Source: Halorhabdus utahensis DSM 12940
GTDB taxonomy: Archaea > Halobacteriota > Halobacteria > Halobacteriales > Haloarculaceae
Length of the DNA: 64,000 nucleotides
Assembly: GCF_000023945.1 (NCBI RefSeq)
Contig: NC_013158.1
Span: forward strand, 2,294,001 to 2,358,000
Direction of reading: 5' to 3'
This document shows, piece after piece, positions 1 to 64,000 of this stretch. The stretch's first letter is position 1, and every line of letters starts with the position of its first letter. A model generated the notes under the pieces. It was not told the DNA's origin, did no database searches, and saw only the letters and a list, made by a program, of their open reading frames with translations. A program made the position numbers and the translations under genes.

Positions 1-364
1 TTGAACTCACTCGTTCCCGTTCGCTCGCTACGCTCGCTCACCTCCCACTCGCTGCTCAAATCTCCGCCTTAGACGCATAACTGGCGCTGGTCGCTCGCTT
101 CGCTCGCGACGTAGCGCCGCAAAATGTAGCGTCCGGACGGAGTCCCACGCGAGCGAAGCGAGCGTGGGGCACGTCCGGGCGTGAACACGGAGCGAGTGCT
201 GAGCAATGCGAAGCACTCGCGAAGAGTGAACGTCCGGACGGAGATTTGAACTCGCCGAGAAATGCTCGCTTCGCTGCGCGTTCCTCGTCTGCTCAAATCT
301 CCGTCGTGTGTTTTCACATTCCGCAGACTCCTCGCTAACGCTCGTCGTCTTGCGGAATGGAAAA
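1..364. repeat. tRNA-Arg 3'-flank array of partial tRNA copies and hairpins
   Basis: No gene is supported here. The stretch lies immediately 3' of the minus-strand tRNA-Arg and holds partial copies of its 3' end. The 23-nt acceptor/T-arm sequence at 365-387 recurs exactly at 231-253, and its first 13 nt recur at 130-142. Reverse-orientation T-arm fragments (CTCAAATCTCCG) lie at 55-66 and 292-303, so 241-253 can fold back on 291-302. Further inverted repeats include CCCACGC/GCGTGGG around 145-167. Long open frames across this stretch are by-products of the G+C-rich repeats. Confidence 0.75.
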
Positions 365-437
365 CGTCCGGACGGAGATTTGAACTCCGGTCCCTGGCTC
401 CGCAAGCCAAGAGGATAGTCCACTACCCTACCCGGAC
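365..437 (-). tRNA. tRNA-Arg (anticodon GCG)
   Basis: Read on the minus strand, the 73-nt sequence folds into a full cloverleaf. The 7-bp acceptor is GTCCGGG/TCCGGAC with one G-U pair, the T arm is CGGAG-TTCAAAT-CTCCG, and the anticodon loop TTGCGGA gives anticodon GCG, which reads CGC (Arg). CCA is not encoded, as is usual in haloarchaea. An A+T-rich box (CCCTTTATTT on the minus strand, 461-470) sits about 28 nt ahead of the 5' end. The 3' end is repeated downstream at 231-253 and 130-142. Confidence 0.95.
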
Positions 438-460
438 TCGACTCTCTCTACCGCGGTTGC

Positions 461-470
461 AAATAAAGGG
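461..470 (-). promoter_or_regulatory. TATA box of tRNA-Arg
   Basis: CCCTTTATTT on the minus strand is the only A+T-rich run in the neighbourhood. It is centred about 28 nt upstream of the tRNA 5' end, the standard archaeal TBP spacing. Confidence 0.55.
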
Positions 471-560
471 GTTACGATTCACCGACCCATCCGCCGGACG
501 GGACAAACGTTCGTTTGACCCTACGGAAGGCCCTTTTCCCAATCGTCCCTCTCTTCGAAC

Positions 561-1283
561 ATGAACCGACGCAGATTCCTCCAGATCGGCGCATCGACCG
601 GTGCGATCGGTCTCCTCGCCGGCTGTCTCGGCGGTGCGAGCACCGACAACCCTGACGACACCGATTCGCCGACCGACGAACCGACTGACACACCTGACCC
701 GACGTCCACCCCATCGCCGACCGATTCGGCCTCGAATACCGACGATCGGGAGCACGACTCCGAGGACCGCTCCACCTCGACGCCGGACGACCACGGAGCG
801 GACGACGGATCGAGCGAGATATCGACTCCTGAAGAGGGGACCGGAACCGGAACGCCCGATTCGGGGGCAGCCGAACAGGCCTGGAGCGCCGGTGGCGAGA
901 TGAACGGCGTCACCTTCCAGTTCACCTCACACGCACCCAAATGTGGCCTGGGCGAGGACGACGCCGACGTCGAATTCCAGCCCGACGAGGGTCGGATCGT
1001 CGTCAAGGGGATCCGCCGTGGGAGCGACCTCTGTAAGCGCGCCCAGCTGGGTGATGTCTCCCACGACACCGACGCCGAACGACTTGCCGTGTCCGTCGAC
1101 GCTGTCGACCGCGAGGAGTGCGAGGACGGCGGGGTCGGCGGCCAGTGTCTCGTGGACATCCCCTACGAGGCGACCTTTTCCTTCGAGGACGACATTCCAT
1201 CCGAGGTTGCGATCAGTCACGGCGACCGCTTCGGTATGAGTGCCGCCTACGGCTCTTCGAGTGCGACGCCACCCGAGGAGTGA
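561..1283 (+). CDS. twin-arginine-exported lipoprotein, unknown function
   Basis: A 240-residue protein. The N-terminus carries a twin-arginine-type signal (NRRRFLQ) followed by a hydrophobic stretch and the lipobox LAGC, so it is probably exported by Tat and lipid-anchored on the outer face of the membrane. Residues about 30-115 are a low-complexity linker rich in Asp, Thr, Ser and Pro, typical of halophilic surface proteins. The C-terminal 125 residues form a compact domain with several cysteines (at CGLGED, DLCKRA, EECEDG and QCLVD in sequence order) that could pair as disulfides outside the cell. I do not recognise the domain. It stands alone between tRNA-Arg and the RPA gene. Confidence 0.8.
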   Translation: MNRRRFLQIGASTGAIGLLAGCLGGASTDNPDDTDSPTDEPTDTPDPTSTPSPTDSASNTDDREHDSEDRSTSTPDDHGADDGSSEISTPEEGTGTGTPDSGAAEQAWSAGGEMNGVTFQFTSHAPKCGLGEDDADVEFQPDEGRIVVKGIRRGSDLCKRAQLGDVSHDTDAERLAVSVDAVDREECEDGGVGGQCLVDIPYEATFSFEDDIPSEVAISHGDRFGMSAAYGSSSATPPEE

Positions 1284-1440
1284 GGCTTCACGCCCGTCGG
1301 AAGGGTGGGGCTCCACACCCGTCCGAACGGTGGGTTCACCGTACCTTTTTAACAGAGAGGGCGACCAGCGTCGTTCATGTCCGTTCACCATTTCGCGAGT
1401 GAACCACCCGAAAGCGGTGGGTCGAACTGTCGACGACAAC

Positions 1441-1448
1441 GCTTAAAC
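1441..1448 (+). promoter_or_regulatory. TATA box of the RPA gene
   Basis: GCTTAAAC lies about 32 nt ahead of the RPA start codon, predicting a transcript with a leader of only a few bases. The CTTAA core recurs ahead of the histone gene and at 6708. Confidence 0.5.
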
Positions 1449-1476
1449 GGAGCGCAACCCTGGCCTCGGTAGACAG

Positions 1477-2937
1477 ATGGGTGCGATAGAGGACGTATAC
1501 GCGGATCTCGACGCCGATGTCTCCGAGGACGACTTCAGGGAAGCCGTCGAGGAGAAGGTCGAACAGATGGGGGGACTGGCCGACGAGGAAACAGCGGCGA
1601 TGCTGATCGCCCACGAACTCACCGAGAACGAGGCCCAGACGGTCGCGGACGTCCAGGCCGGCATGGAGGAGGTCCGGTTTCTGGCGAAGGTGCTTTCGAT
1701 CGGCGAGTTGCGGACCTTCGAGCGTGATGGCGACGACGAGGACGGCCGCGTGATCAACGTCGAGGCGGCCGACGAGACCGACAGCCTCCGACTGACGTTC
1801 TGGGATGGGGAAGCTGTCGCCGTCGACGAGGGGGAAGTCGAAGTCGGCGACGTCCTCCGGGTCAAAGGTCGGCCACAGGAGGGCTACAACGGTCTCGAGG
1901 TCAGCGTCGATCAGGCCGAACAGGATCTCGACGCGACGATCGACGTCGAACCCGGTGACGGCGAGACCATCGACGCGCTCACCATGGGCCAGTCGAACGT
2001 CACCGTCGAGGGCGTCGTCCTCGACACCGAACCGGTGCGGACGTTCGAGCGCGACGACGGGTCGGAGGGCCGGGTCGCGAATCTCTCGATCGGCGACGAG
2101 ACCGGCCGCGTCCGGGTGACGCTGTGGGACGACCGCGCCGACCGGGTCGAGGAGATCGACGCCGGTACGACGGTCGAAGTCGTCGACGGCTACGTTCGGG
2201 AACGCGACGGCGATCTGGAGGTCCACGTCGGCGAGGAGGGGGCGATCGACGAGCTTGACGATGCCGACGTCGAATACGCGCCGGAGACGACGCCGATCGA
2301 TGACGTGGAACTGGACGAGACGGTCGACATCGGCGGCGTCGTCCGCTCGACCGATCCGACGCGGACGTTCGACCGCGACGACGGCTCGGAGGGGCAAGTC
2401 AAGAACATCCGGATCCAGGACGACACCGACGACATCCGGGTGGCGCTGTGGGGCGAGAAAGCCGACCGCGACCTCGCGCCGGGTGACGAGGTCGTCTGTG
2501 CCGACGTCGAGATTCAGGACGGCTGGCAGGACGATCTCGAGGCCTCCGCGGGCTGGGGATCGACGGTCGTCGTCCTCGAGGACGGTGCGTCGATGGCGAC
2601 GACCCCCGACGCGGACGATGCAGGCACTGCGGGCGAGAACAATGTCCAGGACGCGGGCGCGTCGACCGGGCTCTCGGCGTTCGCAGATGACGGCGAGGGC
2701 GGAGAGACAGCGAGCGACGGCACGGGCGGGAGTACTGCGGGTGCGGAAGACGGGACGGCGGACGGCGAGGAGGTCGAGTTCACGGGCACCGTCGTCCAGA
2801 CGGGCGATCCGGTGATCGTCGACGACGGCGAACAGACCGTCACTGTCGATACGACCGAGTCGGTCCGTCTCGGGGAGGAAGTCACGGTCAGGGGGCGGCG
2901 ACGCGGCGACGAGATCGAGGCAGAGGAACTGTTTTGA
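1477..2937 (+). CDS. rpa2: single-stranded DNA-binding protein, RPA family
   Basis: A 486-residue multi-OB-fold replication protein A homologue that binds single-stranded DNA in replication and repair. An N-terminal helical segment (about 1-60) is followed by at least three repeated OB-type units. Each is marked by a phrase like RTFERDDGSEGRVxNL (near residues 85, 190 and 290) and then a strand ending in VRVTLWDDRAD or a variant. Residues about 370-430 form an acidic Gly/Ser/Ala-rich linker, and the C-terminal 50 residues look like a further small OB fold. No CxxC zinc motif is seen. The histone and deacetylase genes follow on the same strand, an arrangement I recall from other haloarchaea. 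The symbol follows Haloferax usage and is the less certain part of the call. Confidence 0.88.
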   Translation: MGAIEDVYADLDADVSEDDFREAVEEKVEQMGGLADEETAAMLIAHELTENEAQTVADVQAGMEEVRFLAKVLSIGELRTFERDGDDEDGRVINVEAADETDSLRLTFWDGEAVAVDEGEVEVGDVLRVKGRPQEGYNGLEVSVDQAEQDLDATIDVEPGDGETIDALTMGQSNVTVEGVVLDTEPVRTFERDDGSEGRVANLSIGDETGRVRVTLWDDRADRVEEIDAGTTVEVVDGYVRERDGDLEVHVGEEGAIDELDDADVEYAPETTPIDDVELDETVDIGGVVRSTDPTRTFDRDDGSEGQVKNIRIQDDTDDIRVALWGEKADRDLAPGDEVVCADVEIQDGWQDDLEASAGWGSTVVVLEDGASMATTPDADDAGTAGENNVQDAGASTGLSAFADDGEGGETASDGTGGSTAGAEDGTADGEEVEFTGTVVQTGDPVIVDDGEQTVTVDTTESVRLGEEVTVRGRRRGDEIEAEELF

Positions 2938-2960
2938 ATCGGTCGGCGGCGGGAGGAAAC

Positions 2961-2967
2961 GCTTAAG
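2961..2967 (+). promoter_or_regulatory. TATA box of the histone-deacetylase pair
   Basis: GCTTAAG is centred 28 nt ahead of the histone ATG at 2992, predicting a leaderless transcript that starts at the initiation codon. Confidence 0.55.
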
Positions 2968-2991
2968 ACGGAAACCGCCCGCTTGTGGCGT

Positions 2992-3432
2992 ATGAGCGTC
3001 GAGTTACCGTTTGCTCCCGTCGATTCGATCATCCGGCGAAATGCCGGCGGACTGCGGGTGAGTGCCGAAGCGACCGAAGCCCTCACCCGTCGTATCCAGT
3101 CTCGGGGGGCAACGTTGGCCGCCGACGCCGCCGAGGCGGCCAGCGCGGACGGACGGAAGACGCTGATGGCGATGGACTTCGGGGTCGGGGAGGTACCGGA
3201 GAAGGATGCACTCGAACTCCCGATCGCGCCGGTCGATCGCATCGCACGCCTCGACATCGACGACCGGTATCGGGTCGCAATGGATGCACGGATCGCGCTG
3301 GCGTCGATCCTGGAGCGCGAGGCCGACGACGTCGCCGCGGCGGCGTCGTTACTGGCCGAGCATGCCGGCCGCCGAACCGTTAAGGCGGAGGACGTCGAAC
3401 TCTACGCCCAACTGACTCACTACGTTGAATGA
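2992..3432 (+). CDS. hstA: archaeal histone, fused doublet
   Basis: A 146-residue protein with two histone folds in tandem. Unit 1 begins ELPFAPVDSIIR and unit 2 begins ELPIAPVDRIAR near residue 72. Each runs through a long central helix, and unit 2 ends in RRTVKAEDVELYAQL, the typical RT-x-DV-x-A ending of the fold. Fused doublets are the haloarchaeal form of this family. The start at 2992 is preferred over an in-frame upstream codon because the CTTAAG box sits at -28 and the homology begins there. There is no lysine-rich tail. The stop codon overlaps the deacetylase start (ATGA), so the two are probably translationally coupled. Confidence 0.93.
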   Translation: MSVELPFAPVDSIIRRNAGGLRVSAEATEALTRRIQSRGATLAADAAEAASADGRKTLMAMDFGVGEVPEKDALELPIAPVDRIARLDIDDRYRVAMDARIALASILEREADDVAAAASLLAEHAGRRTVKAEDVELYAQLTHYVE

Positions 3433-4439
3433 AGTTTGGTTACCGCGAAATCTGCCTCGAACACGACACCGGCAGTCGGCATCCGGAGAGTCCCGACCGA
3501 CTGCGTGCGATACAGCGGACCCTCGCCGATTCGGCGAACGTCGAGTACGTTCCCGCCACTGCCATTCCTCGTGACGCTATCTGGGCCGTCCACGATCACG
3601 ACTATCTGGAAGATGTCAGGCAGTTCTGTGCCAACGGGGGCGGGAACTGGGACGCCGACACTGTCGCCGTCGAGGCGACCTGGGATGCGGCGGTGGCGAG
3701 TGCCACGCTTGCCGCGTGGGCCGCAGACGAAGCACTCGAGGGTGCCGACGGTTGCGAGACGCCGTTCTCGCTGGGTCGACCGCCGGGTCATCACGCCGTC
3801 GAAGACGACGCGATGGGTTTTTGCTTTCTCAACAACGCCGCAATCGCGGCCGAACATGCACTTCGACGGGACGGCGTCGACCGGGTGGCGATACTCGACT
3901 GGGATGTCCACCACGGCAACGGCACGCAGGACATCTTTTACGACCGCAGTGACGTGTACTACGCCTCGTTCCACGAGGAGGGTCTGTACCCCGGGACGGG
4001 CGACGTCGGGGAGACCGGTGCCGACGCGGGGCGCGGACGCACCCTGAACGTGCCGTTCCCGTCGGGGAGTGGTGACGCAGATTACCTCGCCGTCCACCGG
4101 GAGGTCGTCGCCCCCGAGTTCGAGAACTTCGAGCCGGATCTCATCATCGTCAGTGCAGGGTTCGACGCTCACGAGAACGATCCGATCTCCCGGATGCTGG
4201 TCTCGACGGCCGGGTACGGCGTGCTCGCGGAACGCGTCCACGAACTTGCCGACCGGATCGACGCTGGGCTGGCGTTCGTTCTGGAAGGCGGCTATGGCCT
4301 CGAAACACTCTCGGCCGGCGTTCGCGAGATCCACGAGGTACTCAACGGCGAGCACGCCGACTCGATCGAACCGGCACCCACCGATGGCGGCCAGAACGTG
4401 CTCGATTCGCTGGTGTATCAGGGCTTCGGGTCGAGATAG
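3429..4439 (+). CDS. histone deacetylase superfamily protein (HDAC/AcuC-like)
   Basis: A 336-residue zinc-dependent deacylase of the class I/II HDAC and acetoin-utilisation fold. The signature elements are present in order: GRPPGHHA with the catalytic His pair (about 118-123), ILDWDVHHGNGT with the zinc ligands Asp and His (about 158-169), SAGFDAHENDP with the third zinc Asp (about 240-250), and a late EGGYGLETL loop. Length is normal for the family. It overlaps the histone gene by 4 bp, which makes histone or another chromatin lysine a tempting substrate; acetylpolyamine or acetyl-protein activity is equally possible. Its 3' end overlaps the converging cca gene by 22 bp. Confidence 0.93.
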   Translation: MKFGYREICLEHDTGSRHPESPDRLRAIQRTLADSANVEYVPATAIPRDAIWAVHDHDYLEDVRQFCANGGGNWDADTVAVEATWDAAVASATLAAWAADEALEGADGCETPFSLGRPPGHHAVEDDAMGFCFLNNAAIAAEHALRRDGVDRVAILDWDVHHGNGTQDIFYDRSDVYYASFHEEGLYPGTGDVGETGADAGRGRTLNVPFPSGSGDADYLAVHREVVAPEFENFEPDLIIVSAGFDAHENDPISRMLVSTAGYGVLAERVHELADRIDAGLAFVLEGGYGLETLSAGVREIHEVLNGEHADSIEPAPTDGGQNVLDSLVYQGFGSR

Positions 4440-5770
4440 CCAGCCAGTTCCCGCCCGAATGACTCGGCGAGCGTCCCGACGGCAGCCCCGACCAGCACTG
4501 TGTGCGTGGTTTCGAGGGTGCTCTCGACGTCCGTGCCGAGTGCGACGTCGAAGATCGCGTCGCTTTCCAGCAGCTCGGTCGCGGTGTGGTATTCTCGTTC
4601 ACGTTCGACCACGTACCGCTCCTCGCTCACGAACGGGCCGTAGACGCCGGAATCGGCGTACTTCTCGTAGAAGCCATCGGCGTGCTCGCGGACGTGGACG
4701 GGTGGTCCGACGTGCCGTTCGACCGCGGGCCGTTCGGCGACTTCGAGCTCGAAGAGGAGCACTGCATGTTCCCCGGCAAAGGCGGCCGCGCGCAACACGT
4801 CGAAGCCGTGACGGTCGAGCAGCCCGCGGATACCATCGAGTGACTTCTCCAGCTGTGGGTAGAGGTCGTCCTCGACGAGATCGGGTGTCTCGAAGGTCAC
4901 GGCGACGGGCGTCGTCCCGCGCTCGTCGAACGCCGCTCGGACTGCCTCCGGGTCGAGTGGGTCGGGGTCGACGGGTTCGAACAGCGACTCGCGTGGTTCG
5001 GCGAGCAGTTCGCGGGCGTAGTGCTGGAAGCGCGCGAGGTTCGCCGTCGAGAGCGCCGCGGCGACGTTGCGCTCGGGATCGGTCGGGTCGATCACCACGA
5101 GATCGTCGTCGAACGTGGCGGTCCCGTGCGTTTCCGGATCGAAGCGGACGGGCGGGTGCCATTCGGCCGCGGCCTCGACGAGCGACCGGAAGCCGCCGTG
5201 TTCGAGCACCAGCAACTCGGTCAAATAGCCCGAGAACCCCTGGGTTCGGAGGTCGCTCCCGTAGACGCCGATCCCCTTGAGGAAGGCCTTCGTGAGCCGG
5301 ACGTCGTCGGCGAGGTCGTCGTCGAGGCGGGCCTGCAGGTACTCGGTGTGAAACGGCGTTCGATCGACGGCCGACTGGATCGCGGTCGCATCCTCGACGT
5401 CGTAGCAGGGGACTAGATCGACGTCGTAGCCGTCGACTTCACCGACGACGTAGGGGTGTTCGGCGTATTCCTCGTGGCCGTCAGGGAGGACCGCGTGGCC
5501 GATATCGAGGCCGACTGCTTCGAGTTTCTCGCGGTCGACAGCGGTTGGGAACCGGACGAAGACGTCGACGTCGCGGTCGCCGGCGATCCAGGTGTTCCGG
5601 GCGGTGGAGCCGACGAGCATGACATCGCCGTCGATCCCGCGTTCTTCCAGGGCCGCCTCGGCCCGGCCGATCACCTCGTGGGCCGCCTGCTCGAGGCGTT
5701 CGCGTTCGGCGTCGGTGGGTTCGACCCGTCGTCGAACCGCCCGGAGAACGCCCGAAAGCTCCTCAGACAT
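4418..5770 (-). CDS. cca: CCA tRNA nucleotidyltransferase (archaeal class I)
   Basis: A 450-residue enzyme that adds or repairs the 3' CCA of tRNAs. None of the four tRNAs in this window encodes CCA, so the cell depends on it. The N-terminal nucleotidyltransferase core shows GSTARNTWIAGDRDVDVF (about 51-68), with the GS motif and paired catalytic aspartates DVDVF. The central PAP/25A-like region and a C-terminal tail domain follow with normal archaeal length. It converges on the deacetylase gene with a 22-bp overlap of the 3' ends. Confidence 0.95.
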   Translation of the reverse strand: MSEELSGVLRAVRRRVEPTDAERERLEQAAHEVIGRAEAALEERGIDGDVMLVGSTARNTWIAGDRDVDVFVRFPTAVDREKLEAVGLDIGHAVLPDGHEEYAEHPYVVGEVDGYDVDLVPCYDVEDATAIQSAVDRTPFHTEYLQARLDDDLADDVRLTKAFLKGIGVYGSDLRTQGFSGYLTELLVLEHGGFRSLVEAAAEWHPPVRFDPETHGTATFDDDLVVIDPTDPERNVAAALSTANLARFQHYARELLAEPRESLFEPVDPDPLDPEAVRAAFDERGTTPVAVTFETPDLVEDDLYPQLEKSLDGIRGLLDRHGFDVLRAAAFAGEHAVLLFELEVAERPAVERHVGPPVHVREHADGFYEKYADSGVYGPFVSEERYVVEREREYHTATELLESDAIFDVALGTDVESTLETTHTVLVGAAVGTLAESFGRELAGYLDPKP

Positions 5771-5884
5771 ACAGAAACCGTACCGGCAGGAACGGGAAAG
5801 CGTATCGATGCGTCGCGACCGCCATCCGGCGACCGGACGAAAGCGAAAGCCCTATCAAATAACTCCGACTACCCTGGAATGCCT

Positions 5885-5957
5885 GCCGCCGTAGCTCAGA
5901 TGGTAGAGCACCACGCTGTTAACGTGGTTGTCCCAGGTTCGAGTCCTGGCGGCGGCG
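5885..5957 (+). tRNA. tRNA-Asn (anticodon GTT)
   Basis: A 73-nt cloverleaf: acceptor GCCGCCG/CGGCGGC, discriminator G, D arm GCTCAGATGGTAGAGC, anticodon loop CTGTTAA (GTT, Asn), T arm CCAGG-TTCGAGT-CCTGG. A box (TCAAATAAC, about 5855-5863) lies about 27 nt upstream. The last 18 nt of the T arm/acceptor recur at 6200-6217. Confidence 0.96.
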
Positions 5958-6217
5958 TGAATTTCTGTGAAATTCACGGCACGTCAGAGCTTGCTCTGAC
6001 GGCGACGTAAAATCGCGAAGCGATTTTCCGGCCCACGAGAACTGCGTAGCAGTTCTCGGGACGGCGTCTCTTGACGATTCTGCGAGGCGTTTCATCGCCG
6101 AGCGATAGCTATCGTCAAGGACGGCGTACCCCAGAGTCGAACACGGAAGTCGCAGCCCGGGAAGCGAGCGTCAGCGAGTGACCCGGAACGTCTTGCATCG
6201 GTTCGAGTCCTGGCGGC
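5957..6217. repeat. hairpin array downstream of tRNA-Asn, ending in a copy of the tRNA 3' end
   Basis: Four perfect hairpins lie in a row within 102 nt: 5957-5977 (9-bp stem), 5982-6001 (8-9 bp), 6009-6027 (8 bp, GAA loop) and 6036-6058 (10 bp, GTA loop). A longer inverted repeat, TTGACGAT (6071-6078) with ATCGTCAA (6111-6118), is flanked by direct repeats of GGACGGCGT. The stretch closes with GGTTCGAGTCCTGGCGGC at 6200-6217, identical to 5936-5953 in the tRNA. No coding potential is evident. Confidence 0.8.
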
Positions 6218-6268
6218 AGGCTTCCGGAGAGCGACGCATTCAACTCGGGACGGCGTGTGCATGTAGCT

Positions 6269-6691
6269 ATGGTCGGACCGCCGCGGTACAAACTGGCAGA
6301 CACTGCCCAGCAGATCGTCGGTGGGTTCCTGCTCGCGGGGCCGTTCGTCGTGACCGAGGAGGTCTGGACGCTGGCCGACGGGATGAGCTGGTTTCACGGC
6401 CTGGCGACGGCCGTCCTCGTCGCCGTCATCGGCTACGGCGCGCTCTACCAGGCCGACGACGACCGCGACCCGGATACCGAAGCGGAGGTTGCTGGACTGC
6501 CACTCCGGTTTCTCTCGCTCATCTCGGTCGCCTTTGGTTCGGTCGCACTGCTGGCGATCCTGCTCAACGCGCCCGCGTCGTTCTTGGAGGGCATGGGACG
6601 GATGGAACAACTCGAAGTGACGCTGCGGGTGGTCAGCGTCGGCGCGATCTTCAGCGTCGTCGGGGCGGCGACCGCCGATAGCGTCTTCTGA
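6269..6691 (+). CDS. DUF2391-like integral membrane protein
   Basis: A 140-residue protein with about four predicted transmembrane segments (about residues 12-30, 40-58, 80-100 and 115-135), separated by an acidic loop (DDDRDPDTEAE). It resembles the short haloarchaeal DUF2391 membrane proteins; function unknown. The start at MVGPPRYK is chosen over an in-frame GTG four codons upstream because the recognisable N-terminus begins there and the GTG lies next to the tRNA-like repeat. It is followed on the same strand by the next conserved gene. Confidence 0.7.
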   Translation: MVGPPRYKLADTAQQIVGGFLLAGPFVVTEEVWTLADGMSWFHGLATAVLVAVIGYGALYQADDDRDPDTEAEVAGLPLRFLSLISVAFGSVALLAILLNAPASFLEGMGRMEQLEVTLRVVSVGAIFSVVGAATADSVF

Positions 6692-6707
6692 TTGCGGTAT
6701 GCAGCAT

Positions 6708-6714
6708 GCTTAAG
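6708..6714 (+). promoter_or_regulatory. TATA box
   Basis: GCTTAAG is centred about 32 nt ahead of the start at 6743, the same core seen ahead of the RPA and histone genes. Confidence 0.45.
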
Positions 6715-6742
6715 TCGATCGCCGCCCCCAGAACGGGCAGAG

Positions 6743-7321
6743 ATGGACTACACCCTGGCGATCGACGACGCGCCGGAGACCGTCCCTGGCGGGACGAGCA
6801 TCCTGTTGATTCATCCGAGCACTGGCGAAACTGACCGCGTCGATACTGACTTTCTCTCGACCGATACCGACCATTTCCTGGTCGTCTCGACGCGCACGAC
6901 CGCCCGGGAAGTGTCCCAGAAGATCGAACACTACGAGGTCGACGAGCGGAAGGCGACGATCCTCGACGCGCTCTCGGTCGAACGCGGATACACCCGCCGC
7001 CGGAGCGACGACGTCCGGTACGTTTCCGCGCCCGATGACTTCGACGGGATCGTCGCCGAGACCCGCGAGTTCCTCTCGACGACCGAGGGGAAGCGACGGA
7101 TCAGCGTCGACTCCCTGACCGAGATGCTGTACTACGCTGACGAACCGCAAACGACGGCCGCTGTCGAACAGTTGCTCGCCTTGTTGGCCGACCACGACGC
7201 AGTCGGGTTGTTCCACCTCGCGCGCGGCGTCCACGACGAAGATCGACTCGACCGGTTCCGGTCGCTGTTCGACGGCGTCATCGAACTGGAGACGGACGGA
7301 TCGATGACGGCCTCGTTTTGA
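6743..7321 (+). CDS. HTR-like/RecA-fold regulatory protein, unknown function
   Basis: A 192-residue acidic soluble protein. The pattern of strands (SILLIHPSTGETDRV, HFLVVSTRTTAREV, KATILDAL, VGLFHLARGV) recalls the KaiC/RecA-like fold of haloarchaeal proteins often called HTR-like. There is no Walker A P-loop, so ATP binding is unlikely and it may be a degenerate signalling ATPase. There is no signal peptide or membrane segment. It has its own promoter and no obvious partner; the downstream gene is a tiny zinc-finger protein. Confidence 0.65.
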   Translation: MDYTLAIDDAPETVPGGTSILLIHPSTGETDRVDTDFLSTDTDHFLVVSTRTTAREVSQKIEHYEVDERKATILDALSVERGYTRRRSDDVRYVSAPDDFDGIVAETREFLSTTEGKRRISVDSLTEMLYYADEPQTTAAVEQLLALLADHDAVGLFHLARGVHDEDRLDRFRSLFDGVIELETDGSMTASF

Positions 7322-7425
7322 CCGGACCCGGTAAGAACGGCCGAAAAGTACGATAAATCGTGAGGATTGGTAACTTTTATCACACCACCAACAGTTAAGG
7401 GTACGAGTGAGAAACAACAAGTCGT

Positions 7426-7584
7426 ATGCCGCATTGCCAGAACTGCGGTGCGTTCGTAACCGCCGCATACGCACGCGTTTTTACGCCGAACGGAGTTGAT
7501 CAGCCCCGGGTCTGTCCGCAGTGCGAGGACAAGATCCGTGACGGAGCCGACGTGCGGGAGGCGCGGTCGACCCGGCGTGGATAA
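7426..7584 (+). CDS. CxxC zinc-finger microprotein (DUF7563-like)
   Basis: A 52-residue protein. Two metal-binding pairs, CQNCG near residue 4 and CPQCE near 31, frame a short beta-rich segment, giving a zinc ribbon; the tail is Arg-rich. A second protein of the same plan lies at 10998. Such proteins are abundant in haloarchaea and mostly uncharacterised; DNA, RNA or protein binding are all possible. ATG, reading frame and stop are all clear although the gene is short. Confidence 0.75.
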   Translation: MPHCQNCGAFVTAAYARVFTPNGVDQPRVCPQCEDKIRDGADVREARSTRRG

Positions 7585-7632
7585 GCCCTCCTGTCCGTGT
7601 TCCGCGTTCCCGCCACCTTCCCTCCAGTGCCC

Positions 7633-8937
7633 TCATCCCTGGGTTCGGGTGACGATCTCCCGTGCCTCTTCGAAGACAGTATTGGCGCGCTCCGGGTCAC
7701 GCGCTTCGGCCGTGATACGGATGAGGGGCTGTGTCCCACTCGCTCTGAGCAGGAACCAGGCGTCACCCAGGTCCACGCGGACACCATCCAGCGTGGTGAC
7801 GTCGTCGTACTCCGCCTGGACACGTTCGTGGATGCGTTCCATCACCGCGGCTTTCTCCGTCACTGAGACGCTGTCCCGGTGGATCGGGTACGCCTCGATG
7901 TCGTCAACGCGATCGGCGAGCGGGCGCTCGGCCGCGAGCTCGACCAGTTTTGCGGCCGCGAGCGGGCCATCGGGACACAGTGCCTGGGCGGGCCAGATCC
8001 ACGCGCCGCTGGGTTCGCCGCCGAACGCGACGCCGGGTTCACTGGCCCGCTCGGCTACGGAGACGTCGCCGACCCGTGTGCGAACAACGTCGATGTCGTC
8101 GGCCGCGAGGTAATCGTCGACGGCCAGGCTGGTGTTGACCGGGGCGGCGACCGTCTCGCCGGGGTCAGCCGCGTCGCGCGCCAGAATCGCCAGCAGGGTA
8201 TCCCCGCTGAGGAACTCGCCGTCTTCCGTGACGGCGCGCAGTCGGTCGGCGTCCCCGTCGTGGGCGATCCCGAGTCGCCCAGTCTCCCGAGCCAGCGCCG
8301 TCAGGGACTCACAGTTCTCGGCCGTCGGTTCGCTGGGTCGTCCCGGGAAGGCCCCGTCCGGCTGGGCGTTGAGCGTCTCGACGTCACACCCCACCTGGGT
8401 GAGGGCCTCGACGCTGACGCCACCGGCACCGTTGCCGAGGTCGACGACGACATCCGGCGGCGAGGTGACGGACACGGCATCAAGGATGGCCTCGACGTGG
8501 GCGTCGGCGCCGTCTCGTCGGCGTCGCGTTCCGAGATCGTCCCACGCGACGAGATCGAACGCCTCGGACTCGATCCGGTCGGCGACAGTGTTCTGTCGAG
8601 CCGTATCGAACGCCTGGGTCGTCGGCTGCCAGAGCTTGATGCCGTTGTCCGCTGGCGGGTTGTGGCTGGCCGTGATCACGACGCCGGCGTCGCCATCCTC
8701 GCCACGAACGGCGCGCGCGACGGTCGGCGTCGCCGCCACGCCGAGGTCGATCACGTCGGTGCCTGATTCACGCAGCCCCGCGGTCAGCGCATCCAGCAGG
8801 AACCGCCCGCTCTCACGCGGATCCCGACCGACGACGACGCGGTCGGCGTCGATTCCCAGCGCCCGTCCCACAGACAGTGCAAGATCGGCCGTGACCGTCT
8901 CTCCAACCGGGCCACGGATACCGCTCGTTCCGAACAT
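7633..8937 (-). CDS. glmM: phosphoglucosamine/phosphohexomutase
   Basis: A 434-residue alpha-D-phosphohexomutase. In order it shows the start MFGTSGIRG, the active-site phosphoserine loop TASHNPPADNG (about 84-94), the metal-binding DGDADR (about 225) and the sugar-specificity loop GEPSG (about 310), with a C-terminal phosphate-binding RASGTQP. GlmM interconverts glucosamine 6- and 1-phosphate for surface glycan precursors; phosphomannomutase activity is an alternative. A longer in-frame start exists 17 codons upstream, but family alignment supports the ATG at 8937. Confidence 0.9.
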   Translation of the reverse strand: MFGTSGIRGPVGETVTADLALSVGRALGIDADRVVVGRDPRESGRFLLDALTAGLRESGTDVIDLGVAATPTVARAVRGEDGDAGVVITASHNPPADNGIKLWQPTTQAFDTARQNTVADRIESEAFDLVAWDDLGTRRRRDGADAHVEAILDAVSVTSPPDVVVDLGNGAGGVSVEALTQVGCDVETLNAQPDGAFPGRPSEPTAENCESLTALARETGRLGIAHDGDADRLRAVTEDGEFLSGDTLLAILARDAADPGETVAAPVNTSLAVDDYLAADDIDVVRTRVGDVSVAERASEPGVAFGGEPSGAWIWPAQALCPDGPLAAAKLVELAAERPLADRVDDIEAYPIHRDSVSVTEKAAVMERIHERVQAEYDDVTTLDGVRVDLGDAWFLLRASGTQPLIRITAEARDPERANTVFEEAREIVTRTQG

Positions 8938-9000
8938 ACGTTTGTTCTCGCCGACCGGTCCCAAAAAGACTCGGTCAGGACAGTTCAACGCTGAGTGGCG

Positions 9001-9708
9001 TCACCGCCACGCCTCGGTGTTGTCCTCTTCCTGGAGTTCGCCCTTGGCCTGTCGTGACCCCGGCCAGAACGTGACCACGATGACGAGCGCGTAGCATACG
9101 CCGACGAGTCCCAGGACGACTTCGCCGGGAATCCTGCCGATCGAGGCGGCCCCGATCGGCCCCGACGTGGGATCGCCGAACACCGTGAGTCGGATCAGCC
9201 AGGCGGCGAGCAGCACAGACAAAAGCGGGGTATACACCCGCGCGAGTCGCCTGGAGACCGCTTCGATCGGTGGCGTTTTGATCGTCGGCTCCCGGAGATC
9301 GTCACTCAGGAGTTCGCGCCAGTTGGGTTGCTCTGTCCCTTCCGGATCGAGCGCGTTAGCAAACACGTTCTCCTCCAACAGGCGCACCCGCGATCGCCAG
9401 ACATCGTAGATACGATATCGCCGCGCCTCGATACCCAGAAAGACGACCAGCATGCCCATACCGACGAGCAGAATATAGTGCGGGCGGGTCTCCGCCGAGA
9501 ATGCCCAGGTGAGCAGGGATGCAGTCAGGACGACCGCCCAGTTCGTCGTCCGATCGATTCGGGTTCGCCAGGACGTCGTCCGGCCGAGTTCTCCCCGATA
9601 GGTGTGGCCCATCAGCGAGAGGAAGTCGGATCTGTCGCGGGCGGCTTCCCCTGCCACTTCCCGCTTTTCGGGCGATTCTGGGTCGAAATCCTTCGGGGGT
9701 CCGGACAT
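9001..9708 (-). CDS. DUF2270 integral membrane protein
   Basis: A 235-residue protein recognisable as the predicted membrane family DUF2270. A soluble N-terminus (about 1-60, including RSDFLSLMGHTYRGELGR) is followed by two membrane helices (about 65-100), a cytosolic loop with RRYRIYDVWRSR, and two more helices near 160-180 and 205-225. Function unknown. The start at MSGPPKDF is preferred over an upstream ATG 15 codons earlier because the earlier codons add only linker-like residues. It is the second of two minus-strand genes (glmM, then this), 63 bp apart. Confidence 0.75.
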   Translation of the reverse strand: MSGPPKDFDPESPEKREVAGEAARDRSDFLSLMGHTYRGELGRTTSWRTRIDRTTNWAVVLTASLLTWAFSAETRPHYILLVGMGMLVVFLGIEARRYRIYDVWRSRVRLLEENVFANALDPEGTEQPNWRELLSDDLREPTIKTPPIEAVSRRLARVYTPLLSVLLAAWLIRLTVFGDPTSGPIGAASIGRIPGEVVLGLVGVCYALVIVVTFWPGSRQAKGELQEEDNTEAWR

Positions 9709-9809
9709 GTCTCCCGGTTCAGGCGAGCGGCTCGTAAAACTACCCGTCGACACTGCCGATGCTCTATCGGATCAGTTGGTCAGAAACGAAAACCGCGGAT
9801 GCGACGACC

Positions 9810-9977
9810 TTACAGGTCGCGCGGCTGGACGGTCTTGCGGTCGTTCTCCTCGGCACGTCGCGCTGCGTCGGCGAGCAGCTCCTCGACCTCGTCGTCGAGG
9901 GCAGCGTAGAAGTCCGAGGCAACGTTCATGTCATCGAGCTCTTCCTTGACGGCGGCTTTGACGATTAGGTCTGCCAT
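9810..9977 (-). CDS. DUF1931 mini histone-fold protein
   Basis: A 55-residue protein beginning MADLIVKAAVKEEL and ending RKTVQPRDL, the pattern of the haloarchaeal DUF1931 family. That family has a histone-like helix-strand-helix fold and ends in the RKTV-x-x-x-DL signature also seen in true histones. It may bind DNA or pair with another histone-fold protein. A minus-strand box (CTTATAAAT, about 10001-10009) sits about 28 nt ahead of the ATG, indicating a leaderless transcript. Confidence 0.8.
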   Translation of the reverse strand: MADLIVKAAVKEELDDMNVASDFYAALDDEVEELLADAARRAEENDRKTVQPRDL

Positions 9978-10157
9978 ACAGGGTTGTGTTCCACAGGATC
10001 ATTTATAAGCGTTCCCAATTCTACCCGCTCTCGGGACGGTTAGACGGGTTTGAGACCCGCCTGGAAGGTCAAAGGGGGTCTCCGTGTGGGACAGTCGAGT
10101 GTGCGATCCGCACACGGAATCGATGCCTAAGAGTACCCTGGCCCCGGAATGTGTCGC

Positions 10158-10931
10158 ATGCGAGAGATCCTCGAAGCCCTCGAAGACGGCGATATCAGCG
10201 TCGAGGCGGCCGAAGCCGAACTTCGCGGGTATGCCAGCAACGACGGTGGTCGCTTCGACGCGGCACGCGAGGTCCGGGGTGGCGTTCCGGAAGCGATCCT
10301 CGGCGACGGCAAGACGCCCGCCGAGGTCGCCGCCCTCGCGGCGACGGCCGTCGAGACGACCGGCCGCGTCATCGCCACCCGCGTCACGGGGGCGCAGGTC
10401 GCGGCGATCCGCCGTCGACTGGCGGCGGACCACCCCGGCACGACGATCCGCTGGCGCGAGCGCTCGAACGTGGTGGTCGGCCACGCCCCCGACTTCGAAC
10501 CGCCGCGACTTGAGGCCGACGTCGGGATCGTCACCGCCGGGACATCGGACGCCGTTCCCGCGGGCGAGGCGGCCGCGATTGTCGGCGAAATGGGGGCTCG
10601 CGTCGGGCGGATCGACGACGTCGGCGTCGCCGGCATCGCCCGCCTGCTCGACCGCCTCGATGACATTCGGGCCCATGACGTGATCATCGTCGCCGCCGGC
10701 CGGGAGGGCGCACTGCCAACCGTCGTCGCCGGCCTGGTCGATGTGCCAGTGATCGGGCTCCCGGTCTCGACGGGGTACGGCCAGGGTGGCGACGGCGAGG
10801 CGGCCGCCCTCGGGATGTTGCAGTCCTGTACCGCACTCACGACCGTCAACGTCGACGCCGGCTTCACCGCCGGTGCCCAGGCCGGCCTGATTGCCCGGCA
10901 ACTTGACGCGGCCCGCGGCAAGCGTCCCTGA
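10158..10931 (+). CDS. larB: nickel pincer cofactor biosynthesis protein LarB
   Basis: A 257-residue enzyme of the LarB/PurE-like family, known to carboxylate nicotinic acid adenine dinucleotide to the biscarboxylate precursor of the nickel pincer cofactor. A helical N-terminus (ILEALEDGDIS) precedes a PurE-like core with VGIVTAGTSDAVPAGEAA (about 115-132), DVIIVAAGREGALP (about 176) and the GLPVSTGYG loop (about 198). The ATG at 10158 is preferred over 10149 because a GCCTAAG box (10125-10131) lies about 30 nt ahead of it. LarC and LarE are not in the window. Confidence 0.88.
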   Translation: MREILEALEDGDISVEAAEAELRGYASNDGGRFDAAREVRGGVPEAILGDGKTPAEVAALAATAVETTGRVIATRVTGAQVAAIRRRLAADHPGTTIRWRERSNVVVGHAPDFEPPRLEADVGIVTAGTSDAVPAGEAAAIVGEMGARVGRIDDVGVAGIARLLDRLDDIRAHDVIIVAAGREGALPTVVAGLVDVPVIGLPVSTGYGQGGDGEAAALGMLQSCTALTTVNVDAGFTAGAQAGLIARQLDAARGKRP

Positions 10932-10997
10932 GTTCCCACTGTTCATGTTTGTGGATCACATACATGTCATAACGGGACACACTCCCGACGGTCTCAC

Positions 10998-11147
10998 ATG
11001 CCAAGATGCGATCACTGCGGCGAACACGTCTCCGACCAGTTCGAACGCGTCTTCGCGGACGCTAACGGTCGATTACGTGCCTGCCCCTCCTGTTCGTCCC
11101 ACGCCGGCATCGCCGAAACCGCCAAGGAACGCGCTCCCGACACGTGA
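10998..11147 (+). CDS. CxxC zinc-finger microprotein, paralogue of the one at 7426
   Basis: A 49-residue protein with CDHCG near residue 4 and CPSCS near 29, the same spacing and flanks (VSDQFERVF versus VTAAYARVF) as the 7426 protein. It lies 12 bp ahead of the GIY-YIG gene, so the two are probably cotranscribed. Function unknown; a zinc ribbon is the sensible structural expectation. Confidence 0.75.
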   Translation: MPRCDHCGEHVSDQFERVFADANGRLRACPSCSSHAGIAETAKERAPDT

Positions 11148-11159
11148 GGGGGCTGGCAG

Positions 11160-11435
11160 ATGACGGACCCCGACGCCGATCACTACGTGTACGTTCTGTG
11201 GTGTGCTGACGACACGCTGTATACTGGTTATACCACCGATCCGGCGCGTCGCGTCCGCGAACACAACGACGGCGAGGGCGCGAAGTACACCCGCGGTCGG
11301 ACGCCGGTCGAACTCGTCCATCTGGAGACGTTCGAGACGAAATCGGCCGCGATGTCCCGCGAATACGCGATCAAGCAACTGTCGCGTGGCGAGAAGGAAC
11401 AACTTGTCGACGGGCCAGTTCCGGATCTGGCGTGA
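11160..11435 (+). CDS. GIY-YIG domain protein (UPF0213/YhbQ-like)
   Basis: A 91-residue single-domain GIY-YIG protein. The motif appears as [16 protein letters not shown] (about 8-24), followed by the conserved Arg in [10 protein letters not shown] and by [12 protein letters not shown] with its Glu. These stand-alone proteins resemble UvrC/Slx1 nuclease domains; their cellular task is not settled. It is probably cotranscribed with the zinc microprotein upstream. Confidence 0.88.
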
Positions 11436-11515
11436 ACGATCACGTTTCATCCCATCACGAACGCTGACCCGGCGTGAGACGAACGGGTTTTGCCGATCCC
11501 CCTCCGAATACGCGT

Positions 11516-12196
11516 ATGAGCGTCGGCGACGCCTTCGACCAGTGGGCTGAGCAGGGGAAGGACCGCGGCATGGAACAACGACACTGGCACACGGCCAAGC
11601 ACGCACTCGGCCGGATGCCGGTCGAGGACGGCGACGTGGTGCTCGATCTGGGCTGTGGGAGCGGGTACGCCGCCCGCGCGCTTCGAGCCGCCGGCGGGGC
11701 CGGGCGCGCCTACGGCCTCGATCGCTCGCCACAGATGGCGCGAAACGCCCGCGAGTACACCGACGACGCGGCTGTCGGGTTCCTGGTCGGGGACTTCCAG
11801 CACCTGCCCTTTGGGACCGACAGCGTCGATCACGCCTTCTCGATGGAGGCCATCTACTACGCTCCCGATCCCGTCGAAGCGCTTCGTGAACTCCGTCGCG
11901 TCCTGCGATCGGGCGGGACCTTCTACTGTGCAGTCGATTACGTCGCGGACAACCCCCACACCGCCGAGTGGGACGAGTACGTCGACGTCGCCATGACCCG
12001 GTGGTCGCGGGCGGAGTACCGCGAGGCCTTCCGGGAGGCCGGGTTTCACGTTGCCGAGCAGGAGGCGATCCCCGACGAGGAGGTCGAGATCCCGCCCGCC
12101 GCGGAGTTTCCGACCGAGGACTGGAAGACCCGCGAGGCGATGGTCGAGCACTTCCGCGAGCACGGCACGCTGCTGACTGTCGGCGTCGTGCCCTGA
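11516..12196 (+). CDS. SAM-dependent methyltransferase, class I
   Basis: A 226-residue methyltransferase with SAM-binding motif I VLDLGCGSGYAAR (about 41-53), acidic post-I GLDRSPQM, and the Methyltransf_11-type stretch FGTDSVDHAFSMEAIYYAPD (about 99-118) followed by LRELRRVLRSGG. Substrate unknown; ubiquinone/menaquinone-type (UbiE-like) or small-molecule methylation are possible. Start chosen at the ATG of MSVGDAFDQW; the upstream in-frame extension has no conserved features. The flavin reductase gene begins 56 bp downstream. Confidence 0.85.
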   Translation: MSVGDAFDQWAEQGKDRGMEQRHWHTAKHALGRMPVEDGDVVLDLGCGSGYAARALRAAGGAGRAYGLDRSPQMARNAREYTDDAAVGFLVGDFQHLPFGTDSVDHAFSMEAIYYAPDPVEALRELRRVLRSGGTFYCAVDYVADNPHTAEWDEYVDVAMTRWSRAEYREAFREAGFHVAEQEAIPDEEVEIPPAAEFPTEDWKTREAMVEHFREHGTLLTVGVVP

Positions 12197-12252
12197 GCGT
12201 GTCGGCTCACGGGTGGGGAAAGGTCTTTGCCGCCCCCGCCCGGCCTCCGGAC

Positions 12253-13287
12253 ATGATCGAGGTACGTAGACACGCCTCACAGCACGACGCCATCGGGGAG
12301 CTGCCACTGCTCACCGAGTCCGCCCGCGTGACCGCGGTCACCTACCAGGACGACGACCGGAGTGAGGAGATCGCGACGGCGATGGAGCGTCTCCTGGCCG
12401 ATGTGGCGATCGAGGGTGTCGACGGCGCGATGCTTCCGGGGGAGTGGGAGGCGGCCGCCGAGGCAGCTACGGCCGCCGGGCGCGCCGACCTCGCCCGTCA
12501 GGTCACGGCGCTCGGGAGGCGCTACGACCGTCCGTACCCGATGCTGGCTGCCGTCCGGTTCGATACGGCGGTCGACGTGGACTTCGTCGCCGGGCAGTAC
12601 GTCGGCCTGACGTACGAGGGGATCCCGCGGGCGTACTCGCTGTCGAACTCGCCGGCCGAGGACGAACTGGAGATCTGCGTCCGGCGAGTGCCCGGCGGTC
12701 GACTGTCGCCGCGCATCTGTGCGGATCTGGCAGTCGGCGACGAGCTGACGATCCGCGGGCCGTACGGCGAACTCGTCCTCGGCGATCACGCGCCTCGTGA
12801 CCTCGCGTTCGTCGCGACCGGCACGGGCGTGGCCCCGCTGAAGAGCATGATCGAGTACCTCTTCGAGACGGGCCGGGACGAATACGACGGCCAGCGTCGT
12901 GACGTCTGGCTGTTCCTCGGCGCCGACTGGACGGACGACCTGCCCTACCGCGAGTACTTCCGGGACCTCGCGGCCACTCGTGAGAACTTCCACTTCGTCC
13001 CGTGTCTGGTCTTCGAGTCGCTGCTTTCGGAGTGGGAGGGCGAAACCGACTTCGTGCAGGACGCGTTGCTGGCCCACGTCGACCCGGACCGCGTGACGAC
13101 GGGCGTCGCGGCCCCGCTGGAACGACGGCTCCGTCGGGAGCCTCGATCGGGCGTCGACGCTCGGATCGATCCCGGGAACGTCGACGTCTACGCCTGCGGG
13201 ATCAACGCGATGGTCTACAGTCTTCTGGCGGAGACCGACGCCATCGGCGTCCCGGATCAACGTGTGGAGGTGGAGGGGTTCGGATGA
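12253..13287 (+). CDS. FAD/NAD(P)-binding oxidoreductase of the ferredoxin reductase type
   Basis: A 344-residue protein with an extra N-terminal region (about 1-95, Ala/Glu-rich helices) before an FNR-type module. The FAD motif RAYSLSNSP is at about 131-139, and the NAD(P)-binding start VATGTGVAPLKSM at about 191-203 precedes the conserved WLFLGADW. A late CGINAMVYSL matches the C-terminal CG-P/I-x-x-M motif of the family. No 2Fe-2S ferredoxin domain is fused. It may pass electrons to a partner oxygenase or act as a flavin reductase; none is adjacent. Confidence 0.82.
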   Translation: MIEVRRHASQHDAIGELPLLTESARVTAVTYQDDDRSEEIATAMERLLADVAIEGVDGAMLPGEWEAAAEAATAAGRADLARQVTALGRRYDRPYPMLAAVRFDTAVDVDFVAGQYVGLTYEGIPRAYSLSNSPAEDELEICVRRVPGGRLSPRICADLAVGDELTIRGPYGELVLGDHAPRDLAFVATGTGVAPLKSMIEYLFETGRDEYDGQRRDVWLFLGADWTDDLPYREYFRDLAATRENFHFVPCLVFESLLSEWEGETDFVQDALLAHVDPDRVTTGVAAPLERRLRREPRSGVDARIDPGNVDVYACGINAMVYSLLAETDAIGVPDQRVEVEGFG

Positions 13288-13427
13288 GCGGAGCGGTCGA
13301 GAACTCTCCTCGGCCTGTTCCCCACAACACGGTCGGGTTCGGCCCGCACGCCACGGCTCGTTTCGGGCGCGGCCAGCCCCACCCCTTTCGTAAACCCTAA
13401 CCGCGACTCAGCCCTACGAAGAGTCGA

Positions 13428-14450
13428 ATGAGCAAGCAACTCCCGGACGTGCAGGCGAACAGTCCGGAGGTCGCCGTCGGACTCAACCGCGTCGGCGTCA
13501 CCGGTGTCGAGAAACTCGTCGAGATCGACCGCGAGGACCGTCGCCCGATCGTCCTGATGGCGACGTTCGACGTCTTCGTCGACCTCCCCACCTGGCGAAA
13601 GGGAGCGGACATGAGTCGCAACATGGAGGTCATCGACGAGACGCTCGAAGCCGCCGTCGACAACACCGGCTACCGCGTCGAGGACGTCTGTGGTGACGCC
13701 GCCGAGCGTCTTCTCGACAAGCACGACTACACCGACCGCGCGGAGGTGCGCATGGAGGCCGAGTACGTCACCCGCGAGCGCACGCCCGAAAGCGACCGCC
13801 CGACTCAGAGCACCGCCGACATCATCGCCTCCGCGACCGCGACCGACGAGGGGACTCGGGAGGAACTCGGCGCGCGTGTCACCGGCATGACGGTCTGTCC
13901 CTGTTCACAGGGAATGAGTGAGTCACGCGCCCGCCAGACGCTGAACGACCTCGACGTCGATCGGGAGACCATCGACACCTTCCTCGATGAAGTCCCCCAG
14001 GCCGGACACTCCCAGCGCGGGCACGCCACGCTCACCATCGAGAGCGATGGCTCGCCGGACGTCGACCTCCGGGACGTCATCGCGGTCGCCCGCGATGCGA
14101 TGAGCGCCCACATCTACAACCTCGCGAAACGTCCGGACGAGGATCATATGACCTACGAGGCTCACGCCGACGCCAAGTTCGTCGAGGACTGCGTCCGGTC
14201 GCTCGCGGAGGGGGTTGTCGAGACGTTCCCCGATCTCCCCGAGAACGCTGTCATTCGAATGGAGCAGTCGAACGACGAGTCGATCCACCAGCACAACGCC
14301 CACGCCGAGCGCGTGGCTCGATTCGGCGATCTCACTGACGAGGTCAACGGCGACGCCGAGGGTGGCAACCCCGAACCCGCCGACAGCGGCGTGGCCGGGA
14401 CGGAAACCGACGCTGTCGACCGGCGGACGAACGGCTCCGGCGACCGATAG
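13428..14450 (+). CDS. mptA: GTP cyclohydrolase MptA (type IV)
   Basis: A 340-residue Fe(II)-dependent GTP cyclohydrolase that converts GTP to the cyclic phosphate of dihydroneopterin in archaeal pterin/folate synthesis. Recognisable parts are [20 protein letters not shown] at the start, the metal-site Cys in [10 protein letters not shown] (about 149-158) with the flanking histidines in [15 protein letters not shown] (about 189-203), and [13 protein letters not shown] near 290. The acidic Gly/Glu/Asp-rich final 35 residues are a halophilic addition. Confidence 0.95.
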
Positions 14451-14520
14451 AGCCTCGCCGTCTGCCCACACCTGTACTCGCTCGAAAAGGGTTTTGAGGC
14501 CCCGCCCGGTAGGGGGCGGC

Positions 14521-15111
14521 ATGCTCCGGATCATCGCGCTCCTGCTGTTGATACCTCTCGTCGACATGGTGATGCTGGTCGTGGTTGCCGGTAAGCTGGG
14601 TGCCGTCCCGACGGTGTTGCTCGTGGTGTTGACGGGACTGATCGGCATGTTGCTCGTCCGTGCGGAGGGCCGTCACACGATCGCGAAGATCCAGCGGAAG
14701 GTCCTCCAGGGGGAGGCACCGACCGACGAGTTGCTCGACGGCGCGCTGCTGTTGATCGCCGGCGCGCTGCTGTTGACTCCCGGGCTGGTGACCGACGTGA
14801 TCGGCTTCGTCCTCGTGATCCCGCCGACCAGATATCCAGTCCGGCTCGCACTGAAGAAGTGGGTCGTCACGCCCTATCTCGAAAAGAAGACCGGCGGGTT
14901 CGCCACCGGCTCGGTCTACGTCGGTGGCTTTCCGAACGACGACGGGGACGGGCCTGTCGGCGGTGATTCCAGCGGTCCCGGTGGATTCGGTGGGCCCGGC
15001 GGGATCGGGGGTATCGGGGGTATCGGTGGCTCGACGGACGATGGAGTCCGCGACATCGGTGAGGCCCAGGACCTCGACGACGTTGAGGACGGGGACGATC
15101 GGCCCGAGTGA
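14521..15111 (+). CDS. FxsA family membrane protein
   Basis: A 196-residue protein. Residues 1-140 match the FxsA family: three to four hydrophobic segments (about 3-22, 27-46, 75-100), with LVRAEGRHTI between and DGALLLIAGALLLTPGLVTD as the signature. After PTRYPVRLALKKWVV the C-terminal 60 residues are a Gly-rich tail (GGFGGPGGIGGIGGIGG) and an acidic end, probably cytoplasmic. FxsA relieves F-plasmid exclusion of phage T7 in E. coli; its normal role is unknown. It is the last gene before tRNA-Ile and the A+T-rich island. Confidence 0.85.
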   Translation: MLRIIALLLLIPLVDMVMLVVVAGKLGAVPTVLLVVLTGLIGMLLVRAEGRHTIAKIQRKVLQGEAPTDELLDGALLLIAGALLLTPGLVTDVIGFVLVIPPTRYPVRLALKKWVVTPYLEKKTGGFATGSVYVGGFPNDDGDGPVGGDSSGPGGFGGPGGIGGIGGIGGSTDDGVRDIGEAQDLDDVEDGDDRPE

Positions 15112-15191
15112 TCGCCAGCCACGAGGGTGACGACGGGAGCGAAAAGAAACGCTTAATGGTAGGCCTCCGGTACGCCTTGATGCGCTCACCT

Positions 15192-15265
15192 GGGCCAATA
15201 GCTCAATCAGGTTGAGCGCTCGGCTGATAACCGGGAGGTTCGCGGTTCAAATCCGCGTTGGCCCA
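15192..15265 (+). tRNA. tRNA-Ile (anticodon GAT)
   Basis: A 74-nt cloverleaf: acceptor GGGCCAA/TTGGCCC, discriminator A, anticodon loop CTGATAA (GAT), T arm GCGG-TTCAAAT-CCGC. A GCTTAAT box lies about 38 nt upstream, implying a short 5' leader. Base composition drops abruptly after the gene, which is therefore the left edge of the A+T-rich island. No second copy of its 3' end is visible at the right side. Confidence 0.96.
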
Positions 15266-15361
15266 TCCTGTCACCTCACGACGTTCGGTGACACGGCAAC
15301 AGCAGTCTCACGCCTTCTTCCTCTCAATTTCGGAACTTCACCAAAGAACCTAGTCTTTTCG

Positions 15362-15550
15362 GTGAACAATCTACGTCGAATTAGGAAGGCTCTGATCCGC
15401 GCGCGAGAAGACAAGTGCATATTCCCTACTGGTATTGCCGCGCATCTCTTGGGAGAGGCTCAGGAATTGCGGAAATTTCCCATATTGAAACACTATATGC
15501 AATACTTCCGCAAAGCTATCCCTTTGCCCACGTGGTTCTTCGAGAGATAA
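15362..15550 (+). CDS. short hypothetical ORF (possibly a gene remnant)
   Basis: A 62-residue frame starting with GTG just after tRNA-Ile and rich in Arg, Lys and aromatic residues (RRIRKALIRAREDK near the start). It resembles nothing I recognise. Its basic, non-halophilic composition fits an element-derived fragment. The frame continues upstream into the tRNA, so the start is a guess; it may not be translated. Confidence 0.25.
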   Translation: MNNLRRIRKALIRAREDKCIFPTGIAAHLLGEAQELRKFPILKHYMQYFRKAIPLPTWFFER

Positions 15551-15706
15551 GCGGCCAATCAATAAAATAGAAGATCAAATCCCAAGAGCGGTGGCTGTCT
15601 GACAAACAGATGGGTACTTTCCCTTCCCGAGATAGTCAGTCAGACCGAGGGTCAGAGGGTTCCCATTGTCGATGCTGTTTTGCAGAGTCCATATACACCT
15701 CTTCGT

Positions 15707-16026
15707 TCAGTTCCACGGTATCGGTCGGCTGATGGTAGGAGGGAGATATCCTGATTCCCCGATAGAACAGCTCTCGGAGAATCGCGCTCTGTTCCTCCAT
15801 CGAATCGCCACCCTCGCCTCACTAAGCGTCTCATCGTATGGCTCGATAGGATCGCTGTTTAGGTCAAGGAGACCGTGCTTGGCCGATAGAATCCACCAGT
15901 CGTCGTGGTACTGTTCCACGTAGACGCGCATTTCTCGAAGTAGTCGGAGATGTAGAGATCCTTTGGCTTGGCTGGTTCGTCTCGCTTGGTCTTGACGCAA
16001 CTGACAAGACCTATTTCTCGGGTCAT
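15707..16026 (-). pseudogene. frameshifted DUF6884-like gene
   Basis: Two overlapping minus-strand frames together give one recognisable protein. MTREIGLVSCVKTKR through YISDYFEK is read from 16026, and MRVYVEQYHDDWWILSAKH through IEPYDETL in the next frame. The join falls at about 15930-15935, where one base appears to be missing after GAGAAA. The product matches DUF6884-type proteins of haloarchaeal defence and mobile regions. The C-terminal part is not homologous-looking. A third frame (15636-15800, beginning MEEQSAILRELFY) may be a further fragment of the same decayed locus. Confidence 0.65.
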
Positions 16027-16262
16027 GGAATTATTTCCCACGTAATAATGGCTCCCTGTTGATGCACAGGATGTCGAAGTTCATCAAAGTGAGCGACATT
16101 TCATGTCTCTACCTCGAGGTCGTATCAGTACCCTATATCGATACAGAACTTCTCCGCTATCGCTTCAGGGCTGATTCGCTCGTAAGATTCGTCGAGCGCT
16201 GGTAGTAGAAGCCGTTTGATGGGATCGCGTTCCTGCTGGGTCGGGAATAACAAGTAGGAGAG

Positions 16263-16568
16263 TTGATAGATTTATTTGATAAAGTACAATCATTATCCAA
16301 TTGGCATTCAATTTGTAATATGGAGCTCCTAAGAAGCAGTTGCGATTACTGTAGTGATAATAGCCCAGACAACAAATATTCTCAGTGTAGATTGAAATTC
16401 CACTACGACTGTGCAAAAAATCGCGGCGAACTTCGGGTTAAACAAGAAAGCGGTGAACTGTTGAGCTCAGGCTCACTACCAGTGGTCTTGTCCCAATTGT
16501 GGACGCCGTTCACAGGGTACCGTTTGATATTTGATCGGTATCCTGGGTTGGACAGACCCTACAGATAG
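16263..16568 (+). CDS. hypothetical Cys-containing ORF in the island
   Basis: A 101-residue frame with CDYCSD and a later C-x10-C spacing around QCRLKFHYDCAKN, which might bind zinc. A second frame (16531-16773) continues downstream, so a frameshifted longer gene is possible. No homology is recognised. Composition is island-like. It may be a remnant rather than a functional gene. Confidence 0.25.
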   Translation: MIDLFDKVQSLSNWHSICNMELLRSSCDYCSDNSPDNKYSQCRLKFHYDCAKNRGELRVKQESGELLSSGSLPVVLSQLWTPFTGYRLIFDRYPGLDRPYR

Positions 16569-16983
16569 TCATCTCCTATATGAGGCACCGTTAGAGGAGT
16601 ATACCTCATTTCACTTGTTCCGCATTCGGCCAGAGGTGCGAAAACACTCGTTCACTAACTACCGGTCATTTGTATCAATAGTAAATTTACTTCACGAAGA
16701 TACATATCTGCTTCTGATGCAGACAGTTTCCCTTTGCCACTCCCCTTCTACAGGCGGAGTTCCTCTCGGTTAAAGCTCCACTCACTGTGCTTGACGCAGA
16801 TTCGGATGGTTCGACGCACCTATCCGAAGATCACGTTAACTTACTCTCCATCGCAACTCTGTTGCCTCACAGGCTTTTGATGATTTCGCTGCAGGAGAAA
16901 TTCTGGCCTTCGAGAGAAATGGTCTGAACACGAGTTTACCAGCCACTCAACATCCTTTGTCAATAACCCACATTCTCCAAAAT

Positions 16984-16992
16984 ATTTAAATA
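16984..16992 (+). promoter_or_regulatory. TATA box of the CARDB-repeat protein gene
   Basis: ATTTAAATA is centred about 27 nt ahead of the ATG at 17015, the spacing for a leaderless archaeal transcript. This decides the start: the in-frame GTG at 16994 would lie upstream of the predicted transcription start. Confidence 0.65.
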
Positions 16993-17014
16993 TGTGCGAC
17001 AAAAATCGGCTTCC

Positions 17015-19759
17015 ATGTCAAACTCCGGCAGTTATAATAAAGAAGTAACAAAAACATCTATCGAGTCAATCTATGCCAGTATGTCTGGAGAACGGGAGAT
17101 ATATGACTTTGAGGTCTGGTTAGGATCAGGCAGTCTAGTGCCAGTAAAAATCAAAGAGGGTGTCGTTAATGGAGGGGATGTGACAGGAAGGAATGGTAGA
17201 GGCTGGAAGCGTTTATATGAAATGGATGTTTCAACAATCACTGGCCATCCAGTCGCATCTTACACTGATACAGTATCTATGACATATAGCGGGACAATAG
17301 GCGAAATGAATTCAATTGATGATCTCTCAGAAAAAGAAGAAATATTTTTTGGCTATGGACACTGGGATACGAGCTGGGACGACATTGATTTTAAAGATAA
17401 TCGAACTACAGTTTTGCCTAACAGAGACAATTTCAACTCACAATATGACACGTGGGAGACGAGTTACGATGCAGATATACAGGGTTTAGGAGACTTTGGC
17501 GATAAATTAGTTTTAGACACCCATCTCCGAAATGCGGACAGCGGATGGCTTGATACAGCGTGGGTGGAAATAGGTGGGGAACTGAGAGCTGTACTTGAAG
17601 ATACAAATGCCAAGTCAGATACGTATACATTTAATCTCACTTCTGAACAGGCTACGTATGTTGACGAGGACAGTATGACAATAGAGATTGATGTTCAAGA
17701 CAAATATCTCGATGAGGATATTGGTGTTTATATTAATGATAATTTTGTCGATTTTCTCTTTGCTGATGAAATAACTGAAGGCACAAATACGATTTCGGCA
17801 GATTCTTTTGATGGGTATGAAGTAATTAGTGGGGAGAACACTCTACACTTTGAACTTGATTCTCCAGACCTCAACGTTGCGATACGAATTTCTGAAGCGC
17901 GAATCGATGCAGATGTCCAATCCCCCCCAAACTTCGGCGTGTCCATTGACAGCACGAACGACCCAATAACGGAGGGTGATGATCTGCAAGTCACAGCAAC
18001 AGTGTCAAATAGTGGTGACTTACAGGGTGATGGGACGCTAGAACTATCCGTTCCGAACGTAGGGACCACCTCAACTAACGTGAGCGTGGGAAGCGGAAAC
18101 TCAACGACGAAGACGCTATCAGTGTCAACTAGCACAGGGGATGCAGGGTCTCCGACAGCTACGGTATCTGTGTCAGGTGACGATAGTGCATCAACATCTC
18201 AAACTGTCAAAATTAACGAGCAACCAAACTTCGGCGTGTCCATTGACAGCACGAACGACCCAATAACAGAGGGTGATGATCTGCAAGTCACAGCAACAGT
18301 GTCAAATAGTGGTGACTTACAGGGTGATGGGACGCTAGAACTATCCGTTCCGAACGTAGGGACCACCTCAACTAACGTGAGCGTGGGAGGTGGAAACTCG
18401 ACGACGAAGACGCTATCAGTGTCAACTAGCACAGGGGATGCAGGGTCTCCGACAGCTACGGTATCTGTGTCAGGTGACGATAGTGCATCAACATCTCAAA
18501 CTGTCAAAATTAACGAGCAACCAAACTTCGGCGTGTCCATTGACAGCACGAACGACCCAATAACAGAGGGTGATGATCTGCAAGTCACAGCAACAGTGTC
18601 AAATAGTGGTGACTTACAGGGTGATGGGACGCTAGAACTATCCGTTCCGAACGTAGGGACCACCTCAACTAACGTGAGCGTGGGAGGTGGAAACTCGACG
18701 ACGAAGACGCTATCAGTGTCAACTAGCACAGGGGATGCAGGGTCTCCGACAGCTACGGTATCTGTGTCAGGTGACGATAGTGCATCAACATCTCAAACTG
18801 TCAAAATTAACGAGCAACCAAACTTCGGCGTGTCCATTGACAGCACGAACGACCCAATAACAGAGGGTGATGATCTGCAAGTCACAGCAACAGTGTCAAA
18901 TAGTGGTGACTTACAGGGTGATGGGACGCTAGAACTATCCGTTCCGAACGTAGGGACCACCTCAACTAACGTGAGCGTGGGAGGTGGAAACTCGACGACG
19001 AAGACGCTATCAGTGTCAACTAGCACAGGGGATGCAGGGTCTCCGACAGCTACGGTATCTGTGTCAGGTGACGATAGTGCATCAACATCTCAAACTGTCA
19101 AAATTAACGAGCAACCAGATGGCGCAAACTTCGGCGTATCCATTGACAGCACGAACGACCCAATAACGGAGGGTGATGATCTGCAAGTCACAGCAACAGT
19201 GTCAAATAGTGGTGACTTACAGGGTGATGGGACGCTAGAACTATCCGTTCCGAACGTAGGGACCACCTCAACTAACGTGAGCGTGGGAGGTGGAAACTCG
19301 ACGACGAAGACGCTATCAGTGTCAACTAGCACAGGGGATGCAGGGTCTCCGACAGCTACGGTATCTGTGTCAGGTGACGATAGTGCATCAACATCTCAAA
19401 CTGTCAAAATTAACGAGGCTACTTCCATTTCGTTGAGTGTGACGGGAGACTCCATTACCGTCGGGGGTGTTGCCACCGTTTCTATTGCTGCAAGTCAAAT
19501 AACTCAGATCACCGTTAACGATCTCTGGACTGATTGGAATGTGGATGCATCATTGGAGAAGGGAGAGTTTAATGACAAAGTCACAAATGAAGGAAAGTGT
19601 GTTTTACACTGGAGCTCTCAGCAGAGTAGTGTTTCAGTGCCGATAACAGTTTCAATACCCGAACGATACGTTGGTGGAATATATACTCTCAATCTAACAG
19701 CATCCAATTCGAATGAAACAGTTGAAAAACAGGCAAATCTAGAAATGAATAATAACTAG
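17015..19759 (+). CDS. large CARDB-like repeat protein of the island
   Basis: A 914-residue acidic protein. Residues 1-305 form an unrecognised N-terminal region rich in Asp, Tyr and Trp (for example GYGHWDTSWDD near 110). Residues 306-801 are five copies of a 99-residue beta-sandwich unit beginning NFGVSIDSTNDPITEGDDL and containing TVSNSGDLQGDGTLELSV, the pattern of CARDB/APHP-type adhesion modules. The last 113 residues (from TSISLSVTGDS) look like another beta-sandwich. No signal peptide, lipobox, C-terminal membrane anchor or sortase-like motif is visible, unusual for a protein of this type. Repeat copies are almost identical at DNA level. The ATG at 17015 fits the TATA box. Adhesion or phage-fibre-like roles are possible but unproven. 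Confidence 0.85.
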   Translation: MSNSGSYNKEVTKTSIESIYASMSGEREIYDFEVWLGSGSLVPVKIKEGVVNGGDVTGRNGRGWKRLYEMDVSTITGHPVASYTDTVSMTYSGTIGEMNSIDDLSEKEEIFFGYGHWDTSWDDIDFKDNRTTVLPNRDNFNSQYDTWETSYDADIQGLGDFGDKLVLDTHLRNADSGWLDTAWVEIGGELRAVLEDTNAKSDTYTFNLTSEQATYVDEDSMTIEIDVQDKYLDEDIGVYINDNFVDFLFADEITEGTNTISADSFDGYEVISGENTLHFELDSPDLNVAIRISEARIDADVQSPPNFGVSIDSTNDPITEGDDLQVTATVSNSGDLQGDGTLELSVPNVGTTSTNVSVGSGNSTTKTLSVSTSTGDAGSPTATVSVSGDDSASTSQTVKINEQPNFGVSIDSTNDPITEGDDLQVTATVSNSGDLQGDGTLELSVPNVGTTSTNVSVGGGNSTTKTLSVSTSTGDAGSPTATVSVSGDDSASTSQTVKINEQPNFGVSIDSTNDPITEGDDLQVTATVSNSGDLQGDGTLELSVPNVGTTSTNVSVGGGNSTTKTLSVSTSTGDAGSPTATVSVSGDDSASTSQTVKINEQPNFGVSIDSTNDPITEGDDLQVTATVSNSGDLQGDGTLELSVPNVGTTSTNVSVGGGNSTTKTLSVSTSTGDAGSPTATVSVSGDDSASTSQTVKINEQPDGANFGVSIDSTNDPITEGDDLQVTATVSNSGDLQGDGTLELSVPNVGTTSTNVSVGGGNSTTKTLSVSTSTGDAGSPTATVSVSGDDSASTSQTVKINEATSISLSVTGDSITVGGVATVSIAASQITQITVNDLWTDWNVDASLEKGEFNDKVTNEGKCVLHWSSQQSSVSVPITVSIPERYVGGIYTLNLTASNSNETVEKQANLEMNNN
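17930..19417 (+). repeat. five tandem 297-bp coding repeats
   Basis: Copies start at 17930, 18227, 18524, 18821 and 19127. The first four are spaced exactly 297 bp; the fifth is preceded by a 9-bp insertion (GATGGCGCA, adding Asp-Gly-Ala). Copies 2-4 appear identical; copies 1 and 5 differ at a few bases such as ACGGAGG for ACAGAGG and, in copy 1, AGCGGAAACTCAACG for GGTGGAAACTCGACG. Identity at silent sites indicates recent expansion or gene conversion. Confidence 0.95.
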
Positions 19760-19779
19760 AGATAAATATAAATATGAAT

Positions 19780-20050
19780 CACCCATTCCTCTAATATAAG
19801 CGCTGCTTTTGCTATTCGAGTAGATGACTCTGTCCATTGATGTAGCAGTTATCGTGGGGGAATCCTCCAACGGTTCTACGCAGTCACAGTATTCTTGTTC
19901 CGACTCATAGAGAGCGGCGGCGGATCCTCCTTCATTAACAGCCTCGCCATCTGCTCGTAGTTTCTCTGCTATCCTTCTGTAACATTAGTTGAAAGGTGAC
20001 TCCCTGAGAAACTCGTCCGAATCCTTCTCAAACGTCTCAGTCCGATTGTC
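19780..20050 (-). pseudogene. possible minus-strand gene remnant
   Basis: A minus-strand frame without an ATG reads YRRIAEKLRADGEAVNEGG and continues through EYCDCVEPLEDSP to about 19770. The same frame upstream (KDSDEFLRESPFN) is cut by a TAA near 19990. The residues look protein-like and acidic, so a decayed gene is plausible, but no family is recognised. Confidence 0.3.
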
Positions 20051-20130
20051 ATAGTGTTATATAGAGTTGCGAACGAGTACTGCCGTATATGAGAAACGGC
20101 CTAGCGATGCGAAGGATAATTCGAACGACG

Positions 20131-20252
20131 GTGTTCAGATAAGCACCGATCAAGGAGCTACTTTCTGCCGGCTACACAGCCGAATCCTGGTGGAATGAAA
20201 GGGCGAGGGCTTTCAGAGCAGTCTCACTCAGCTTGAGTCCTTATCTGAACAC
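20131..20252. mobile_element. 122-bp MITE-like element with 13-bp terminal inverted repeats
   Basis: GTGTTCAGATAAG (20131-20143) is an exact inverted match of CTTATCTGAACAC (20240-20252). Between them there is no coding capacity, but 20186-20210 matches 43462-43486 of the large palindromic element at 24 of 25 positions. No clear target-site duplication is visible at the edges. The small size and perfect ends suit a non-autonomous transposable element whose transposase lies elsewhere. Confidence 0.6.
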
Positions 20253-20375
20253 TACCGTCTGTCCGGGACTGATTTGGAGGCCACTTGCGCTTCAGTACAC
20301 TCAAAACCATTTGACCGCAGTCTGTAATATAGTTTATAATTAGTTATTTATTGATTGGATAATAACGGTTCGCGT

Positions 20376-20624
20376 ATGCCAGCCAAAACCGGAGCGTCAC
20401 ACGGGTTTGCAGCCTTTTCGACGTTGTTGATCGGAACTATGTTTTCGAAATTCGTCTGGGATGTGCTTCCACCGCTCGGAGAGGTCTCCTTACTGGCGAT
20501 GGAGTTTTTGAACGAACAAGCCGGTATTGACGTCCCCACGAGCGAACAGTTCGCCGGGACTATCGTTGTCATGGTCGGATTGTCCTTCCTTTGGGGCGTG
20601 GTGTATCACTTCGGAAGACATTGA
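20376..20624 (+). CDS. small two-helix membrane protein, unknown function
   Basis: An 82-residue protein with two hydrophobic segments (about 9-30 and 58-77) joined by an acidic loop (EFLNEQAGIDVPTSEQ). It resembles short conserved haloarchaeal membrane proteins but no function is known to me. An A+T-rich box (TTATTTATTG, about 20344-20353) sits about 26 nt ahead of the ATG, supporting this start and a leaderless message. G+C content is back near chromosomal levels, so it may mark the right edge of the island. The 187 bp downstream to the SDR gene show nothing I can name. Confidence 0.6.
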   Translation: MPAKTGASHGFAAFSTLLIGTMFSKFVWDVLPPLGEVSLLAMEFLNEQAGIDVPTSEQFAGTIVVMVGLSFLWGVVYHFGRH

Positions 20625-20811
20625 GCAGGGGATTTACCCGGAGACTGATCTCACCGCCGTTCCCGCGATGGTGTTTCGATCTGCACTCGGCAAAGAGGTA
20701 GTTGCTGCCCTGTTCTGGTGGATTGTACAGGGGTGCTTCAGAGCGGTCCCGTCCATTTCGGATCCAGCTTGAACGCAACGTAACCGCTCTGCCATTGACT
20801 CGATTTAGCGT

Positions 20812-21633
20812 TCAAACTCCACTAAATGCCGCAAAGCCGCCGTCGATGGGGATGACGGCGCCGGTGACGAACTCCGAGCCGGGTGCGATCAGCCAGAGCA
20901 CGGTCGAGAGCAGGTCCTCGGGGTCGCCAAAGCGGTCCTGGGGCGTGTGGTCGATGATCTGCTGGCCACGCTCGGTCAGATTCCCCTCGTCGTCGAGCAG
21001 CAGGTAGCGGTTCTGCTCGGTCAGCAGGAAGCCCGGCGCGATCGCGTTCACCCGGATGTCCGGCGAGTGGTTGTGGGCCATGTCGACGGCCAGCCACTCC
21101 GTGAAGTTCGAGACGGCGGCCTTCGCGCCGGAGTAGGCGGGGATCTTCGTCAGCGGCGTGAAGGCGTTCATCGAGGAGACGTTGAGGATGTGGCCCGCGC
21201 CCTGCTCGGCCATGTACTCGCCGAAGGCCTGGGACGCCAGGAACGTCCCCAGGAAGTTGAGATTGAAGACGTTCTCGACGCCCGCGGCGTCGAGCCCGAA
21301 GAAGTCCGTCTCCTCGTCCGTGGTCGCCTCGGGGCTGTTGCCGCCAGCGCCGTTGATGAGCACGTCGATCCGGCCGTATTCGTCGACGACCGTCTCCGCC
21401 GCCGCGTCCAGTTCCGCCCGGTCGAGCACCGACGCCTCCAGTGTCATGTACTCGGCGTCGACGTCCTCAAGCGCCGCGCCGACAGCGTCGAGTCCCTCGC
21501 TATCGATGTCGAGTACGACGACCGTCGCGCCCTGTTCACCGAGCGCGATCGCCATTTCCGAACACAGCACCCCTGCCCCGCCGGTGATCACACACACCTC
21601 GCCCTCGACGTCGTAGTTGTTGGGTACAGTCAT
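20812..21633 (-). CDS. short-chain dehydrogenase/reductase
   Basis: A 273-residue SDR enzyme. The cofactor loop reads TGGAGVLCSEMA (about 18-29), with Cys where the third Gly of TGxxxGxG usually stands. The acidic residue in VVLDIDSEGL favours NAD(H). Catalytic Ser is in NVSSMNAF and the YxxxK pair in YSGAKAA (about 165). The GAGGNSPEATTDEE loop and length recall sugar-acid SDRs such as fructuronate/mannonate oxidoreductases, which would suit the sugar genes further along, but the substrate is not shown by sequence. Start at MTVPNNYD; 12 upstream in-frame codons look non-homologous. Confidence 0.85.
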   Translation of the reverse strand: MTVPNNYDVEGEVCVITGGAGVLCSEMAIALGEQGATVVVLDIDSEGLDAVGAALEDVDAEYMTLEASVLDRAELDAAAETVVDEYGRIDVLINGAGGNSPEATTDEETDFFGLDAAGVENVFNLNFLGTFLASQAFGEYMAEQGAGHILNVSSMNAFTPLTKIPAYSGAKAAVSNFTEWLAVDMAHNHSPDIRVNAIAPGFLLTEQNRYLLLDDEGNLTERGQQIIDHTPQDRFGDPEDLLSTVLWLIAPGSEFVTGAVIPIDGGFAAFSGV

Positions 21634-21696
21634 TACGTCTCCCGGTGCGGACGGGCGGACCTTAAACAACCACGGTCGACGCTCGTTGCGTCCCGG

Positions 21697-22836
21697 TCAA
21701 TCCAGAAAGTCGATGCCGGTGATCTCAAAGCGCGCACCGCCGGTGTCGCTGTCCGTGACCAGGATATCCCACCCGTGTGCGTTGACAATCGTCCGGACGA
21801 CCGAGAGTCCGTAGCCGCTGCCGTCGCCACTCGTCGTGAACCCGTGGTCGAAGACGTCTTCTTTTTGTTCGTCCGGAATCCCGGGGCCGTCGTCCTCGAC
21901 GTAGAACCCGGTTTCGAGCGGTCCGACGGTGATCGTCACCGTCCCGCTATTGCCCGGTGTTTCTCCCCCGGCGTGGGTGTCCGGGCTCGCCGAGCCGTGT
22001 TCGACTGCGTTCTGACGAGCTTGCGAGCCAGGGCTCGTGGAACTGTGTTCCACGGCGTTCCGGAAGAGGTTCTCGAACAGCTGACAGAGCCTGTCCGCGT
22101 CGCCATTCACCGTCGGGACCTCGTGATAGACGATGGTCCCGCCGGCGGTGGTGTCGACGACCGGTCTGGCGGCTTCCACCACTTCGCCGATGGCCGTCGG
22201 CTCCGGATCCGTGACGACATCCCCTTGTCGGGCCACCCGGAGCAAGTCTTCGACGAGACGGGCCATCCGGTCCGTCGTCTCCTTGATCGTCTCGATGTGG
22301 GCGTCGTCGCCGGTCTCCTCGTAGAGTTGTAGGGTTCCGCCGATGATCGAAAGCGGGTTCCGGAGGTCGTGGGCGAGGATGTCCGTGAACTCCTTGAGAC
22401 GGTCGTTCTGGCGTTCGAGCATTCGCTCGTACTCCTTTGCCGTCGTCTCGTCGTGACTGATGGCTGCGAACCCTTCGTCGTCGCCCGAAAGCGGCGATAG
22501 CGTCAGCGTTCCCCAGAACACGGATTCGTCGGCGCGTTCGTGCCAGTGCTCGACCTCGACGGTCCCTTCGGTCGCGTCATCGAGGAAGCCGTCCGGCGGA
22601 TCGCCGGCTTCAGTCCCGTCACCGTCAGTGAACAGGCTACTCACGTCTTCGCCGAGTACCCTTTCCGCGTCGTAGCCGTACATTGCTGTCGCCGGTGGCG
22701 GCCATTCCGTGATCGCACCGTCGCTATCTAACATGAATATGGCATGTGAGTCGATACTCTCGACGAGGCGCTGGGCGACTGGTGCCAAGTCATCGCTCGG
22801 CTCGGCCCGTTCATGGCTCACCGGCGTGTTTCCCAT
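21697..22836 (-). CDS. PAS-domain sensor histidine kinase
   Basis: A 379-residue soluble kinase. An N-terminal PAS domain (about 15-135, ending FAAISHDETTAKEYERML) precedes the HisKA dimerisation box with phospho-acceptor FTDILAHDLRNPLSIIGG (about 148-165). The HATPase domain follows, with N box NLFRNAVEHS, G1 box DDGPGIP and G2 box GDGSGYGLSVV. The N-box region is odd: NAVEHSSTSPGSQARQ is followed by NAVEHGSASPDTHAG, a tandem duplication that lengthens the ATP-lid side. No membrane segment or receiver domain is present. Its partner is unknown. Confidence 0.9.
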   Translation of the reverse strand: MGNTPVSHERAEPSDDLAPVAQRLVESIDSHAIFMLDSDGAITEWPPPATAMYGYDAERVLGEDVSSLFTDGDGTEAGDPPDGFLDDATEGTVEVEHWHERADESVFWGTLTLSPLSGDDEGFAAISHDETTAKEYERMLERQNDRLKEFTDILAHDLRNPLSIIGGTLQLYEETGDDAHIETIKETTDRMARLVEDLLRVARQGDVVTDPEPTAIGEVVEAARPVVDTTAGGTIVYHEVPTVNGDADRLCQLFENLFRNAVEHSSTSPGSQARQNAVEHGSASPDTHAGGETPGNSGTVTITVGPLETGFYVEDDGPGIPDEQKEDVFDHGFTTSGDGSGYGLSVVRTIVNAHGWDILVTDSDTGGARFEITGIDFLD

Positions 22837-22961
22837 ACGTTTGATCCGATGCCCGATTGCAAGAAGACAGCAGGTGGCACACCATGGCAGTAAAGACAGA
22901 TTGGCTGTCAACTCTGGCAGAAATCATGCGCGCCCGATCGGCTGTCCGGCAATCGAACCGT

Positions 22962-23153
22962 CTAGTCGCTCCCGCTTTGCCCTTCGAGTTCGACGACCAT
23001 GACCTCTAGATCAGGGCCGGCTCCGTCAGTTCGGTACACCCAGGATCCGCGCGGGTCGACGTCGCCGGCGAGTGCCGAGAGCAGTACCCGCCCGAGCGTC
23101 CGCTCGAAGTCCTCGGAATTCGTGAGTTCGTCGTCGGGAAGATCGGGGTTCAT
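22962..23153 (-). CDS. small conserved haloarchaeal protein
   Basis: A 63-residue acidic protein beginning MNPDLPDDELTNSEDFERTL with a central phrase DPRGSWVYRTD and the strand DLEVMVVELEG. The phrase DPRGSWVYR is one I associate with widespread small haloarchaeal proteins of unknown role. It lies 125 bp upstream of the histidine kinase on the same strand and could be cotranscribed with it. Confidence 0.6.
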   Translation of the reverse strand: MNPDLPDDELTNSEDFERTLGRVLLSALAGDVDPRGSWVYRTDGAGPDLEVMVVELEGQSGSD

Positions 23154-23399
23154 GATCGGTGGACAGAAGACAGCAAACCGCCGACCGTTTGGGGTCGGCG
23201 ACGCCGCGACCGGTCGTCACGATGGATCGTCGCCTGACTGACGGATCTCGCCAGCCCAACTGTCATCTCTGTACCACCCGGTAGCCCCTCGCGAGGGATA
23301 GTACTACCGAAAAGCATGGTGCATCATGCCCGAACGTCGGCGAGCACGTCGCTACCGGGGAGACTTTAACGGTATTGCCAGTGAAGACGCGAATATCCC

Positions 23400-24053
23400 A
23401 TGAGTGTCATCGTCGAGCTCACAATCCCCTCGGAGGCATTCGAGTTGGGGCAGATCCTCCGCGTCGAAGGTGCCACACAGGTCACACTCGAAACGATGGT
23501 CCCCCTCGGGGGGAAGCCGACCCCGTTCGTTCGGATCTCCGACGGCGCGCGGCGGTCCTTCGAGAATTCGGTTCGGGAACACGAATCCGTCCGTGATATT
23601 ACGCCGGTCAATACACACGACGAGGAGACGCTGTACGCACTGGAGTGGGAGCCGCCCGACGGATCGCTGTTTGATCGACTTACCGATATCGGGGCGGCCT
23701 TGCTCGATGCGACCGGGACCGCCGATCGATGGCGGATCGAGCTTCGATTTCCCACTCACGATGCGCTCTCTACGTTTCAGGAGTACTACATCGAGGAGGA
23801 CATCCCGGTGTCCGTCGAGAAGATTTACAATCCGACGAAACCTGACGCAGGGCCGTGGTACGGGCTGACCCCGGTCCAGCGGGAGACACTTACGCACGCG
23901 GTCGAGGCAGGCTACTATTCGCTCCCACGAACTATCTCGACGAAGGAACTCGCCGCGGAGTTCGACATCTCGGACCAGGCTGCCACCGAACGGCTCCGCC
24001 GGGGGATCTCGACGCTCGTCACGAATACGCTGTTGACACTCGAAGACGAGTGA
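23400..24053 (+). CDS. Bat-type HTH transcriptional regulator
   Basis: A 217-residue regulator. The N-terminal 150 residues form the Bat/HTH-10-associated sensing region (MSVIVELTIPSEAFELG through EYYIEEDIPVSVEKIY). The C-terminal HTH_10 domain starts at GLTPVQRETLTHAVEAGYY (about 156-174) and contains the recognition segment STKELAAEFDISDQAATERLRRG. These regulators control many haloarchaeal genes in response to light, oxygen or redox; the targets here are unknown. It is transcribed away from the small protein at 22962. Confidence 0.9.
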   Translation: MSVIVELTIPSEAFELGQILRVEGATQVTLETMVPLGGKPTPFVRISDGARRSFENSVREHESVRDITPVNTHDEETLYALEWEPPDGSLFDRLTDIGAALLDATGTADRWRIELRFPTHDALSTFQEYYIEEDIPVSVEKIYNPTKPDAGPWYGLTPVQRETLTHAVEAGYYSLPRTISTKELAAEFDISDQAATERLRRGISTLVTNTLLTLEDE

Positions 24054-24391
24054 TTCGGCGTCGAGTACGTCAGTCAGCGTCGAAACGCTGGAGACGGAGA
24101 TCCCGACGACGGATGACAGCGGTCGACCCTGTCTGCAAGCGTCGTGGAATGGTGGGCACGTCGTCCGGGGTGGGGTTCAGGCCTGGCATCCGGGTGGGGG
24201 CAATCGGATGCCGGTGCCGAATGTATTCTCCAGCATATACATGTCCATCCCCTCAATAAAACAACTATTGCATGGTGATCAAAGTCCTTTTTACATGCCA
24301 AGCTGGCGTAGTCGATCGATCACCGATTCGATGGACGTGGTAGTCCCAGCCAGGCTCGGATCGGGAGCTGGACAGCGTCGGTTCGCTTCGA
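24054..24391. other. intergenic stretch, no feature identified
   Basis: 338 bp between the Bat-like regulator and the DUF1540-like gene. A short A+T-rich patch near 24250-24300 (CAATAAAACAACTATTGC) may be promoter or terminator DNA. Open frames here are short and unlike haloarchaeal proteins. Confidence 0.4.
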
Positions 24392-24556
24392 CTACCCGAA
24401 CGGACCACGGTCGCCACCGAAGCCCGTTTCCATGACCTCACACTCGCCGTTCTGATTGATCAGGATGCGGCCCTGGTAGCCACAGTTGCCGTTGTTGTTG
24501 TACTGACATCGCGTACATCGACACTCGACGTCCTTCCGTGAGTTACCGGTTGACAT
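24392..24556 (-). CDS. DUF1540-like Cys-rich microprotein
   Basis: A 54-residue protein. The four-cysteine arrangement CRCTRCQYNNNGNCGYQG (residues about 12-29) and a fifth Cys in GECEV match the DUF1540 plan of small metal-binding proteins. The C-terminus is Gly-rich. Function unknown. The ATG and stop are unambiguous despite the length. Confidence 0.7.
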   Translation of the reverse strand: MSTGNSRKDVECRCTRCQYNNNGNCGYQGRILINQNGECEVMETGFGGDRGPFG

Positions 24557-24791
24557 ATGGATCCATACGGCAGCCAGTTACTTGGAACCCTGCCTCACCT
24601 GGCCCTCCTGTCCGTCGACCAGCGACCCCGCTGCTGCGCTCGATTGGCTACTGGAGAGCGCGCTTGAGCACCCCGGAAGCGATCCAAACCTCAGCACTGC
24701 ACCGATCGCGAGCAACCAACCGAGCGTCATCGGTCGCTTCACTGCCAATAAAACAGAAATTTTATATTCGCTGTCGACAGTTCCTGGCTGT

Positions 24792-24977
24792 ATGGCCGAC
24801 GCTCCGATCGTCCAGCTGTTGACGCTTTGGTTCGTCGCCGCGATTTTCCTGCAAACGGAGTCCGGTGGGTCCGGGCTGTTCGTCAGGATTATCGGGCTGT
24901 TTGCACTCTTGCTCGTGTATCTGCTCCCGTTCGTTATCCTGGCACTCGTCTTCGATAGTATCGACAACGAACGATAG
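24792..24977 (+). CDS. small membrane protein
   Basis: A 61-residue protein with two hydrophobic helices (about 5-20 and 28-54) and a short acidic C-terminus (DSIDNER). A TTTATATTCG box (24761-24770) is centred 28 nt ahead of the ATG, so the message is probably leaderless. Function unknown. Confidence 0.6.
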   Translation: MADAPIVQLLTLWFVAAIFLQTESGGSGLFVRIIGLFALLLVYLLPFVILALVFDSIDNER

Positions 24978-25031
24978 CGTCACACGTACGCTGTCGCCAA
25001 TTCGACTCGCTTGCAAACGGCGGTCGCATTA

Positions 25032-27401
25032 CTACTCGCTGGCGTTGTCTCCCTCGACCAGCGCCTCCAGCAATTCGATGGCGAGTCCCTTGTCCAGTGG
25101 ATCGTTCGCGTTCCCGCAGTGGGGTGACTGGACACACGCCGGACACCCGTCCTCACAGTCACAGTCCGCCACGAGTTCCCCCGTCGTCGCCGCCAGGTCA
25201 CCGATCGATTCGTAGCCGGCTTCCGCGATCCCCACGCCCCCCGGATAGCCGTCGTAGATGAAGATCGTACTCCGATCGGTGTGGGGGTGATGGGGCGTCG
25301 ACAGCCCGCCGATATCCCGACGATCACACAGAAAGGACAGCGGCATCGTCGCGATCATGGCGTGCTCGGCGGCGTGGATCCCGCCCGGAAAGTCGCCCGC
25401 TGCCCGCAGATCCGCCTCTAGCTCCGGTGGAAGCGCGTAGTACAGCGCCCGCGTTCGCAGGCTCGTCTCGGGAACGTCCAGGGATTCCCGGCTGATCGCC
25501 TCGCCCGAACGGGCGTCGTGGCGCTCGAAGCCGGTGATCTGCTTGTGCATAGTCACATCCGCAAACCGGACCGGAACGCTCTCTCGACCGGGGAAGGGCT
25601 TCTCCCGCAGGTCCGCCTCGACGGTGATCGTCTTCTCGTGGAGGACACGCGTGTATTGATCGGCGTAGGTACGGTCCAGCGTCGCCACGTCGTGATCCAG
25701 ATCCAGATCCACCACCTCGTATTTCGTCCCCTGGTGGTGGTAGATCGCCCCCGGATGGGCGTCACGTAGGGCGTCGCCGAAGGGCAGCGACGCGATCACG
25801 TCGTTCGAGCCACGTTCGCGCAGTTTGATCTCCCGGTCGTCGGCGCTCCGCAGGCTGGTTTCGTGGGCTGGACTGCCGCCGCCGTCGTAGAGCCACCGCG
25901 TCCCGGCGTCGGTCGTCCGGCGCTCGAGATCGCCCCGTGATTCCAGATCGGCCACGACATCCGGGAACGTCTCGCCGAAGTGGCGATCGTCGCCCGGCGA
26001 CAGCCAGTTCTCGCGGGCGGCCGAACGGACGTGATCCGGGAGGATCTGGTCGTTTGCGGGGTTGGTCAGGGCCTGCTCGGGCTCGCGGTCGAACAGCGCC
26101 TCGGGATGGCGGGCGACGTACTGGTCGAGTTGGTCCTCGCCGGTCACCAGCGCGACCAGGGCGGGATCCTCGCCCCGGCCCGCCCGCCCCGCCCGCTGGA
26201 AGGTTTCCATGCGCGTGCCCGGGTAGCCATCGAGAACGACGGCGTCCAGCCCGCCGACGTCCACCCCGAGTTCGAGTGCGCTTGTCGTCCAGACGCCCCG
26301 GATGGAGCCGTCGTGCAGGCCCGCCTCCAGTTCCCGGCGACGGTCGCTTGTCAGCGCGGCCTGATAGGCCCCGATCTTCGTCGCCAGCTCCCCCGCGCCA
26401 CGCTCGCGGAGCTCCCGCTCGCTCTCGGTCGCGTAGCGCTCGGCCACCTGCCGGGAACCGGTGAAAACGGCCGTCTGGAGGCCGCGCTGAACCAGATCGG
26501 CGAACAGCCGCTTGGCCTCGACGTGGTGGGACCGACGCTGTCCGTGGCCCCCGCCACCCCGTTTCTCGGGCGGGTTCCAGACCACCCATTGCCGCGGGCC
26601 GGTCGCGCTGTCGTCCTTGGTGAGCAGCCGAAACGACGGTTCGGGTTGGTTGGTCACCGTCGCAGCGTGGCCGACCGGGTTGCCGATGGTGGCCGAACAG
26701 CAGACGTACTGCGGCGTCCCGGCGGACTGCGTCCGCCTCTCCGGCGAGCGTGGCTCGCCGCTATCAAATCGCTCGGCGAGCCGATTGAGTCGCCGGAGGA
26801 CCAGCGAGACGTGACTCCCGAAGACACCGCGGTAGGCGTGGACCTCGTCGATCACGATCGTTTCCAGGCGCTGGAAGAACCACTCCCACAGCCTGTGGGC
26901 GTGGGGCATGATCCCGTAGTGGAGCATGTCCGGCGTCGTCAACAGGACCGTCGGCTGGCGCTCGCGGACGGTCTCCTTTTCGCCTTTCGAGAGCCGGCCG
27001 GTGTAGCGATCGACCGTCACCCGCGACCCGAAGCCCAGTCCATGAGCGAGATCCGAGAGCGTCTCGGCCTGGTCGTTGATGAGTGCGACCTGCGGCGCGA
27101 TGTAGAGCGTCGTCCCCACGTGGTCCATCGCCCGCTCGAACGCGGGGACGGTGTAGGCGAGGCTCTTCCCGCTCGCGGTCGGGGTCGCCAGGACGACGTT
27201 CTCGCCGTCGCGGACGGCCTCGATCGCGTCGGCCTGGTGGCGGTAGAACCGGTCGACTCCCTGGTCTTCGAGCGCCGAGGCGAGGCGATCGGAAACGTCC
27301 AGGTCGCCGTCGGTCGCCTCGCGGTCGGGGAAGCGTCGCTCGTCGGCGATCTGTCCCTCGTAGTACGGGCGCTCGCGGAGCCAGGGGAGGACGTCGTCCA
27401 C
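25032..27401 (-). CDS. DEAD/DEAH-box helicase with C-terminal DUF1998 zinc module (MrfA/YprA-like)
   Basis: A 789-residue superfamily-2 helicase. Walker A is LATPTASGKSLAY (about 73-85), the DEVH box lies in IVIDEVHAYRG (about 187), and the second RecA lobe ends in QRAGRAGRGEDPALVAL (about 395-411). A winged-helix/linker region follows. The DUF1998 region carries the cysteine set DCDCEDGCPACVQSPHCGN near residue 745. Its layout matches MrfA-type DNA-repair helicases known in Bacillus. The gene starts with GTG. A toxin-antitoxin pair lies just upstream on the same strand. Confidence 0.92.
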   Translation of the reverse strand: MDDVLPWLRERPYYEGQIADERRFPDREATDGDLDVSDRLASALEDQGVDRFYRHQADAIEAVRDGENVVLATPTASGKSLAYTVPAFERAMDHVGTTLYIAPQVALINDQAETLSDLAHGLGFGSRVTVDRYTGRLSKGEKETVRERQPTVLLTTPDMLHYGIMPHAHRLWEWFFQRLETIVIDEVHAYRGVFGSHVSLVLRRLNRLAERFDSGEPRSPERRTQSAGTPQYVCCSATIGNPVGHAATVTNQPEPSFRLLTKDDSATGPRQWVVWNPPEKRGGGGHGQRRSHHVEAKRLFADLVQRGLQTAVFTGSRQVAERYATESERELRERGAGELATKIGAYQAALTSDRRRELEAGLHDGSIRGVWTTSALELGVDVGGLDAVVLDGYPGTRMETFQRAGRAGRGEDPALVALVTGEDQLDQYVARHPEALFDREPEQALTNPANDQILPDHVRSAARENWLSPGDDRHFGETFPDVVADLESRGDLERRTTDAGTRWLYDGGGSPAHETSLRSADDREIKLRERGSNDVIASLPFGDALRDAHPGAIYHHQGTKYEVVDLDLDHDVATLDRTYADQYTRVLHEKTITVEADLREKPFPGRESVPVRFADVTMHKQITGFERHDARSGEAISRESLDVPETSLRTRALYYALPPELEADLRAAGDFPGGIHAAEHAMIATMPLSFLCDRRDIGGLSTPHHPHTDRSTIFIYDGYPGGVGIAEAGYESIGDLAATTGELVADCDCEDGCPACVQSPHCGNANDPLDKGLAIELLEALVEGDNASE

Positions 27402-27504
27402 GCGCTCGCTTGTGGTTGCGTCGTCCTAACGGTTGTGCTCCGATGTTCTGCCTTCTCTCATCCCTGATGTGATGAAACGGCCGCTCACTCCAGAGACCAA
27501 TAGA

Positions 27505-27786
27505 TCAATCGTCGTCACTGCGGTAGGCGTCGCCACCGCGTTTTCGAATCCGCAAGACGTAGAGAGCTCCTTCGGCCTGGTCGGCACGACATCCGAGACG
27601 GAACGGACCGATCCGGAGCTTCTGGTTGGGTGCGCCGTGGAGCGGTTCGAGATATTCAGGCGGGTCCCGCCACTGGTCAGTGACGATCTCGTCGAGTTTG
27701 CTGACGATTCGGTCCCGTGCGTGCTCGTCGAGTCCGTCGAAATCACGTCGCGCCGTGTCGGTAAGTTCCCAGTCCCACTCACTCAT
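27505..27786 (-). CDS. RelE/ParE-family toxin
   Basis: A 93-residue basic-core toxin of the RelE/ParE superfamily. Recognisable parts are ELTDTARRDFDGLDEHARDR at the start, YLEPLHGAPNQKLRIGPFRL in the middle (the conserved K-x-R-x-G-x-x-R segment) and LYVLRIRKRGGDAY at the end. RelE-like toxins cleave mRNA at the ribosome. It overlaps the antitoxin gene by 8 bp, typical of such pairs. Confidence 0.88.
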   Translation of the reverse strand: MSEWDWELTDTARRDFDGLDEHARDRIVSKLDEIVTDQWRDPPEYLEPLHGAPNQKLRIGPFRLGCRADQAEGALYVLRIRKRGGDAYRSDDD

Positions 27787-28063
27787 CGTCGCGTGCTGTC
27801 CCGTCGAGTCCGTATTCGGCCTTCACCTCGTCGCTACTGTGGGTGCGTCCCTCGCGGATCTCCGCCTCGCTCGTGAGCATCGCCTTCAGATCTGCACGGT
27901 TGAATTCCGGATGCTTGAGCGCGTCACGGAGCACCGCCCGGATGAACTCGCTTCGGCTGTTGAACCCTTGATCTTCCCACGTCGTGTCGACATCCGCCAG
28001 AAACGATTCCGTCATCCGGATGTTTACCGTCGTCTTCTCGGGTGGGGACTCCGTTTTTGCCAT
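27779..28063 (-). CDS. RHH/CopG-type antitoxin
   Basis: A 94-residue protein whose N-terminal half is a ribbon-helix-helix DNA-binding fold (KTTVNIRMTESFLADVDTTW followed by FNSRSEFIRAVLRDAL). The C-terminal acidic tail (HSSDEVKAEYGLDG) is the likely toxin-binding region. It precedes and overlaps the toxin gene, so it is the first gene of the operon and probably represses its own promoter. Confidence 0.88.
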   Translation of the reverse strand: MAKTESPPEKTTVNIRMTESFLADVDTTWEDQGFNSRSEFIRAVLRDALKHPEFNRADLKAMLTSEAEIREGRTHSSDEVKAEYGLDGTARDDE

Positions 28064-28187
28064 ATATTGTGTTGAATTTGTGTATGGATAAGCGTTACGT
28101 CAGTTGGGACGTTCCTGTCGCCATCGACGGAGACTGGGCCGACCAGTCACATCAGCATAAGCGGCTCTTTCACTCTTGTCCGAACTG

Positions 28188-29276
28188 CTATGTCTCGACG
28201 CGTACCGTCTCGCCTGTCTCGGCGGACTCGTAGATCGCCTCGATCGCCTGCATGTCGAGCATAGCGTGCTCGCCGTCGGGTTCGGGTTCGCGACCCGACA
28301 GCACGCAGTCGGCGAAGTAGGCGAACTCCTCCTCCAGCTGGTGGACGTCCGTCACGTCGATGGCGTGGCGCTCGCCGTCGAGCCTGACCTCCATGTCGCG
28401 GGGCTCACGCTCGAAGAATGCCGGGTCGATGATGACCTGGCCCTCCGTCCCGGTCACCCGGAGGAAGCTGTCGTGGTAGGCGTTGTGGTTGGCGGTGAAG
28501 ACGACGGGCACCCCACCCTCGAACGTCGCCCGGACGGCGACGCGCTCCTCGACGTCGGCGAACGCCTCGTGGGTCGATCCTGTTTCCGCCGAGACCTTCT
28601 CCGGATCAGCGTCGAGCAGGAATCGCGTCGTGTTCAGCGGGTAGATCCCGATGTCCATCATCGCGCCGCCGCCCGCGAGGTCGGGGTCGAGTCGCCACTG
28701 CTCGCTCGCGTCACCCTCCAACTCGGCGACCATCCGCTGGGACATATTGGAGTGGACTTGCACAACGTCGCCGATCGCGCCCGCCTCGATGAATTCCTTC
28801 GAGCGGCGGACGACCGGATCGAGGTGCATCCGGTAGCCGACCATCAGCGAGACACCGGCTTCCCGAGTTGCTTCGACGAGTTCGGCGGCCCGGTCGACAC
28901 TGGCTTCCATCGGTTTCTCACAGAGCACGTCCTTGCCGAACGCCGCCGCGGTTTCGACGTACTCCAGATGGGTCGCGTTCGGCGTACAGACGTAGACGGC
29001 GTCGTATTCGGACTCGGCGACGCCGTCGTGGAACTGCTCGGGCGACAGGTGGGTCAGGTCGTGCTCGTCGGCGAGTGCCCCGGCGCGTTCGGGATCGAGA
29101 TCGACGACGACCGTCGCCTCGGTGTGGTCGGCTCGCTCGATGCCGGGCAGTGCCCACTCGCGGGTGAACCAGCCGGCCCCGATCAGCGCGAATCGGACCG
29201 TCCCAGCGCCGTCGTAGGTCTCCCAGTCGCGGCGCGCGAACTCGGAAACGTGATCCATGAGATCCATGGTCCCCAT
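28188..29276 (-). CDS. Gfo/Idh/MocA dehydrogenase, probable D-xylose (or glucose) dehydrogenase
   Basis: A 362-residue NAD(P)-dependent sugar oxidoreductase. The Rossmann start VRFALIGAGWFTREWALPGI (about 29-48) and the catalytic motif CEKPMEASVD (about 119-128) with a later GGGAMMDIGIYPLNT (about 201-215) define the family. It resembles haloarchaeal Gfo6/Xdh that oxidise D-xylose, which would feed the sugar-acid route suggested by nearby genes; the substrate is inference. Three in-frame ATGs (29276, 29267, 29258) are possible starts and the first is given without strong evidence. Confidence 0.8.
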   Translation of the reverse strand: MGTMDLMDHVSEFARRDWETYDGAGTVRFALIGAGWFTREWALPGIERADHTEATVVVDLDPERAGALADEHDLTHLSPEQFHDGVAESEYDAVYVCTPNATHLEYVETAAAFGKDVLCEKPMEASVDRAAELVEATREAGVSLMVGYRMHLDPVVRRSKEFIEAGAIGDVVQVHSNMSQRMVAELEGDASEQWRLDPDLAGGGAMMDIGIYPLNTTRFLLDADPEKVSAETGSTHEAFADVEERVAVRATFEGGVPVVFTANHNAYHDSFLRVTGTEGQVIIDPAFFEREPRDMEVRLDGERHAIDVTDVHQLEEEFAYFADCVLSGREPEPDGEHAMLDMQAIEAIYESAETGETVRVET

Positions 29277-29664
29277 TCCGGTCGCCTTGAGCAATACTCT
29301 GTCGCCGGGTCTGCCTTGAGCCCCGTCTCTGTCTCACGTGTCGGCCAGTACGAAGTAGGAAGGTTGCCGGGTTGGGGGACCCGGCGAGCGCCAATTGATG
29401 ACAGTAGACGATCGCACTCCTCCGGCTTCACCGCGGCGGACGATCCGCGGTGGGTCTTGAGCATCACACAGACGATCGAGCCGTGATCGTCCGGGCCGGT
29501 AACGGGGGGCAACGTCGCCGACCCGGTTCGAAGGTCGCGGGGCGTCTATGTAAAATCCGGATGACAGTCTCAGAGTCAGCAGCCGAGTCCGGCGTTTGAT
29601 ATGGACCGGTCGAATGATGGATGTAGCCACCCGGTTCGGCGACTCGACAGCATCGCTCATTTCC
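29277..29664. other. intergenic stretch, no feature identified
   Basis: 388 bp between the sugar dehydrogenase and YchF genes. A 108-residue minus-strand frame exists (29334-29660) but is Arg/Pro-rich and unlike an acidic haloarchaeal protein. An inverted repeat around CCGCGGCGGACGATCCGCGG (about 29440-29459) is the only structure noticed. Confidence 0.4.
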
Positions 29665-30846
29665 TCACTTCGCCGTCGATACGATCTTGATCACGTCGCC
29701 CTCATCGAGTTCGGTGTCGTCGCTGATCCGGCGTTTCTCGCGGGCGTCGACGGCGTGGAGATACCCCTCACCGATGTCCGAGTGGACTGCATAGGCCAGG
29801 TCTCGCGGTGTCGATCCATCGGGCAGGAGGTGTGCGTCGGGCAGGACGTTGCCCTGGCCGTCGGTCCAGTGGGTTTCGTCCTGGACCGGATAGGCCGTTA
29901 GTTGATCGAGCACTTCGTAGACGGCCGTGTCCAGCGCCTTCTGGACGCCCGTCCCGCCGTGGTCGTCCATCACGTCGCGGATCCGTTCGAGGCCGGCTTC
30001 CTGGTCGTCGCTGATATCGCCGGTGATCTCGAAGTCAGGATCACCGGGATCGTATTCGACGATGTCCGCTTCGACGGCCCGCCGGAGGGCGAGTTCGCCG
30101 TCGGCGGTGACCGGGATCGTCGCTTCGTTTCGCTCTTTGAGTGCCTGGATATTTTCGGGTGGGGCGACGTCGGCCTTGTTTGCGATGACGATGATGGGCT
30201 TGGTTCGCGCTCGGATGTCACTCGCCAGCGATTCGCGATGCTCGTCGGTCCAGGCGAGTGGATCCTCGGGATACTCCAGTTCGCGGAGCGTCCGGGCCAC
30301 GTCGAGTTCCGTCGCGCCGACCCCCGTCAGAAACTCCGAGAGCGCCTCGTCGATGTCGAAATCGGGCGACCGGGAGCGACGCTCGACGGTCTCCCAGTTG
30401 CGCTCGATGATGCTGGCCAGCCACAGATCCATCTCCTCCTCGATGAAATCCAGATCCTCGACCGGGTCGTGCTCGCCGATCTCGACCGGTTCGCCCTCCT
30501 CGTCGGTCGCCCCGGAGGCGTCGACGACGTGGAGGATCGCGTCGGCGTCGGTCAGCTCGTCGAGGAACTGGTTGCCCAGCCCGCGTCCCTCGTGAGCACC
30601 AGGGACCAGGCCCGCGACGTCGAGCAGTTTGACGGGGACGTATCGCTTGCCGTCGTGACAGCGATCGTTACCACACCGCTCGTCGAGATCGAGACACGGA
30701 CACTGTGTCCGGGCGTGACTCACGCCGCGGTTGGCGTCGATCGTCGTGAACGGGTAGTTGGCGACGTCCACGTCGGCCATCGTCGCTGCGGTGTAAAACG
30801 TCGACTTGCCGGCGTTTGGCTTGCCGGCAAGTGCGAGCGAGAGCAT
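29665..30846 (-). CDS. ychF: YchF/Ola1-type P-loop ATPase
   Basis: A 393-residue Obg-related NTPase. The P-loop LAGKPNAGKST (about 6-16) opens the G domain, DVAGLVPGAHEGRGLGNQFL (about 78-97) is the switch II region, and a C-terminal TGS domain ends YLHAVDAREKRRISDDTEL. An internal Cys/His-rich loop (CPCLDLDERCGNDRCHDGK) replaces part of switch I, as in other archaeal members. The G4 position reads VIANKAD rather than NKxD of GTPases with strict specificity. Its role is in ribosome-associated or stress control. The start at MLSLALAG matches the family; eight upstream codons are dropped. Confidence 0.9.
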   Translation of the reverse strand: MLSLALAGKPNAGKSTFYTAATMADVDVANYPFTTIDANRGVSHARTQCPCLDLDERCGNDRCHDGKRYVPVKLLDVAGLVPGAHEGRGLGNQFLDELTDADAILHVVDASGATDEEGEPVEIGEHDPVEDLDFIEEEMDLWLASIIERNWETVERRSRSPDFDIDEALSEFLTGVGATELDVARTLRELEYPEDPLAWTDEHRESLASDIRARTKPIIVIANKADVAPPENIQALKERNEATIPVTADGELALRRAVEADIVEYDPGDPDFEITGDISDDQEAGLERIRDVMDDHGGTGVQKALDTAVYEVLDQLTAYPVQDETHWTDGQGNVLPDAHLLPDGSTPRDLAYAVHSDIGEGYLHAVDAREKRRISDDTELDEGDVIKIVSTAK

Positions 30847-30917
30847 GTCACTGCCTACCCCGCTCGTCACTTTCCCACTTTCGGTCCCGGCTGGTCCGGG
30901 GCCGTCGCGATCGCCGC

Positions 30918-31535
30918 TCAGTGATCCATCCGGACGACGTTGATCAGCGAATACACCGGCACGCCCAGGACCGAGTCCTCGCCGTGTTTGTCGGTCAGGA
31001 CGACGCCACCGACCGGATTGCCGCCCCGCTCGCGAACTTCCTCGATGGTCTCGGTCATCGTCTTGCCCGTGTCGATGTTGTCGTCGACGATGTAACAGTC
31101 CCGACCGCGGATCGTGGCGAAGTTCCGGGAGAACGACCCGCTCGTGTCGGCTTCGGTGTCGTCCCAGCGCTCCTTGCTCGGCGTGTAGACGCTGAGGTCG
31201 GTCTCGAGTTCCCGCGAGACGGTCGTCGCCAGTGGCCCGCCGGATTTGCCGATCCCGATCGTCAGGTCGACGTCTTCGCCCTCCTTATCGAGCAGATCGG
31301 CCATCGCTCGGCCGACGTAAGTCAGTCGCTGACTGTCGCGGCCGATCGCACTCCAGTCGATGTGGATGTCGTGGGGCTTCTCACGATCCGACTGGTCGCT
31401 GCCGGCGTCGGTCTGATCGACGAGCCAGCTTGCGGTCTCTCGGGAGACGTTGAGTTCGTCGGCGATTTCGCCCTTCGAGAGGCCGAGATCGGTCAACTTT
31501 GCCGCACTGTCGACGAGGTCGTCCAGTGACTTCAT
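30918..31535 (-). CDS. gfcR: transcriptional regulator GfcR (PRPP-fold)
   Basis: A 205-residue regulator with an N-terminal HTH (LSKGEIADELNVSRETASWL, about 19-38) joined to a phosphoribosyltransferase-like domain with the PRPP loop YIVDDNIDTGKTMTE (about 150-164). In Haloferax the homologue, formerly annotated pyrE2, activates glycolytic and semi-phosphorylative Entner-Doudoroff genes. The nearby acetyl-CoA synthetase, kdgA, kdgK and gad genes are therefore plausible targets; this is inference from location and family. Confidence 0.9.
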   Translation of the reverse strand: MKSLDDLVDSAAKLTDLGLSKGEIADELNVSRETASWLVDQTDAGSDQSDREKPHDIHIDWSAIGRDSQRLTYVGRAMADLLDKEGEDVDLTIGIGKSGGPLATTVSRELETDLSVYTPSKERWDDTEADTSGSFSRNFATIRGRDCYIVDDNIDTGKTMTETIEEVRERGGNPVGGVVLTDKHGEDSVLGVPVYSLINVVRMDH

Positions 31536-31603
31536 CGGTAGGGGGGTTCGGACCCGAGCACTTAAACGGTCCGGGACCAGCGGTGCTGGAACCGCCCGCG
31601 TCG

Positions 31604-32143
31604 TCAGGACGCCTCGGAATCGGCTCCGTCGCCCTCGTCACTATGTCGGTCTTTGATCGACTGGAGTTCGGCCTCGACGTCCACGTTCACGTCCCGGCTG
31701 TCGTCGTTCGCGGAGAGTGCTTCGAGCCGCTGGTCGAGTTGCTGACTCAGCGTCCGGACCTCCGAGAGGTTCTCCCGCGTCCGGTCGTCGAGATCGGAGC
31801 TGTCGACGGCCGCCTGGACGTCGTCGAGGGCATCGTCGAGGCGGTCGACGACCGATCGGCCGACAGCCGCAACGTCCTCGCTTGCGCTCGTCGACTGGCT
31901 CTCCGTCTCGGAATCGCCGACCATCCGGAGTGTTCGCTGTAAGAGCCGGAGTGCCCTGATGTTGGTTTCGAGCACCAGGATGGCCGCCGGGATCGTCACG
32001 TCCGTCGTGAACTGGAGCAGTCGGTCGAGACTACGACCACGCCCACGTTGTTCGGCCTTGAGATCGCGCTGGAGGGCGGATAGCGACGTCGTGAGCTCCC
32101 TGAGGAGCTGCGGGAGGTCCGCTCGATCGGGCTGGCTGGACAT
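31604..32143 (-). CDS. conserved haloarchaeal coiled-coil protein (DUF7547-like)
   Basis: A 179-residue acidic protein, largely helical. Residues 5-40 (LPQLLRELTTSLSALQRDLK) and 95-150 (DRLDDALDDVQAAVDSS onward) look like coiled coils around a weakly hydrophobic central segment (VTIPAAILVLETNIRALRLL, about 56-75). This suggests a protein that clamps onto the membrane or oligomerises. Function unknown. Start at MSSQPDRADL; the longer upstream frame is Gly/Pro-rich and unlikely. Confidence 0.65.
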   Translation of the reverse strand: MSSQPDRADLPQLLRELTTSLSALQRDLKAEQRGRGRSLDRLLQFTTDVTIPAAILVLETNIRALRLLQRTLRMVGDSETESQSTSASEDVAAVGRSVVDRLDDALDDVQAAVDSSDLDDRTRENLSEVRTLSQQLDQRLEALSANDDSRDVNVDVEAELQSIKDRHSDEGDGADSEAS

Positions 32144-32389
32144 ACCGCTCGGTTGGGCAGTGAGCCACATAAATGTGCGAGCCGCCGACCCCGGCTTCGC
32201 GCTGACCGGGGACGGCGAGCATGCGAGTGGGCCCCCGGGGGCGGGGCCGACACCTGGATCACTTCCGCACAACTATCACGACTGTTACCATTGTTCATTA
32301 TATACGCGTGAATCGCTATTCCGTGGCGTCCGGCCCCCTCTTGGCGATGTCTTCCCACGTCACTCACTCACAGACAGCGATGATACAGG

Positions 32390-32398
32390 TAAATATTT
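32390..32398 (+). promoter_or_regulatory. TATA box of the acetyl-CoA synthetase operon
   Basis: TAAATATTT is centred about 36 nt ahead of the start codon at 32430, giving a leader of roughly 8-10 nt. No GfcR-type operator can be assigned by eye. Confidence 0.5.
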
Positions 32399-32429
32399 CC
32401 CGTGTGATACCCAACTCTGAGAAGATACG

Positions 32430-34526
32430 ATGGGCCAGTTAGATACGTTATTTGCGCCGGAACGGGTAGCTGTCGTCGGAGCGACCGAGAGTGAGGGCTC
32501 CGTCGGGCGCGCAGTCATGGAGAATCTCCTTGACGGCTATGAGGGGGACGTCGTGGCGGTCAATCCGAGCTCGGAGACGGTGTTCGGTCTCGACTGTCAT
32601 GACAGTATCGCCGACGTCGGGGGCGTCGATCTGGCGATCGTCGTCGTGCCGCCACAGATCGTCAACGGGGTCCTCGAAGAGGCTGGCGAGGCCGGGGTCC
32701 GCGACGTTGCCGTGATCACTGCCGGGTTCGGGGAGGCCGGCAGCGAGGGGGCCGCCCGGGAACGGGACATGAAAGCGATCGCCGAGGACCACGATCTCAA
32801 TCTCGTCGGTCCGAACTGTCTGGGCGTCCTCTCGACGCGCCGGAACATGAACGCGACGTTCAGCCCGAAATCGGCCATCGAGGGCAACATCTCCTTCATG
32901 AGCCAGTCGGGGGCGTTCATCACGGCCGTCCTCGACTGGGCGAGCGATCACAACGTCGGCTTCAACGACGTCGTCTCACTGGGTAACAAGGCCGTCCTCG
33001 ACGAGGGGGACTTCATCGACTACTGGGGCGAGGACCCCGAGACGGACGTCATCCTCGGCTACCTCGAAGACATCGAGAACGGCCGGGATTTCATCGACAC
33101 GGCACGCGAGGTCACCAAGGACACGCCGATCGTCGCCGTCAAATCCGGACGGACGGAAGCCGGCGCGTCGGCCGCGGCCTCTCACACCGGCGCGATCGCC
33201 GGCAGCGAACGGGCCTACGAGGCCGGTCTGGAGCAGGCGGGGGTACTCCGGGCGACCAGCGTCCAGGAACTGTTCGACTACGCGACGATCCTCGAAGATC
33301 AGCCGATGCCCGAGAACGACCAGATCGCGATCGTCACGAACGCCGGCGGCCCCGGCGTGATGTCGACTGACGCGATCGGTGACTCCGGGCTCGAGATGGC
33401 GACACTGACCGACGAAACCCTCGAGGCACTCGAAGCCGACATGCCGGACGGAGCCAACATCTACAATCCCGTCGACGTCCTCGGGGACGCACCCAGCGAG
33501 CGCTACGAGCAAGCGCTCGACGTGGTGTTGCAGGACCCCAACGTCGGCTCGGTGGTCGTCGTGGCCTGCCCCACGGCCGTGCTCTCCTTCGAGAAGCTGG
33601 CCGAAACGGTCACCGACAAGTTCGAGGAATACGGCGTTCCCATGGCAGCGAGTCTCATGGGCGGGGACTCGGCCCAGCAAGCCAACGAGATCCTCGGCGA
33701 GGCTGGCATCCCGTCGTACTTCGATCCCGCACGCGGCGTCAACGGTCTCGACGCGCTCCGGGAGTACGCCGAGATTCGCGAACACGAGTACGCCGAGCCC
33801 CGGGACTTCGACGTCGATCGCGAGCGCGCTCGCGAGATCCTCGAACGGACGAAGGAACGTGACACTAACAAGCTCGGGGTCGAGGCCATGGAACTGCTCG
33901 AAGCCTACGGGATCCCGACCCCGCAGGGAGCCATCGTCTCTGACAAGAACGCGGCGGTCGAAGCCGCCAAAGATATCCCGGGCAACGTCGTGATGAAGAT
34001 CGTCAGTCCGGACATCCTCCACAAATCGGACATCGGTGGCGTCGAGGTCAGCGTCCCCGACGACGAGGTCGCTAGCACCTACGACGATCTGATCGCTCGT
34101 GCGCGCAACTACCAGCCCGACGCGACGATCCTCGGCGTTCAGGTCCAGGAGATGGCCGACCTCGACGCGGGGACCGAGACCATCGTCGGGATCAACCGCG
34201 ACCCGCAGTTCGGACCGCTGGTGATGTTCGGGCTGGGAGGCATCTTCGTGGAAGTGCTCGAAGACGCCACCTTCCGGGTCGCCCCCGTCAGCGAACCCGA
34301 GGCCGAGGAGATGATCGACGAGATCGATTCCGCGCCGCTACTCCGTGGGGCGCGTGGTCGCGAGCCGGTGGACGAAGCCGGCGTCGTCGAGACGATCCAG
34401 CGCATCTCGAAGCTCGTTACTGACTTCCCAGCGATCCTCGAACTCGACATCAACCCGCTCGTCGCGACGCCGGATGGCGTCGTAGCCGTCGACATCCGGG
34501 CGACCGTCGACCAGGAGGAACTTTAA
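32430..34526 (+). CDS. acd: acetate-CoA ligase (ADP-forming), fused alpha-beta
   Basis: A 698-residue enzyme making acetate and ATP from acetyl-CoA, ADP and phosphate, the usual archaeal route to acetate overflow. The CoA-binding start reads FAPERVAVVGATESEGSVGR (about 7-26), the phospho-His segment is AASHTGAIAGSE (about 250-261), and the C-terminal ATP-grasp half starts near NKLGVEAMELLEAYGIPTP (about 480). Both subunits are fused, as in haloarchaea. The DRTGG protein gene follows 28 bp later. A TATA box lies at 32390. Confidence 0.93.
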   Translation: MGQLDTLFAPERVAVVGATESEGSVGRAVMENLLDGYEGDVVAVNPSSETVFGLDCHDSIADVGGVDLAIVVVPPQIVNGVLEEAGEAGVRDVAVITAGFGEAGSEGAARERDMKAIAEDHDLNLVGPNCLGVLSTRRNMNATFSPKSAIEGNISFMSQSGAFITAVLDWASDHNVGFNDVVSLGNKAVLDEGDFIDYWGEDPETDVILGYLEDIENGRDFIDTAREVTKDTPIVAVKSGRTEAGASAAASHTGAIAGSERAYEAGLEQAGVLRATSVQELFDYATILEDQPMPENDQIAIVTNAGGPGVMSTDAIGDSGLEMATLTDETLEALEADMPDGANIYNPVDVLGDAPSERYEQALDVVLQDPNVGSVVVVACPTAVLSFEKLAETVTDKFEEYGVPMAASLMGGDSAQQANEILGEAGIPSYFDPARGVNGLDALREYAEIREHEYAEPRDFDVDRERAREILERTKERDTNKLGVEAMELLEAYGIPTPQGAIVSDKNAAVEAAKDIPGNVVMKIVSPDILHKSDIGGVEVSVPDDEVASTYDDLIARARNYQPDATILGVQVQEMADLDAGTETIVGINRDPQFGPLVMFGLGGIFVEVLEDATFRVAPVSEPEAEEMIDEIDSAPLLRGARGREPVDEAGVVETIQRISKLVTDFPAILELDINPLVATPDGVVAVDIRATVDQEEL

Positions 34527-34554
34527 AACCATTACCCACCGGAGGACTACAAAC

Positions 34555-35622
34555 ATGAAACCCATACTCGTCACCTCGACCGAAGAAGCGACCGGCAAGA
34601 CAGCAGTCACCCTCGCGATCGCGAAACTGGCCGATGCAGCCGGCTACAGCGTGGGATACATGAAGCCCAAGGGCACCCGTCTCCAGAGCGCGACGGGCAA
34701 GACCCGCGACGAGGATCCCATGCTCGCTCGCGAGCTCCTCGGGCTCGACTCGGAGATGCACGAACTCGAACCGATCGTCTACACCCCCACCTTCGTCCAG
34801 GAGGCCATCCAGGGCCGCGAGCAACCCGATGAACTCCGCGATCGCGTCCTCGAGAACTACGAGAAGATGGCCGGCGAACGCGACGCGATGGTCATCGAAG
34901 GGACCGACCGGCTCGTGACCGGCGGGATCGTCGATCTGACGGATGCGGACATCGCCGAGATGATCGACGCCAACGTCGTGTTGCTCTCTCGGTACGACGA
35001 ACCGGAGGACGTCGACGACATCCTCGCGGCCGCCGAGACGCTCGGCGACTCCCTGGCCGGTGTGCTGTTCAACGCCGTCCCCGACGCGGTGTTCGACCAG
35101 TTGACGACCGACGTCGTTCCGTACCTCGAAAACCGCGGCATTTCGGTGCTCGGTGTCGTCCCGCGAGTCCAGGAACTCGCCGGACTCACTGTCGACGACC
35201 TGGCCGAACGGCTCGGTGCTGAAGTGCTGACAAGCGACGCCGGCACGGACCTCTTCGTCGAGCGCTTCACCGTCGGCGCGATGTCCGCCGAGAGCGCGCT
35301 CACGCAGTTCCGCCGCATGCAGAACGCGGTGATGATCACCAGCGGCGACCGCCCGGAGATCGTGACCGCCGCGCTCGACGCCTCGGGGATCAAGGCAATC
35401 ATTCTCGGCGGTGGCTTCCGGCCCTCCAGCGCCATCATCGGCCGCGCCGAGGAGGAGGGCGTCCCGATCCTGTTGCTCCAGTCGGACACCCGCATGGTGA
35501 TCGATCGGACCGAGGACCTGCTCCAGACCGGCCCGACCCGCAGTGCGGCGACCGTCGACCGGATGCAGACGCTCCTCGACGATCACGCCGACGTCGACTC
35601 GCTCATCGATAACGACGACTGA
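34555..35622 (+). CDS. phosphotransacetylase-like regulatory protein (AAA_26 + DRTGG)
   Basis: A 355-residue protein. The N-terminal dethiobiotin-synthetase-like NTPase domain begins VTSTEEATGKTAVTLAIAKL (about 6-25), a P-loop variant, and contains VIEGTD (about 112). The middle and C-terminal part is a DRTGG domain (DLAERLGAEVLTSDAG through GGFRPSSAIIGRAEEEGVP). This is the N-terminal half of bacterial Pta without the catalytic acyltransferase domain. Being cotranscribed with acd, it probably senses or tunes acetyl-CoA/acetate flux; that is inference. Confidence 0.85.
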   Translation: MKPILVTSTEEATGKTAVTLAIAKLADAAGYSVGYMKPKGTRLQSATGKTRDEDPMLARELLGLDSEMHELEPIVYTPTFVQEAIQGREQPDELRDRVLENYEKMAGERDAMVIEGTDRLVTGGIVDLTDADIAEMIDANVVLLSRYDEPEDVDDILAAAETLGDSLAGVLFNAVPDAVFDQLTTDVVPYLENRGISVLGVVPRVQELAGLTVDDLAERLGAEVLTSDAGTDLFVERFTVGAMSAESALTQFRRMQNAVMITSGDRPEIVTAALDASGIKAIILGGGFRPSSAIIGRAEEEGVPILLLQSDTRMVIDRTEDLLQTGPTRSAATVDRMQTLLDDHADVDSLIDNDD

Positions 35623-35697
35623 TCGCGTGACGGCCGCCCATTTCACTGGCTGAAAACCGTCTCAAGGTTTATCCAGGTCTGGTTCGTAAACACGTTC

Positions 35698-35741
35698 GGA
35701 GCCATACGGCTCCGTAGTGTCACACGCGGGGATCACCCCCG
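35698..35741. terminator. two tandem hairpins between the acd operon and kdgA
   Basis: GGAGCC-ATAC-GGCTCC (35698-35713) is followed 13 nt later by CGGGG-ATCAC-CCCCG (35727-35741) and a pyrimidine run GTTTCCCTTT. They lie 76 nt past the acd operon stop and could form a terminator, a processing site or part of a small RNA. Archaeal terminators rarely need hairpins, so the terminator label is tentative. Confidence 0.35.
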
Positions 35742-35812
35742 TTTCCCTTTGGCGACTGGATCTCTGCACAGTCACGTCTCCGTGTCTCTCGGGGCCGCGC
35801 CGGCATCCCAGC

Positions 35813-35820
35813 GTTTAATA
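35813..35820 (+). promoter_or_regulatory. TATA box of kdgA
   Basis: GTTTAATA is centred 27 nt ahead of the kdgA ATG, predicting a leaderless transcript. Confidence 0.6.
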
Positions 35821-35843
35821 CCGGACCTCCGGAACCCGCGTAC

Positions 35844-36764
35844 ATGCCGAACCACGCTCCATCCTCGGGACCGGCGGACCCACTCGATCTCCACGGCGTC
35901 ATCCCGCCGACGATCACGGCGTTTCACGACGACGAGACCGTCAACGAGGCGGCGACGGCGGCCCACGCCGAATTCGTCGTCGAGCACGGTGCCCACGCGG
36001 TCTTCCCGCTGGGCACCAACGGCGAGTTTCCGCTGCTTTCGGCGACCGAACGAGAGCGAGTCGTCGAGGTCGTCGTCGACGCCGTCGGCGACGAGGTGCC
36101 CGTCATCGCCGGCGTCGGTGCGCCGGGCACCCGGGAGACGGTCCGGCACGCCGAACGCGCCGTTGCGGCCGGCGCGGACGGCCTCGTCGTCGTCACGCCC
36201 TTCTATTTCCCGCTTGCGGCCGAGGCGGCCGTCGATCACTATCAGCGAGTCGCCGACGCGGTCGATCGCCCGGTGTACGTCTATCACATCCCGCCGCTGA
36301 CTGGCAATCACCTCTCGACCGATGCGATGGCCGACATCGCCGACATCGACGGCGTGGCTGGATTGAAGGATACCAGCGGCGACGTCCCGTGGCTCGGACA
36401 GGTGCTGGCGGACAACCCCGACCTGACAGTACTCGCGGGGCACAATGCACTCCTGTATGCTGGTCTCGAACTCGGGTGTTCCGGGGTCGTGAGCTCGGTC
36501 TCGAACGCGTTCCCGGGACTGGTCGTCGATCTCTACGAGGCGTTCGACGACGGTGACGCGGCCCGTGCCCAGGCGCTTCAGGAGACCGTCCGCGACGTCG
36601 TGAACGCGTTCGATCGGGGGCCGTACATGGCCGGCGTCAAGACGGCGCTGGCCGAGCGTGACGTCGGTTTCGACCCCGGGCCGCTCCGGGATCCCCTGCG
36701 GACGATGGACGATGGGGAAACCGCGGCGTTCCTCGAGGATCTGGCGTCGATCGGGTTGCTGTAG
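35844..36764 (+). CDS. kdgA: 2-keto-3-deoxy-(6-phospho)gluconate aldolase, DapA family
   Basis: A 306-residue class I aldolase of the DHDPS/NAL superfamily. The sugar-acid binding loop appears as PLGTNGEFPLL (about 56-66), the catalytic Tyr in VYVYHIPPLTGN (about 143-154), and the Schiff-base Lys in GVAGLKDTSGD (about 171-181). With KDG kinase at 38312 and gluconate dehydratase at 40928 it completes the semi-phosphorylative Entner-Doudoroff route, splitting KDPG to pyruvate and glyceraldehyde 3-phosphate. DHDPS or another keto-acid aldolase is the alternative. Confidence 0.87.
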   Translation: MPNHAPSSGPADPLDLHGVIPPTITAFHDDETVNEAATAAHAEFVVEHGAHAVFPLGTNGEFPLLSATERERVVEVVVDAVGDEVPVIAGVGAPGTRETVRHAERAVAAGADGLVVVTPFYFPLAAEAAVDHYQRVADAVDRPVYVYHIPPLTGNHLSTDAMADIADIDGVAGLKDTSGDVPWLGQVLADNPDLTVLAGHNALLYAGLELGCSGVVSSVSNAFPGLVVDLYEAFDDGDAARAQALQETVRDVVNAFDRGPYMAGVKTALAERDVGFDPGPLRDPLRTMDDGETAAFLEDLASIGLL

Positions 36765-36865
36765 GGCGAGCGGCCCGGCGGTCGGCTGGCGTCCTGGGAC
36801 CTCAGTCCCCGGACTCTATGGGAACTATTATGGATCCGTCGTGGGACCATACACGTCGAGATCAC

Positions 36866-37744
36866 ATGAGTCAGGTAACCGTCGAACGCGTTACGCACGA
36901 CCGCTGGGACGACGCCATCGCCGTCGACAACGGCACGATCGAGTTGCTTGCGCCGACAACTATCGGCCCGCGGATCACCGAGTTCGGGTTCGTCGACGGC
37001 CCCAACGAGTTCCATCTCTTCGAGGAGGTCCGCGACGAGTGGCCGCTACTCGGCGGTCACCGCGTCTGGCACGCCCCCGAGGACCGCGAGCGAACCTACA
37101 CCCCGGATCTGGAACCGGTCGCGGTCGATCTCCTCGACGATGGGGTCCGACTCGAAAAGTCGCCGGGCGAGGACAACGTCGCCAAGGCCATGACCGTCCG
37201 GATGGCCGAGACGGGCGCGTCCGTCGAGGTGACCCACGAACTCACCAACGCCGGCCAGTGGCCGGTCGAGTTCGCCCCCTGGGCACTGACCGTCATGAAG
37301 GGCAACGGAACGGCTGTCATTCCCTTCACCCCCCAGGCCGACCCCGAATCGCTGTTGCCCGATCGCTCGATCCAGCTGTGGCCCTACGCGACCCTGGCCG
37401 ACGACCGTTTGTCCTTCGGCGAGGAGCACCTCTATCTCGAGCAGGACCCCGACGGCGATGGCGAGACCAAGATCGGGACCGCGGCCGGCGACGGCTGGCT
37501 CGCCTATCTCAACGACGGCCACGCCTTCCGGAAGGATTTCGCCCACGATCCCGACGCGACCTACCCCGATCTGGGCAGCGACACCGAGGTCTACACCGAC
37601 GACTACGTGACGGAACTCGAATCCCTCGCGCCGATCCAGACTGTCGAACCCGGCGAGACCGTCACGCACGTCGAGACGTGGACGCTCGAAGACGGCGTCG
37701 AGGACCTCGACGCGACGGCGGCGATCGAACCCGATTCGGTCTGA
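36866..37744 (+). CDS. aldose 1-epimerase-like carbohydrate-binding protein
   Basis: A 292-residue all-beta protein resembling the galactose mutarotase/DUF4380 fold. Segments such as TTIGPRITEFGFVDGPNEFH (about 31-50), GGHRVWHAPEDRERTYTPD (about 65-83) and FAPWALTVMKG (about 134-144) show the aromatic and acidic residues expected in a sugar cleft, but the classical catalytic His/Glu pair cannot be assigned confidently. It sits between kdgA and kdgK and may interconvert sugar anomers or act on a sugar acid. There is no signal peptide. Confidence 0.7.
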   Translation: MSQVTVERVTHDRWDDAIAVDNGTIELLAPTTIGPRITEFGFVDGPNEFHLFEEVRDEWPLLGGHRVWHAPEDRERTYTPDLEPVAVDLLDDGVRLEKSPGEDNVAKAMTVRMAETGASVEVTHELTNAGQWPVEFAPWALTVMKGNGTAVIPFTPQADPESLLPDRSIQLWPYATLADDRLSFGEEHLYLEQDPDGDGETKIGTAAGDGWLAYLNDGHAFRKDFAHDPDATYPDLGSDTEVYTDDYVTELESLAPIQTVEPGETVTHVETWTLEDGVEDLDATAAIEPDSV

Positions 37745-37804
37745 TCGCACGCTCCTTCATACTGCTCGGTAGAAAACTGACGGCTCGGTGTCGCGATGCT
37801 GGAG

Positions 37805-38188
37805 CTACGTCCCGGAACCCAGCGCCTCTTCCTCGCCGGTCGCGCCCTGGGCCTCCCAGATCTCGATCATCTTCGCGACGAAGGTCTCGGTCCGGAGCGG
37901 GTGGCCCTGGTTGCCCGCAGAATCGAGTGGTGCTTCGACGACCTCCTCGGTGAACTCGTCGTCGAAGTCCATGTCCGTCACGGTCTCGACGACGTCGAAG
38001 GAAAGCGTGTTGTCCTCCAGGCTGTTTTCGAGCCACGGGACCTTCGACTGGGCGTCGTCGTACTCGATCTCGTAGGTCTCCCCGCCGAAGAGGTCGAGCA
38101 GTGCGTCGAGTGTGCCGATCTCGACCCACTCGTCGTCCCACTCGATCAACAGCGTCTCATCTTCGAGTTTCGTGTCGTGACGTTCCAT
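37805..38188 (-). CDS. conserved acidic haloarchaeal protein
   Basis: A 127-residue, very acidic soluble protein starting MERHDTKLEDETLLIEWDDE, with phrases VEIGTLDALLDLFGGETYEI and VETVTDMDFDDEF. It is likely a compact alpha/beta domain with no catalytic or metal motif. I do not recognise a characterised family; close relatives are, to my memory, haloarchaeal hypotheticals. It is transcribed opposite to the flanking sugar genes. Confidence 0.6.
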   Translation of the reverse strand: MERHDTKLEDETLLIEWDDEWVEIGTLDALLDLFGGETYEIEYDDAQSKVPWLENSLEDNTLSFDVVETVTDMDFDDEFTEEVVEAPLDSAGNQGHPLRTETFVAKMIEIWEAQGATGEEEALGSGT

Positions 38189-38311
38189 CGTAGATACTCC
38201 CTACAGTGACTGACCTGCCCGGGGAGTATATATGCCACGACTGCCCTCGTTTCCACGCTTCGACTGATCGAATCCATCCATTTTAAGCCCGCGTCACGCC
38301 CATCGAGGACC

Positions 38312-39277
38312 ATGACTCCGCCGCGACTCATCGCATTCGGGGAATCACTCCTGCGACTGGCGACGCCCACCGCAGAGCCGATCGAGACCACCGACACGCT
38401 CGACGTTCACGTCGGCGGCGCGGAGGGCAACGTCGCCGTCGCTGCCCAGCGGCTGGGCCTCGACGCGACGTGGGTCTCGAAACTCCCCGCGACGCCCGTC
38501 GGCGAGAAAGTAACCACTGCCTACCGGACCCACGACGTCGACCCGGCCGTCGTCTGGGACGAGAGTGACGACGCCCGACTCGGGACCTACTACCTCGAAG
38601 CGGGCGCGGCCCCCCGCGGCTCGCAGGTCATCTACGACCGGGCCGGCTCGTCGATCACGACGGCGACGTTCGAAGAACTTCCCACGGCCCCCTTCACCGA
38701 GGCCGATGCCGTCCACGTCTCCGGAATCACGCCTGCACTCTCGGCGACGCTGGTCGAAACCACCAGCGAAATCCTCTCGACGGCCAAGGATTCCGGGGCG
38801 ACGACGGTCTTCGACGTCAACTACCGGTCGAACCTCTGGGACCCAGAGTCGGCCCGGGAGACACTCACCGATCTCCTGCCCGACGTCGACGTGCTGTTCG
38901 TCGCTCACCGCGACGCCGAGACGGTACTGGATTACGACGGCGACGCCGAGACCGTCGCCGCCGACCTGCACGCCGACTACGACCTCGACCTCGTCGTCGT
39001 GACGACGGGTGAGGCGGGTGCACTCGCCTTCGACGGCGAACGGAGCGCGCACCAGCCGGTATTCGAGACCGAGACGGTCGACGCGATCGGGACCGGCGAC
39101 GCCTTCGTCGGTGGGTTCCTCGCTGCCTGGCTGACCGACGAGTCGATCCCGGTCGCGCTCGAACAGGCGGCGGCGACCGCGGCGCTCAAGCGGACGATCG
39201 GCGGCGACGCCGCGACGATCCGGCCCGAGATGGTCGAATCGATCCTCGACGGTGACGTCGAGGAAATCTCGCGGTGA
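38312..39277 (+). CDS. kdgK: 2-keto-3-deoxygluconate kinase, PfkB family
   Basis: A 321-residue ribokinase-fold sugar kinase. The PfkB signature 1 region is HVGGAEGNVAVAAQRLGL (about 31-48). The C-terminal catalytic signature VDAIGTGDAFVGGFLAAW (about 256-273) contains the general-base Asp. Sugar-binding features LGTYYLEAGAAPRGSQVIYDR (split by the active-site lid) are typical of KDG kinases. It produces KDPG for KdgA in the semi-phosphorylative Entner-Doudoroff pathway. Confidence 0.9.
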   Translation: MTPPRLIAFGESLLRLATPTAEPIETTDTLDVHVGGAEGNVAVAAQRLGLDATWVSKLPATPVGEKVTTAYRTHDVDPAVVWDESDDARLGTYYLEAGAAPRGSQVIYDRAGSSITTATFEELPTAPFTEADAVHVSGITPALSATLVETTSEILSTAKDSGATTVFDVNYRSNLWDPESARETLTDLLPDVDVLFVAHRDAETVLDYDGDAETVAADLHADYDLDLVVVTTGEAGALAFDGERSAHQPVFETETVDAIGTGDAFVGGFLAAWLTDESIPVALEQAAATAALKRTIGGDAATIRPEMVESILDGDVEEISR

Positions 39278-39303
39278 GCGAACCGCCCGTGGCAGTCGTT
39301 TTC

Positions 39304-40407
39304 TCAACGGAGCGGTGACGTCGAGCGGTCCGGGCGGGCATCGAGCGTCACCTCGACGGTTCGCTCGTCACCGTCCCGCAGGATCGCGACCTCGATGGTA
39401 TCACCGGGCCGGGTTTCCAGCGCCAGATAGCTCGCCAGGTCCTCGAAGGTCTCCATCGGCGTCCCGTCGATGGCGCGGATAACGTCGCCACCCACGGGGA
39501 CCTGGCGTCCACCGACGTACTCGATGCTACTGGGCTGGAGGACGCTGTCAGCCGGGCCACCACGAACGGTCTGGACGACCAGCAGGCCCTGTGGCTCCGC
39601 CAGGTCGTTCGCCTCTGCGAGCCGCGGCGTGACCACGTCGAGTGAGACGCCCATGTAGGCGTGCTCGTAGGTTCCCGACTCGATGAGTTCCGGGACCACG
39701 CGCTGCGTCAGCGCAGCCGAGATCCCGAAGGCGATGCTGTCGCCCTGCTTCGAATTCACGACGCCCACCACGGAACCGTCGAGATCCATCAGCGGGCCGC
39801 CGCTGTTGCCCGGGTTCACCGCCGCGTCGGTCTGGATCGCGTCCGGAATCTGATAGCCCGCCGGCGACGGGATCAGCCGGTCGGTGCCGCTGACGATCCC
39901 CGACGTGACCGACCCGTCGAGGTTGTACGGGTTCCCGATGACGACGACCTCCCGGCCGATCGTCGGCGGCTGGTCGCCGAACGGGAGCGGCGCTGCGGAA
40001 TCGGGCACTGTCCCGGGTTCGATCACGGCGAGGTCGCTGTGTGGATCCGTCCCGACCACCGGGCCACTCGCCCACGTCCCGTCGTGGAAGCGGACCTGCG
40101 CCTCACTCGCCGTCCCGACGACGTGGGCGTTCGTGACGACGTGCCCCTCGTCGTACTGGAAGCCGGTTCCCTGGCCGGTCGTCGTCTGGACGGTCGTGAC
40201 CGAGGGGATGGTCTCGCGGTACACCCGGGTGTAGGGACTCTCGGCTGTGTCCGTCTCGGGAGACTCTCCGGCTGCGGAGGGCGACGGCGACTCCCCTGGC
40301 GACGACTCGGGTGCCGACAGCGACGTCGAACACCCCGCGATCGCGGACGCGAGTGCCGTTCCGCCGAGCGCCAGAAACCGCCGCCGTGTAGATGTCTCTG
40401 GAGTCAT
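39304..40407 (-). CDS. secreted HtrA/DegP-type serine protease (Tat lipoprotein)
   Basis: A 367-residue S1C protease. A twin-arginine signal (STRRRFLALGG) with lipobox IAGC marks it as a Tat-exported, lipid-anchored protein. After a Ser/Pro linker comes the trypsin-like domain with catalytic His in VVTNAHVVG, Asp in DPHSDLAVIEPG and Ser in NPGNSGGPLMD. A single C-terminal PDZ domain (about 255-355, starting MGVSLDVVTPRLAE) follows. It probably handles surface protein quality control at high salt. It converges with kdgK (26 bp apart). Confidence 0.92.
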   Translation of the reverse strand: MTPETSTRRRFLALGGTALASAIAGCSTSLSAPESSPGESPSPSAAGESPETDTAESPYTRVYRETIPSVTTVQTTTGQGTGFQYDEGHVVTNAHVVGTASEAQVRFHDGTWASGPVVGTDPHSDLAVIEPGTVPDSAAPLPFGDQPPTIGREVVVIGNPYNLDGSVTSGIVSGTDRLIPSPAGYQIPDAIQTDAAVNPGNSGGPLMDLDGSVVGVVNSKQGDSIAFGISAALTQRVVPELIESGTYEHAYMGVSLDVVTPRLAEANDLAEPQGLLVVQTVRGGPADSVLQPSSIEYVGGRQVPVGGDVIRAIDGTPMETFEDLASYLALETRPGDTIEVAILRDGDERTVEVTLDARPDRSTSPLR

Positions 40408-40491
40408 CTCTGTTCACGTGTACGGTTCACTCGCTTGTGAATGTTCGGTCCACCCGAACGGTGGTATGTCGTTACGTGAGTCGCGTTCGGG

Positions 40492-40785
40492 AACAGCCAG
40501 AAAGCCCCGAGGCGGTCGGCTCGGTGCGCCGGCTGCGCGCTTCGCTCGGTCGCTCGCTCCCTCGCTGTCACCGGAAATCTCCGATTTCCGAGATCACGAG
40601 AGAGCTTCGCTCTCTCGAACGACAGTGCTTGCCCGTGCGCGCCGTCGCCGAGCGCGAGGCCGGCGAGCCGGCCTCGAATGGTCGCGGCGGTTGCACCGCC
40701 GCGCACGCCTCGCCCCTTTCAGTCCCACCCGAGACCGGTTGGCCAGCCGGCATGGGCGGGACTGAACGGGGGCTTTCTGGCTGTT
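40492..40785. repeat. large palindromic intergenic element, copy 1
   Basis: A 294-bp unit in the 520-bp gap between the protease and gad. Its ends AACAGCCAGAAAGCCCC (40492-40508) and GGGGCTTTCTGGCTGTT (40769-40785) are inverted matches over 17 nt. An inner long stem pairs CCCCTTTCAGTCCCACCC (40713-40730) with GGGCGGGACTGAACGGGG (40754-40771), 16 of 18 positions, around a 23-nt loop. Smaller hairpins fill the rest: GGAAATCTCCGATTTCC, CGAGAGAGCTTCGCTCTCTCG, a 10-bp CGAGGCCGGC stem, and GCGGCGGTTGCACCGCCGC. Its ends and inner stem resemble the element at 43262. No ORF is credible. Confidence 0.8.
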
Positions 40786-40927
40786 GCAGGCGATCCCTGA
40801 TACACGAAACACGATAACCCGAACGGGGGGTTGCTGTCGCTCGGGTTTGCTATCCGCGACCCCCGGGCGAAGCGCCACTCAGTCCGGGCTTGAAAAGGAT
40901 TAACCGCCCGACTGTCGAAAATCCGCC

Positions 40928-42166
40928 ATGCCGATCGATTACACGCAGCTCAGCGACCCGAACGCCGAGTACACGATGCGGGACCTCTCTTCGGAGACGA
41001 TGGGCGTCACCGCCGACCGCGGCCCGCGAGATGTCGAGATCACCGACGTCCAGACGACGATGGTCGACGGCAACTACCCCTGGACGCTCGTGCGGGTCTA
41101 CACCGACGCGGGCGTCGTCGGGACGGGCGAGGCCTACTGGGGCGCGGGCGTCCCCGAACTCGTCGAGCGCCTGAAGCCCTTCCTCGTCGGCGAGAACCCG
41201 CTCGATATCGATCGCCTCTACGAACACATGGTCCAGAAGACCTCCGGCGAGGGCTCGATCGCCGGTGTGTGGCTCCACGCCATCTCCGGTGTCGAGATCG
41301 CGCTGCACGACCTCGCCGGGAAGATCCTGGACGTCCCCGCCTATCAACTCCTCGGGGGGAAATACCGCGACGACGTCCGGGTCTACTGCGACCTCCACAC
41401 TGAGGACGAGGCCGACCCGCAGGCCTGCGCCGACGAGGCCGAACGCGTCGTCGAGAATCTGGGCTACGACGCGATCAAGTTCGACCTCGACGTGCCGTCG
41501 GGTCACGAGAAGGACTCCGCGAACCGCCACCTCAGCGGCCCCGAGATCGAGCACAAGGCCGAGATCGTCCGCGCGACGACCGAACGCGTCGGCGCGGACG
41601 CCGAGGTCGCCTTCGACTGCCACTGGACGTACACCGGCGGCAGCGCCAAGCGACTCGCCGAAGAGATCGAGGACTATGACGTCTGGTGGCTGGAAGACCC
41701 TGTCCCGCCGGAGAACCACGACGTCCAGCGGGAGGTCACACAGTCCACGACGACGCCGATCGCCGTCGGCGAGAACGTCTACCGCAAGCATGGCCAACGC
41801 CGCCTACTGGAGGAGCAGGCCGTCGACATCATCGCACCTGACGTGCCGCGAGTGGGCGGGATGCGCGAGACCCGGAAGATCGCCGACCTGGCCGACACCT
41901 ACTACATCCCCGTCGCGATGCACAACGTCGGCTCGCCGATCGCGACGATGGCCTCCGCACAGGTCGGCGCGGCGATTCCGAACGCACTCGCCGTCGAGTA
42001 CCACTCCTACGAACTCGGCTGGTGGGCAGACCTGGTCGAGGAAGAGGGCCTCATCGAGGACGGCTCGATGGCGATCCCCGAGAAGCCCGGGCTTGGCCTG
42101 ACGCTCGACCTCGACGCGGTCGAGGCGCACAAGGTCGAGGGCGAGACGGTGTTCGACGAGGCGTAG
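40928..42166 (+). CDS. gad: D-gluconate dehydratase (enolase superfamily)
   Basis: A 412-residue mandelate racemase/muconate-lactonising-type enzyme. It opens with YTQLSDPNAEYTMRDLS and resembles Haloferax gluconate dehydratase throughout. Catalytic and metal residues are visible: Lys in AIKFDLDVP (about 187), metal ligands Asp in VAFDCHWTY (about 228), Glu in WWLEDPVPPEN (about 255) and Glu in VGENVYRK (about 281), with the late His of VAMHNVGSP (about 336). It makes 2-keto-3-deoxygluconate for KdgK/KdgA. Another sugar-acid dehydratase specificity (galactonate, xylonate) cannot be excluded. Confidence 0.87.
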   Translation: MPIDYTQLSDPNAEYTMRDLSSETMGVTADRGPRDVEITDVQTTMVDGNYPWTLVRVYTDAGVVGTGEAYWGAGVPELVERLKPFLVGENPLDIDRLYEHMVQKTSGEGSIAGVWLHAISGVEIALHDLAGKILDVPAYQLLGGKYRDDVRVYCDLHTEDEADPQACADEAERVVENLGYDAIKFDLDVPSGHEKDSANRHLSGPEIEHKAEIVRATTERVGADAEVAFDCHWTYTGGSAKRLAEEIEDYDVWWLEDPVPPENHDVQREVTQSTTTPIAVGENVYRKHGQRRLLEEQAVDIIAPDVPRVGGMRETRKIADLADTYYIPVAMHNVGSPIATMASAQVGAAIPNALAVEYHSYELGWWADLVEEEGLIEDGSMAIPEKPGLGLTLDLDAVEAHKVEGETVFDEA

Positions 42167-42380
42167 TCTCGGCGGGCTTGACAGGCGAACGAAGTGAGTC
42201 TGTCGGCGGTCGATCCGGCCTGACCGGATCGAACCGGCGAATCTCCGATTCGACTCGTTCGACGAAGAGAACCGCTTTCGAGGAACGGAGTCCATGAGAG
42301 TTCAGGAAGAGAATACTTCTGTAAGTGGTCGTATCCGAGAGAGCTAAATGCTTGCTCCTGTAAATATACTTTTACGAACT

Positions 42381-42626
42381 ATGTCGAACGACGAAGCTTC
42401 GGCTGTCGTTCAGACACGACTCGAAGAGGGCGAATACGAACGGTTGCGACGGGTGGCAACAGAGAACGATCTATCCCTCCAAGACGCACTTCGGAAAGCC
42501 GTGAGGGAGTACGTGAACCGTCATGGAAAACACGATCCGGACGATCCGTTCTTCTCAAAACCCTCGAAAGATCCGACAGCCGACTCCTCGATCACCGCAA
42601 AGAAAGCTGACCAGTATCTTTACTGA
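42381..42626 (+). CDS. orphan RHH/antitoxin-like protein
   Basis: An 81-residue protein. EYERLRRVATENDLSLQDALRKAVREYV resembles the helix pair of ribbon-helix-helix or VapB-like antitoxins (quoted in two parts: EYERLRRVATEND and LSLQDALRKAVREYV), followed by a charged tail (KHDPDDPFFSKPSKD). No toxin-like ORF adjoins it, so it is either an orphan or a stand-alone regulator. Start at MSNDEAS; an ATG 11 codons upstream is possible. The 214 bp upstream to gad show nothing further except an A+T-rich promoter-like patch (TAAATATACTTTT). Confidence 0.6.
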   Translation: MSNDEASAVVQTRLEEGEYERLRRVATENDLSLQDALRKAVREYVNRHGKHDPDDPFFSKPSKDPTADSSITAKKADQYLY

Positions 42627-42640
42627 GTAGATCGACCGCT

Positions 42641-43114
42641 TCAGTTGGCGACGGAGACGACTTCGATGTCGAACTCCAGGGTCTCGCCCGCGAGTTGCGG
42701 ATTGAAGTCGACGCGGATGACCTCGTCCGTTACTTCGGTAATTTCGGCTAGATTGCCGTCCTGGGTCTGGAGGAACATTCCCTCCTCGGGCTGCTCGTCA
42801 CCGAGTTGCTGGCTGAGTTCGGCCGGATCGAACGTCCGGACGCGCTCCTCGGACCACTCGCCGTAGCCTTTCTCCGGCGGGATTTTCACGGTCGGCGTAT
42901 CGCCCGGCTCCATGCCGATGAGTGCGTCCTCGAGCCCGTCGATGACCTGCCCAGCGCCGACTTCGACCGTCAGCGGCGTGAACTCACGGTCCGGCTGCTC
43001 GTCGGCCAGTTCGGTCTCCTCGGCGACTGACTCTCGGGAGGTGTCGAAGACGGTGCCGTCCTCGAGTCGTCCTGTATACTCGATGCTGACTGAATCGCCT
43101 GTAGCTATCGTCAT
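42641..43114 (-). CDS. FKBP-type peptidyl-prolyl isomerase (SlyD-like)
   Basis: A 157-residue cis-trans prolyl isomerase. The FKBP domain reads SVSIEYTGRLEDGTVFDTS (about 8-26) and VGAGQVIDGLEDALIGM (about 51-67). An inserted flap follows with PEKGYGEWSE, and the C-terminal strand is LAGETLEFDIEVV, as in SlyD-type archaeal FKBPs. Start at MTIATGDSV; a much longer frame upstream is not homologous. Confidence 0.92.
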   Translation of the reverse strand: MTIATGDSVSIEYTGRLEDGTVFDTSRESVAEETELADEQPDREFTPLTVEVGAGQVIDGLEDALIGMEPGDTPTVKIPPEKGYGEWSEERVRTFDPAELSQQLGDEQPEEGMFLQTQDGNLAEITEVTDEVIRVDFNPQLAGETLEFDIEVVSVAN

Positions 43115-43261
43115 GGGTATGAAAGGAGCGACACGGGGATACGTCCTTGCATCGCGGCACGTGACGCTTTTGGGATAATCTGCTGTGTGGTTGGATTCGA
43201 CGGAGGATTTCTGTGTTAGCGGCCTTGATTTCACTGCGTTCAGGACCACTATCGAGAATCG

Positions 43262-43626
43262 GTAGAAAGCCCTCACCCGCTCTCGGCCGCTGAGTGACAT
43301 ATTCTCGCTTCGCTCGCGGTTACACCGCTCGCAATCGAGGCTTTAACTTCGCTCAAGCCTCGCATCGCTCGAATAGAGGTCACTCAGCGACGCGCGACAC
43401 GGGTTCGCCCTTTCGATCCACCAGGCGAATAGTGTGCGTAGATCAGCTATGTGACCGAATTCCTGGTGGATTGAAAGGGCGAGGGCAGCGTGGTGGCTTC
43501 GCCGCCACGTTATAAGGCGGTCGGTGTACACCGACCGCCCAGGTCGCGTGCGTCTCAGCGGCCCCTATCCGAGCGAAGCGAGGATATCCTGCTGAGCGTG
43601 CGCGAGCGGCCCGAGGGCTTTCTACT
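43262..43626. repeat. large palindromic intergenic element, copy 2
   Basis: A 365-bp unit in the 606-bp gap between the FKBP and a membrane-protein gene. Its ends GTAGAAAGCCCTC (43262-43274) and GAGGGCTTTCTAC (about 43613-43625) are inverted matches, sharing AGAAAGCCC with the element at 40492. The inner stem pairs CCCTTTCGATCCACCAGG (43408-43425) with CCTGGTGGATTGAAAGGG (43462-43479), 17 of 18 positions, around a 36-nt loop. Other hairpins include GGTGGCTTCGCCGCC and CGGTCGGTGTACACCGACCG. The 3' arm plus GCGAGGGC matches the MITE-like element at 20186-20210. Confidence 0.8.
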
Positions 43627-43720
43627 ACTCCGAAGAGAGAAGCACTCTAACGTCAGAAATATTGCTTCCAAAAAAGACCGTGTTGACTGAAATTGAGGAC
43701 GCGCTCACTCCACCACCCGA

Positions 43721-44053
43721 TCAGCTATACCGAGTTGCGACCCAGTCGATGATCACGCCGTAGGCAACGCCGGCGGCGAAACTCGGGAGGTCGCGGAACT
43801 CGCTGGTGAAGGTGACCGCCGCGCTCACGACGAGTCCCAACAGCAAGCCCCTGACGTAGACGTTGTACTTCGAATCGACGACCTGGAGCCCGCCCGCCAG
43901 CCCGATCACGAGTCCCATCACGACGCGATTGTACCACATCGAGAACAGGAACAGTTCGTTGCCCGCGAAGCCGATCCGGAGGCCGACGCCGAAGATGCAG
44001 AAGATGCCGAGGAACGCGCCGGTGAGGATCCCGATGGCGAGTCGTCGTTTCAT
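43721..44053 (-). CDS. small conserved membrane protein
   Basis: A 110-residue protein with three to four hydrophobic segments (about 5-24, 39-56, 66-86 and 90-105), starting MKRRLAIGILTGAFLGIF. The positive N-terminus suggests it faces the cytoplasm. No motif or known family; it could be a small channel, scaffold or energy-coupling subunit. Sixteen in-frame codons upstream are omitted because hydrophobicity and the Lys/Arg cap begin at this ATG. Confidence 0.65.
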   Translation of the reverse strand: MKRRLAIGILTGAFLGIFCIFGVGLRIGFAGNELFLFSMWYNRVVMGLVIGLAGGLQVVDSKYNVYVRGLLLGLVVSAAVTFTSEFRDLPSFAAGVAYGVIIDWVATRYS

Positions 44054-44205
44054 GGTGGATGCTGTGGTGGCTCGGGAATGAACATTGGGGTCACTTCGCA
44101 ACAGCCGTCTCCAACTGGATTTTGTCTTCTGGCGGGAGAATCGACTGACTCAACGGGGTTGTGTTAACCAGAAAACACATATGATGTCCAATTGACGGGC
44201 GACGT

Positions 44206-44670
44206 ATGGATTCGCGTTCGCGGCTGGGCCTGCTGATCGGTCTCGGTCTCCTGCTCAGCGGCGGTCTCGCCTATGGTGTGGGCATGTATCAGGAATCCAG
44301 TGCCTGTACGTCGGGCTATTGGATGACGGTGGATCAGATGGCCGCGGACGAACCGGTACATCCCCCTATCGAAGAAGTGTCCTTCGAGAACCTCTCGACT
44401 GCCGAGCAGGAGCACTTTCGGGAGGCACTCACAGGCAACAGGCAGAAACTTTGCAGTGGCTCCGACCGAATGGAGAACCTGACTGAGGATGTGATACGAT
44501 ACCAGGGTGGGCGCTACATGGCCGATCTGCTCGCGTTCGACGGTACTTCGTGGGGCTTCCCGCTGGTGTTGGTCGGCATGGTTGGTGTCCTTCTTGGCGG
44601 TGCGCTTTCCGTCCTCACTGGTGGCATGGTGATCCTTCGGAAAATATGGGATCGGCTTCTCATCACGTGA
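44206..44670 (+). CDS. two-helix membrane protein with extracytoplasmic loop (DUF7979-like)
   Basis: A 154-residue protein. Residues 7-25 and about 117-145 are transmembrane. Between them lies a soluble segment with FENLSTAEQEHFREALTGN (about 59-77), VIRYQGGRYMADLL and two cysteines (CTSG and LCSG). The phrase FE-L-x-x-x-EQ-x-F-x-x-AL-G-x and the RYxG-x-Y ending recall haloarchaeal DUF7979-type proteins. Function unknown. Confidence 0.65.
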   Translation: MDSRSRLGLLIGLGLLLSGGLAYGVGMYQESSACTSGYWMTVDQMAADEPVHPPIEEVSFENLSTAEQEHFREALTGNRQKLCSGSDRMENLTEDVIRYQGGRYMADLLAFDGTSWGFPLVLVGMVGVLLGGALSVLTGGMVILRKIWDRLLIT

Positions 44671-44789
44671 TGCAGACTGTTATGACGAGATGTCCCGACT
44701 ATGCTGGCGGTTCTCTACCCTGTGGAAATCGAACTGCCGAGCATTCCACGAGGCTTATTACCCTTCAACAATCAGAATTGTCTGGTACA

Positions 44790-45275
44790 ATGAATAGACG
44801 GGAATTTCTCGCGACTGCTGGAGTACTCTCGGCACCGTCTGTTGCCGGCTGTTCCGGTGGCTCGTCGATGAACTCACCGACTGCGACGGGGGCGAATACC
44901 GATCCGTTCCCTTCGCACTCCGGGACGCACGCCATCACCTTCGAAGGCCAATACTGGTCGTGGGAATTTTCCGTCCCGAAGGAGTCCACCGTCCACATCA
45001 CTGTCTCGGTCGAAAGCGGAATAGTCAATGTTCTTACCTTTGGCGCAGCGGACTTTCAGTCGCAGACGTCCACTGACGATCACGACGTCGTTGCCGCGAA
45101 GGCCATCGACCGGGCGTCAGCGGAGGAGATTTCCGACATCGAGATAGAGGCAACGCTCGATGCTGGTGCGTACGTGCTTGTCGTAGATGATGCGGGCCGG
45201 AGGGCTTACGGTGGGCTTCAGACGCGGCAAGAGATACACGTGGAGGTCACCACCGAGGCGGCCTCCGGCGAGTGA
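44790..45275 (+). CDS. Tat-exported lipoprotein, unknown function
   Basis: A 161-residue lipoprotein beginning MNRREFLATAGVLSAPSVAG (twin-arginine NRREFL, lipobox VAGC). The mature part starts with a Ser/Thr linker and folds as a beta-rich domain (YWSWEFSVPKESTVHITVSV and AYVLVVDDAGRRAYGG). It may lie on the cell surface. The preceding membrane protein on the same strand, 119 bp away, might be cotranscribed. Confidence 0.75.
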   Translation: MNRREFLATAGVLSAPSVAGCSGGSSMNSPTATGANTDPFPSHSGTHAITFEGQYWSWEFSVPKESTVHITVSVESGIVNVLTFGAADFQSQTSTDDHDVVAAKAIDRASAEEISDIEIEATLDAGAYVLVVDDAGRRAYGGLQTRQEIHVEVTTEAASGE

Positions 45276-45707
45276 GTTTCCTCGCTGCGACTGGCGTGCT
45301 CAAATCTCGCTTCACGCACTACACAACATCAGGAGTCGCGACGCGATGAAACGCGTCGCTTGTGGATTTGAGTTGAAGAAGTGCGACGGCCGAGATTTGA
45401 ACTCGATGGCGAGACGGTCGCTCACTTCGTTCGCGCTGCGACTCGCGTAGTTCAAATCTCTATTACCGCATTCACCCTCGCGCTGAAGCGAGCGACACGC
45501 AAAGCGGTCGCTCGCGGTTTTGCGCTCGGTAGAAGTGCGACGGCCGAGATTTGAACCAGATGGAGACGTTCCGGGCGTGCGCCTTCGCTTCGCTCAGGCG
45601 GTCCGGGCCTGCGACTCCCAGGGTTCAAATCTCTCATCCGCACCGCACAGCGTTCTGGATCGCGACGCGATGAAACGCGTCGCTTGAAAGTTAGAACGCT
45701 GAGAAGG
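45276..45707. repeat. tRNA-Gly 3'-flank array of partial tRNA copies and hairpins
   Basis: No gene is supported. The 3' end of the tRNA-Gly (GTGCGACGGCCGAGATTTGAACTCG, read on the plus strand at 45707-45731) recurs at 45381-45405 (25 nt identical) and 45535-45556 (22 nt). Reverse T-arm fragments TTCAAATCTC follow or precede each copy (about 45300, 45450 and 45620), allowing fold-back. A hairpin GCGACGCG-ATGAAA-CGCGTCGC occurs twice, near 45338-45360 and 45661-45683. The plan is the same as the tRNA-Arg flank at 1-364. Confidence 0.8.
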
Positions 45708-45778
45708 TGCGACGGCCGAGATTTGAACTCGGGTTAGGACCGTGGCAGGGTCCTGTGATACCACTACACCACCGTCGC
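45708..45778 (-). tRNA. tRNA-Gly (anticodon GCC)
   Basis: A 71-nt cloverleaf on the minus strand: acceptor GCGACGG/CCGTCGC, discriminator A, anticodon loop CTGCCAC (GCC), T arm CCGAG-TTCAAAT-CTCGG. A minus-strand TATA box (CTTATATTT, about 45808-45816) lies about 34 nt ahead of the 5' end. Its 3' end is repeated at 45381 and 45535. Confidence 0.96.
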
Positions 45779-45916
45779 ACGGTGCATTCCAAACTGGGGC
45801 CGGAGAGAAATATAAGGCTTCCGAATCACGTGGACGGGAGCGCCCCGTCGCGTCACCGACTCGCGTGGGGCGCGATCCCTTGCGAGAGCGTCTCACGACC
45901 GGTTGGAAGCGGCATC

Positions 45917-45924
45917 CTTTTACG
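45917..45924 (+). promoter_or_regulatory. candidate TATA box of the ribosomal superoperon
   Basis: CTTTTACG, in an otherwise G+C-rich gap, lies about 60 nt ahead of the SPOUT gene start, so transcription would begin near 45945 with a 35-nt leader. A more proximal promoter is not visible. Confidence 0.35.
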
Positions 45925-45980
45925 ATGCCGCCCGCGAGTAATCGGCACAGTCTAGTGGCGTGACGTGGAAGCGTCACGGC

Positions 45981-46886
45981 ATGACGCTCAACGCACTCGT
46001 GCCGTCGTCGCTCTGCCGTGAGGCGGAGGACAAACGTGAGGCGACCCGGAAGATCGGCTACGTGGCCCGCGCGGCCACCGTCTTCCGGGTCGATCGACTC
46101 ATCGTCTACCCCGACCCTGACGGGGCGGGAAGATGGGGCGACGGGTTCGTCGAAACCGTGCTGCGGTACGCCGCCACGCCCCCATACCTCCGAAAGGAGG
46201 CCTGGGAAAGGCGGGACGAACTGGGGTGTGTCGGCGTCCTGCCGCCGCTCCGCGTTGCGACCCAGACCGGCTCCGGATCGGACGATTCGGGGTCGTTAAG
46301 ACAGGGAATCGTGACCGAGGTCGGATCTGATGGGCGCGTCCGGGTCAATTGCGGCATGCAACACCCGATCTCCCTCGCCGTTCCGGGCGACCGGACGATA
46401 AAGGAGGGGGAACGCGTCACCGTCAGGATCTCTTCGAGACGACCGGTTCGCGCGAAGATCGTCGATCAGCCCCCACCGGGCTATCAGGTCGACCGTGCGA
46501 ACCTTGACGCTGCGCTCTCGCGGCCCGACGCCGGCGTACGGATCGCCGCGTCCCGACACGGCCAGTCGCTCACGACCGAGCGACTCGGGCGACTCGCCGG
46601 GACGATCGCGTCGGCTGGCGACATGACAGTCGCCTTTGGCGCGCCGGAGCGCGGCTTGCCGGCTATCCTCGGCGTCGAACCAGGTGCTGTCGACCCGTCC
46701 ACTGTGGACGAGTTGGCGGCAGCCGTCGACGCGGCGGAACGGAATGACGAAACGGTCACCGGATCAGGATCGGACGGACCCCGATTCGACCTTTGGCTCA
46801 ATACGGTTCCCAACCAGGGAAGCGAGGTCGTGCGAACAGAAGAAGCGATGTTCGCCACCCTCGGCCCCCTGACACTCACGGAGTGA
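45981..46886 (+). CDS. SPOUT-class RNA methyltransferase family protein
   Basis: A 301-residue protein of the archaeal COG2106-like SPOUT family. The N-terminus ATRKIGYVARAATVFRVDRL (about 22-41) and RLIVYPDPDG hold the Rossmann-knot start. Residues about 100-170 carry an inserted OB-like domain (GIVTEVGSDGRVRVNCG). The C-terminal knot is seen at TVAFGAPERGLPAILG (about 215). It probably modifies ribosomal or tRNA base(s); the partner RNA is unknown. It sits 7 bp ahead of the L3 gene, a position conserved in haloarchaea as I recall. Confidence 0.8.
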   Translation: MTLNALVPSSLCREAEDKREATRKIGYVARAATVFRVDRLIVYPDPDGAGRWGDGFVETVLRYAATPPYLRKEAWERRDELGCVGVLPPLRVATQTGSGSDDSGSLRQGIVTEVGSDGRVRVNCGMQHPISLAVPGDRTIKEGERVTVRISSRRPVRAKIVDQPPPGYQVDRANLDAALSRPDAGVRIAASRHGQSLTTERLGRLAGTIASAGDMTVAFGAPERGLPAILGVEPGAVDPSTVDELAAAVDAAERNDETVTGSGSDGPRFDLWLNTVPNQGSEVVRTEEAMFATLGPLTLTE

Positions 46887-46893
46887 GAATCCG

Positions 46894-47910
46894 ATGCCAC
46901 AACCAAGCAGACCACGCAAAGGCTCGCTGGGCTACGGTCCGCGTACGCGGGCGACCAGTGAGACGCCGCGGTTCAACAGTTGGCCCGACGACGAGGGCCA
47001 GCCGGGCGTACAGGGCTTTGCCGGCTACAAGGCCGGCATGAGCCACGTCGTTGTCATCAACGACGAGCCCAACTCACCGCGGGAGGGCATGGAGGAAACC
47101 GTGCCCGTCACTGTCGTCGAAACCCCGCCAATGCGGGCAGTGGCGCTGCGAGCCTACGAAGACACGCCGTACGGCCTGCGACCGCTCACGGAGGTCTGGA
47201 CCGACGAGTTCCACGAGGACCTCGACCGGGCCATCGACCTCCCTGCAGAGCAGGACCGCGACGGCGCAGAGGCACAGATCAGAGACGCTCTCGATGCGGG
47301 TCGGCTCGGGGACGTGCGCCTCATTACGCACACCGTTCCCGGCGACCTGCCGAGCGTCCCGAAGAACAAACCCGACGTGATGGAGACACGCGTCGGCGGC
47401 GGTTCGCTTGCCGATCGCCTCGAGCACGGCCTCGAGCTCGTGGCCGACGGCGGCGAGTACGCCATGACCGACGTCTTCCGCGCCGGCGAGTACGCCGACG
47501 TGGCGGGCGTCACGAAGGGCAAGGGTACCCAGGGCCCCGTCAAGCGCTGGGGTGTCCAGAAGCGAAAGGGCAAACACGCCCGCCAGGGCTGGCGACGCCG
47601 GATCGGCAACCTGGGCCCGTGGAACCCATCGCGGGTTCGCTCGACGGTGCCCCAGCAGGGCCAGACTGGCTACCACCAGCGCACCGAACTCAACAAGCGT
47701 CTCATCGACTTCGGCGACGAGGACGACGTCACCCCCGACGGTGGCTTCGTCAACTACGGCGAAGTCGAGGGGAATTACGCGCTGATCAAGGGCTCGATTC
47801 CCGGGCCCGACAGCCGTCTGGTTCGCCTGCGCCCGGCCGTTCGGCCGAACGACCAGCCGCGCCTCGACCCCGAGGTACGGTACGTCTCCACTGAATCCAA
47901 CCAGGGGTGA
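46894..47910 (+). CDS. rpl3: 50S ribosomal protein uL3
   Basis: A 338-residue archaeal L3, first ribosomal gene of the S10-type operon. It starts MPQPSRPRKGSLGYGPR and contains GFAGYKAGMSHVV (about 41-53) and the long loop GKGTQGPVKRWGVQKRKGKHARQG (described in parts: GKGTQGPVKRWG then KGKHARQGWRRR), which reaches the peptidyl-transferase centre. Length is usual for haloarchaea. L4 follows after 5 bp. Confidence 0.97.
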   Translation: MPQPSRPRKGSLGYGPRTRATSETPRFNSWPDDEGQPGVQGFAGYKAGMSHVVVINDEPNSPREGMEETVPVTVVETPPMRAVALRAYEDTPYGLRPLTEVWTDEFHEDLDRAIDLPAEQDRDGAEAQIRDALDAGRLGDVRLITHTVPGDLPSVPKNKPDVMETRVGGGSLADRLEHGLELVADGGEYAMTDVFRAGEYADVAGVTKGKGTQGPVKRWGVQKRKGKHARQGWRRRIGNLGPWNPSRVRSTVPQQGQTGYHQRTELNKRLIDFGDEDDVTPDGGFVNYGEVEGNYALIKGSIPGPDSRLVRLRPAVRPNDQPRLDPEVRYVSTESNQG

Positions 47911-47915
47911 GATGA

Positions 47916-48659
47916 ATGCAGGCAACACTACACGATCTGGACGGTGACGCCGCCGACGAGATCGAGCTGCCGGACGTCTTCGAGACGCCCTATCGGCCCG
48001 ATCTCATCAAGAACGCGGTGCTTGCCGCCCAGGCCAACCGAAAGCAGGACCACGGCGCAGACGAGTACGCGGGCATGCGGACGCCCGCCGAATCCCAGGG
48101 CAGTGGTCGCGGCCAGGCCCACGTCCCTCAACAGGACGGACGCAGCCGACGTGTCCCTCAGACCGTCGGCGGGCGACGGGCACACCCGCCCAAGGCCGAG
48201 GCCGATCCCGCACCGGCACTCAACGACAAGGAGCGCAAACTCGCGACCCGGTCGGCGATCGCCGCGACGGCGGACGCCGAACTAGTCGACGCACGCGGGC
48301 ACGCCTTCGACGACGAGACCGACCTGCCGCTGGTCGTCTCTGACGATTTCGAGGACCTGGTCAAGACCCAGGCGGTCGTCGATGTGCTCGAAGCGCTCGG
48401 CGTCGATGCCGACATCGAACGCGCGGACGACCGGACCGTCCGGGCCGGCCAGGGAACGACCCGTGGCCGGAAGTACCGGACGCCGAAGTCGGTCCTCTTT
48501 GTCACGAGCGAAGAGCCGTCGAAGGCGGCTCGCAACCTCGCGGGCGCGGACGTAACCACCGCCCGGGAAGTCAACGCCGAGGATCTCGCGCCGGGGACCG
48601 ACGCCGGCCGACTCACCCTCTGGACAGAGAGTGCGATCGCGGAGGTGGCTGACCGATGA
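47916..48659 (+). CDS. rpl4: 50S ribosomal protein uL4
   Basis: A 247-residue archaeal/eukaryal-type L4 (L4/L1e). MQATLHDLDGDAADEIELPD begins the globular domain. The tunnel loop is visible as MRTPAESQGSGRGQAHVPQQ through VGGRRAHPPK (about 50-95), and the C-terminus has KTQAVVDVLEALGVDADIER. It overlaps L23 by 4 bp. Confidence 0.96.
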   Translation: MQATLHDLDGDAADEIELPDVFETPYRPDLIKNAVLAAQANRKQDHGADEYAGMRTPAESQGSGRGQAHVPQQDGRSRRVPQTVGGRRAHPPKAEADPAPALNDKERKLATRSAIAATADAELVDARGHAFDDETDLPLVVSDDFEDLVKTQAVVDVLEALGVDADIERADDRTVRAGQGTTRGRKYRTPKSVLFVTSEEPSKAARNLAGADVTTAREVNAEDLAPGTDAGRLTLWTESAIAEVADR

Positions 48660-48919
48660 CCGATCCGATCGACGTCATCGACCATCCTCACGTCACCGAG
48701 AAGGCGATGGACAAGATGGACTTCCAGAACAAGCTCCAGTTCATCGTCAAGATCGACGCGACGAAGGACGACATCCGCGAGGCCGTCGAACAGCAGTTCG
48801 ACGTCACCGTCGACAACGTCAACGCACAGGTCACGATGAACGGCAACAAAAAGGCAGAGGTAACTCTCTCGGCTGACGACGACGCCGAGGAAGTCGCCTC
48901 CCGAATCGGGGTGTTCTGA
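48656..48919 (+). CDS. rpl23: 50S ribosomal protein uL23
   Basis: An 87-residue L23 lining the exit of the nascent-chain tunnel. Recognised by DVIDHPHVTEKAMDKMDFQN (start), FIVKIDATKDDIREAVEQQF and the C-terminal AYV-like strand KAEVTLSADDDAEEVASRIG. It is short, as in archaea, and coupled to L4 by an ATGA overlap; L2 follows after 2 bp. Confidence 0.96.
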   Translation: MTDPIDVIDHPHVTEKAMDKMDFQNKLQFIVKIDATKDDIREAVEQQFDVTVDNVNAQVTMNGNKKAEVTLSADDDAEEVASRIGVF

Positions 48920-48921
48920 GC

Positions 48922-49650
48922 ATGGGACGACGGATTCAAGGTCAACGACGCGGTCGCGGGACGCCCACGTTCCGGGCACCATCCCACCGCTACAAGTCCG
49001 ATCTCTCACACCGGAGCACCGAAGCGCGCGACGGCGACGTCATCTCGGGGACGGTCGTGGACATCGAACACGACCCTGCCCGGAGCGCACCCGTCGCCGC
49101 CGTCGAGTTCGAGGACGGCGATCAGCGACTCGTCCTCGCGCCCGAAGGCGTCGGCGTCGGCGACGAGATTCAGGTCGGCGTCACCGCGGCGATCGAGCCC
49201 GGGAACACGCTCCCGCTGGCCGAGATCCCCGAGGGCGTCCAGGTCTGTAACGTCGAGGCCAACCCCGGCGACGGCGGGAAGTTCGCCCGGGCGTCAGGCG
49301 TCTCGGCGCAGTTGATGGCCCACGACCGCAACGTGACGGTCGTCCAGTTGCCAAGCGGCGACGTCCGCCGACTCGACCCGGACTGCCGGGCGACGGTCGG
49401 TGTGGTCGCCGGCGGCGGCCGGACGGAGAAACCCTTCGTGAAGGCCGGCAACAAGTACCACAAGATGAAATCCCGTGGGACGAAGTACCCGCGGGTTCGC
49501 GGGGTCGCGATGAACGCGGTCGACCACCCGTTCGGTGGCGGTGGCCGCCAGCACCCCGGTCAGCCCAAGTCCATCTCGCGGAACGCGCCGCCGGGACGGA
49601 AGGTTGGCGACATTTCCTCGCGCCGGACTGGCCGAGGTGGTGACGAATGA
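48922..49650 (+). CDS. rpl2: 50S ribosomal protein uL2
   Basis: A 242-residue L2 with [20 protein letters not shown] at the start and the peptidyl-transferase-facing motif [20 protein letters not shown] (about 193-212), which carries the conserved His. The SH3-like and OB domains show normal archaeal spacing. Its stop overlaps the S19 start (ATGA). Confidence 0.97.
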
Positions 49651-50072
49651 GCTCACACGATTACCAGATCGGTCACGAGGGCGAGTTTACCTACCGTGGC
49701 CACACGCTCGAGGAGTTGCAGGACATGTCCGTCGAGGAAGTCGCGGAACTGCTGCCCGCACGAATGCGGCGAAGTATCAAACGCGGCCTGTCCTACGAGA
49801 AACGACAGTTGCTCGAAGAGGCCCGTGACGCCGGCGAGGAGGAGACGGCCAACGACCCGATCAGGACGCACCTGCGGGACATGCCGATCCTCCCCGAGTT
49901 CGTCGGGATCACGTTCGCGGTCCACAACGGCCAGAGCTTCGAGCGCGTGAAGGTCGAGCCCGAGATGCTCGGCCACTACCTGGGCGAGTTCCAGCTCACG
50001 CGCACGAGCGTCGAGCACGGACAGGCCGGGATCGGGGCGACCCGCTCCTCGAAGTTCGTGCCACTCAAGTAA
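49647..50072 (+). CDS. rps19: 30S ribosomal protein uS19
   Basis: A 141-residue S19, longer than the bacterial form as expected. The archaeal N-terminus [20 protein letters not shown] (about 11-30) precedes the core [20 protein letters not shown] (about 86-105) and the C-terminal [20 protein letters not shown]. It belongs to the 30S head near the decoding A site. Four bases overlap with L2, and L22 follows. Confidence 0.96.
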
Positions 50073-50075
50073 TCC

Positions 50076-50546
50076 ATGGGAATCAGCTACTCAGTCGACG
50101 CGGATCCGGAGCGGACGGCGAAAGCCATGCTCCGGGAGCGTCAGATGAGCCACAAGCACAGCAAGGCCATCGCCCGGGAGATCAAGGGCATGATCGCCGA
50201 GGAGGCGGTCGCCTATCTCGAGGACGTCATCGAGGGCGACCGATCGGTCCCCTTCAAGTCCCACAACTCGGGCGTCGGCCATCGAAACGACATCGAGGGT
50301 TGGGACGCCGGCCGCTATCCGGAGAAGGCCAGCAAGGCCTTCATCGATCTGCTCGAGAACGCGATCGGCAACGCCGAATACGCGGGTATGGACGGCGAGT
50401 CCATGCAGATCGCCCACGTCGCCGCCCACAAGGTCGGCGAACAGCAGGGTCGCAAGCCCCGCGCGATGGGGCGAGCGAACCCGTGGAACACGCCGGAAGT
50501 CGATGTCGAACTCATTCTCGAAGAACTCCAGGAGGGTGATGCCTGA
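50076..50546 (+). CDS. rpl22: 50S ribosomal protein uL22
   Basis: A 156-residue archaeal L22. It begins MGISYSVDADPERTAKAMLR, has KHSKAIAREIKGM (about 25-37) and carries the tunnel-reaching hairpin in the region EQQGRKPRAMGRANPWNTPE (about 126-145). Its stop shares one base with the S3 start. Confidence 0.96.
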   Translation: MGISYSVDADPERTAKAMLRERQMSHKHSKAIAREIKGMIAEEAVAYLEDVIEGDRSVPFKSHNSGVGHRNDIEGWDAGRYPEKASKAFIDLLENAIGNAEYAGMDGESMQIAHVAAHKVGEQQGRKPRAMGRANPWNTPEVDVELILEELQEGDA

Positions 50547-51526
50547 TGGCGGACGAACTGCAGTTCATCCAGGACGGCATCCAGCGCACCCAGATCGACG
50601 AGTTCTTCGAGGACGAACTCGGTCGCGCGGGCTACGGCGGCATGGACGTCGCCAAGACGCCGATGGGGACCCAGATCGTCCTCAAGGCCGAAAAGCCCGG
50701 CATGGTGATCGGCAAGGGTGGGAAGAACATCCGGAAGATCACCACCACGCTCGAAGAGGAATTCGGGCTCGAAGATCCCCAGGTCGACGTTCAGGAAGTC
50801 GAGGAACCCGACCTCAACGCTCGGATCGTCGCCGACCGGTTGGCGAACGCCCTCGAACGCGGCTGGTACTTCCGGAAGGCCGGTCACACCACGATCGACC
50901 GGATCATGGAGTCCGGTGCGAAGGGTGCCGAGATCGTCCTCTCCGGCAAGGTCACGGGCGCACGCTCCCGCGTGGAGAAGTTCAACCGTGGCTACATCAA
51001 GCACAACGGCGAACCCGCCGAGGACATCGTCGATCACGGCCAGGGCGTCGCCGTCATGAAGCTCGGCACGATCGGGGTGGACGTCAAGATCATCCCGCCG
51101 AATGCCGAACTGCCCGACGACTTCGAGATCTACGAGGACGTCGAGGTCGAGGACTACGTCGAGGACGTCGAGGAAGGCTCCGTCGAGGAGCTGCTCGCCG
51201 GCGAGCCCGAGGAGGGCGACGCTGCCGAGGCAGCTGATGCGGACGCCGCCGACGCCGCGGACGACGCGGCCGAGGACGCCCCCGACGAGGAAGTCGTCGA
51301 GGAGGCCGCCGAGGCCGAGGAGTTCGACGACGTCGACGTCCCGGACGACGCGGGTGTCGAGGACGAACTCGACGAACTTGAGGAGTCCGTCGACGAGGAA
51401 CTCGACGAGGAGACCGAGGAAGCGGCCGAGGAGCTTCTCGATGAGATGGATGACGAAGAAGCTGACGCGGACGACGGAGACGCGACGGCCGACGCTGACG
51501 CGGACGAGGAGGGTGAGGCCGAATGA
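50546..51526 (+). CDS. rps3: 30S ribosomal protein uS3 with long acidic tail
   Basis: A 326-residue S3. The KH domain carries [13 protein letters not shown] (about 53-65), and the C-terminal domain has [23 protein letters not shown] (about 132-152). From about residue 200 to the end it is an extremely acidic Asp/Glu/Ala-rich tail (for example [19 protein letters not shown]), longer than the roughly 90-residue tail I would expect in this family. The tail is in frame, without breaks, and ends just before the L29 start (4-bp overlap). Confidence 0.95.
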
Positions 51527-51729
51527 CCATCCTCCATCCCGAAGAGATCCGCGACATGACCGCCGCCGAACGCGAGAGCGAACTCGAGGATCTCCAGACG
51601 GAACTGCTGAACGCCCGTGCCGTCCAGGCGACGGGTGGTGCCCCGGAGAACCCCGGGCGGATCAAGGAGATCCGGAAGGCGATCGCGCGGATCAAGACGA
51701 TCGAAGCCGAGGACGCGGCGAACGAATAA
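51523..51729 (+). CDS. rpl29: 50S ribosomal protein uL29
   Basis: A 68-residue L29, two long antiparallel helices: [20 protein letters not shown] and the segment from [20 protein letters not shown]. It sits near the tunnel exit beside L23. Four bases overlap with S3; the RNase P gene follows after 2 bp. Confidence 0.95.
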
Positions 51730-51731
51730 CG

Positions 51732-52043
51732 ATGCCACTCACCCCCGACACCCTCGCGCGGCACGAACTCATCGGGCTACCTGCCCGCGTGAGCGCCGCG
51801 ACCAACGCGGACCTCGTCGGAATCGACGGGACGGTCGTCAACGAGACGGCCAAGACGCTGTCGATCGAGCGAGGGGGTCGGACGTGGCAGGTCCCGAAGG
51901 CGACGGCGACCGTCGAGTTCACGCTGTCGAGTGACGATCCGGCCGCCACGGACGGCGAGCTGGTCGTCACCGTCGACGGCAACCGACTCGTGGCCCCGCC
52001 GGCCAGACGGACCGAACGCAGAGGTGACTCAACATGGCGCTAG
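51732..52043 (+). CDS. rnp1: ribonuclease P protein component 1 (Rpp29/Pop4)
   Basis: A 103-residue archaeal Rpp29 homologue, part of RNase P that trims tRNA 5' ends. The Sm-like core shows LARHELIGLPARVSAATNAD (about 7-26), VGIDGTVVNETAKTL (about 28-42) and the Trp-containing strand GGRTWQVPKATATVEF. Its location between L29 and S17 is the archaeal norm. It overlaps the S17 gene by 10 bp, placing the S17 start inside its last codons. Confidence 0.92.
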   Translation: MPLTPDTLARHELIGLPARVSAATNADLVGIDGTVVNETAKTLSIERGGRTWQVPKATATVEFTLSSDDPAATDGELVVTVDGNRLVAPPARRTERRGDSTWR

Positions 52044-52360
52044 GACTGAACGTACAGCAACCGGACGTGACCTGTGATGACGAGAACTGCCCGTTCCACG
52101 GCACCCTTTCGGTGCGTGGGCAGACGCTCGAAGGCACAGTCGCGTCCACCGACATGCAGAAGACCGTCGTCGTCGAGCGAGAGTACGACGTAACCGTCCC
52201 GAAATACGACCGCCTCATGAAACGGCGGAGCCGGATTCCGGCCCATGCACCCCCGTGCATGGACGTCGAGGAAGGCGACACGGTCACGATCGCAGAGACC
52301 CGACCACTGTCGAAGACGAAATCCCACGCAGTGGTCGCGAAACACGGAGGTGCGGACTGA
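52034..52360 (+). CDS. rps17: 30S ribosomal protein uS17
   Basis: A 108-residue archaeal S17 with a Cys-containing N-terminus ([20 protein letters not shown]) and the OB core [20 protein letters not shown] (about 35-54) ending [16 protein letters not shown]. It is a primary binder of 16S rRNA. Start and stop overlap both neighbours. Confidence 0.95.
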
Positions 52361-52758
52361 TGGAAGCCCTCAACGCCGACGTCACCCAGGGCCTCGAGAA
52401 GGGCTCGCTGGTCACGTGTGCCGACAACTCCGGCGCACGTGAACTCAAGGTGATCAGCGTCGCCGGGTATTCCGGCACGAAGAACCGCCATCCGAAGGCG
52501 GGCCTGGGCGACAAGATCACCGTTTCGGTGACCAAGGGCACCCCGGAGATGCGACGGCAGGTGCTGGAGGCGGTCGTCGTCCGCCAGCGCAAGCCGATCC
52601 GTCGACCCGACGGCACGCGCGTGAAGTTCGAGGACAACGCGGCCGTCATCGTCGACGAGAACGAGGATCCCCGGGGCACCGAACTCCGCGGGCCGATCGC
52701 CCGCGAGGTGGCCGAACGCTTCGGCTCCATCGCCTCGGCAGCAACGATGATCGTCTAG
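52360..52758 (+). CDS. rpl14: 50S ribosomal protein uL14
   Basis: A 132-residue L14 recognised by [20 protein letters not shown] (about 11-30), [20 protein letters not shown] (about 64-83) and the C-terminal [18 protein letters not shown]. It sits at the subunit interface. It starts within the S17 stop codon. Confidence 0.97.
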
Positions 52759-52760
52759 AC

Positions 52761-53120
52761 ATGAGTGAACAACCAACCAAACAGCGCAATCAGACCGAAC
52801 GCGCCCCGTTGCACGAGCGACACGACCAGGTGCACGCGACGCTGACCGAGGACCTCCGCGAGGAGTACGGACAGCGCCGCGTCCGGGTCAACGCGGGCGA
52901 TACGGTCGAGGTTATGCGCGGGGACTTCGCCGGCGAGGAAGGCGAAGTGCTCGACGTGGATCTCCGGGACGCGACGATCAGCGTCGAGGATGTCACGCTC
53001 GAGACTGCCGACGGCGAGGAAGTGCCCCGGCGACTCGAGGCGAGCAACGTCCGCGTGATCGACCTCGACCTCTCTGATGACGTGCGCGAGCAACGACTCG
53101 AATCGGAGGATAGCGCATGA
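52761..53120 (+). CDS. rpl24: 50S ribosomal protein uL24
   Basis: A 119-residue L24 with the archaeal N-terminal extension ([20 protein letters not shown]) and the KOW core [20 protein letters not shown] (about 38-57). It is an assembly initiator of the 50S subunit. It overlaps the S4e gene by 4 bp. Confidence 0.95.
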
Positions 53121-53977
53121 GTAACCACCAGAAACGACTCTCGGTACCGAACAGCTGGCCGATCGAGCGCAAGACCGAGACCTTCACCGTAAAGGCCGAC
53201 GCCGGCCCCCACGGCGAGGCGGGCGTGCCCCTGCTGATCGTCCTTCGGGACGTGCTGGGGTACGTCGACAGCCGCAAGGAGGCCCGCTTCGCGCTCGATC
53301 AGGACCAGGTGCTGATCAACGGCGACCCCGAAAGCGACGAGACCCGCCCGGTGGGGATGTTCGACATCCTCGCCTTCACGGAGCGCGAGGAGTTCTACCG
53401 CGTGTTCCCCGGAGAGGGCGGTCGACTCGCGCTGACGCCGATCGACGAGGATTCGGCCCAGTCAAAGCTGGGGAAGATCGTCGGCAAACAGTTCGTCCCC
53501 GGCGGCGACCTGCAGCTCACGCTGCACGACGGCGAGACGCTGCTGGTCTCCGAGGACGCGCCCTACGAGGGCAACGACTCGGTCGTCGTCGAGAACGACA
53601 GCGAGGAGATCGTCGCCCACTTCGAGTACGAGGAGGGCGCACTCGTAACGGCCGTCGACGGTCAGCACGCCGGCGAGATCGGGACGATCGAGGAGATCCA
53701 GGTCACGCCCGGCAGCGCCGAGAACAACGTCCGCATCGACCGCGAGGACGGCTCGATCATCGAGACGATCGAGGAGTACGTCGTCGTTATCGACGAGAAC
53801 TTCGTCGAGGACGATGAGGGCGTGGAAGCGGACGACGAGGCTGAGGCCGACGCCGACGACGCGGCCGACGCTGACGCAGACGACGAAGACGCGGAAGCCG
53901 ACGAGGCTGATGCAGACGCCGAGGCCGAGGAAGCCGACGGAGACGACGACGAGGCTGACGGAGGTGACGACGAATGA
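53117..53977 (+). CDS. rps4e: 30S ribosomal protein eS4 with acidic tail
   Basis: A 286-residue archaeal eS4. It has [20 protein letters not shown] at the start, the S4-like RNA-binding stretch [20 protein letters not shown] (about 54-73) and a KOW segment. From about 236 it ends in about 50 residues of alternating Asp/Glu/Ala, a tail that most relatives lack or have only briefly. There is no frame break. Its stop overlaps the L5 start. Confidence 0.94.
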
Positions 53978-54504
53978 GCTCCGAGAGTCGTGACGCTGAC
54001 TTCCACGACATGCGCGAGCCGTCCGTCGAGAAGGTCGTCGTCCACATGGGAATCGGACAGGGTGGCCAGGAACTCGCTGACGCCGAGGAGATCCTCGAGG
54101 AGATCGTCGGCCAACAGCCGGTGCGGACGACCGCGAAGGCGACGGTCGGCGAGTTCGACATCCGCCAGGGCGACCCGGTCGGGACGAAGGTCACGCTTCG
54201 CGACGAAGCCGCCGAGGAGTTCATCGAGACGGCCCTGGCGTTCACCGACCTCGACGCCGCGCAGTTCGACGAGACCGGCAACTTCAGCTTCGGCGTCGAG
54301 GAACACACCGACTTCCCCAGCCAGGAGTACGACCCCACGATCGGGATCTACGGGTTGGACGTGACGGTGAACCTGACGCGGCCAGGCTATCGCGTGGCAA
54401 AGCGCGATAAGGCGTCCCGGCCGATCCCCTCGAACCATCGGCTCGACCCGCAGGACGCCATCGCGTTCGTCGAGTCGACATTCGACGTGGAGGTGAGCCA
54501 ATGA
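53974..54504 (+). CDS. rpl5: 50S ribosomal protein uL5
   Basis: A 176-residue L5 with [20 protein letters not shown] (about 10-29), [20 protein letters not shown] (about 48-67) and [20 protein letters not shown] (about 111-130). It binds 5S rRNA in the central protuberance. It overlaps both neighbours by 4 bp. Confidence 0.96.
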
Positions 54505-54695
54505 GCGAGAGCGAGACAGACAACGACGCAGGTCGGGAGGCAACCGGCGAGCAAGCCGCAAAGCGGACCGGCGCGCTCGAAACCTGCCAGCGGTGCGGTC
54601 GCGAGCAGGGCCTGGTCGGCAAGTACGACATCTGGCTCTGCCGGCAGTGTTTCCGGGAGATCTCCCGCGACATGGGATTCAGGAAGTATCGATAA
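54501..54695 (+). CDS. rps14: 30S ribosomal protein uS14 (zinc form)
   Basis: A 64-residue S14 with the zinc-binding pairs CQRCG and CRQCF (about 33-53), ending [10 protein letters not shown]. The N-terminal 30 residues are an acidic Glu/Asp/Ala-rich extension not present in the short archaeal type, which normally begins near the first CxxC. S8 follows with one intervening base. Confidence 0.94.
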
Positions 54696-54696
54696 C

Positions 54697-55089
54697 ATGA
54701 CGGGTAACGATCCACTCAGCGCCGCGCTCTCGGGGCTCGATAACGCCGAGAGCGTCGGACAGCTGACACACACAGTCGAGCCCGCCTCGAACGAGACCGG
54801 CAGCGTCCTCGAAGTACTGTACGATCGCGGCTACATCGACGGCTTCGAGCGCGTTGAAGACGGCAAGGCCGGACGGTTCGAGGTCGAATTGAGCGGTGCG
54901 ATCAACGAATGTGGCTCGGTCAAGCCCCGCTATTCAGTGGGAGCCGACGAGTTCGAGCAGTGGGAGAAGCGATTCCTCCCCGCCCGTGACTACGGGACGC
55001 TCGTCGTCACGACCAGCCACGGCATCATGAGCCACTACGAGGCCCGCGAGGCGGGTGTCGGTGGCCAGGTGATCGCGTACGTCTACTGA
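54697..55089 (+). CDS. rps8: 30S ribosomal protein uS8
   Basis: A 130-residue archaeal S8. It begins with NDPLSAALSGLDNAESVGQL and ends TTSHGIMSHYEAREAGVGGQ then VIAYVY. The C-terminal SHGIMSH-x-x-A motif contacts 16S helix 21. It is also a candidate translational autoregulator of this operon by family analogy; no site is visible by eye. Confidence 0.96.
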   Translation: MTGNDPLSAALSGLDNAESVGQLTHTVEPASNETGSVLEVLYDRGYIDGFERVEDGKAGRFEVELSGAINECGSVKPRYSVGADEFEQWEKRFLPARDYGTLVVTTSHGIMSHYEAREAGVGGQVIAYVY

Positions 55090-55091
55090 CA

Positions 55092-55628
55092 ATGCCACGA
55101 ACAGAACTACAGCTACCGGAAGACGCGAGCGCCGAGATGGACCATCTCGAGCTCACCGTCGAAGGACCCGAAGGCAGCGTCACGCGCCGGTTGTGGTATC
55201 CGGACATCACCGTCGAGGTGACCGACGACGCCGTCGTCATCGAGTCCGACGAGGGCGATGCGAAGACGATGTCGACGATCGGGACCTTCGAGAGCCACGT
55301 GCGGAACATGTTCCACGGCGTCACCGAGGGCTGGGAGTACGAGATGGAAGTCTTCTACTCTCACTTCCCGATGCAGGTGCGCGCCGAGGATAGCGAGATC
55401 GTCATCGAGAACTTCCTCGGCGAGCGAGCGCCGCGGACGACCCCGATCCACGGGGACACCGAGGTCGAGATCGACGAGGAACGGCTCACGTTGCGTGGCC
55501 CCAGTATCGAGGATGTCGGCCAGACGGCGGCCGACATCGAGCAGCTCACCCGTGTCCCGGGCAAGGACGTCCGGGTGTTCCAGGACGGCGTCTACATCAC
55601 GGAAAAGCCGAATCGAGGTGAGGCCTGA
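55092..55628 (+). CDS. rpl6: 50S ribosomal protein uL6
   Basis: A 178-residue L6 composed of two similar alpha/beta repeats, with [20 protein letters not shown] (about 14-33), [20 protein letters not shown] (about 60-79) and the C-terminal [18 protein letters not shown]. It binds 23S rRNA near the sarcin-ricin loop. The stop overlaps the L32e start by one base. Confidence 0.96.
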
Positions 55629-56635
55629 TGGCCGACGAGGAACCAACGGAACTGACTGATGTCAGCGGTATCGGCGAGGAGACGGCCGGAGCCCTGCGGG
55701 AGAGTGGCTTCGAGACGATCGACGACCTGCGTGAAGCCGACGAGGACGCCCTGACTGAGGTGACGGGCATCGGCAACGCGCTGGCCGCCCGTATCAAGGC
55801 TGACGTCGGCGACGTCGAGGTCGACGAGGACGCCGAGGCCGAAATCGAAGAGAGCGAGGAATCGACCGCTGATTCGGATGCTGACGCGTCCGACGACGCG
55901 GCCGACGAGGCCGATGCGGAGCCAGAGGAGGACGACGCCGCGGCCTACGACGACCTGACTGACATCAGCGGTGTCGGCGAAGGCACCGCCGAGAACCTTC
56001 GCGAGGCCGGCTTCGAGACGGTCGAAGACGTCGCTCGCGCCGAGCAGTCCGATCTGACCGAGGTCGAGGGCATCGGTAACGCACTCGCCGCCCGGATTCA
56101 GGCTGACGTCGGCGAACTCGATGTCTCGGAAGCCGAGACGGCCGAGGTCGAGGAAGTCGGTGGGGAAGCCGAAGCCGAAGAAGCAGCCGAGACGGAACTG
56201 CAGGCACGCGGTCACGCCGAGAAGACGCCCGAACTCTCCGACGAGGAAGCACGCTTGCTCGTCCAGCGTCGACGCGAGGGCAAACCGCAGTTCAATCGGC
56301 AGGACCACCACAAGAAAAAGCGCGTTTCGACGTCCTGGCGACGCCCGCGGGGCGGTCTCTCGAAGCAGCGCCGCGGCATCAAGGGCAAGGGCGACACCGT
56401 CGAGGCCGGATTTCGGACCCCGAACGCGATTCGCGGGCTCCACCCCTCCGGTTTCGAGGAAGTTCGCGTCCACAATCTCGATGACCTCGAGGGCGTGGAT
56501 GGCGACAGTCAGGCAGTGCGGATCGCCTCGAAAGTCGGTGCGCGCAAACGCGAGCGCATCGAGGAACGAGCCGAGAGCGAGGGCATTCGTGTCCTCAACC
56601 CCACCTACGTCGAAGTCGAGGTGAACGATGACTGA
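55628..56635 (+). CDS. rpl32e: 50S ribosomal protein eL32 with duplicated helix-hairpin-helix domain
   Basis: A 335-residue L32e; haloarchaeal relatives are typically near 240 residues with a single N-terminal helix-hairpin-helix module. Here the module occurs twice: unit 1 at about 5-60 ([20 protein letters not shown] and [17 protein letters not shown]) and unit 2 at about 109-164 ([20 protein letters not shown] and [17 protein letters not shown]), separated by an acidic linker. The ribosomal core starts near [19 protein letters not shown]-like residues (about 196) and ends [14 protein letters not shown]. It overlaps L19e by 8 bp. Confidence 0.94.
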
Positions 56636-57074
56636 TCTGAGCGCACAGAAGCGACTTGCGGCCGACGTGCTCGATATCGGGAAGAACCGCGTCTGGTTCG
56701 ATCCCGACGCCCAGGGCGAAATTGCTGACGCGATCACGCGCGAGGACGTTCGCGATTTGATCGATCAGGGTATCGTCCGAGAGCAGGAAACGCAGGGCAA
56801 CTCCCGTAGCCAGGCCAGAGAGCGCCAGCAGAAACGCGCCTACGGCCACCAGAAGGGACACGGGTCCCGGAAGGGCTCGGCGGGTGCCCGACAGAACGAG
56901 AAGGACGACTGGGCCTCGCGCATCCGTGCACAGCGCGAACGCCTGCGTGAACTCCGCGGTGACGAGTTGTCGGCCTCGGAGTATCGCGAACTGTACGATC
57001 AGGCCAGCGGCGGCGAATTCGACGACGTCGGTGACCTGAATCGGTATATCGACGACCAATACGGTGATCAGTGA
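56628..57074 (+). CDS. rpl19e: 50S ribosomal protein eL19
   Basis: A 148-residue L19e with [20 protein letters not shown] (about 3-22), [20 protein letters not shown] and the long helix of the basic segment [20 protein letters not shown]. It bridges the subunits in archaea. L18 starts at the very next base after its stop. Confidence 0.95.
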
Positions 57075-57638
57075 ATGGCGACAGGACCACGATACAAGGT
57101 GCCGATGCGTCGGCGCCGCGAATCCCGGACGGACTACCATCAGCGGTTGCGCCTGCTGAAATCCGGCAAGCCCCGCCTCGTGGCGCGGCTCTCGAACAGC
57201 CAGGCCAGGGCGCAGCTGGTGACGACCGGGCCGAACGGCGACGAGACAGTTGCAGCCGCCGAGTCGAACGACCTCGCCGAGTACGGCTGGGAGGCACCGA
57301 CGGGCAACCTGCCCGCCGCGTACCTCACCGGACTGCTCGCCGGGCGTCGTGCGATCGAGGACGGCTTCGAAGAGGCCGTGCTGGATATCGGACTCAACAC
57401 GCCGACGCCAGGAAGTAAAGTATTCGCGATCCAGGAGGGCGCGATCGACGCGGGCCTGGAGATCCCCCACAACGACGACGTGCTCGCCGACTGGGAACGG
57501 ACCAGTGGCGAACACATCGCCGAGTACGCCGAGGGCCTCGACGAGGACCTCTACAGCGGGGATTTCGACGCGACAGAACTGCCCGCACACTTCACCGAGT
57601 TGCGAGAGCAGTTACTCGAAGGTGACATCGAACTATGA
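57075..57638 (+). CDS. rpl18: 50S ribosomal protein uL18
   Basis: A 187-residue archaeal L18. It begins [20 protein letters not shown], has the core [20 protein letters not shown] (about 28-47) and ends [15 protein letters not shown]. It binds 5S rRNA with L5. It overlaps S5 by 4 bp. Confidence 0.96.
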
Positions 57639-58267
57639 GCGACGGATGGGAACCACGAACGCGGCTCGGCCGGCAGGTCGCCGACGGCGAGATCGACTCG
57701 ATGGGCGACGCGCTGAACGCCGGGCTGCCACTGAAGGAACCGGAGATCGTCGACCAGCTCGTCCCCGGGCTCGAAGACGAAGTACTGGACATCAACATGG
57801 TCCAGCGCATGACCGACTCTGGCCGCCGGGTGAAGTTCCGGTGTGTCGTCGTCGTGGGCAACCGCGACGGCCTGGTCGGCTACGCCGAGGGGCGTGACGA
57901 TCAGGTCGGCGGCGCGATCCAGAAGGCCATCGAGGTCGCCAAGCTCAACATGATCGACATCTCCCGCGGGTGTGGCTCGTGGGAGTGTGGCTGCGGGCGA
58001 CCCCACACGGTCGCGCTCCGCACCACGGGCAAGGCCGGCAGCGTCGAGGTCGAACTCCAGCCCGCACCGCGCGGGCTCGGACTCGCCGGCGGAGAGACCG
58101 TCCGGCACGTCCTCGAACTCGCCGGGATCGAAGACATCTGGACGCGATCGAGCGGAAACACGCGCACGACCGTCAACTTCGCGAAGGCGACGTTCAACGC
58201 CCTGCGGAGCACGGCCGAGGCGCGGGTACCCGAGCGGGCATTCGAGGAGCGCGAGGTGATCGAGTGA
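57635..58267 (+). CDS. rps5: 30S ribosomal protein uS5
   Basis: A 210-residue archaeal S5 with the double-stranded-RNA-like core [20 protein letters not shown] (about 68-87) and a metal-looking pair [20 protein letters not shown] (about 110-129). It acts in decoding accuracy. Its stop shares one base with the L30 start. Confidence 0.96.
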
Positions 58268-58731
58268 TGGAAGCACTCGTGCAACTTCGCGGCGAGGTCG
58301 ACGTCAGCGGCGACGTCGTCGACACCCTGATGATGCTCAACCTCGGCCGCGTCAACCACGCGACGCTCGTCCCCGAGACGGACGCCTACCGGGGCATGAT
58401 CACGAAGGTCCACGACGTGGTCGCCCACGGCGAACCGTCCGTGGAGACGGTCGAATTGCTCCTCGAAAGCCGGGCCGAGCCCGCCGAGGGCGGAGAAGAC
58501 GTAGACGACGATTGGGTCGGCTGGAACACCAACTACGACGATATCTCGGGTCTTGCCGAGGCGCTCGTAGACGAGGAGACGACGCTGCAGGACGCCGGTC
58601 TCTCGCCGACGCTACGTCTGCATCCGCCCCGGAAAGGGCACGACGGCATCAAACACCCCGCCAAAGAGGGGGGCCAGCTCGGCGATCACTCGACTGCGGA
58701 GATCGACGCACTGCTGGAGGCGATGCGATAA
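58267..58731 (+). CDS. rpl30: 50S ribosomal protein uL30
   Basis: A 154-residue archaeal L30, longer than the bacterial form. The core QLRGEVDVSGDVVDTLMMLN (about 6-25) with LGRVNHATLVPETDAYRGMI precedes an extension with SPTLRLHPPRKGHDGIKHPA (about 112-131). Start taken within the S5 stop; L15 starts within its own stop. Confidence 0.95.
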   Translation: MEALVQLRGEVDVSGDVVDTLMMLNLGRVNHATLVPETDAYRGMITKVHDVVAHGEPSVETVELLLESRAEPAEGGEDVDDDWVGWNTNYDDISGLAEALVDEETTLQDAGLSPTLRLHPPRKGHDGIKHPAKEGGQLGDHSTAEIDALLEAMR

Positions 58732-59216
58732 TGACTGACAAGAGCAAACGCCAGCGCGGTTCGCGCACGCACGGCGGTGGCACGCACAAGAACCGACGCG
58801 GTGCCGGTCACCGCGGCGGTCGCGGTGACGCCGGCCGTGACAAACACGAGATGCACAACCACCCGCCGATCGGCAAGAGCGGGTTCACGCGACCGGAGAA
58901 AGCTCAGGACGACGTCGCGACAGTCGAGGTCAAGACGCTCGACGAGGATGCGGCCTTGCTGGCTGCCGACGGGGTCGCCGAGCAGACCGACGGCGGCTAC
59001 GAGATCGACGCCCGTGACGTCGTCGAGGACGGCCACGAGGTCGACGTCGTGAAGGTGCTCGGTGGCGGGCAGGTCCGCAACGAGTTGACCATCGTCGCCG
59101 ACGCCTTCTCCGATGGGGCTCGCGAGAAGATCGAAGCCGCGGGCGGCACCACGGAGCTGAGCGACCGCGGCGAACAGCGACAGGATAAAGACGACGCCGA
59201 CACCGACACAGCATAA
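58731..59216 (+). CDS. rpl15: 50S ribosomal protein uL15
   Basis: A 161-residue L15. The basic N-terminus SKRQRGSRTHGGGTHKNRRG with GAGHRGGRGDAGRDKHE interacts with 23S rRNA; the globular part is DVVEDGHEVDVVKVLGGGQV (about 103-122), closing with the acidic tail. SecY follows after 2 bp, as in all spc-type operons. Confidence 0.96.
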   Translation: MTDKSKRQRGSRTHGGGTHKNRRGAGHRGGRGDAGRDKHEMHNHPPIGKSGFTRPEKAQDDVATVEVKTLDEDAALLAADGVAEQTDGGYEIDARDVVEDGHEVDVVKVLGGGQVRNELTIVADAFSDGAREKIEAAGGTTELSDRGEQRQDKDDADTDTA

Positions 59217-59218
59217 GA

Positions 59219-60694
59219 ATGAGCTGGAAGGATACCGCCGAACCACTACTCACGCGGATGCCGTCGGTCGCCCGCCCCGAGGGCCACGTCCCCTTCAAGC
59301 GCAAGCTGGGCTGGACCGCCGGCGTGCTGGTCCTGTTTTTCTTCCTGAGAAACATCAACGTCTATGGACTCGGCACCGGTGGCTCGAACGCGTTCGGTCG
59401 GTTCTCGTCGATCCTCGCGTCCCAGCAGGGATCGATCATGCAGCTGGGGATCGGACCGATCGTCACGGCGAGCATCGTCCTGCAGTTGCTCGGTGGGGCC
59501 GACCTGCTCGGGCTTGATACCCAGAACAACCCGCGGGATCAGATCCTCTATCAGGGCCTCCAGAAGGTGCTGGTGCTCGTGATGATCGTGCTGACGGGTT
59601 TTCCGATGGTGTTCGCCGCGGACTTCCTGCCGGCCGAATCCGTGATGGGCCTGCCCACTGGGGCGGTAAAGTGGCTCATGTTCGCCCAGATCTTCGTCGG
59701 CGGTGTCCTCATTCTCTACATGGACGAGGTAATCAGCAAGTGGGGCGTCGGTAGCGGGATCGGCCTGTTCATCGTCGCCGGCGTCAGTCAGAGTCTCGTC
59801 GGCGGCCTCATCAGCATCCCACAGATCGCCGGGAACTGGGGCTTCATCCCCTACTGGATCGGTGCTGTCTTCGGGATCGTCGACATTCCGTCACCGCTGA
59901 CAGCTCGAGGGATGGGTCAACTGCTGTTCCATACGAGTGGACAGAACTACATCGGGCTCATTGCGATTCTCACGACGGTCTCGATCTTCGTGATCGTCGT
60001 CTACGCCGAGTCCGTTCGCGTCGAGATCCCACTCAGCCACGCTCGAGTGAAGGGTGCACGGGGTCGCTTCCCGGTGAAGCTCATCTACGCGAGCGTCCTG
60101 CCGATGATCCTCGTCCGGGCATTGCAGATGAACATCCAGTTCATGGGCCGACTGCTCAACTCCCAGCTTGGCGGGTTGCCTGCCTGGCTAGGAGCTTACA
60201 ACGACAACGGGCAGGCGGTGAGCGGATTGTTTTACTACCTCGCACCGATCCAGAGTCCCCAGGAATGGGCGTGGTTCGTCTTCGGGGGGCAGATCACCCA
60301 GGACGTCTGGCAGATCATGATCCGGGTCGGTGTCGACTTGACGTTCATGATCATCGGCGGCGCGATCTTCGCCGTCTTCTGGGTCGAAACCACCGACATG
60401 GGGCCTGAAGCCACGGCCCAGCAGATCCAGAACTCCGGGATGCAGATCCCCGGGTTCCGCCAGAGTCCCGGCGTCCTCGAGAAGGTGCTCGGCCGCTACA
60501 TCCCACAGGTGACGGTCATCGGCGGGGCCCTGGTCGGCCTACTCGCCGTCATGGCAAACATGCTGGGTACCGTTGGTGGCGTTACCGGGACGGGCCTGCT
60601 GCTGACGGTGAGTATCACCTACAAGCTCTACGAGGAGATCGCCGAGGAGCAACTCATGGAGATGCACCCCATGATGCGCCAGATGTTCGGATAA
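59219..60694 (+). CDS. secY: preprotein translocase subunit SecY
   Basis: A 491-residue SecY, the core channel of the Sec translocon, with about ten membrane helices. Recognised by HVPFKRKLGWTAGVLVLFFF at the first helix (about 22-41), the plug/channel segment QLGIGPIVTASIVLQLLGGA (about 76-95), the loop with QVTVIGGALVGLLAVMAN and the C-terminal LYEEIAEEQLMEMHPMMRQM. Last gene of the ribosomal array. Its position allows coupling of membrane-protein export to ribosome synthesis. Confidence 0.97.
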   Translation: MSWKDTAEPLLTRMPSVARPEGHVPFKRKLGWTAGVLVLFFFLRNINVYGLGTGGSNAFGRFSSILASQQGSIMQLGIGPIVTASIVLQLLGGADLLGLDTQNNPRDQILYQGLQKVLVLVMIVLTGFPMVFAADFLPAESVMGLPTGAVKWLMFAQIFVGGVLILYMDEVISKWGVGSGIGLFIVAGVSQSLVGGLISIPQIAGNWGFIPYWIGAVFGIVDIPSPLTARGMGQLLFHTSGQNYIGLIAILTTVSIFVIVVYAESVRVEIPLSHARVKGARGRFPVKLIYASVLPMILVRALQMNIQFMGRLLNSQLGGLPAWLGAYNDNGQAVSGLFYYLAPIQSPQEWAWFVFGGQITQDVWQIMIRVGVDLTFMIIGGAIFAVFWVETTDMGPEATAQQIQNSGMQIPGFRQSPGVLEKVLGRYIPQVTVIGGALVGLLAVMANMLGTVGGVTGTGLLLTVSITYKLYEEIAEEQLMEMHPMMRQMFG

Positions 60695-60838
60695 TCTTCT
60701 CGGCAAACGATTTCTTTGCGGGACGGTTCCGTCTTCTCTCTCGGTTTGATGTCCTCAGCGTCACAGCTGGTCGGACAATCACTCGATCGATCCGCCGGCA
60801 GGCAAACCTCTTTTCCGATCCAGCGCTTAGGACGGATC

Positions 60839-61882
60839 ATGTCGACCGGAATCCTGCTGTTGAACTTCGGCGAACCAGCGACGCCGGAACGCGAGGCTGT
60901 CGTCTCGTATCTCGAACGCATCTTCTTCAACAACCGCGAGATCGAGGGCGACACGACCGAGGCCGAGGCGCGCGAACGGTCCCGCGAACTCGCCGAGCGC
61001 CGGGCCGGCCCGCTGATCGAGGAGTACGAGGCCATCGGCGGGTCGCCGCTGAACAAACAGGCCCGCAAGCAGGCCCAAGCCCTGGAGGATCGACTCCGCG
61101 AGCGTGGTCGGGATGTCGAGACCTACATCGGGATGCAGTTCACCGAGCCGTTCATCGACGAGGCACTCGATGCGGCCATCGCCGACGGCCACGACCGGAT
61201 CATCGGGCTCCCGATCTATCCGCTGTGTGGCCCCTCGACGACCGTCGACTCTCTCGAGGAACTCCGTGCGGCCGCCGACGAGCGCGACTTCGACGCGCTC
61301 CAGGAACTGTCGGGCTGGCATCGCCATCCCGACTATCCACGCCTGCGGGCCGACGCGATCCAGGCGTTCGCCGAGAAGCGGGGCGTCGACCTGAGTGATC
61401 CCGACACGGCCCTCGTGTTCTCGGCCCACGGCACGCCACAGCACTATCTCGAAGAGGGCAGCCGGTACGACATCTACGTCACCGAATACGTCGAGACCGT
61501 CGCGGGGCTGCTCGGGATCGACGAGTACGAACTCGGCTATCAGAACCACGAGAACCGGGGCATCCCGTGGACCGAACCCGAAATCGAAGAGGTCATCGAG
61601 ACAGTCGACGCCGAGCGGGTCGTCGTCGAGCCGATCAGCTTCATGCACGAACAGAGCGAGACGCTCTCGGAACTCGACGTCGAACTCCACGAGGAAGCCG
61701 AGGAGGCGGGCCTGGAGTTCCACCGCGTGCCGATCCCCCACGACGACGAACGGTTCGTCGGCGTGCTGGAAGACCTCGTCGAGCCATTTATCGCCGATTT
61801 CGACCCCGCAGTCTACCAGTTCCGGCAGTGTGAGTGTCGGGACGAACCGGGGACGATGTGTCTGAACGCACCCATTGAGTGA
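60839..61882 (+). CDS. hemH: ferrochelatase
   Basis: A 347-residue ferrochelatase, inserting iron into a porphyrin. It begins MSTGILLLNFGEPATPEREA and has AIGGSPLNKQARKQAQALED (about 63-82), the catalytic His in LVFSAHGTPQHYLEEG (about 192-207) and Glu in VEPISFMHEQSETLSELDVE (about 264-283). Four cysteines cluster at the end (FRQCECRDEPGTMCLN, three visible in this stretch), resembling iron-sulfur-containing members. The start ATG at 60839 is preferred over a longer upstream frame. It converges on hemE with 12 bp between them. Confidence 0.92.
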   Translation: MSTGILLLNFGEPATPEREAVVSYLERIFFNNREIEGDTTEAEARERSRELAERRAGPLIEEYEAIGGSPLNKQARKQAQALEDRLRERGRDVETYIGMQFTEPFIDEALDAAIADGHDRIIGLPIYPLCGPSTTVDSLEELRAAADERDFDALQELSGWHRHPDYPRLRADAIQAFAEKRGVDLSDPDTALVFSAHGTPQHYLEEGSRYDIYVTEYVETVAGLLGIDEYELGYQNHENRGIPWTEPEIEEVIETVDAERVVVEPISFMHEQSETLSELDVELHEEAEEAGLEFHRVPIPHDDERFVGVLEDLVEPFIADFDPAVYQFRQCECRDEPGTMCLNAPIE

Positions 61883-61894
61883 ACGCTGACAGGA

Positions 61895-62902
61895 TCACCG
61901 CTCGATCGACTTGGCCGTTTCGACGAACGCCTCGACGCTCTCGATCGGTGTGTCCTGGTGGACGCCGTGACCGAGATTGAGAATGTGGCCCTGATCCCCG
62001 GCCGCTTCGATCACCTCACGCGTTCGCTCGCGGACGGTTTCCGGACCGGCGAAGAGGACGGACGGATCGAGGTTTCCCTGAACAGGACGATCTCCCAACT
62101 GTTCGCGGGCCGTGTCCATCTCGACCGTCCAGTCGAGACTGACCACATCCGCGCCCGTCGCCGCCAGCTGGTCGAGGCGGCCACCCATGTTCCGGACGAA
62201 GAGAATCGTCGGGACATCGATGTCTGTCAGTATCTCGCGGTGGAGCGGTTGGATGAACTCGCGATAGGCAGCCGGTGGCAACACGCCCGCATAGGTGTCG
62301 AACAGCTGGACGACGTCCGCACCGTGGTCGACCTGATACGACAGGAACTCCCGGACGGCATCGGCAACGATCGAGAGGAGGTCCGCGAAAGCCTCGGGGT
62401 GTCGGGCCTTGAACTGCCGGAGCGGATAGTGATTCCGGGTCGGCCGGCCGGCGACAGCGTAGGAGGCCAGGGTGAAGGGGCCGCCGGCAAAGCCGATGAT
62501 TCCGGTTTCCTCGCCAACCTGGGTGTCGAGTCGATCGAGCAATTCGCCGACGTAATCGAGGGACTCCTGGATCGGGGCGTACGCCTGGGGGACGTCTCCC
62601 GGGTCAGCGATCGGGGATTCGACGACGGGGCCGGTTCCGGATTCGATGTGATAGTCGAATCCGAGTGGTTCGAGGATCGTGAGGATGTCCGAGAACATCA
62701 CGACGCCGTCCGGGCGGTAGCGGTCCCAGGGCTGGAGTGTGATCTCGGCGGCGATCTCCGGCGTGGTGACGGCCTCGAGGAAGTCGTACTCCTCGCGAAG
62801 CTCGCGATACTCCGGGAGGTGCCGGCCGGCCTGGCGCATCAACCACACCGGCGGTCGCTCGGTGCGCTCGCCGCGGGCGGCCCGCACGAGTAACTCGCTC
62901 AT
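61895..62902 (-). CDS. hemE: uroporphyrinogen III decarboxylase
   Basis: A 335-residue UroD. Signature 1 is PPVWLMRQAGRHLPEYRELR (about 17-36) with both conserved Arg residues. Signature 2 is seen in GFAGGPFTLASYAVAGRPTR (about 139-158). Catalytic Tyr lies in ASYAVAG and Asp in VMFSDILTILE (about 69-79). It makes coproporphyrinogen III for haem synthesis and pairs functionally with the neighbouring ferrochelatase. No protoporphyrinogen/coproporphyrinogen oxidase gene adjoins either, so the middle steps lie elsewhere. Confidence 0.95.
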   Translation of the reverse strand: MSELLVRAARGERTERPPVWLMRQAGRHLPEYRELREEYDFLEAVTTPEIAAEITLQPWDRYRPDGVVMFSDILTILEPLGFDYHIESGTGPVVESPIADPGDVPQAYAPIQESLDYVGELLDRLDTQVGEETGIIGFAGGPFTLASYAVAGRPTRNHYPLRQFKARHPEAFADLLSIVADAVREFLSYQVDHGADVVQLFDTYAGVLPPAAYREFIQPLHREILTDIDVPTILFVRNMGGRLDQLAATGADVVSLDWTVEMDTAREQLGDRPVQGNLDPSVLFAGPETVRERTREVIEAAGDQGHILNLGHGVHQDTPIESVEAFVETAKSIER

Positions 62903-63084
62903 CGACTTCCCTTTGATCGTGTATGTGGTTAAGCGATTCCTTCGTCTGTCGTGGCTCCCCTCCGTTACCTACAGACCCAGAAGTAATTTCGATTTGTGCA
63001 ATAGAACCCCACAAAACCGGCAGCGCGTCCGAAAGAGCCCGGGGTATTATTTACCTGCATCGCGTACTATCGGGTCAAGACTGG

Positions 63085-64000
63085 ATGAGTTGTCTCCTTA
63101 CAGATCCAACGACGGTGCTTGCCGTCGGCGGATCCCCTGCGAATCTCGAGGCTGTTCGATCAGCGCTTGCTGATTCTGCTGCCGAGGACGTCATCGAGGT
63201 CGACGATATCAACGTCGGGTCGACCCTCGAAGCTCGTGACGATATCGGGTGTGTACTGGTTTTCGATGCCGATGCAACGTTCGTCGACGTATACGAGCAT
63301 GTCAGAGCCGTCGACGAGAACGTGCCGGTCGTGGTGCAGACGGAACCCGATGAATCGACCGCCGTGGCGGTCAGCCAACGTTCGGCTTGTCGGTTGGTGC
63401 CGAGCGATGCCGGTGACGCTGTCCTTCGGAAGACTGTCGAGGACGCACTGTCGACCTACGAGCGGCGGCGAAACGAAGCGGCAGATAGCAGTATTCTCGA
63501 AACGTTGCTCGCTGAAGGGAAGATGTCGATGTTTGCCAAGGACGACCGCGGTCGGTACGTCCGCTTTGCTGACGTGCCCTACACGGCCAACCCCGCGGAA
63601 GTCAGGGGCAAGACTGATCCGGAGATATTCAACCAGCAGGAGATCTCCGAGGAGGCACTCGCTAACGATCTCCGTGTCGTCGAGACGGGCGAACCGATCC
63701 GTGACAATATCGAGCGCTTCAGCGGCGCGGGCGGAGACCACTGGTCGGAGGCGACGAAGATTCCCTGGCGTCGGAATGGGGAGGTCATCGGTGTGGTCGG
63801 GTATGCCAAAGACGTCTCCAAACGGATGCAGTACAAAAAGCGATTCGAGGAGGAGCGCCGTCGCTTCGACAAGTTCGCGAGTTACGTTTCACACGACCTT
63901 CGGACGCCGTTGCAGGTGATCGTCGGTGCCCTCGAGCGCGCTCGTGACGGGGACACTGACGCCCTCGATCGGATCGAGCGCGCGACTGACCGCGTCGGCG
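63085..64000 (+). CDS. PAS-domain sensor histidine kinase, cut by window end
   Basis: An open frame from the ATG at 63085 runs off the window after 305 complete codons. Residues about 1-115 resemble a receiver-like alpha/beta domain lacking an obvious phosphorylation Asp (LTDPTTVLAVGGSPANLEAV). A PAS-like domain with MSMFAKDDRGRYVRFADVPY (about 150-169) and VIGVVGYAKDVSKRMQYKKR follows. The phospho-acceptor helix FASYVSHDLRTPLQVIVGAL (about 268-287) marks HisKA; the HATPase domain must lie beyond the window. A TATTATTTA box (about 63044-63052) lies about 37 nt upstream. It is a paralogue in style of the kinase at 21697. Confidence 0.88.
   Translation, partial: MSCLLTDPTTVLAVGGSPANLEAVRSALADSAAEDVIEVDDINVGSTLEARDDIGCVLVFDADATFVDVYEHVRAVDENVPVVVQTEPDESTAVAVSQRSACRLVPSDAGDAVLRKTVEDALSTYERRRNEAADSSILETLLAEGKMSMFAKDDRGRYVRFADVPYTANPAEVRGKTDPEIFNQQEISEEALANDLRVVETGEPIRDNIERFSGAGGDHWSEATKIPWRRNGEVIGVVGYAKDVSKRMQYKKRFEEERRRFDKFASYVSHDLRTPLQVIVGALERARDGDTDALDRIERATDRVG

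Follow-up and report, generated by a model that had tools for sequence, protein, structure and literature searches.

The stretch of DNA analysed (hereafter the window; 64,000 nucleotides, G000:C1:2294001-2358000, G000 being the own genome) forms part of a 3.1-Mb haloarchaeal chromosome and begins beside a tRNA-Arg(GCG) gene, detected by ARAGORN and by Rfam (RF00005, 47.8 bits). As this gene is encoded on the minus strand (437-365), window positions 1-364 represent the 3' side of the tRNA. This side carries three units, all oriented like the tRNA, which is their putative insertion target and the source of a duplicated block corresponding to tRNA positions 53-73. The tRNA-proximal unit (unit 1, type I, 134 bp, 231-364) consists of a hairpin, H1, immediately behind the tRNA 3' end (310-364), an inverted copy of the T-loop/T-stem, A' (GACGGAGATTTGA; 293-305), a second hairpin, H2, which lies between A' and A and combines a 5x5 internal loop with an inner stem and variable tip (254-292), and finally A, which repeats the tRNA 3' end exactly over positions 53-73 plus 2 nt (231-253). 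Unit 2 (type II, 101 bp, 130-230) contains an inverted copy of the acceptor strand as its A' (CGCCCGGACG on the minus strand; 172-181), a hairpin read from the sequence (CCCACGC...GCGTGGG; 144-168) and an A copy of tRNA positions 61-73 (CTCCGTCCGGACG; 130-142), and a second copy of this unit is found left of the window (G000:2293831-2293945; 97% identity over 115 bp). Unit 3 (type I, 1-129) is cut by the window edge and runs on to about G000:2293994; it includes an inverted T-arm fragment as A' box (55-66) and the start of its A copy (GAGTTCAA; 1-8), the remainder of which lies beyond the window. The sequence-only reading had described copies of the tRNA 3' end interleaved with inverted T-arm fragments, and these prove exact throughout: positions 229-253 equal 363-387 over 25 nt, the partial copy (13 nt, 130-142) shows no mismatch, the inverted fragments (CTGCTCAAATCTCCG) are located at 52-66 and 289-303, and the spacings are 101 and 134 bp. 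The repeats it had flagged are however only part of an array, which continues past the left edge of the window with further copies to G000:C1:2293831 (L009 17831), and which occupies the whole gap to the convergent neighbour gene glyA.

The arrangement is not unique to tRNA-Arg. A second tRNA of the window, tRNA-Gly(GCC) (45706-45778, minus strand), is likewise followed on its own strand by an array, with A copies at 45535-45556 (L029, +150..171; match to the A'-H2-A covariance model at G000:2339544-2339634) and at 45381-45405 (L029, +301..325; model match at G000:2339390-2339461), and a plus-strand A copy is found at 6200-6217 (L015, +242..259), downstream of tRNA-Asn(GTT) (5884-5958). For a genome-wide test, 42 tRNA genes were identified with the tRNA model and oriented, and copies of the own 3' end were sought within 500 nt. 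A direct copy (score of at least 13) is present downstream of 20/42 tRNAs of the own genome, while within the same distance upstream none was found on either strand (0/42). Foreign tRNA 3' ends, placed as controls at the same positions, reached a median best score of only 7-9, compared to 13-25 for the own end. With this asymmetry between the two sides and the low scores of foreign ends, the similarity is not due to chance. The same test performed on partial tRNA sets gave copies at 14/21 tRNAs in G004 and 12/21 in G003, both of the same genus, and at 11/21 in G019, a member of another family, and the upstream count was zero in each of these sets.

Type I units share a common order, which starting from the tRNA is H1, the inverted box A', H2 and the direct copy A. 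Among the units listed most are about 70-200 bp in length and are without genes. The boundaries of A are sharp: 112 type I copies show an identity of 0.96-1.00 to their tRNA from position 53 to 73, starting at G53 and stopping at N73, and the flanks drop to 0.12-0.46 at positions 43-51 and to 0.36-0.62 from position 74 on, while position 52 (0.83) represents a commonly shared G; since the search required positions 61-73 and the type I definition positions 53-56, the freely varying part of this comparison is positions 57-60 and the flanks. In the 71 type II copies the identity begins at 58-61. The A' element is a 9-nt inverted T-loop box, complementary to tRNA positions 54-62, and the complementarity drops at 63. 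A' and A together enclose H2 in a hairpin, in which a 9-bp outer stem opens into a 5x5 internal loop that is followed by 6-8 bp of inner stem and closed by a variable tip. The suggestion of the sequence-only reading that the intervals can fold back on the T-arm copies is borne out both by the predicted fold (z = -8.3 for unit 1 as a whole, which also matches the covariance model at G000:2294239-2294302 with E=1.4e-5) and by covariation. As MAFFT misaligned the inner stems when applied to whole hairpins, the arms were aligned separately and an artificial loop was used in the model. In 105 matches 86.6% of the cells pair, and 195 cells are changed on both sides compared to 66.8 in shuffles, a signal that collapses when the partner is slid. 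Columns 18 and 19, inner pairs left free in the search pattern, hold 96 of the 195 double-changed cells, while columns 20-24 are biased, the model having guided the alignment and the exact-pattern search having supplied most of its rows. A conserved T.T mismatch in alignment A3 was discounted, being fixed by the search pattern itself.

The fold and its position directly behind the tRNA may also be read in functional terms. The strongest rival to an origin by insertion holds that the units are RNA or DNA structures (trailer hairpins) maintained by selection for a role in termination, 3' processing or fork control, and multiplied or deleted by homologous recombination between A copies. The covarying helices are consistent with this, as is the location of H1, the mean folding z being -1.57 for nucleotides 1-45 downstream of the tRNA compared to 0.07 upstream. 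The two stem columns free of search bias show no excess of G-U over A-C (4 against 6) and thus no sign of selection on the RNA strand, in a comparison that does not separate RNA from DNA selection. A function behind the tRNA, however, leaves it unexplained why each unit carries an exact copy of positions 53-73 of its own tRNA. We regard this explanation as unlikely, if deserving of serious attention.

The family is restricted to one clade. Searched with the A'-H2-A covariance model, the own genome yields 39 matches (a few sites being counted twice, once per strand), 38/39 of them behind tRNA genes. A match at 2854349, first taken for the end of an inserted element, turned out to be the unit of the intron-containing tRNA-Trp. 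Among 295 genomes of the phylum, the model finds matches in 52/53 haloarchaea and in 0/242 other Halobacteriota. The sequence-only reading had proposed to compare the locus among relatives, with absence of the motif in all of them speaking against it; the presence of the family in 52/53 haloarchaeal genomes is the opposite result. An exact pattern, run against 85k species genomes, gave named haloarchaea at 79 of the 80 loci listed, including Haloferax, Haloarcula, Natrinema, Halorubrum, Halorientalis and other genera, and 73/83 of its matches follow a same-strand tRNA at a distance of 31-353 nt, most of the others being at locus edges. Three loci with pattern matches lack a detected tRNA; two of these matches (L148 and L212) may follow an undetected intron-containing tRNA, and the third (L193, Anaerolineaceae) is probably due to chance. 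Against Rfam only tRNA was matched up to E=0.1, and the arrays gave no match at gathering scores. The units are a defined, structured and gene-less family with fixed tRNA-end boundaries, located at about half of the haloarchaeal tRNA genes. Plasmid and phage records contained no match to the tRNA-Arg array, and the specific pattern gave 0 matches in viral contigs. A looser pattern gave 16 viral matches, either palindrome-like (both strands) or weak, and none with a haloarchaeal H2. Five IMG/VR contigs (L278, L280, L281, L282 and L286) carry long near-perfect palindromes built on the tRNA T-arm motif (GGATTTGAACC...GGTTCAAATCC), matching on both strands and distinct from the haloarchaeal unit.

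Comparison of orthologous arrays shows that entire tRNA-proximal units are present in some genomes and absent from others. Unit 1 is missing at the tRNA-Arg locus in three genomes of the same genus (G003, G004, G006) and in two of other families (G019, G020), and in these genomes the tRNA end aligns directly onto the start of unit 2. As two of the genomes without the unit belong to other families, a gain in the own genome is the simplest reading. In G004 the tRNA-Arg array contains, at a more distal position, a unit whose H2 is 94% identical to that of unit 1. The tRNA-Ala arrays are nested by their tRNA-proximal units (G003 < G004 < G000). At tRNA-Met(CAT) a precise empty site exists in G004 and G001, where the flank tccagattttgcagg directly joins the tRNA; in the own genome two units precede this same flank. 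Some of the presence/absence pattern could also stem from losses between direct A copies, unit 1 alone being polarised by outgroups. The gain or loss of all units at tRNA-Met orthologues, together with the half or so of tRNAs that are without a copy, means that no unit is essential, a further point against selected structures behind the tRNA. Four identical tandem 111-bp units (L268) on the other hand resemble the products of unequal crossing-over, as recombination between copies of such structures would give, and show that the array was recently amplified. The tRNA-Met(CAT) of the own genome (L040, L102) has a T in its acceptor strand (GAGTGGGCCCA), at a position occupied by C both in its own downstream copies and in the tRNAs of the other members of the genus; judged from these sequences, the end of this tRNA may have changed since the copies arose, or may have been replaced by an incoming one.

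The relation between units and tRNAs also bears on a second alternative, namely that the units form locally when replication or repair folds back or switches template at the tRNA end, giving direct, inverted and direct copies (A, A', A) around hairpins. The order of the elements, the many hairpins and the tRNA-specific sequences of A and A' agree with such an origin. However, H1 and H2 are structures homologous between numerous tRNAs and genera and are not copied from the tRNA, the duplicated block has constant limits (53 and 73), and the two tRNA-Met units of the own genome are also found in G006, there joined to a different flank, all of which makes formation in place rather improbable. An insertion with a crossover between positions 53 and 54 would instead require related units to stay with their tRNA, and comparison of the H2 cores of four genomes shows just this, all pairs at least 90% alike being from the same tRNA and none from two different ones.

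Longer elements are found at some of the same tRNAs. Behind tRNA-Gly(TCC) (L266, 2324-5514) a 2.9-kb element is located between two near-identical units; it encodes a Phage_integrase protein (PF00589, 1.8e-14) and DUF7342, and its far end consists of a 42-bp tRNA 3' half followed by a unit. The L253 locus is organised alike, the elements being ~2.4-2.9 kb in size. In both, the 42-bp duplication starts at the anticodon loop and not at 53-73. Behind a tRNA-Tyr (L241:190-2170) a 1.8-kb insert is bordered on both sides by a copy of the tRNA end plus a 103-bp unit, the two copies being 100% identical; the insert holds a methyltransferase-like ORF only, and an integrase was not found in it. Since tRNA-integrating elements such as these three carry a unit along, they may spread it, and the recombination of integrase-bearing elements at the same tRNA ends is in keeping with an origin of the units by insertion; that mobile elements bring a unit, as if it were needed, would equally suit structures under selection. 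Their presence also gives some room to the view that the units are att scars of ordinary tRNA-targeted integrative elements deleted to about 100 bp, integrase elements at these tRNAs (L266, L253) being flanked by tRNA 3' copies and units. This we consider very improbable, as the duplication made by those elements spans 42 bp beginning at the anticodon loop rather than 53-73, as the interiors of the units represent a conserved structured family without gene remnants at 20/42 tRNAs, and as the units listed are mostly about 70-200 bp. The interpretation of the sequence-only reading, that successive tRNA-targeted integrations left the copies, therefore stands as far as succession and targeting are concerned, given the absence of unit 1 in five genomes and the empty tRNA-Met site in G004 and G001, and fails in so far as the copies are not residues of ordinary integrative elements. 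Two further loci show other arrangements: a 3.7-kb insert at tRNA-Phe (L267) repeats at its far end the whole 109-bp unit from the tRNA 3' end on (shared GCA), which, starting exactly at that end, indicates a junction other than the T-loop, and at L248 a second full tRNA-Gly(GCC) copy plus the following unit is located about 2 kb downstream of the first.

Taken together, a family of units with a constant anatomy, fixed boundaries and a conserved structure, gained next to the tRNA and restricted to one clade, may be accounted for by insertion. The chances appear evenly balanced that the array consists of short gene-less cassettes inserted successively at the tRNA 3' end by an integron-like recombination at the T-loop. 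A tyrosine recombinase would recombine the folded A'-H2-A site with the tRNA T-loop, the crossover falling at about G53|T54, as in the action of an integron integrase on attC, and we infer a folded single strand as substrate and a cassette circle as steps in the process. Each arriving cassette would bring its own 3' end for the tRNA gene and displace the previous end downstream, which would keep the gene intact and account for the copy behind it. The fixed block 53-73 would then follow if the crossover takes place where the T-loop begins and a functional tRNA has to be re-formed by the cassette. The type II units, with identity from 58-61 and without the H2 fold, would require two cut positions or two processes, and the lack of units in viral contigs and of plasmid or phage matches to the tRNA-Arg array also weighs against this model. 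In its broadest form, which we put forward more tentatively, haloarchaea would possess a genome-wide and chromosome-encoded system, unrelated to IntI, in which a conserved tyrosine recombinase captures gene-less hairpin cassettes at T-loops and replaces the tRNA 3' half at each event in an integron-like manner, the tRNA genes being the attachment sites.

The own genome encodes five PF00589 proteins, all away from the tRNA-Arg array. One of these tyrosine recombinases (G000:C1:149669-150727; L292:270-1331) is found in 53/53 haloarchaea and in 0/242 other Halobacteriota at E<=1e-40, is nearly always single-copy in haloarchaea and has XerD and XerA as relatives in the PDB. It is the most obvious candidate enzyme, as a candidate only, the other being trans-acting integrases of tRNA-targeting elements. 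The match between its clade and that of the units is a single phylogenetic event, that is, one clade-level coincidence, and the enzyme may simply be a XerA-like dimer resolvase.

In integrons, attC sites form an imperfect hairpin with outer boxes, an unpaired central spacer, an inner stem and a variable tip. The haloarchaeal site shows this same layout, with outer boxes, an unpaired spacer, an inner stem and a variable tip, has a GTT at the inner edge of the outer box, and belongs to arrays that grow at one fixed end, as judged from the tRNA-proximal presence/absence pattern, in which the direction is rooted for unit 1 only. In contrast to integrons, no intI adjoins the haloarchaeal array, where the neighbour is glyA; the cassettes are without ORFs; the box is GTTCRAATCC (GTTC[AG]A) and not the core box GTTRRRY; and a tRNA T-loop takes the place of attI, with many arrays per genome. 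The absence of intI, the gene-less cassettes and the different box denote a functional resemblance to integrons and not membership among them. Archaeal integrons have been reported, in a paper whose text does not mention haloarchaea (PMC9668308). Elements that target tRNAs by a tyrosine integrase, such as those of SNJ2-type (reviewed in PMC8371274), also duplicate a 3' part of the tRNA, and some use the same tRNAs and carry a unit (L266, L253); they differ from the units, which are without integrase or ORF, in being kilobases long, in encoding an integrase and, in the cases seen, in a duplication from the anticodon loop.

A closer parallel to the type II units is the tyrT/tyrV locus (rttR/tpr region) of E. 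coli, checked here in sequence (NC_000913.3:1287066-1287622; L306). There tRNA-Tyr is followed by three tandem 178-bp units, in each of which the last 19 nt duplicate tRNA positions 58-76 and are preceded by an inverted T-arm/acceptor copy and a hairpin, as in type II; the inverted T-arm arm reads GGGGAAGGATGAGAAGCTTCGA, and a further tRNA-end copy is found between tyrT and tyrV. In E. coli these repeats are transcribed (rtT RNA) and encode Tpr. The E. coli units differ in being confined to one locus of one bacterium, and not a genome-wide or clade-wide family, in a copy that includes the encoded CCA, in the absence of the A' T-loop box GATT[TC]GA and in having no sequence relation to the haloarchaeal ones. 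In the open literature no description of the haloarchaeal family was found except for a single sentence on Haloferax gibbonsii LR2-5, where partial tRNAs are noted directly adjacent to a full tRNA (PMC7921747). These probably represent the same thing, and the report deals with neither unit structure, family, distribution nor mechanism.

A structured repeat family behind about half of the tRNA genes across a whole archaeal class turns the one-locus curiosity of E. coli tyrT into a general phenomenon, testable in the genetically tractable Haloferax. Genome annotation is affected as well, since the copies may be misread as partial tRNAs or prophage scars. From the present analysis, tRNA genes have the appearance of sites that capture cassettes, much as bacterial integrons do. 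Should the recombination model be true, essential tRNA genes would be rebuilt repeatedly by incoming cassettes, which would bear on tRNA 3' ends as integration hot spots and on the evolution of folded single-strand recombination sites. As a separate feature of the window, positions 46327-46426 match the L4-Archaeoglobi ribosomal protein leader of Rfam at 72 bits, well above the cut-off, here in a haloarchaeon.

Follow-up and report, generated by a model that had tools for sequence, protein, structure and literature searches.

A decayed IS6-type MITE copy in Halorhabdus utahensis and the probably selected fold of its family's core

The segment considered here lies in a window of 64,000 nucleotides from the genome of Halorhabdus utahensis DSM 12940, and it is an ordinary decayed copy of a MITE, the interest of which lies in the core of its family. 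We regard it as very probable that this segment is an internally deleted MITE of IS6 type which was moved in trans, that the core is an integral part of the element, and that the folded strand of this core has seemingly been under selection. The features of the window on which this reading draws are collected in Table 1.

Table 1. Coordinates of the MITE copy, its parts and the two-armed element in the window
Feature	Position	Strand	Remarks
MITE copy, 130 bp, hairpin domain deleted	20127..20256	+	flanks ATTCGAAC / GTCTGTCC, without target duplication
Left 17-bp terminal inverted repeat GACGGTGTTCAGATAAG	20127..20143	+	1 mismatch to GGYRGTGTTCAGATAAG (16/17)
Right 17-bp terminal inverted repeat GGTAGTGTTCAGATAAG (reverse complement)	20240..20256	-	17/17, same sequence as both ends of the intact 697-bp IS of G005
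Collapsed core CCTGGTGGAATGAAAGGGCGAGGGCTTTC	20186..20214	+	hairpin lost, frame of the class-wide hairpin retained
GGCGAG, 6-bp repeat, site of the 87-bp deletion	20202..20207	+	seen on alignment to 216-217-bp copies that are intact
Two-armed (head-to-head) copy of the core	43265..43622	.	each arm with a hairpin domain; shared with G004 at this place, not present in G006
GCGTTCAG (GTGTTCAG in G004)	43236..43243	+	21 nt from the left arm, on its outer side; weak candidate for what is left of an IS6-type end

The window copy and its family in Halorhabdus

An earlier note, made from the window alone, had described perfect 13-bp inverted ends, and these were borne out (20131-20143, GTGTTCAGATAAG, and 20240-20252, CTTATCTGAACAC). 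The ends extend past the 13 bp to 17 bp (GGYRGTGTTCAGATAAG), and the element thus occupies 20127-20256, or 130 bp. In the 3.1-Mb genome (3,116,795 bp, single contig) there are 11 exact copies of the 13-mer, and since 39 genomic sites match it with two mismatches or fewer, compared to 6 for the reversed pattern, the end sequence is beyond chance. The normal form of the family is 216-217 bp long: the left 17-bp end is separated by 41-42 nt from CCTGGYGGANYGAAAGGGCGAG, then come a hairpin domain of about 80 bp and CGAGGGCTTTC, and 25 nt lead on to the right end. Related copies in the H. utahensis genome span 130 to 592 bp, and the MITE is found in at least five genomes in copies too short for a transposase of their own.

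Duplications of 8 bp appear when the ends are read as 17 bp, that is, with four more bases on each side. They are perfect in 14 of the 31 copies compared and match at 7 or more of the 8 positions in 15, while random re-pairing of the flanks leads one to expect 0.09 copies on average at that level. Copies in this genome carry the direct repeats CGAGCGTG, CACGACAG, ATTCAGGG and GGCCCCGG, and ten further perfect duplications were found in relatives, one of which also has ATTCAGGG and is the same insertion as here. The target of the insertion at 225854 is contiguous in G006 and roughly contiguous in G004, and that of the insertion at 946642 is contiguous, with small gaps, in G004; such empty sites in sister genomes indicate that the family has moved within the genus. 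A search of plasmid records gave one full relative, carried by the H. tiamatea plasmid pHTIA, as well as one partial match in Haloarcula. The element is therefore no single-copy sequence, and the reading of it as a MITE held up on its relatives in the genome, on an IS of the genus with the same ends, on the 8-bp duplications in many copies and on the empty sites in sister species. Inspection of the flanks for target duplications was thus positive for the family but negative for the window copy itself, the flanks of which show none with the 17-bp ends taken as borders; an empty site for this copy was not found in the relatives, where its flanks are not conserved.

Alignment of the window copy to a 216-bp copy shows that 87 bp, the whole hairpin domain, are missing between GGCGAG at the 5' foot of the hairpin and the same motif at its 3' foot. 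A deletion of equal extent is present in L229 of G004, and another one, of 86 bp, in L060. Loss of 87 bp between two 6-bp GGCGAG repeats would most likely be caused by slippage across the palindrome, and it resembles the repeat-mediated core deletions of Haloquadratum (PMC3119063). The same event bears on the similarity to the 3' arm of the 43.4-kb element, reported earlier as 24 of 25 positions in 20186-20210. This count stands, and in a whole-genome search the two share a 31-bp match with E = 4e-6. However, homology probably stops short of the final 'GGC' in the shared 'GAAAGGGCGAGGGC' and is confined to CCTGGTGGAWTGAAAGGGCGAG: because the deletion joined CGAGGGCTTTC to GGGCGAG, the 'GGC' of the window copy would derive from the far side of the hairpin.

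Several long copies (L247, L055, L246, L056 and L226), as well as window positions 43488-43540, contain extra modules of 52-64 bp, each composed of two small hairpins with perfect stems. The modules enter the core at particular sites and are sometimes nested, and other genera have similar ones at an identical site (L182, L198). The orthologous copies L056 of this genome and L246 of G006, which share their target duplication, differ by one 58-bp module. Double-hairpin elements and GC clusters of fungal mitochondria (PMC4478555) are likewise small GC-rich hairpin modules that nest like the 52-58-bp modules of the MITE; this is an analogy only, and homology is not expected. Elsewhere in the window, four perfect small hairpins stand in a row at 5956-6058, directly after the tRNA gene at 5885-5957, and none of five shuffled control windows had even one such double hairpin. 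A tandem repeat with a unit of about 297 bp lies at approximately 18104-19417, within the open reading frame 16994-19759 (921 aa), with stretches of 117-118 bp identical in five units.

A likely partner element of the IS6 family

Regarding the source of transposase, the expectation of a full-length IS with the same ends was confirmed in the genus, where an intact one is present in G005, but the window's own genome has only a decayed copy. In G005 this IS is 697 bp long, and both of its 17-bp ends are identical to those of the MITE, with no mismatch. One copy there encodes an intact transposase of 220 aa and another has an 8-bp duplication. The transposase belongs to the IS6 family (NF033587, E = 1.2e-56; match to PF13610). 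The only PF13610 match in the H. utahensis genome is the decayed copy, of 696 bp with an open frame of 139 aa, and none was found in G006, despite many MITE copies there, a point that speaks against mobilisation by such an IS.

Judging from these sequences, the 697-bp IS is the likely partner of the MITE. Its transposase would act in trans, through the 17-bp ends that both elements have, and insert the MITE with an 8-bp target duplication, as we infer from the common ends and the length of the duplication. Because the only IS copy found in the genome is decayed, the motor of the MITE has probably been lost here and the window copy is probably fixed in place.

The haloarchaeal IS6 elements ISH14, ISH15 and ISH29 have ends of 14-17 bp starting with GG, generate 8-bp duplications and are 696-698 bp long (PMC6807381). 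The 697-bp IS agrees with them in length, ends and duplication, and its transposase is related to theirs (PMC6807381); unlike these elements, which carry a transposase, the MITE has just the ends in common with the IS. MITEHarch3, listed under the IS6-family MITEs (PMC6807381) and present in ISfinder, is also haloarchaeal and, judging from this listing, may belong to the same family.

The core with and without transposon ends

Searched for in 391 Halobacteria genomes, the core pattern was found in 82 of them and in 35 of the 86 genera sampled, with up to 61 copies per genome; the reversed pattern was found in none of the genomes listed in the same search. Of the 93 cores outside Halosimplex, 28 have an IS6-type end where one would be expected, either 40-43 nt ahead of CCTGG or 14-26 nt past CTTTC. 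Left ends with a match at 10 or more of 13 positions number 22, compared to 0.5 for shuffled ends, and some cores with ends (L176 and L187, 8/8) have retained their duplications. Within the MITE, the core has a fixed position in many genera, with 40-43 nt between it and the left end and usually 25 nt between it and the right.

Cores lacking any element boundary, which the earlier note had counted against a transposon, do exist in part of the family: in Halosimplex none of 32 cores has IS6-type ends, and in other genera 65 of 93 lack them, with a weak trace of ends at most. With so many cores without such ends, the core family is wider than the MITE. It could accordingly be proposed that the core is an independent structured repeat, spreading by itself and picked up once or repeatedly by IS6-type ends. 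This is compatible with the many Halosimplex cores that lack ends, lie beside another structured segment and have tandem 3' parts, as well as with the two-armed elements at 43.4 kb and 1351 kb, which have no clear ends. However, spacing between core and ends is equal in Halorhabdus, Halorussus, Halonotius, Halovenus and MAGs, for which one origin is the simplest explanation, and in L059, which is two-armed, spacers of the same 25 nt separate the core from IS6-type ends. We consider such a capture rather improbable, and the earlier suggestion that the palindromic family was captured by a transposon is not favoured, given the fixed distances of the core from the ends in the MITEs of many genera. 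Instead, the comparison of these sequences suggests that the core, which also exists outside the MITE, is probably old and integral to it and not late cargo.

L059 (genome positions 2768223-2768544) is two-armed like the 43.4-kb element and has IS6-type ends with 25-nt spacers on both sides; it is a link between the two-armed form and the form enclosed in IS6-type ends. A third core-like two-armed palindromic element, GAAAGCCCC...GCCCCTTTCAGTCCCACCC / GGGCGGGACTGAACGGGGGCTTTC, is located at 40500-40777 of the window, with double hairpins in one arm and the other arm collapsed. In Halosimplex pelagicum, three cores (L070, L076 and L125) have behind them a tandem array of their own 3' end (CGAGCGCGGCGAGGGCTTTC and a similar spacer) in units of about 55-60 bp, and are preceded by another structured segment ending in CGGCTGGGGAGG.

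The fold of the core and its possible meaning

Two inner domains occur within one frame of the core. Across 13 sequences, two-sided changes are present in 11 of the 12 pairs of the 12-bp stem, and 98.6% of the cells of stem and foot pair, compared to 81.4% when shuffled and 27-46% when slid, the counts of stem covariation not being independent events. In 78 sequences, which are likewise not independent events, the wobbles in the stem comprise 31 G.T and 5 A.C cells (sign test, p = 1e-5), and this excess points to folding of the strand written here (CCTGG...CTTTC). Many unpaired positions of the core, unlike the changing stem, do not vary between genera. For one whole MITE, folding gave z = -4.3, a value obtained on the opposite strand and uninformative on strand. 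Stem covariation, one-sided wobble and invariant unpaired motifs together make selection on a single-stranded fold likely.

Alternatively, the stem could be kept paired by mutation alone, through palindrome-perfecting template switching, and the core could be functionless filler of the MITE. Palindromes are prone to such events, the family is rich in other perfect small hairpins, and the cores showed no clear orientation bias to genes. Such a process, however, does not predict the preference for wobbles on one strand, and the unpaired motifs have stayed invariant across genera though the stem varies; we hold this explanation to be unlikely, if somewhat less so than capture of the core. A role as a 3'-UTR or terminator was rejected, as the upstream gene shared the strand of the core in 45 of 90 cases and the downstream gene in 53 of 90, without clear bias, for cores without a clear left end and with rough gene calls.

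In Rfam 15, no match was obtained at the gathering score in the window and none at E of 1 or less in six loci, and a literature search with core sequences gave nothing related among the matches listed. PATEs of Halobacteria derive from IS605; they are frequent in this class, lose their cores through deletion between repeats, and have neither terminal inverted repeats nor target duplications (PMC3119063). It is conceivable that the core, a palindrome with a wide distribution in the same class, is the omega RNA or end hairpin of such an IS200/IS605 element. The PATEs and IS605-type elements of Haloquadratum (PMC3119063) do share with our family a palindromic sequence and short forms produced by core deletion, but these PATEs differ in having neither inverted ends nor duplications. 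The MITE family has terminal inverted repeats and 8-bp duplications, which PATEs lack by definition, in this genome all 11 TnpB-type genes are more than 10 kb away from any core, and no Rfam match was obtained for the core. An origin as PATE or omega RNA was therefore rejected on the inverted repeats, the duplications and the distance to TnpB-type genes, and we consider it extremely improbable. Pneumococcal BOX and RUP and the Correia-type repeats (PMC3049150) are also MITE-like, with strong predicted secondary structure, and BOX is modular; they differ in hosts and sequences, while the fold of the MITE core is conserved over many genera with strong covariation.

Returning to the reading of a selected fold, the folded single strand of the core is, by comparison among its copies, likely to be under selection. 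Our first guess is that it acts as an RNA, and our second that it is a recognised single-stranded DNA hairpin. Tentatively, and with well under even confidence, the core may represent a structured nucleic-acid family across Halobacteria, RNA or single-stranded DNA, in which the frame is constant and two or more inner domains are exchangeable, borne by an IS6-type MITE in some lineages and kept or spread without it in others, such as Halosimplex.

MITEs are usually regarded as ends plus filler. In the present family, the 'filler' is the best conserved part, with a covarying fold, invariant unpaired motifs and no Rfam family. The fold has been kept across many genera of Halobacteria though it is mostly lost from the window copy, and this hints at an unstudied function. 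If the fold is an RNA or a single-stranded DNA signal, the family would be a large uncharacterised family of archaeal elements open to genetics, in which copies with full, collapsed and absent hairpins provide a natural test of the role of the fold.
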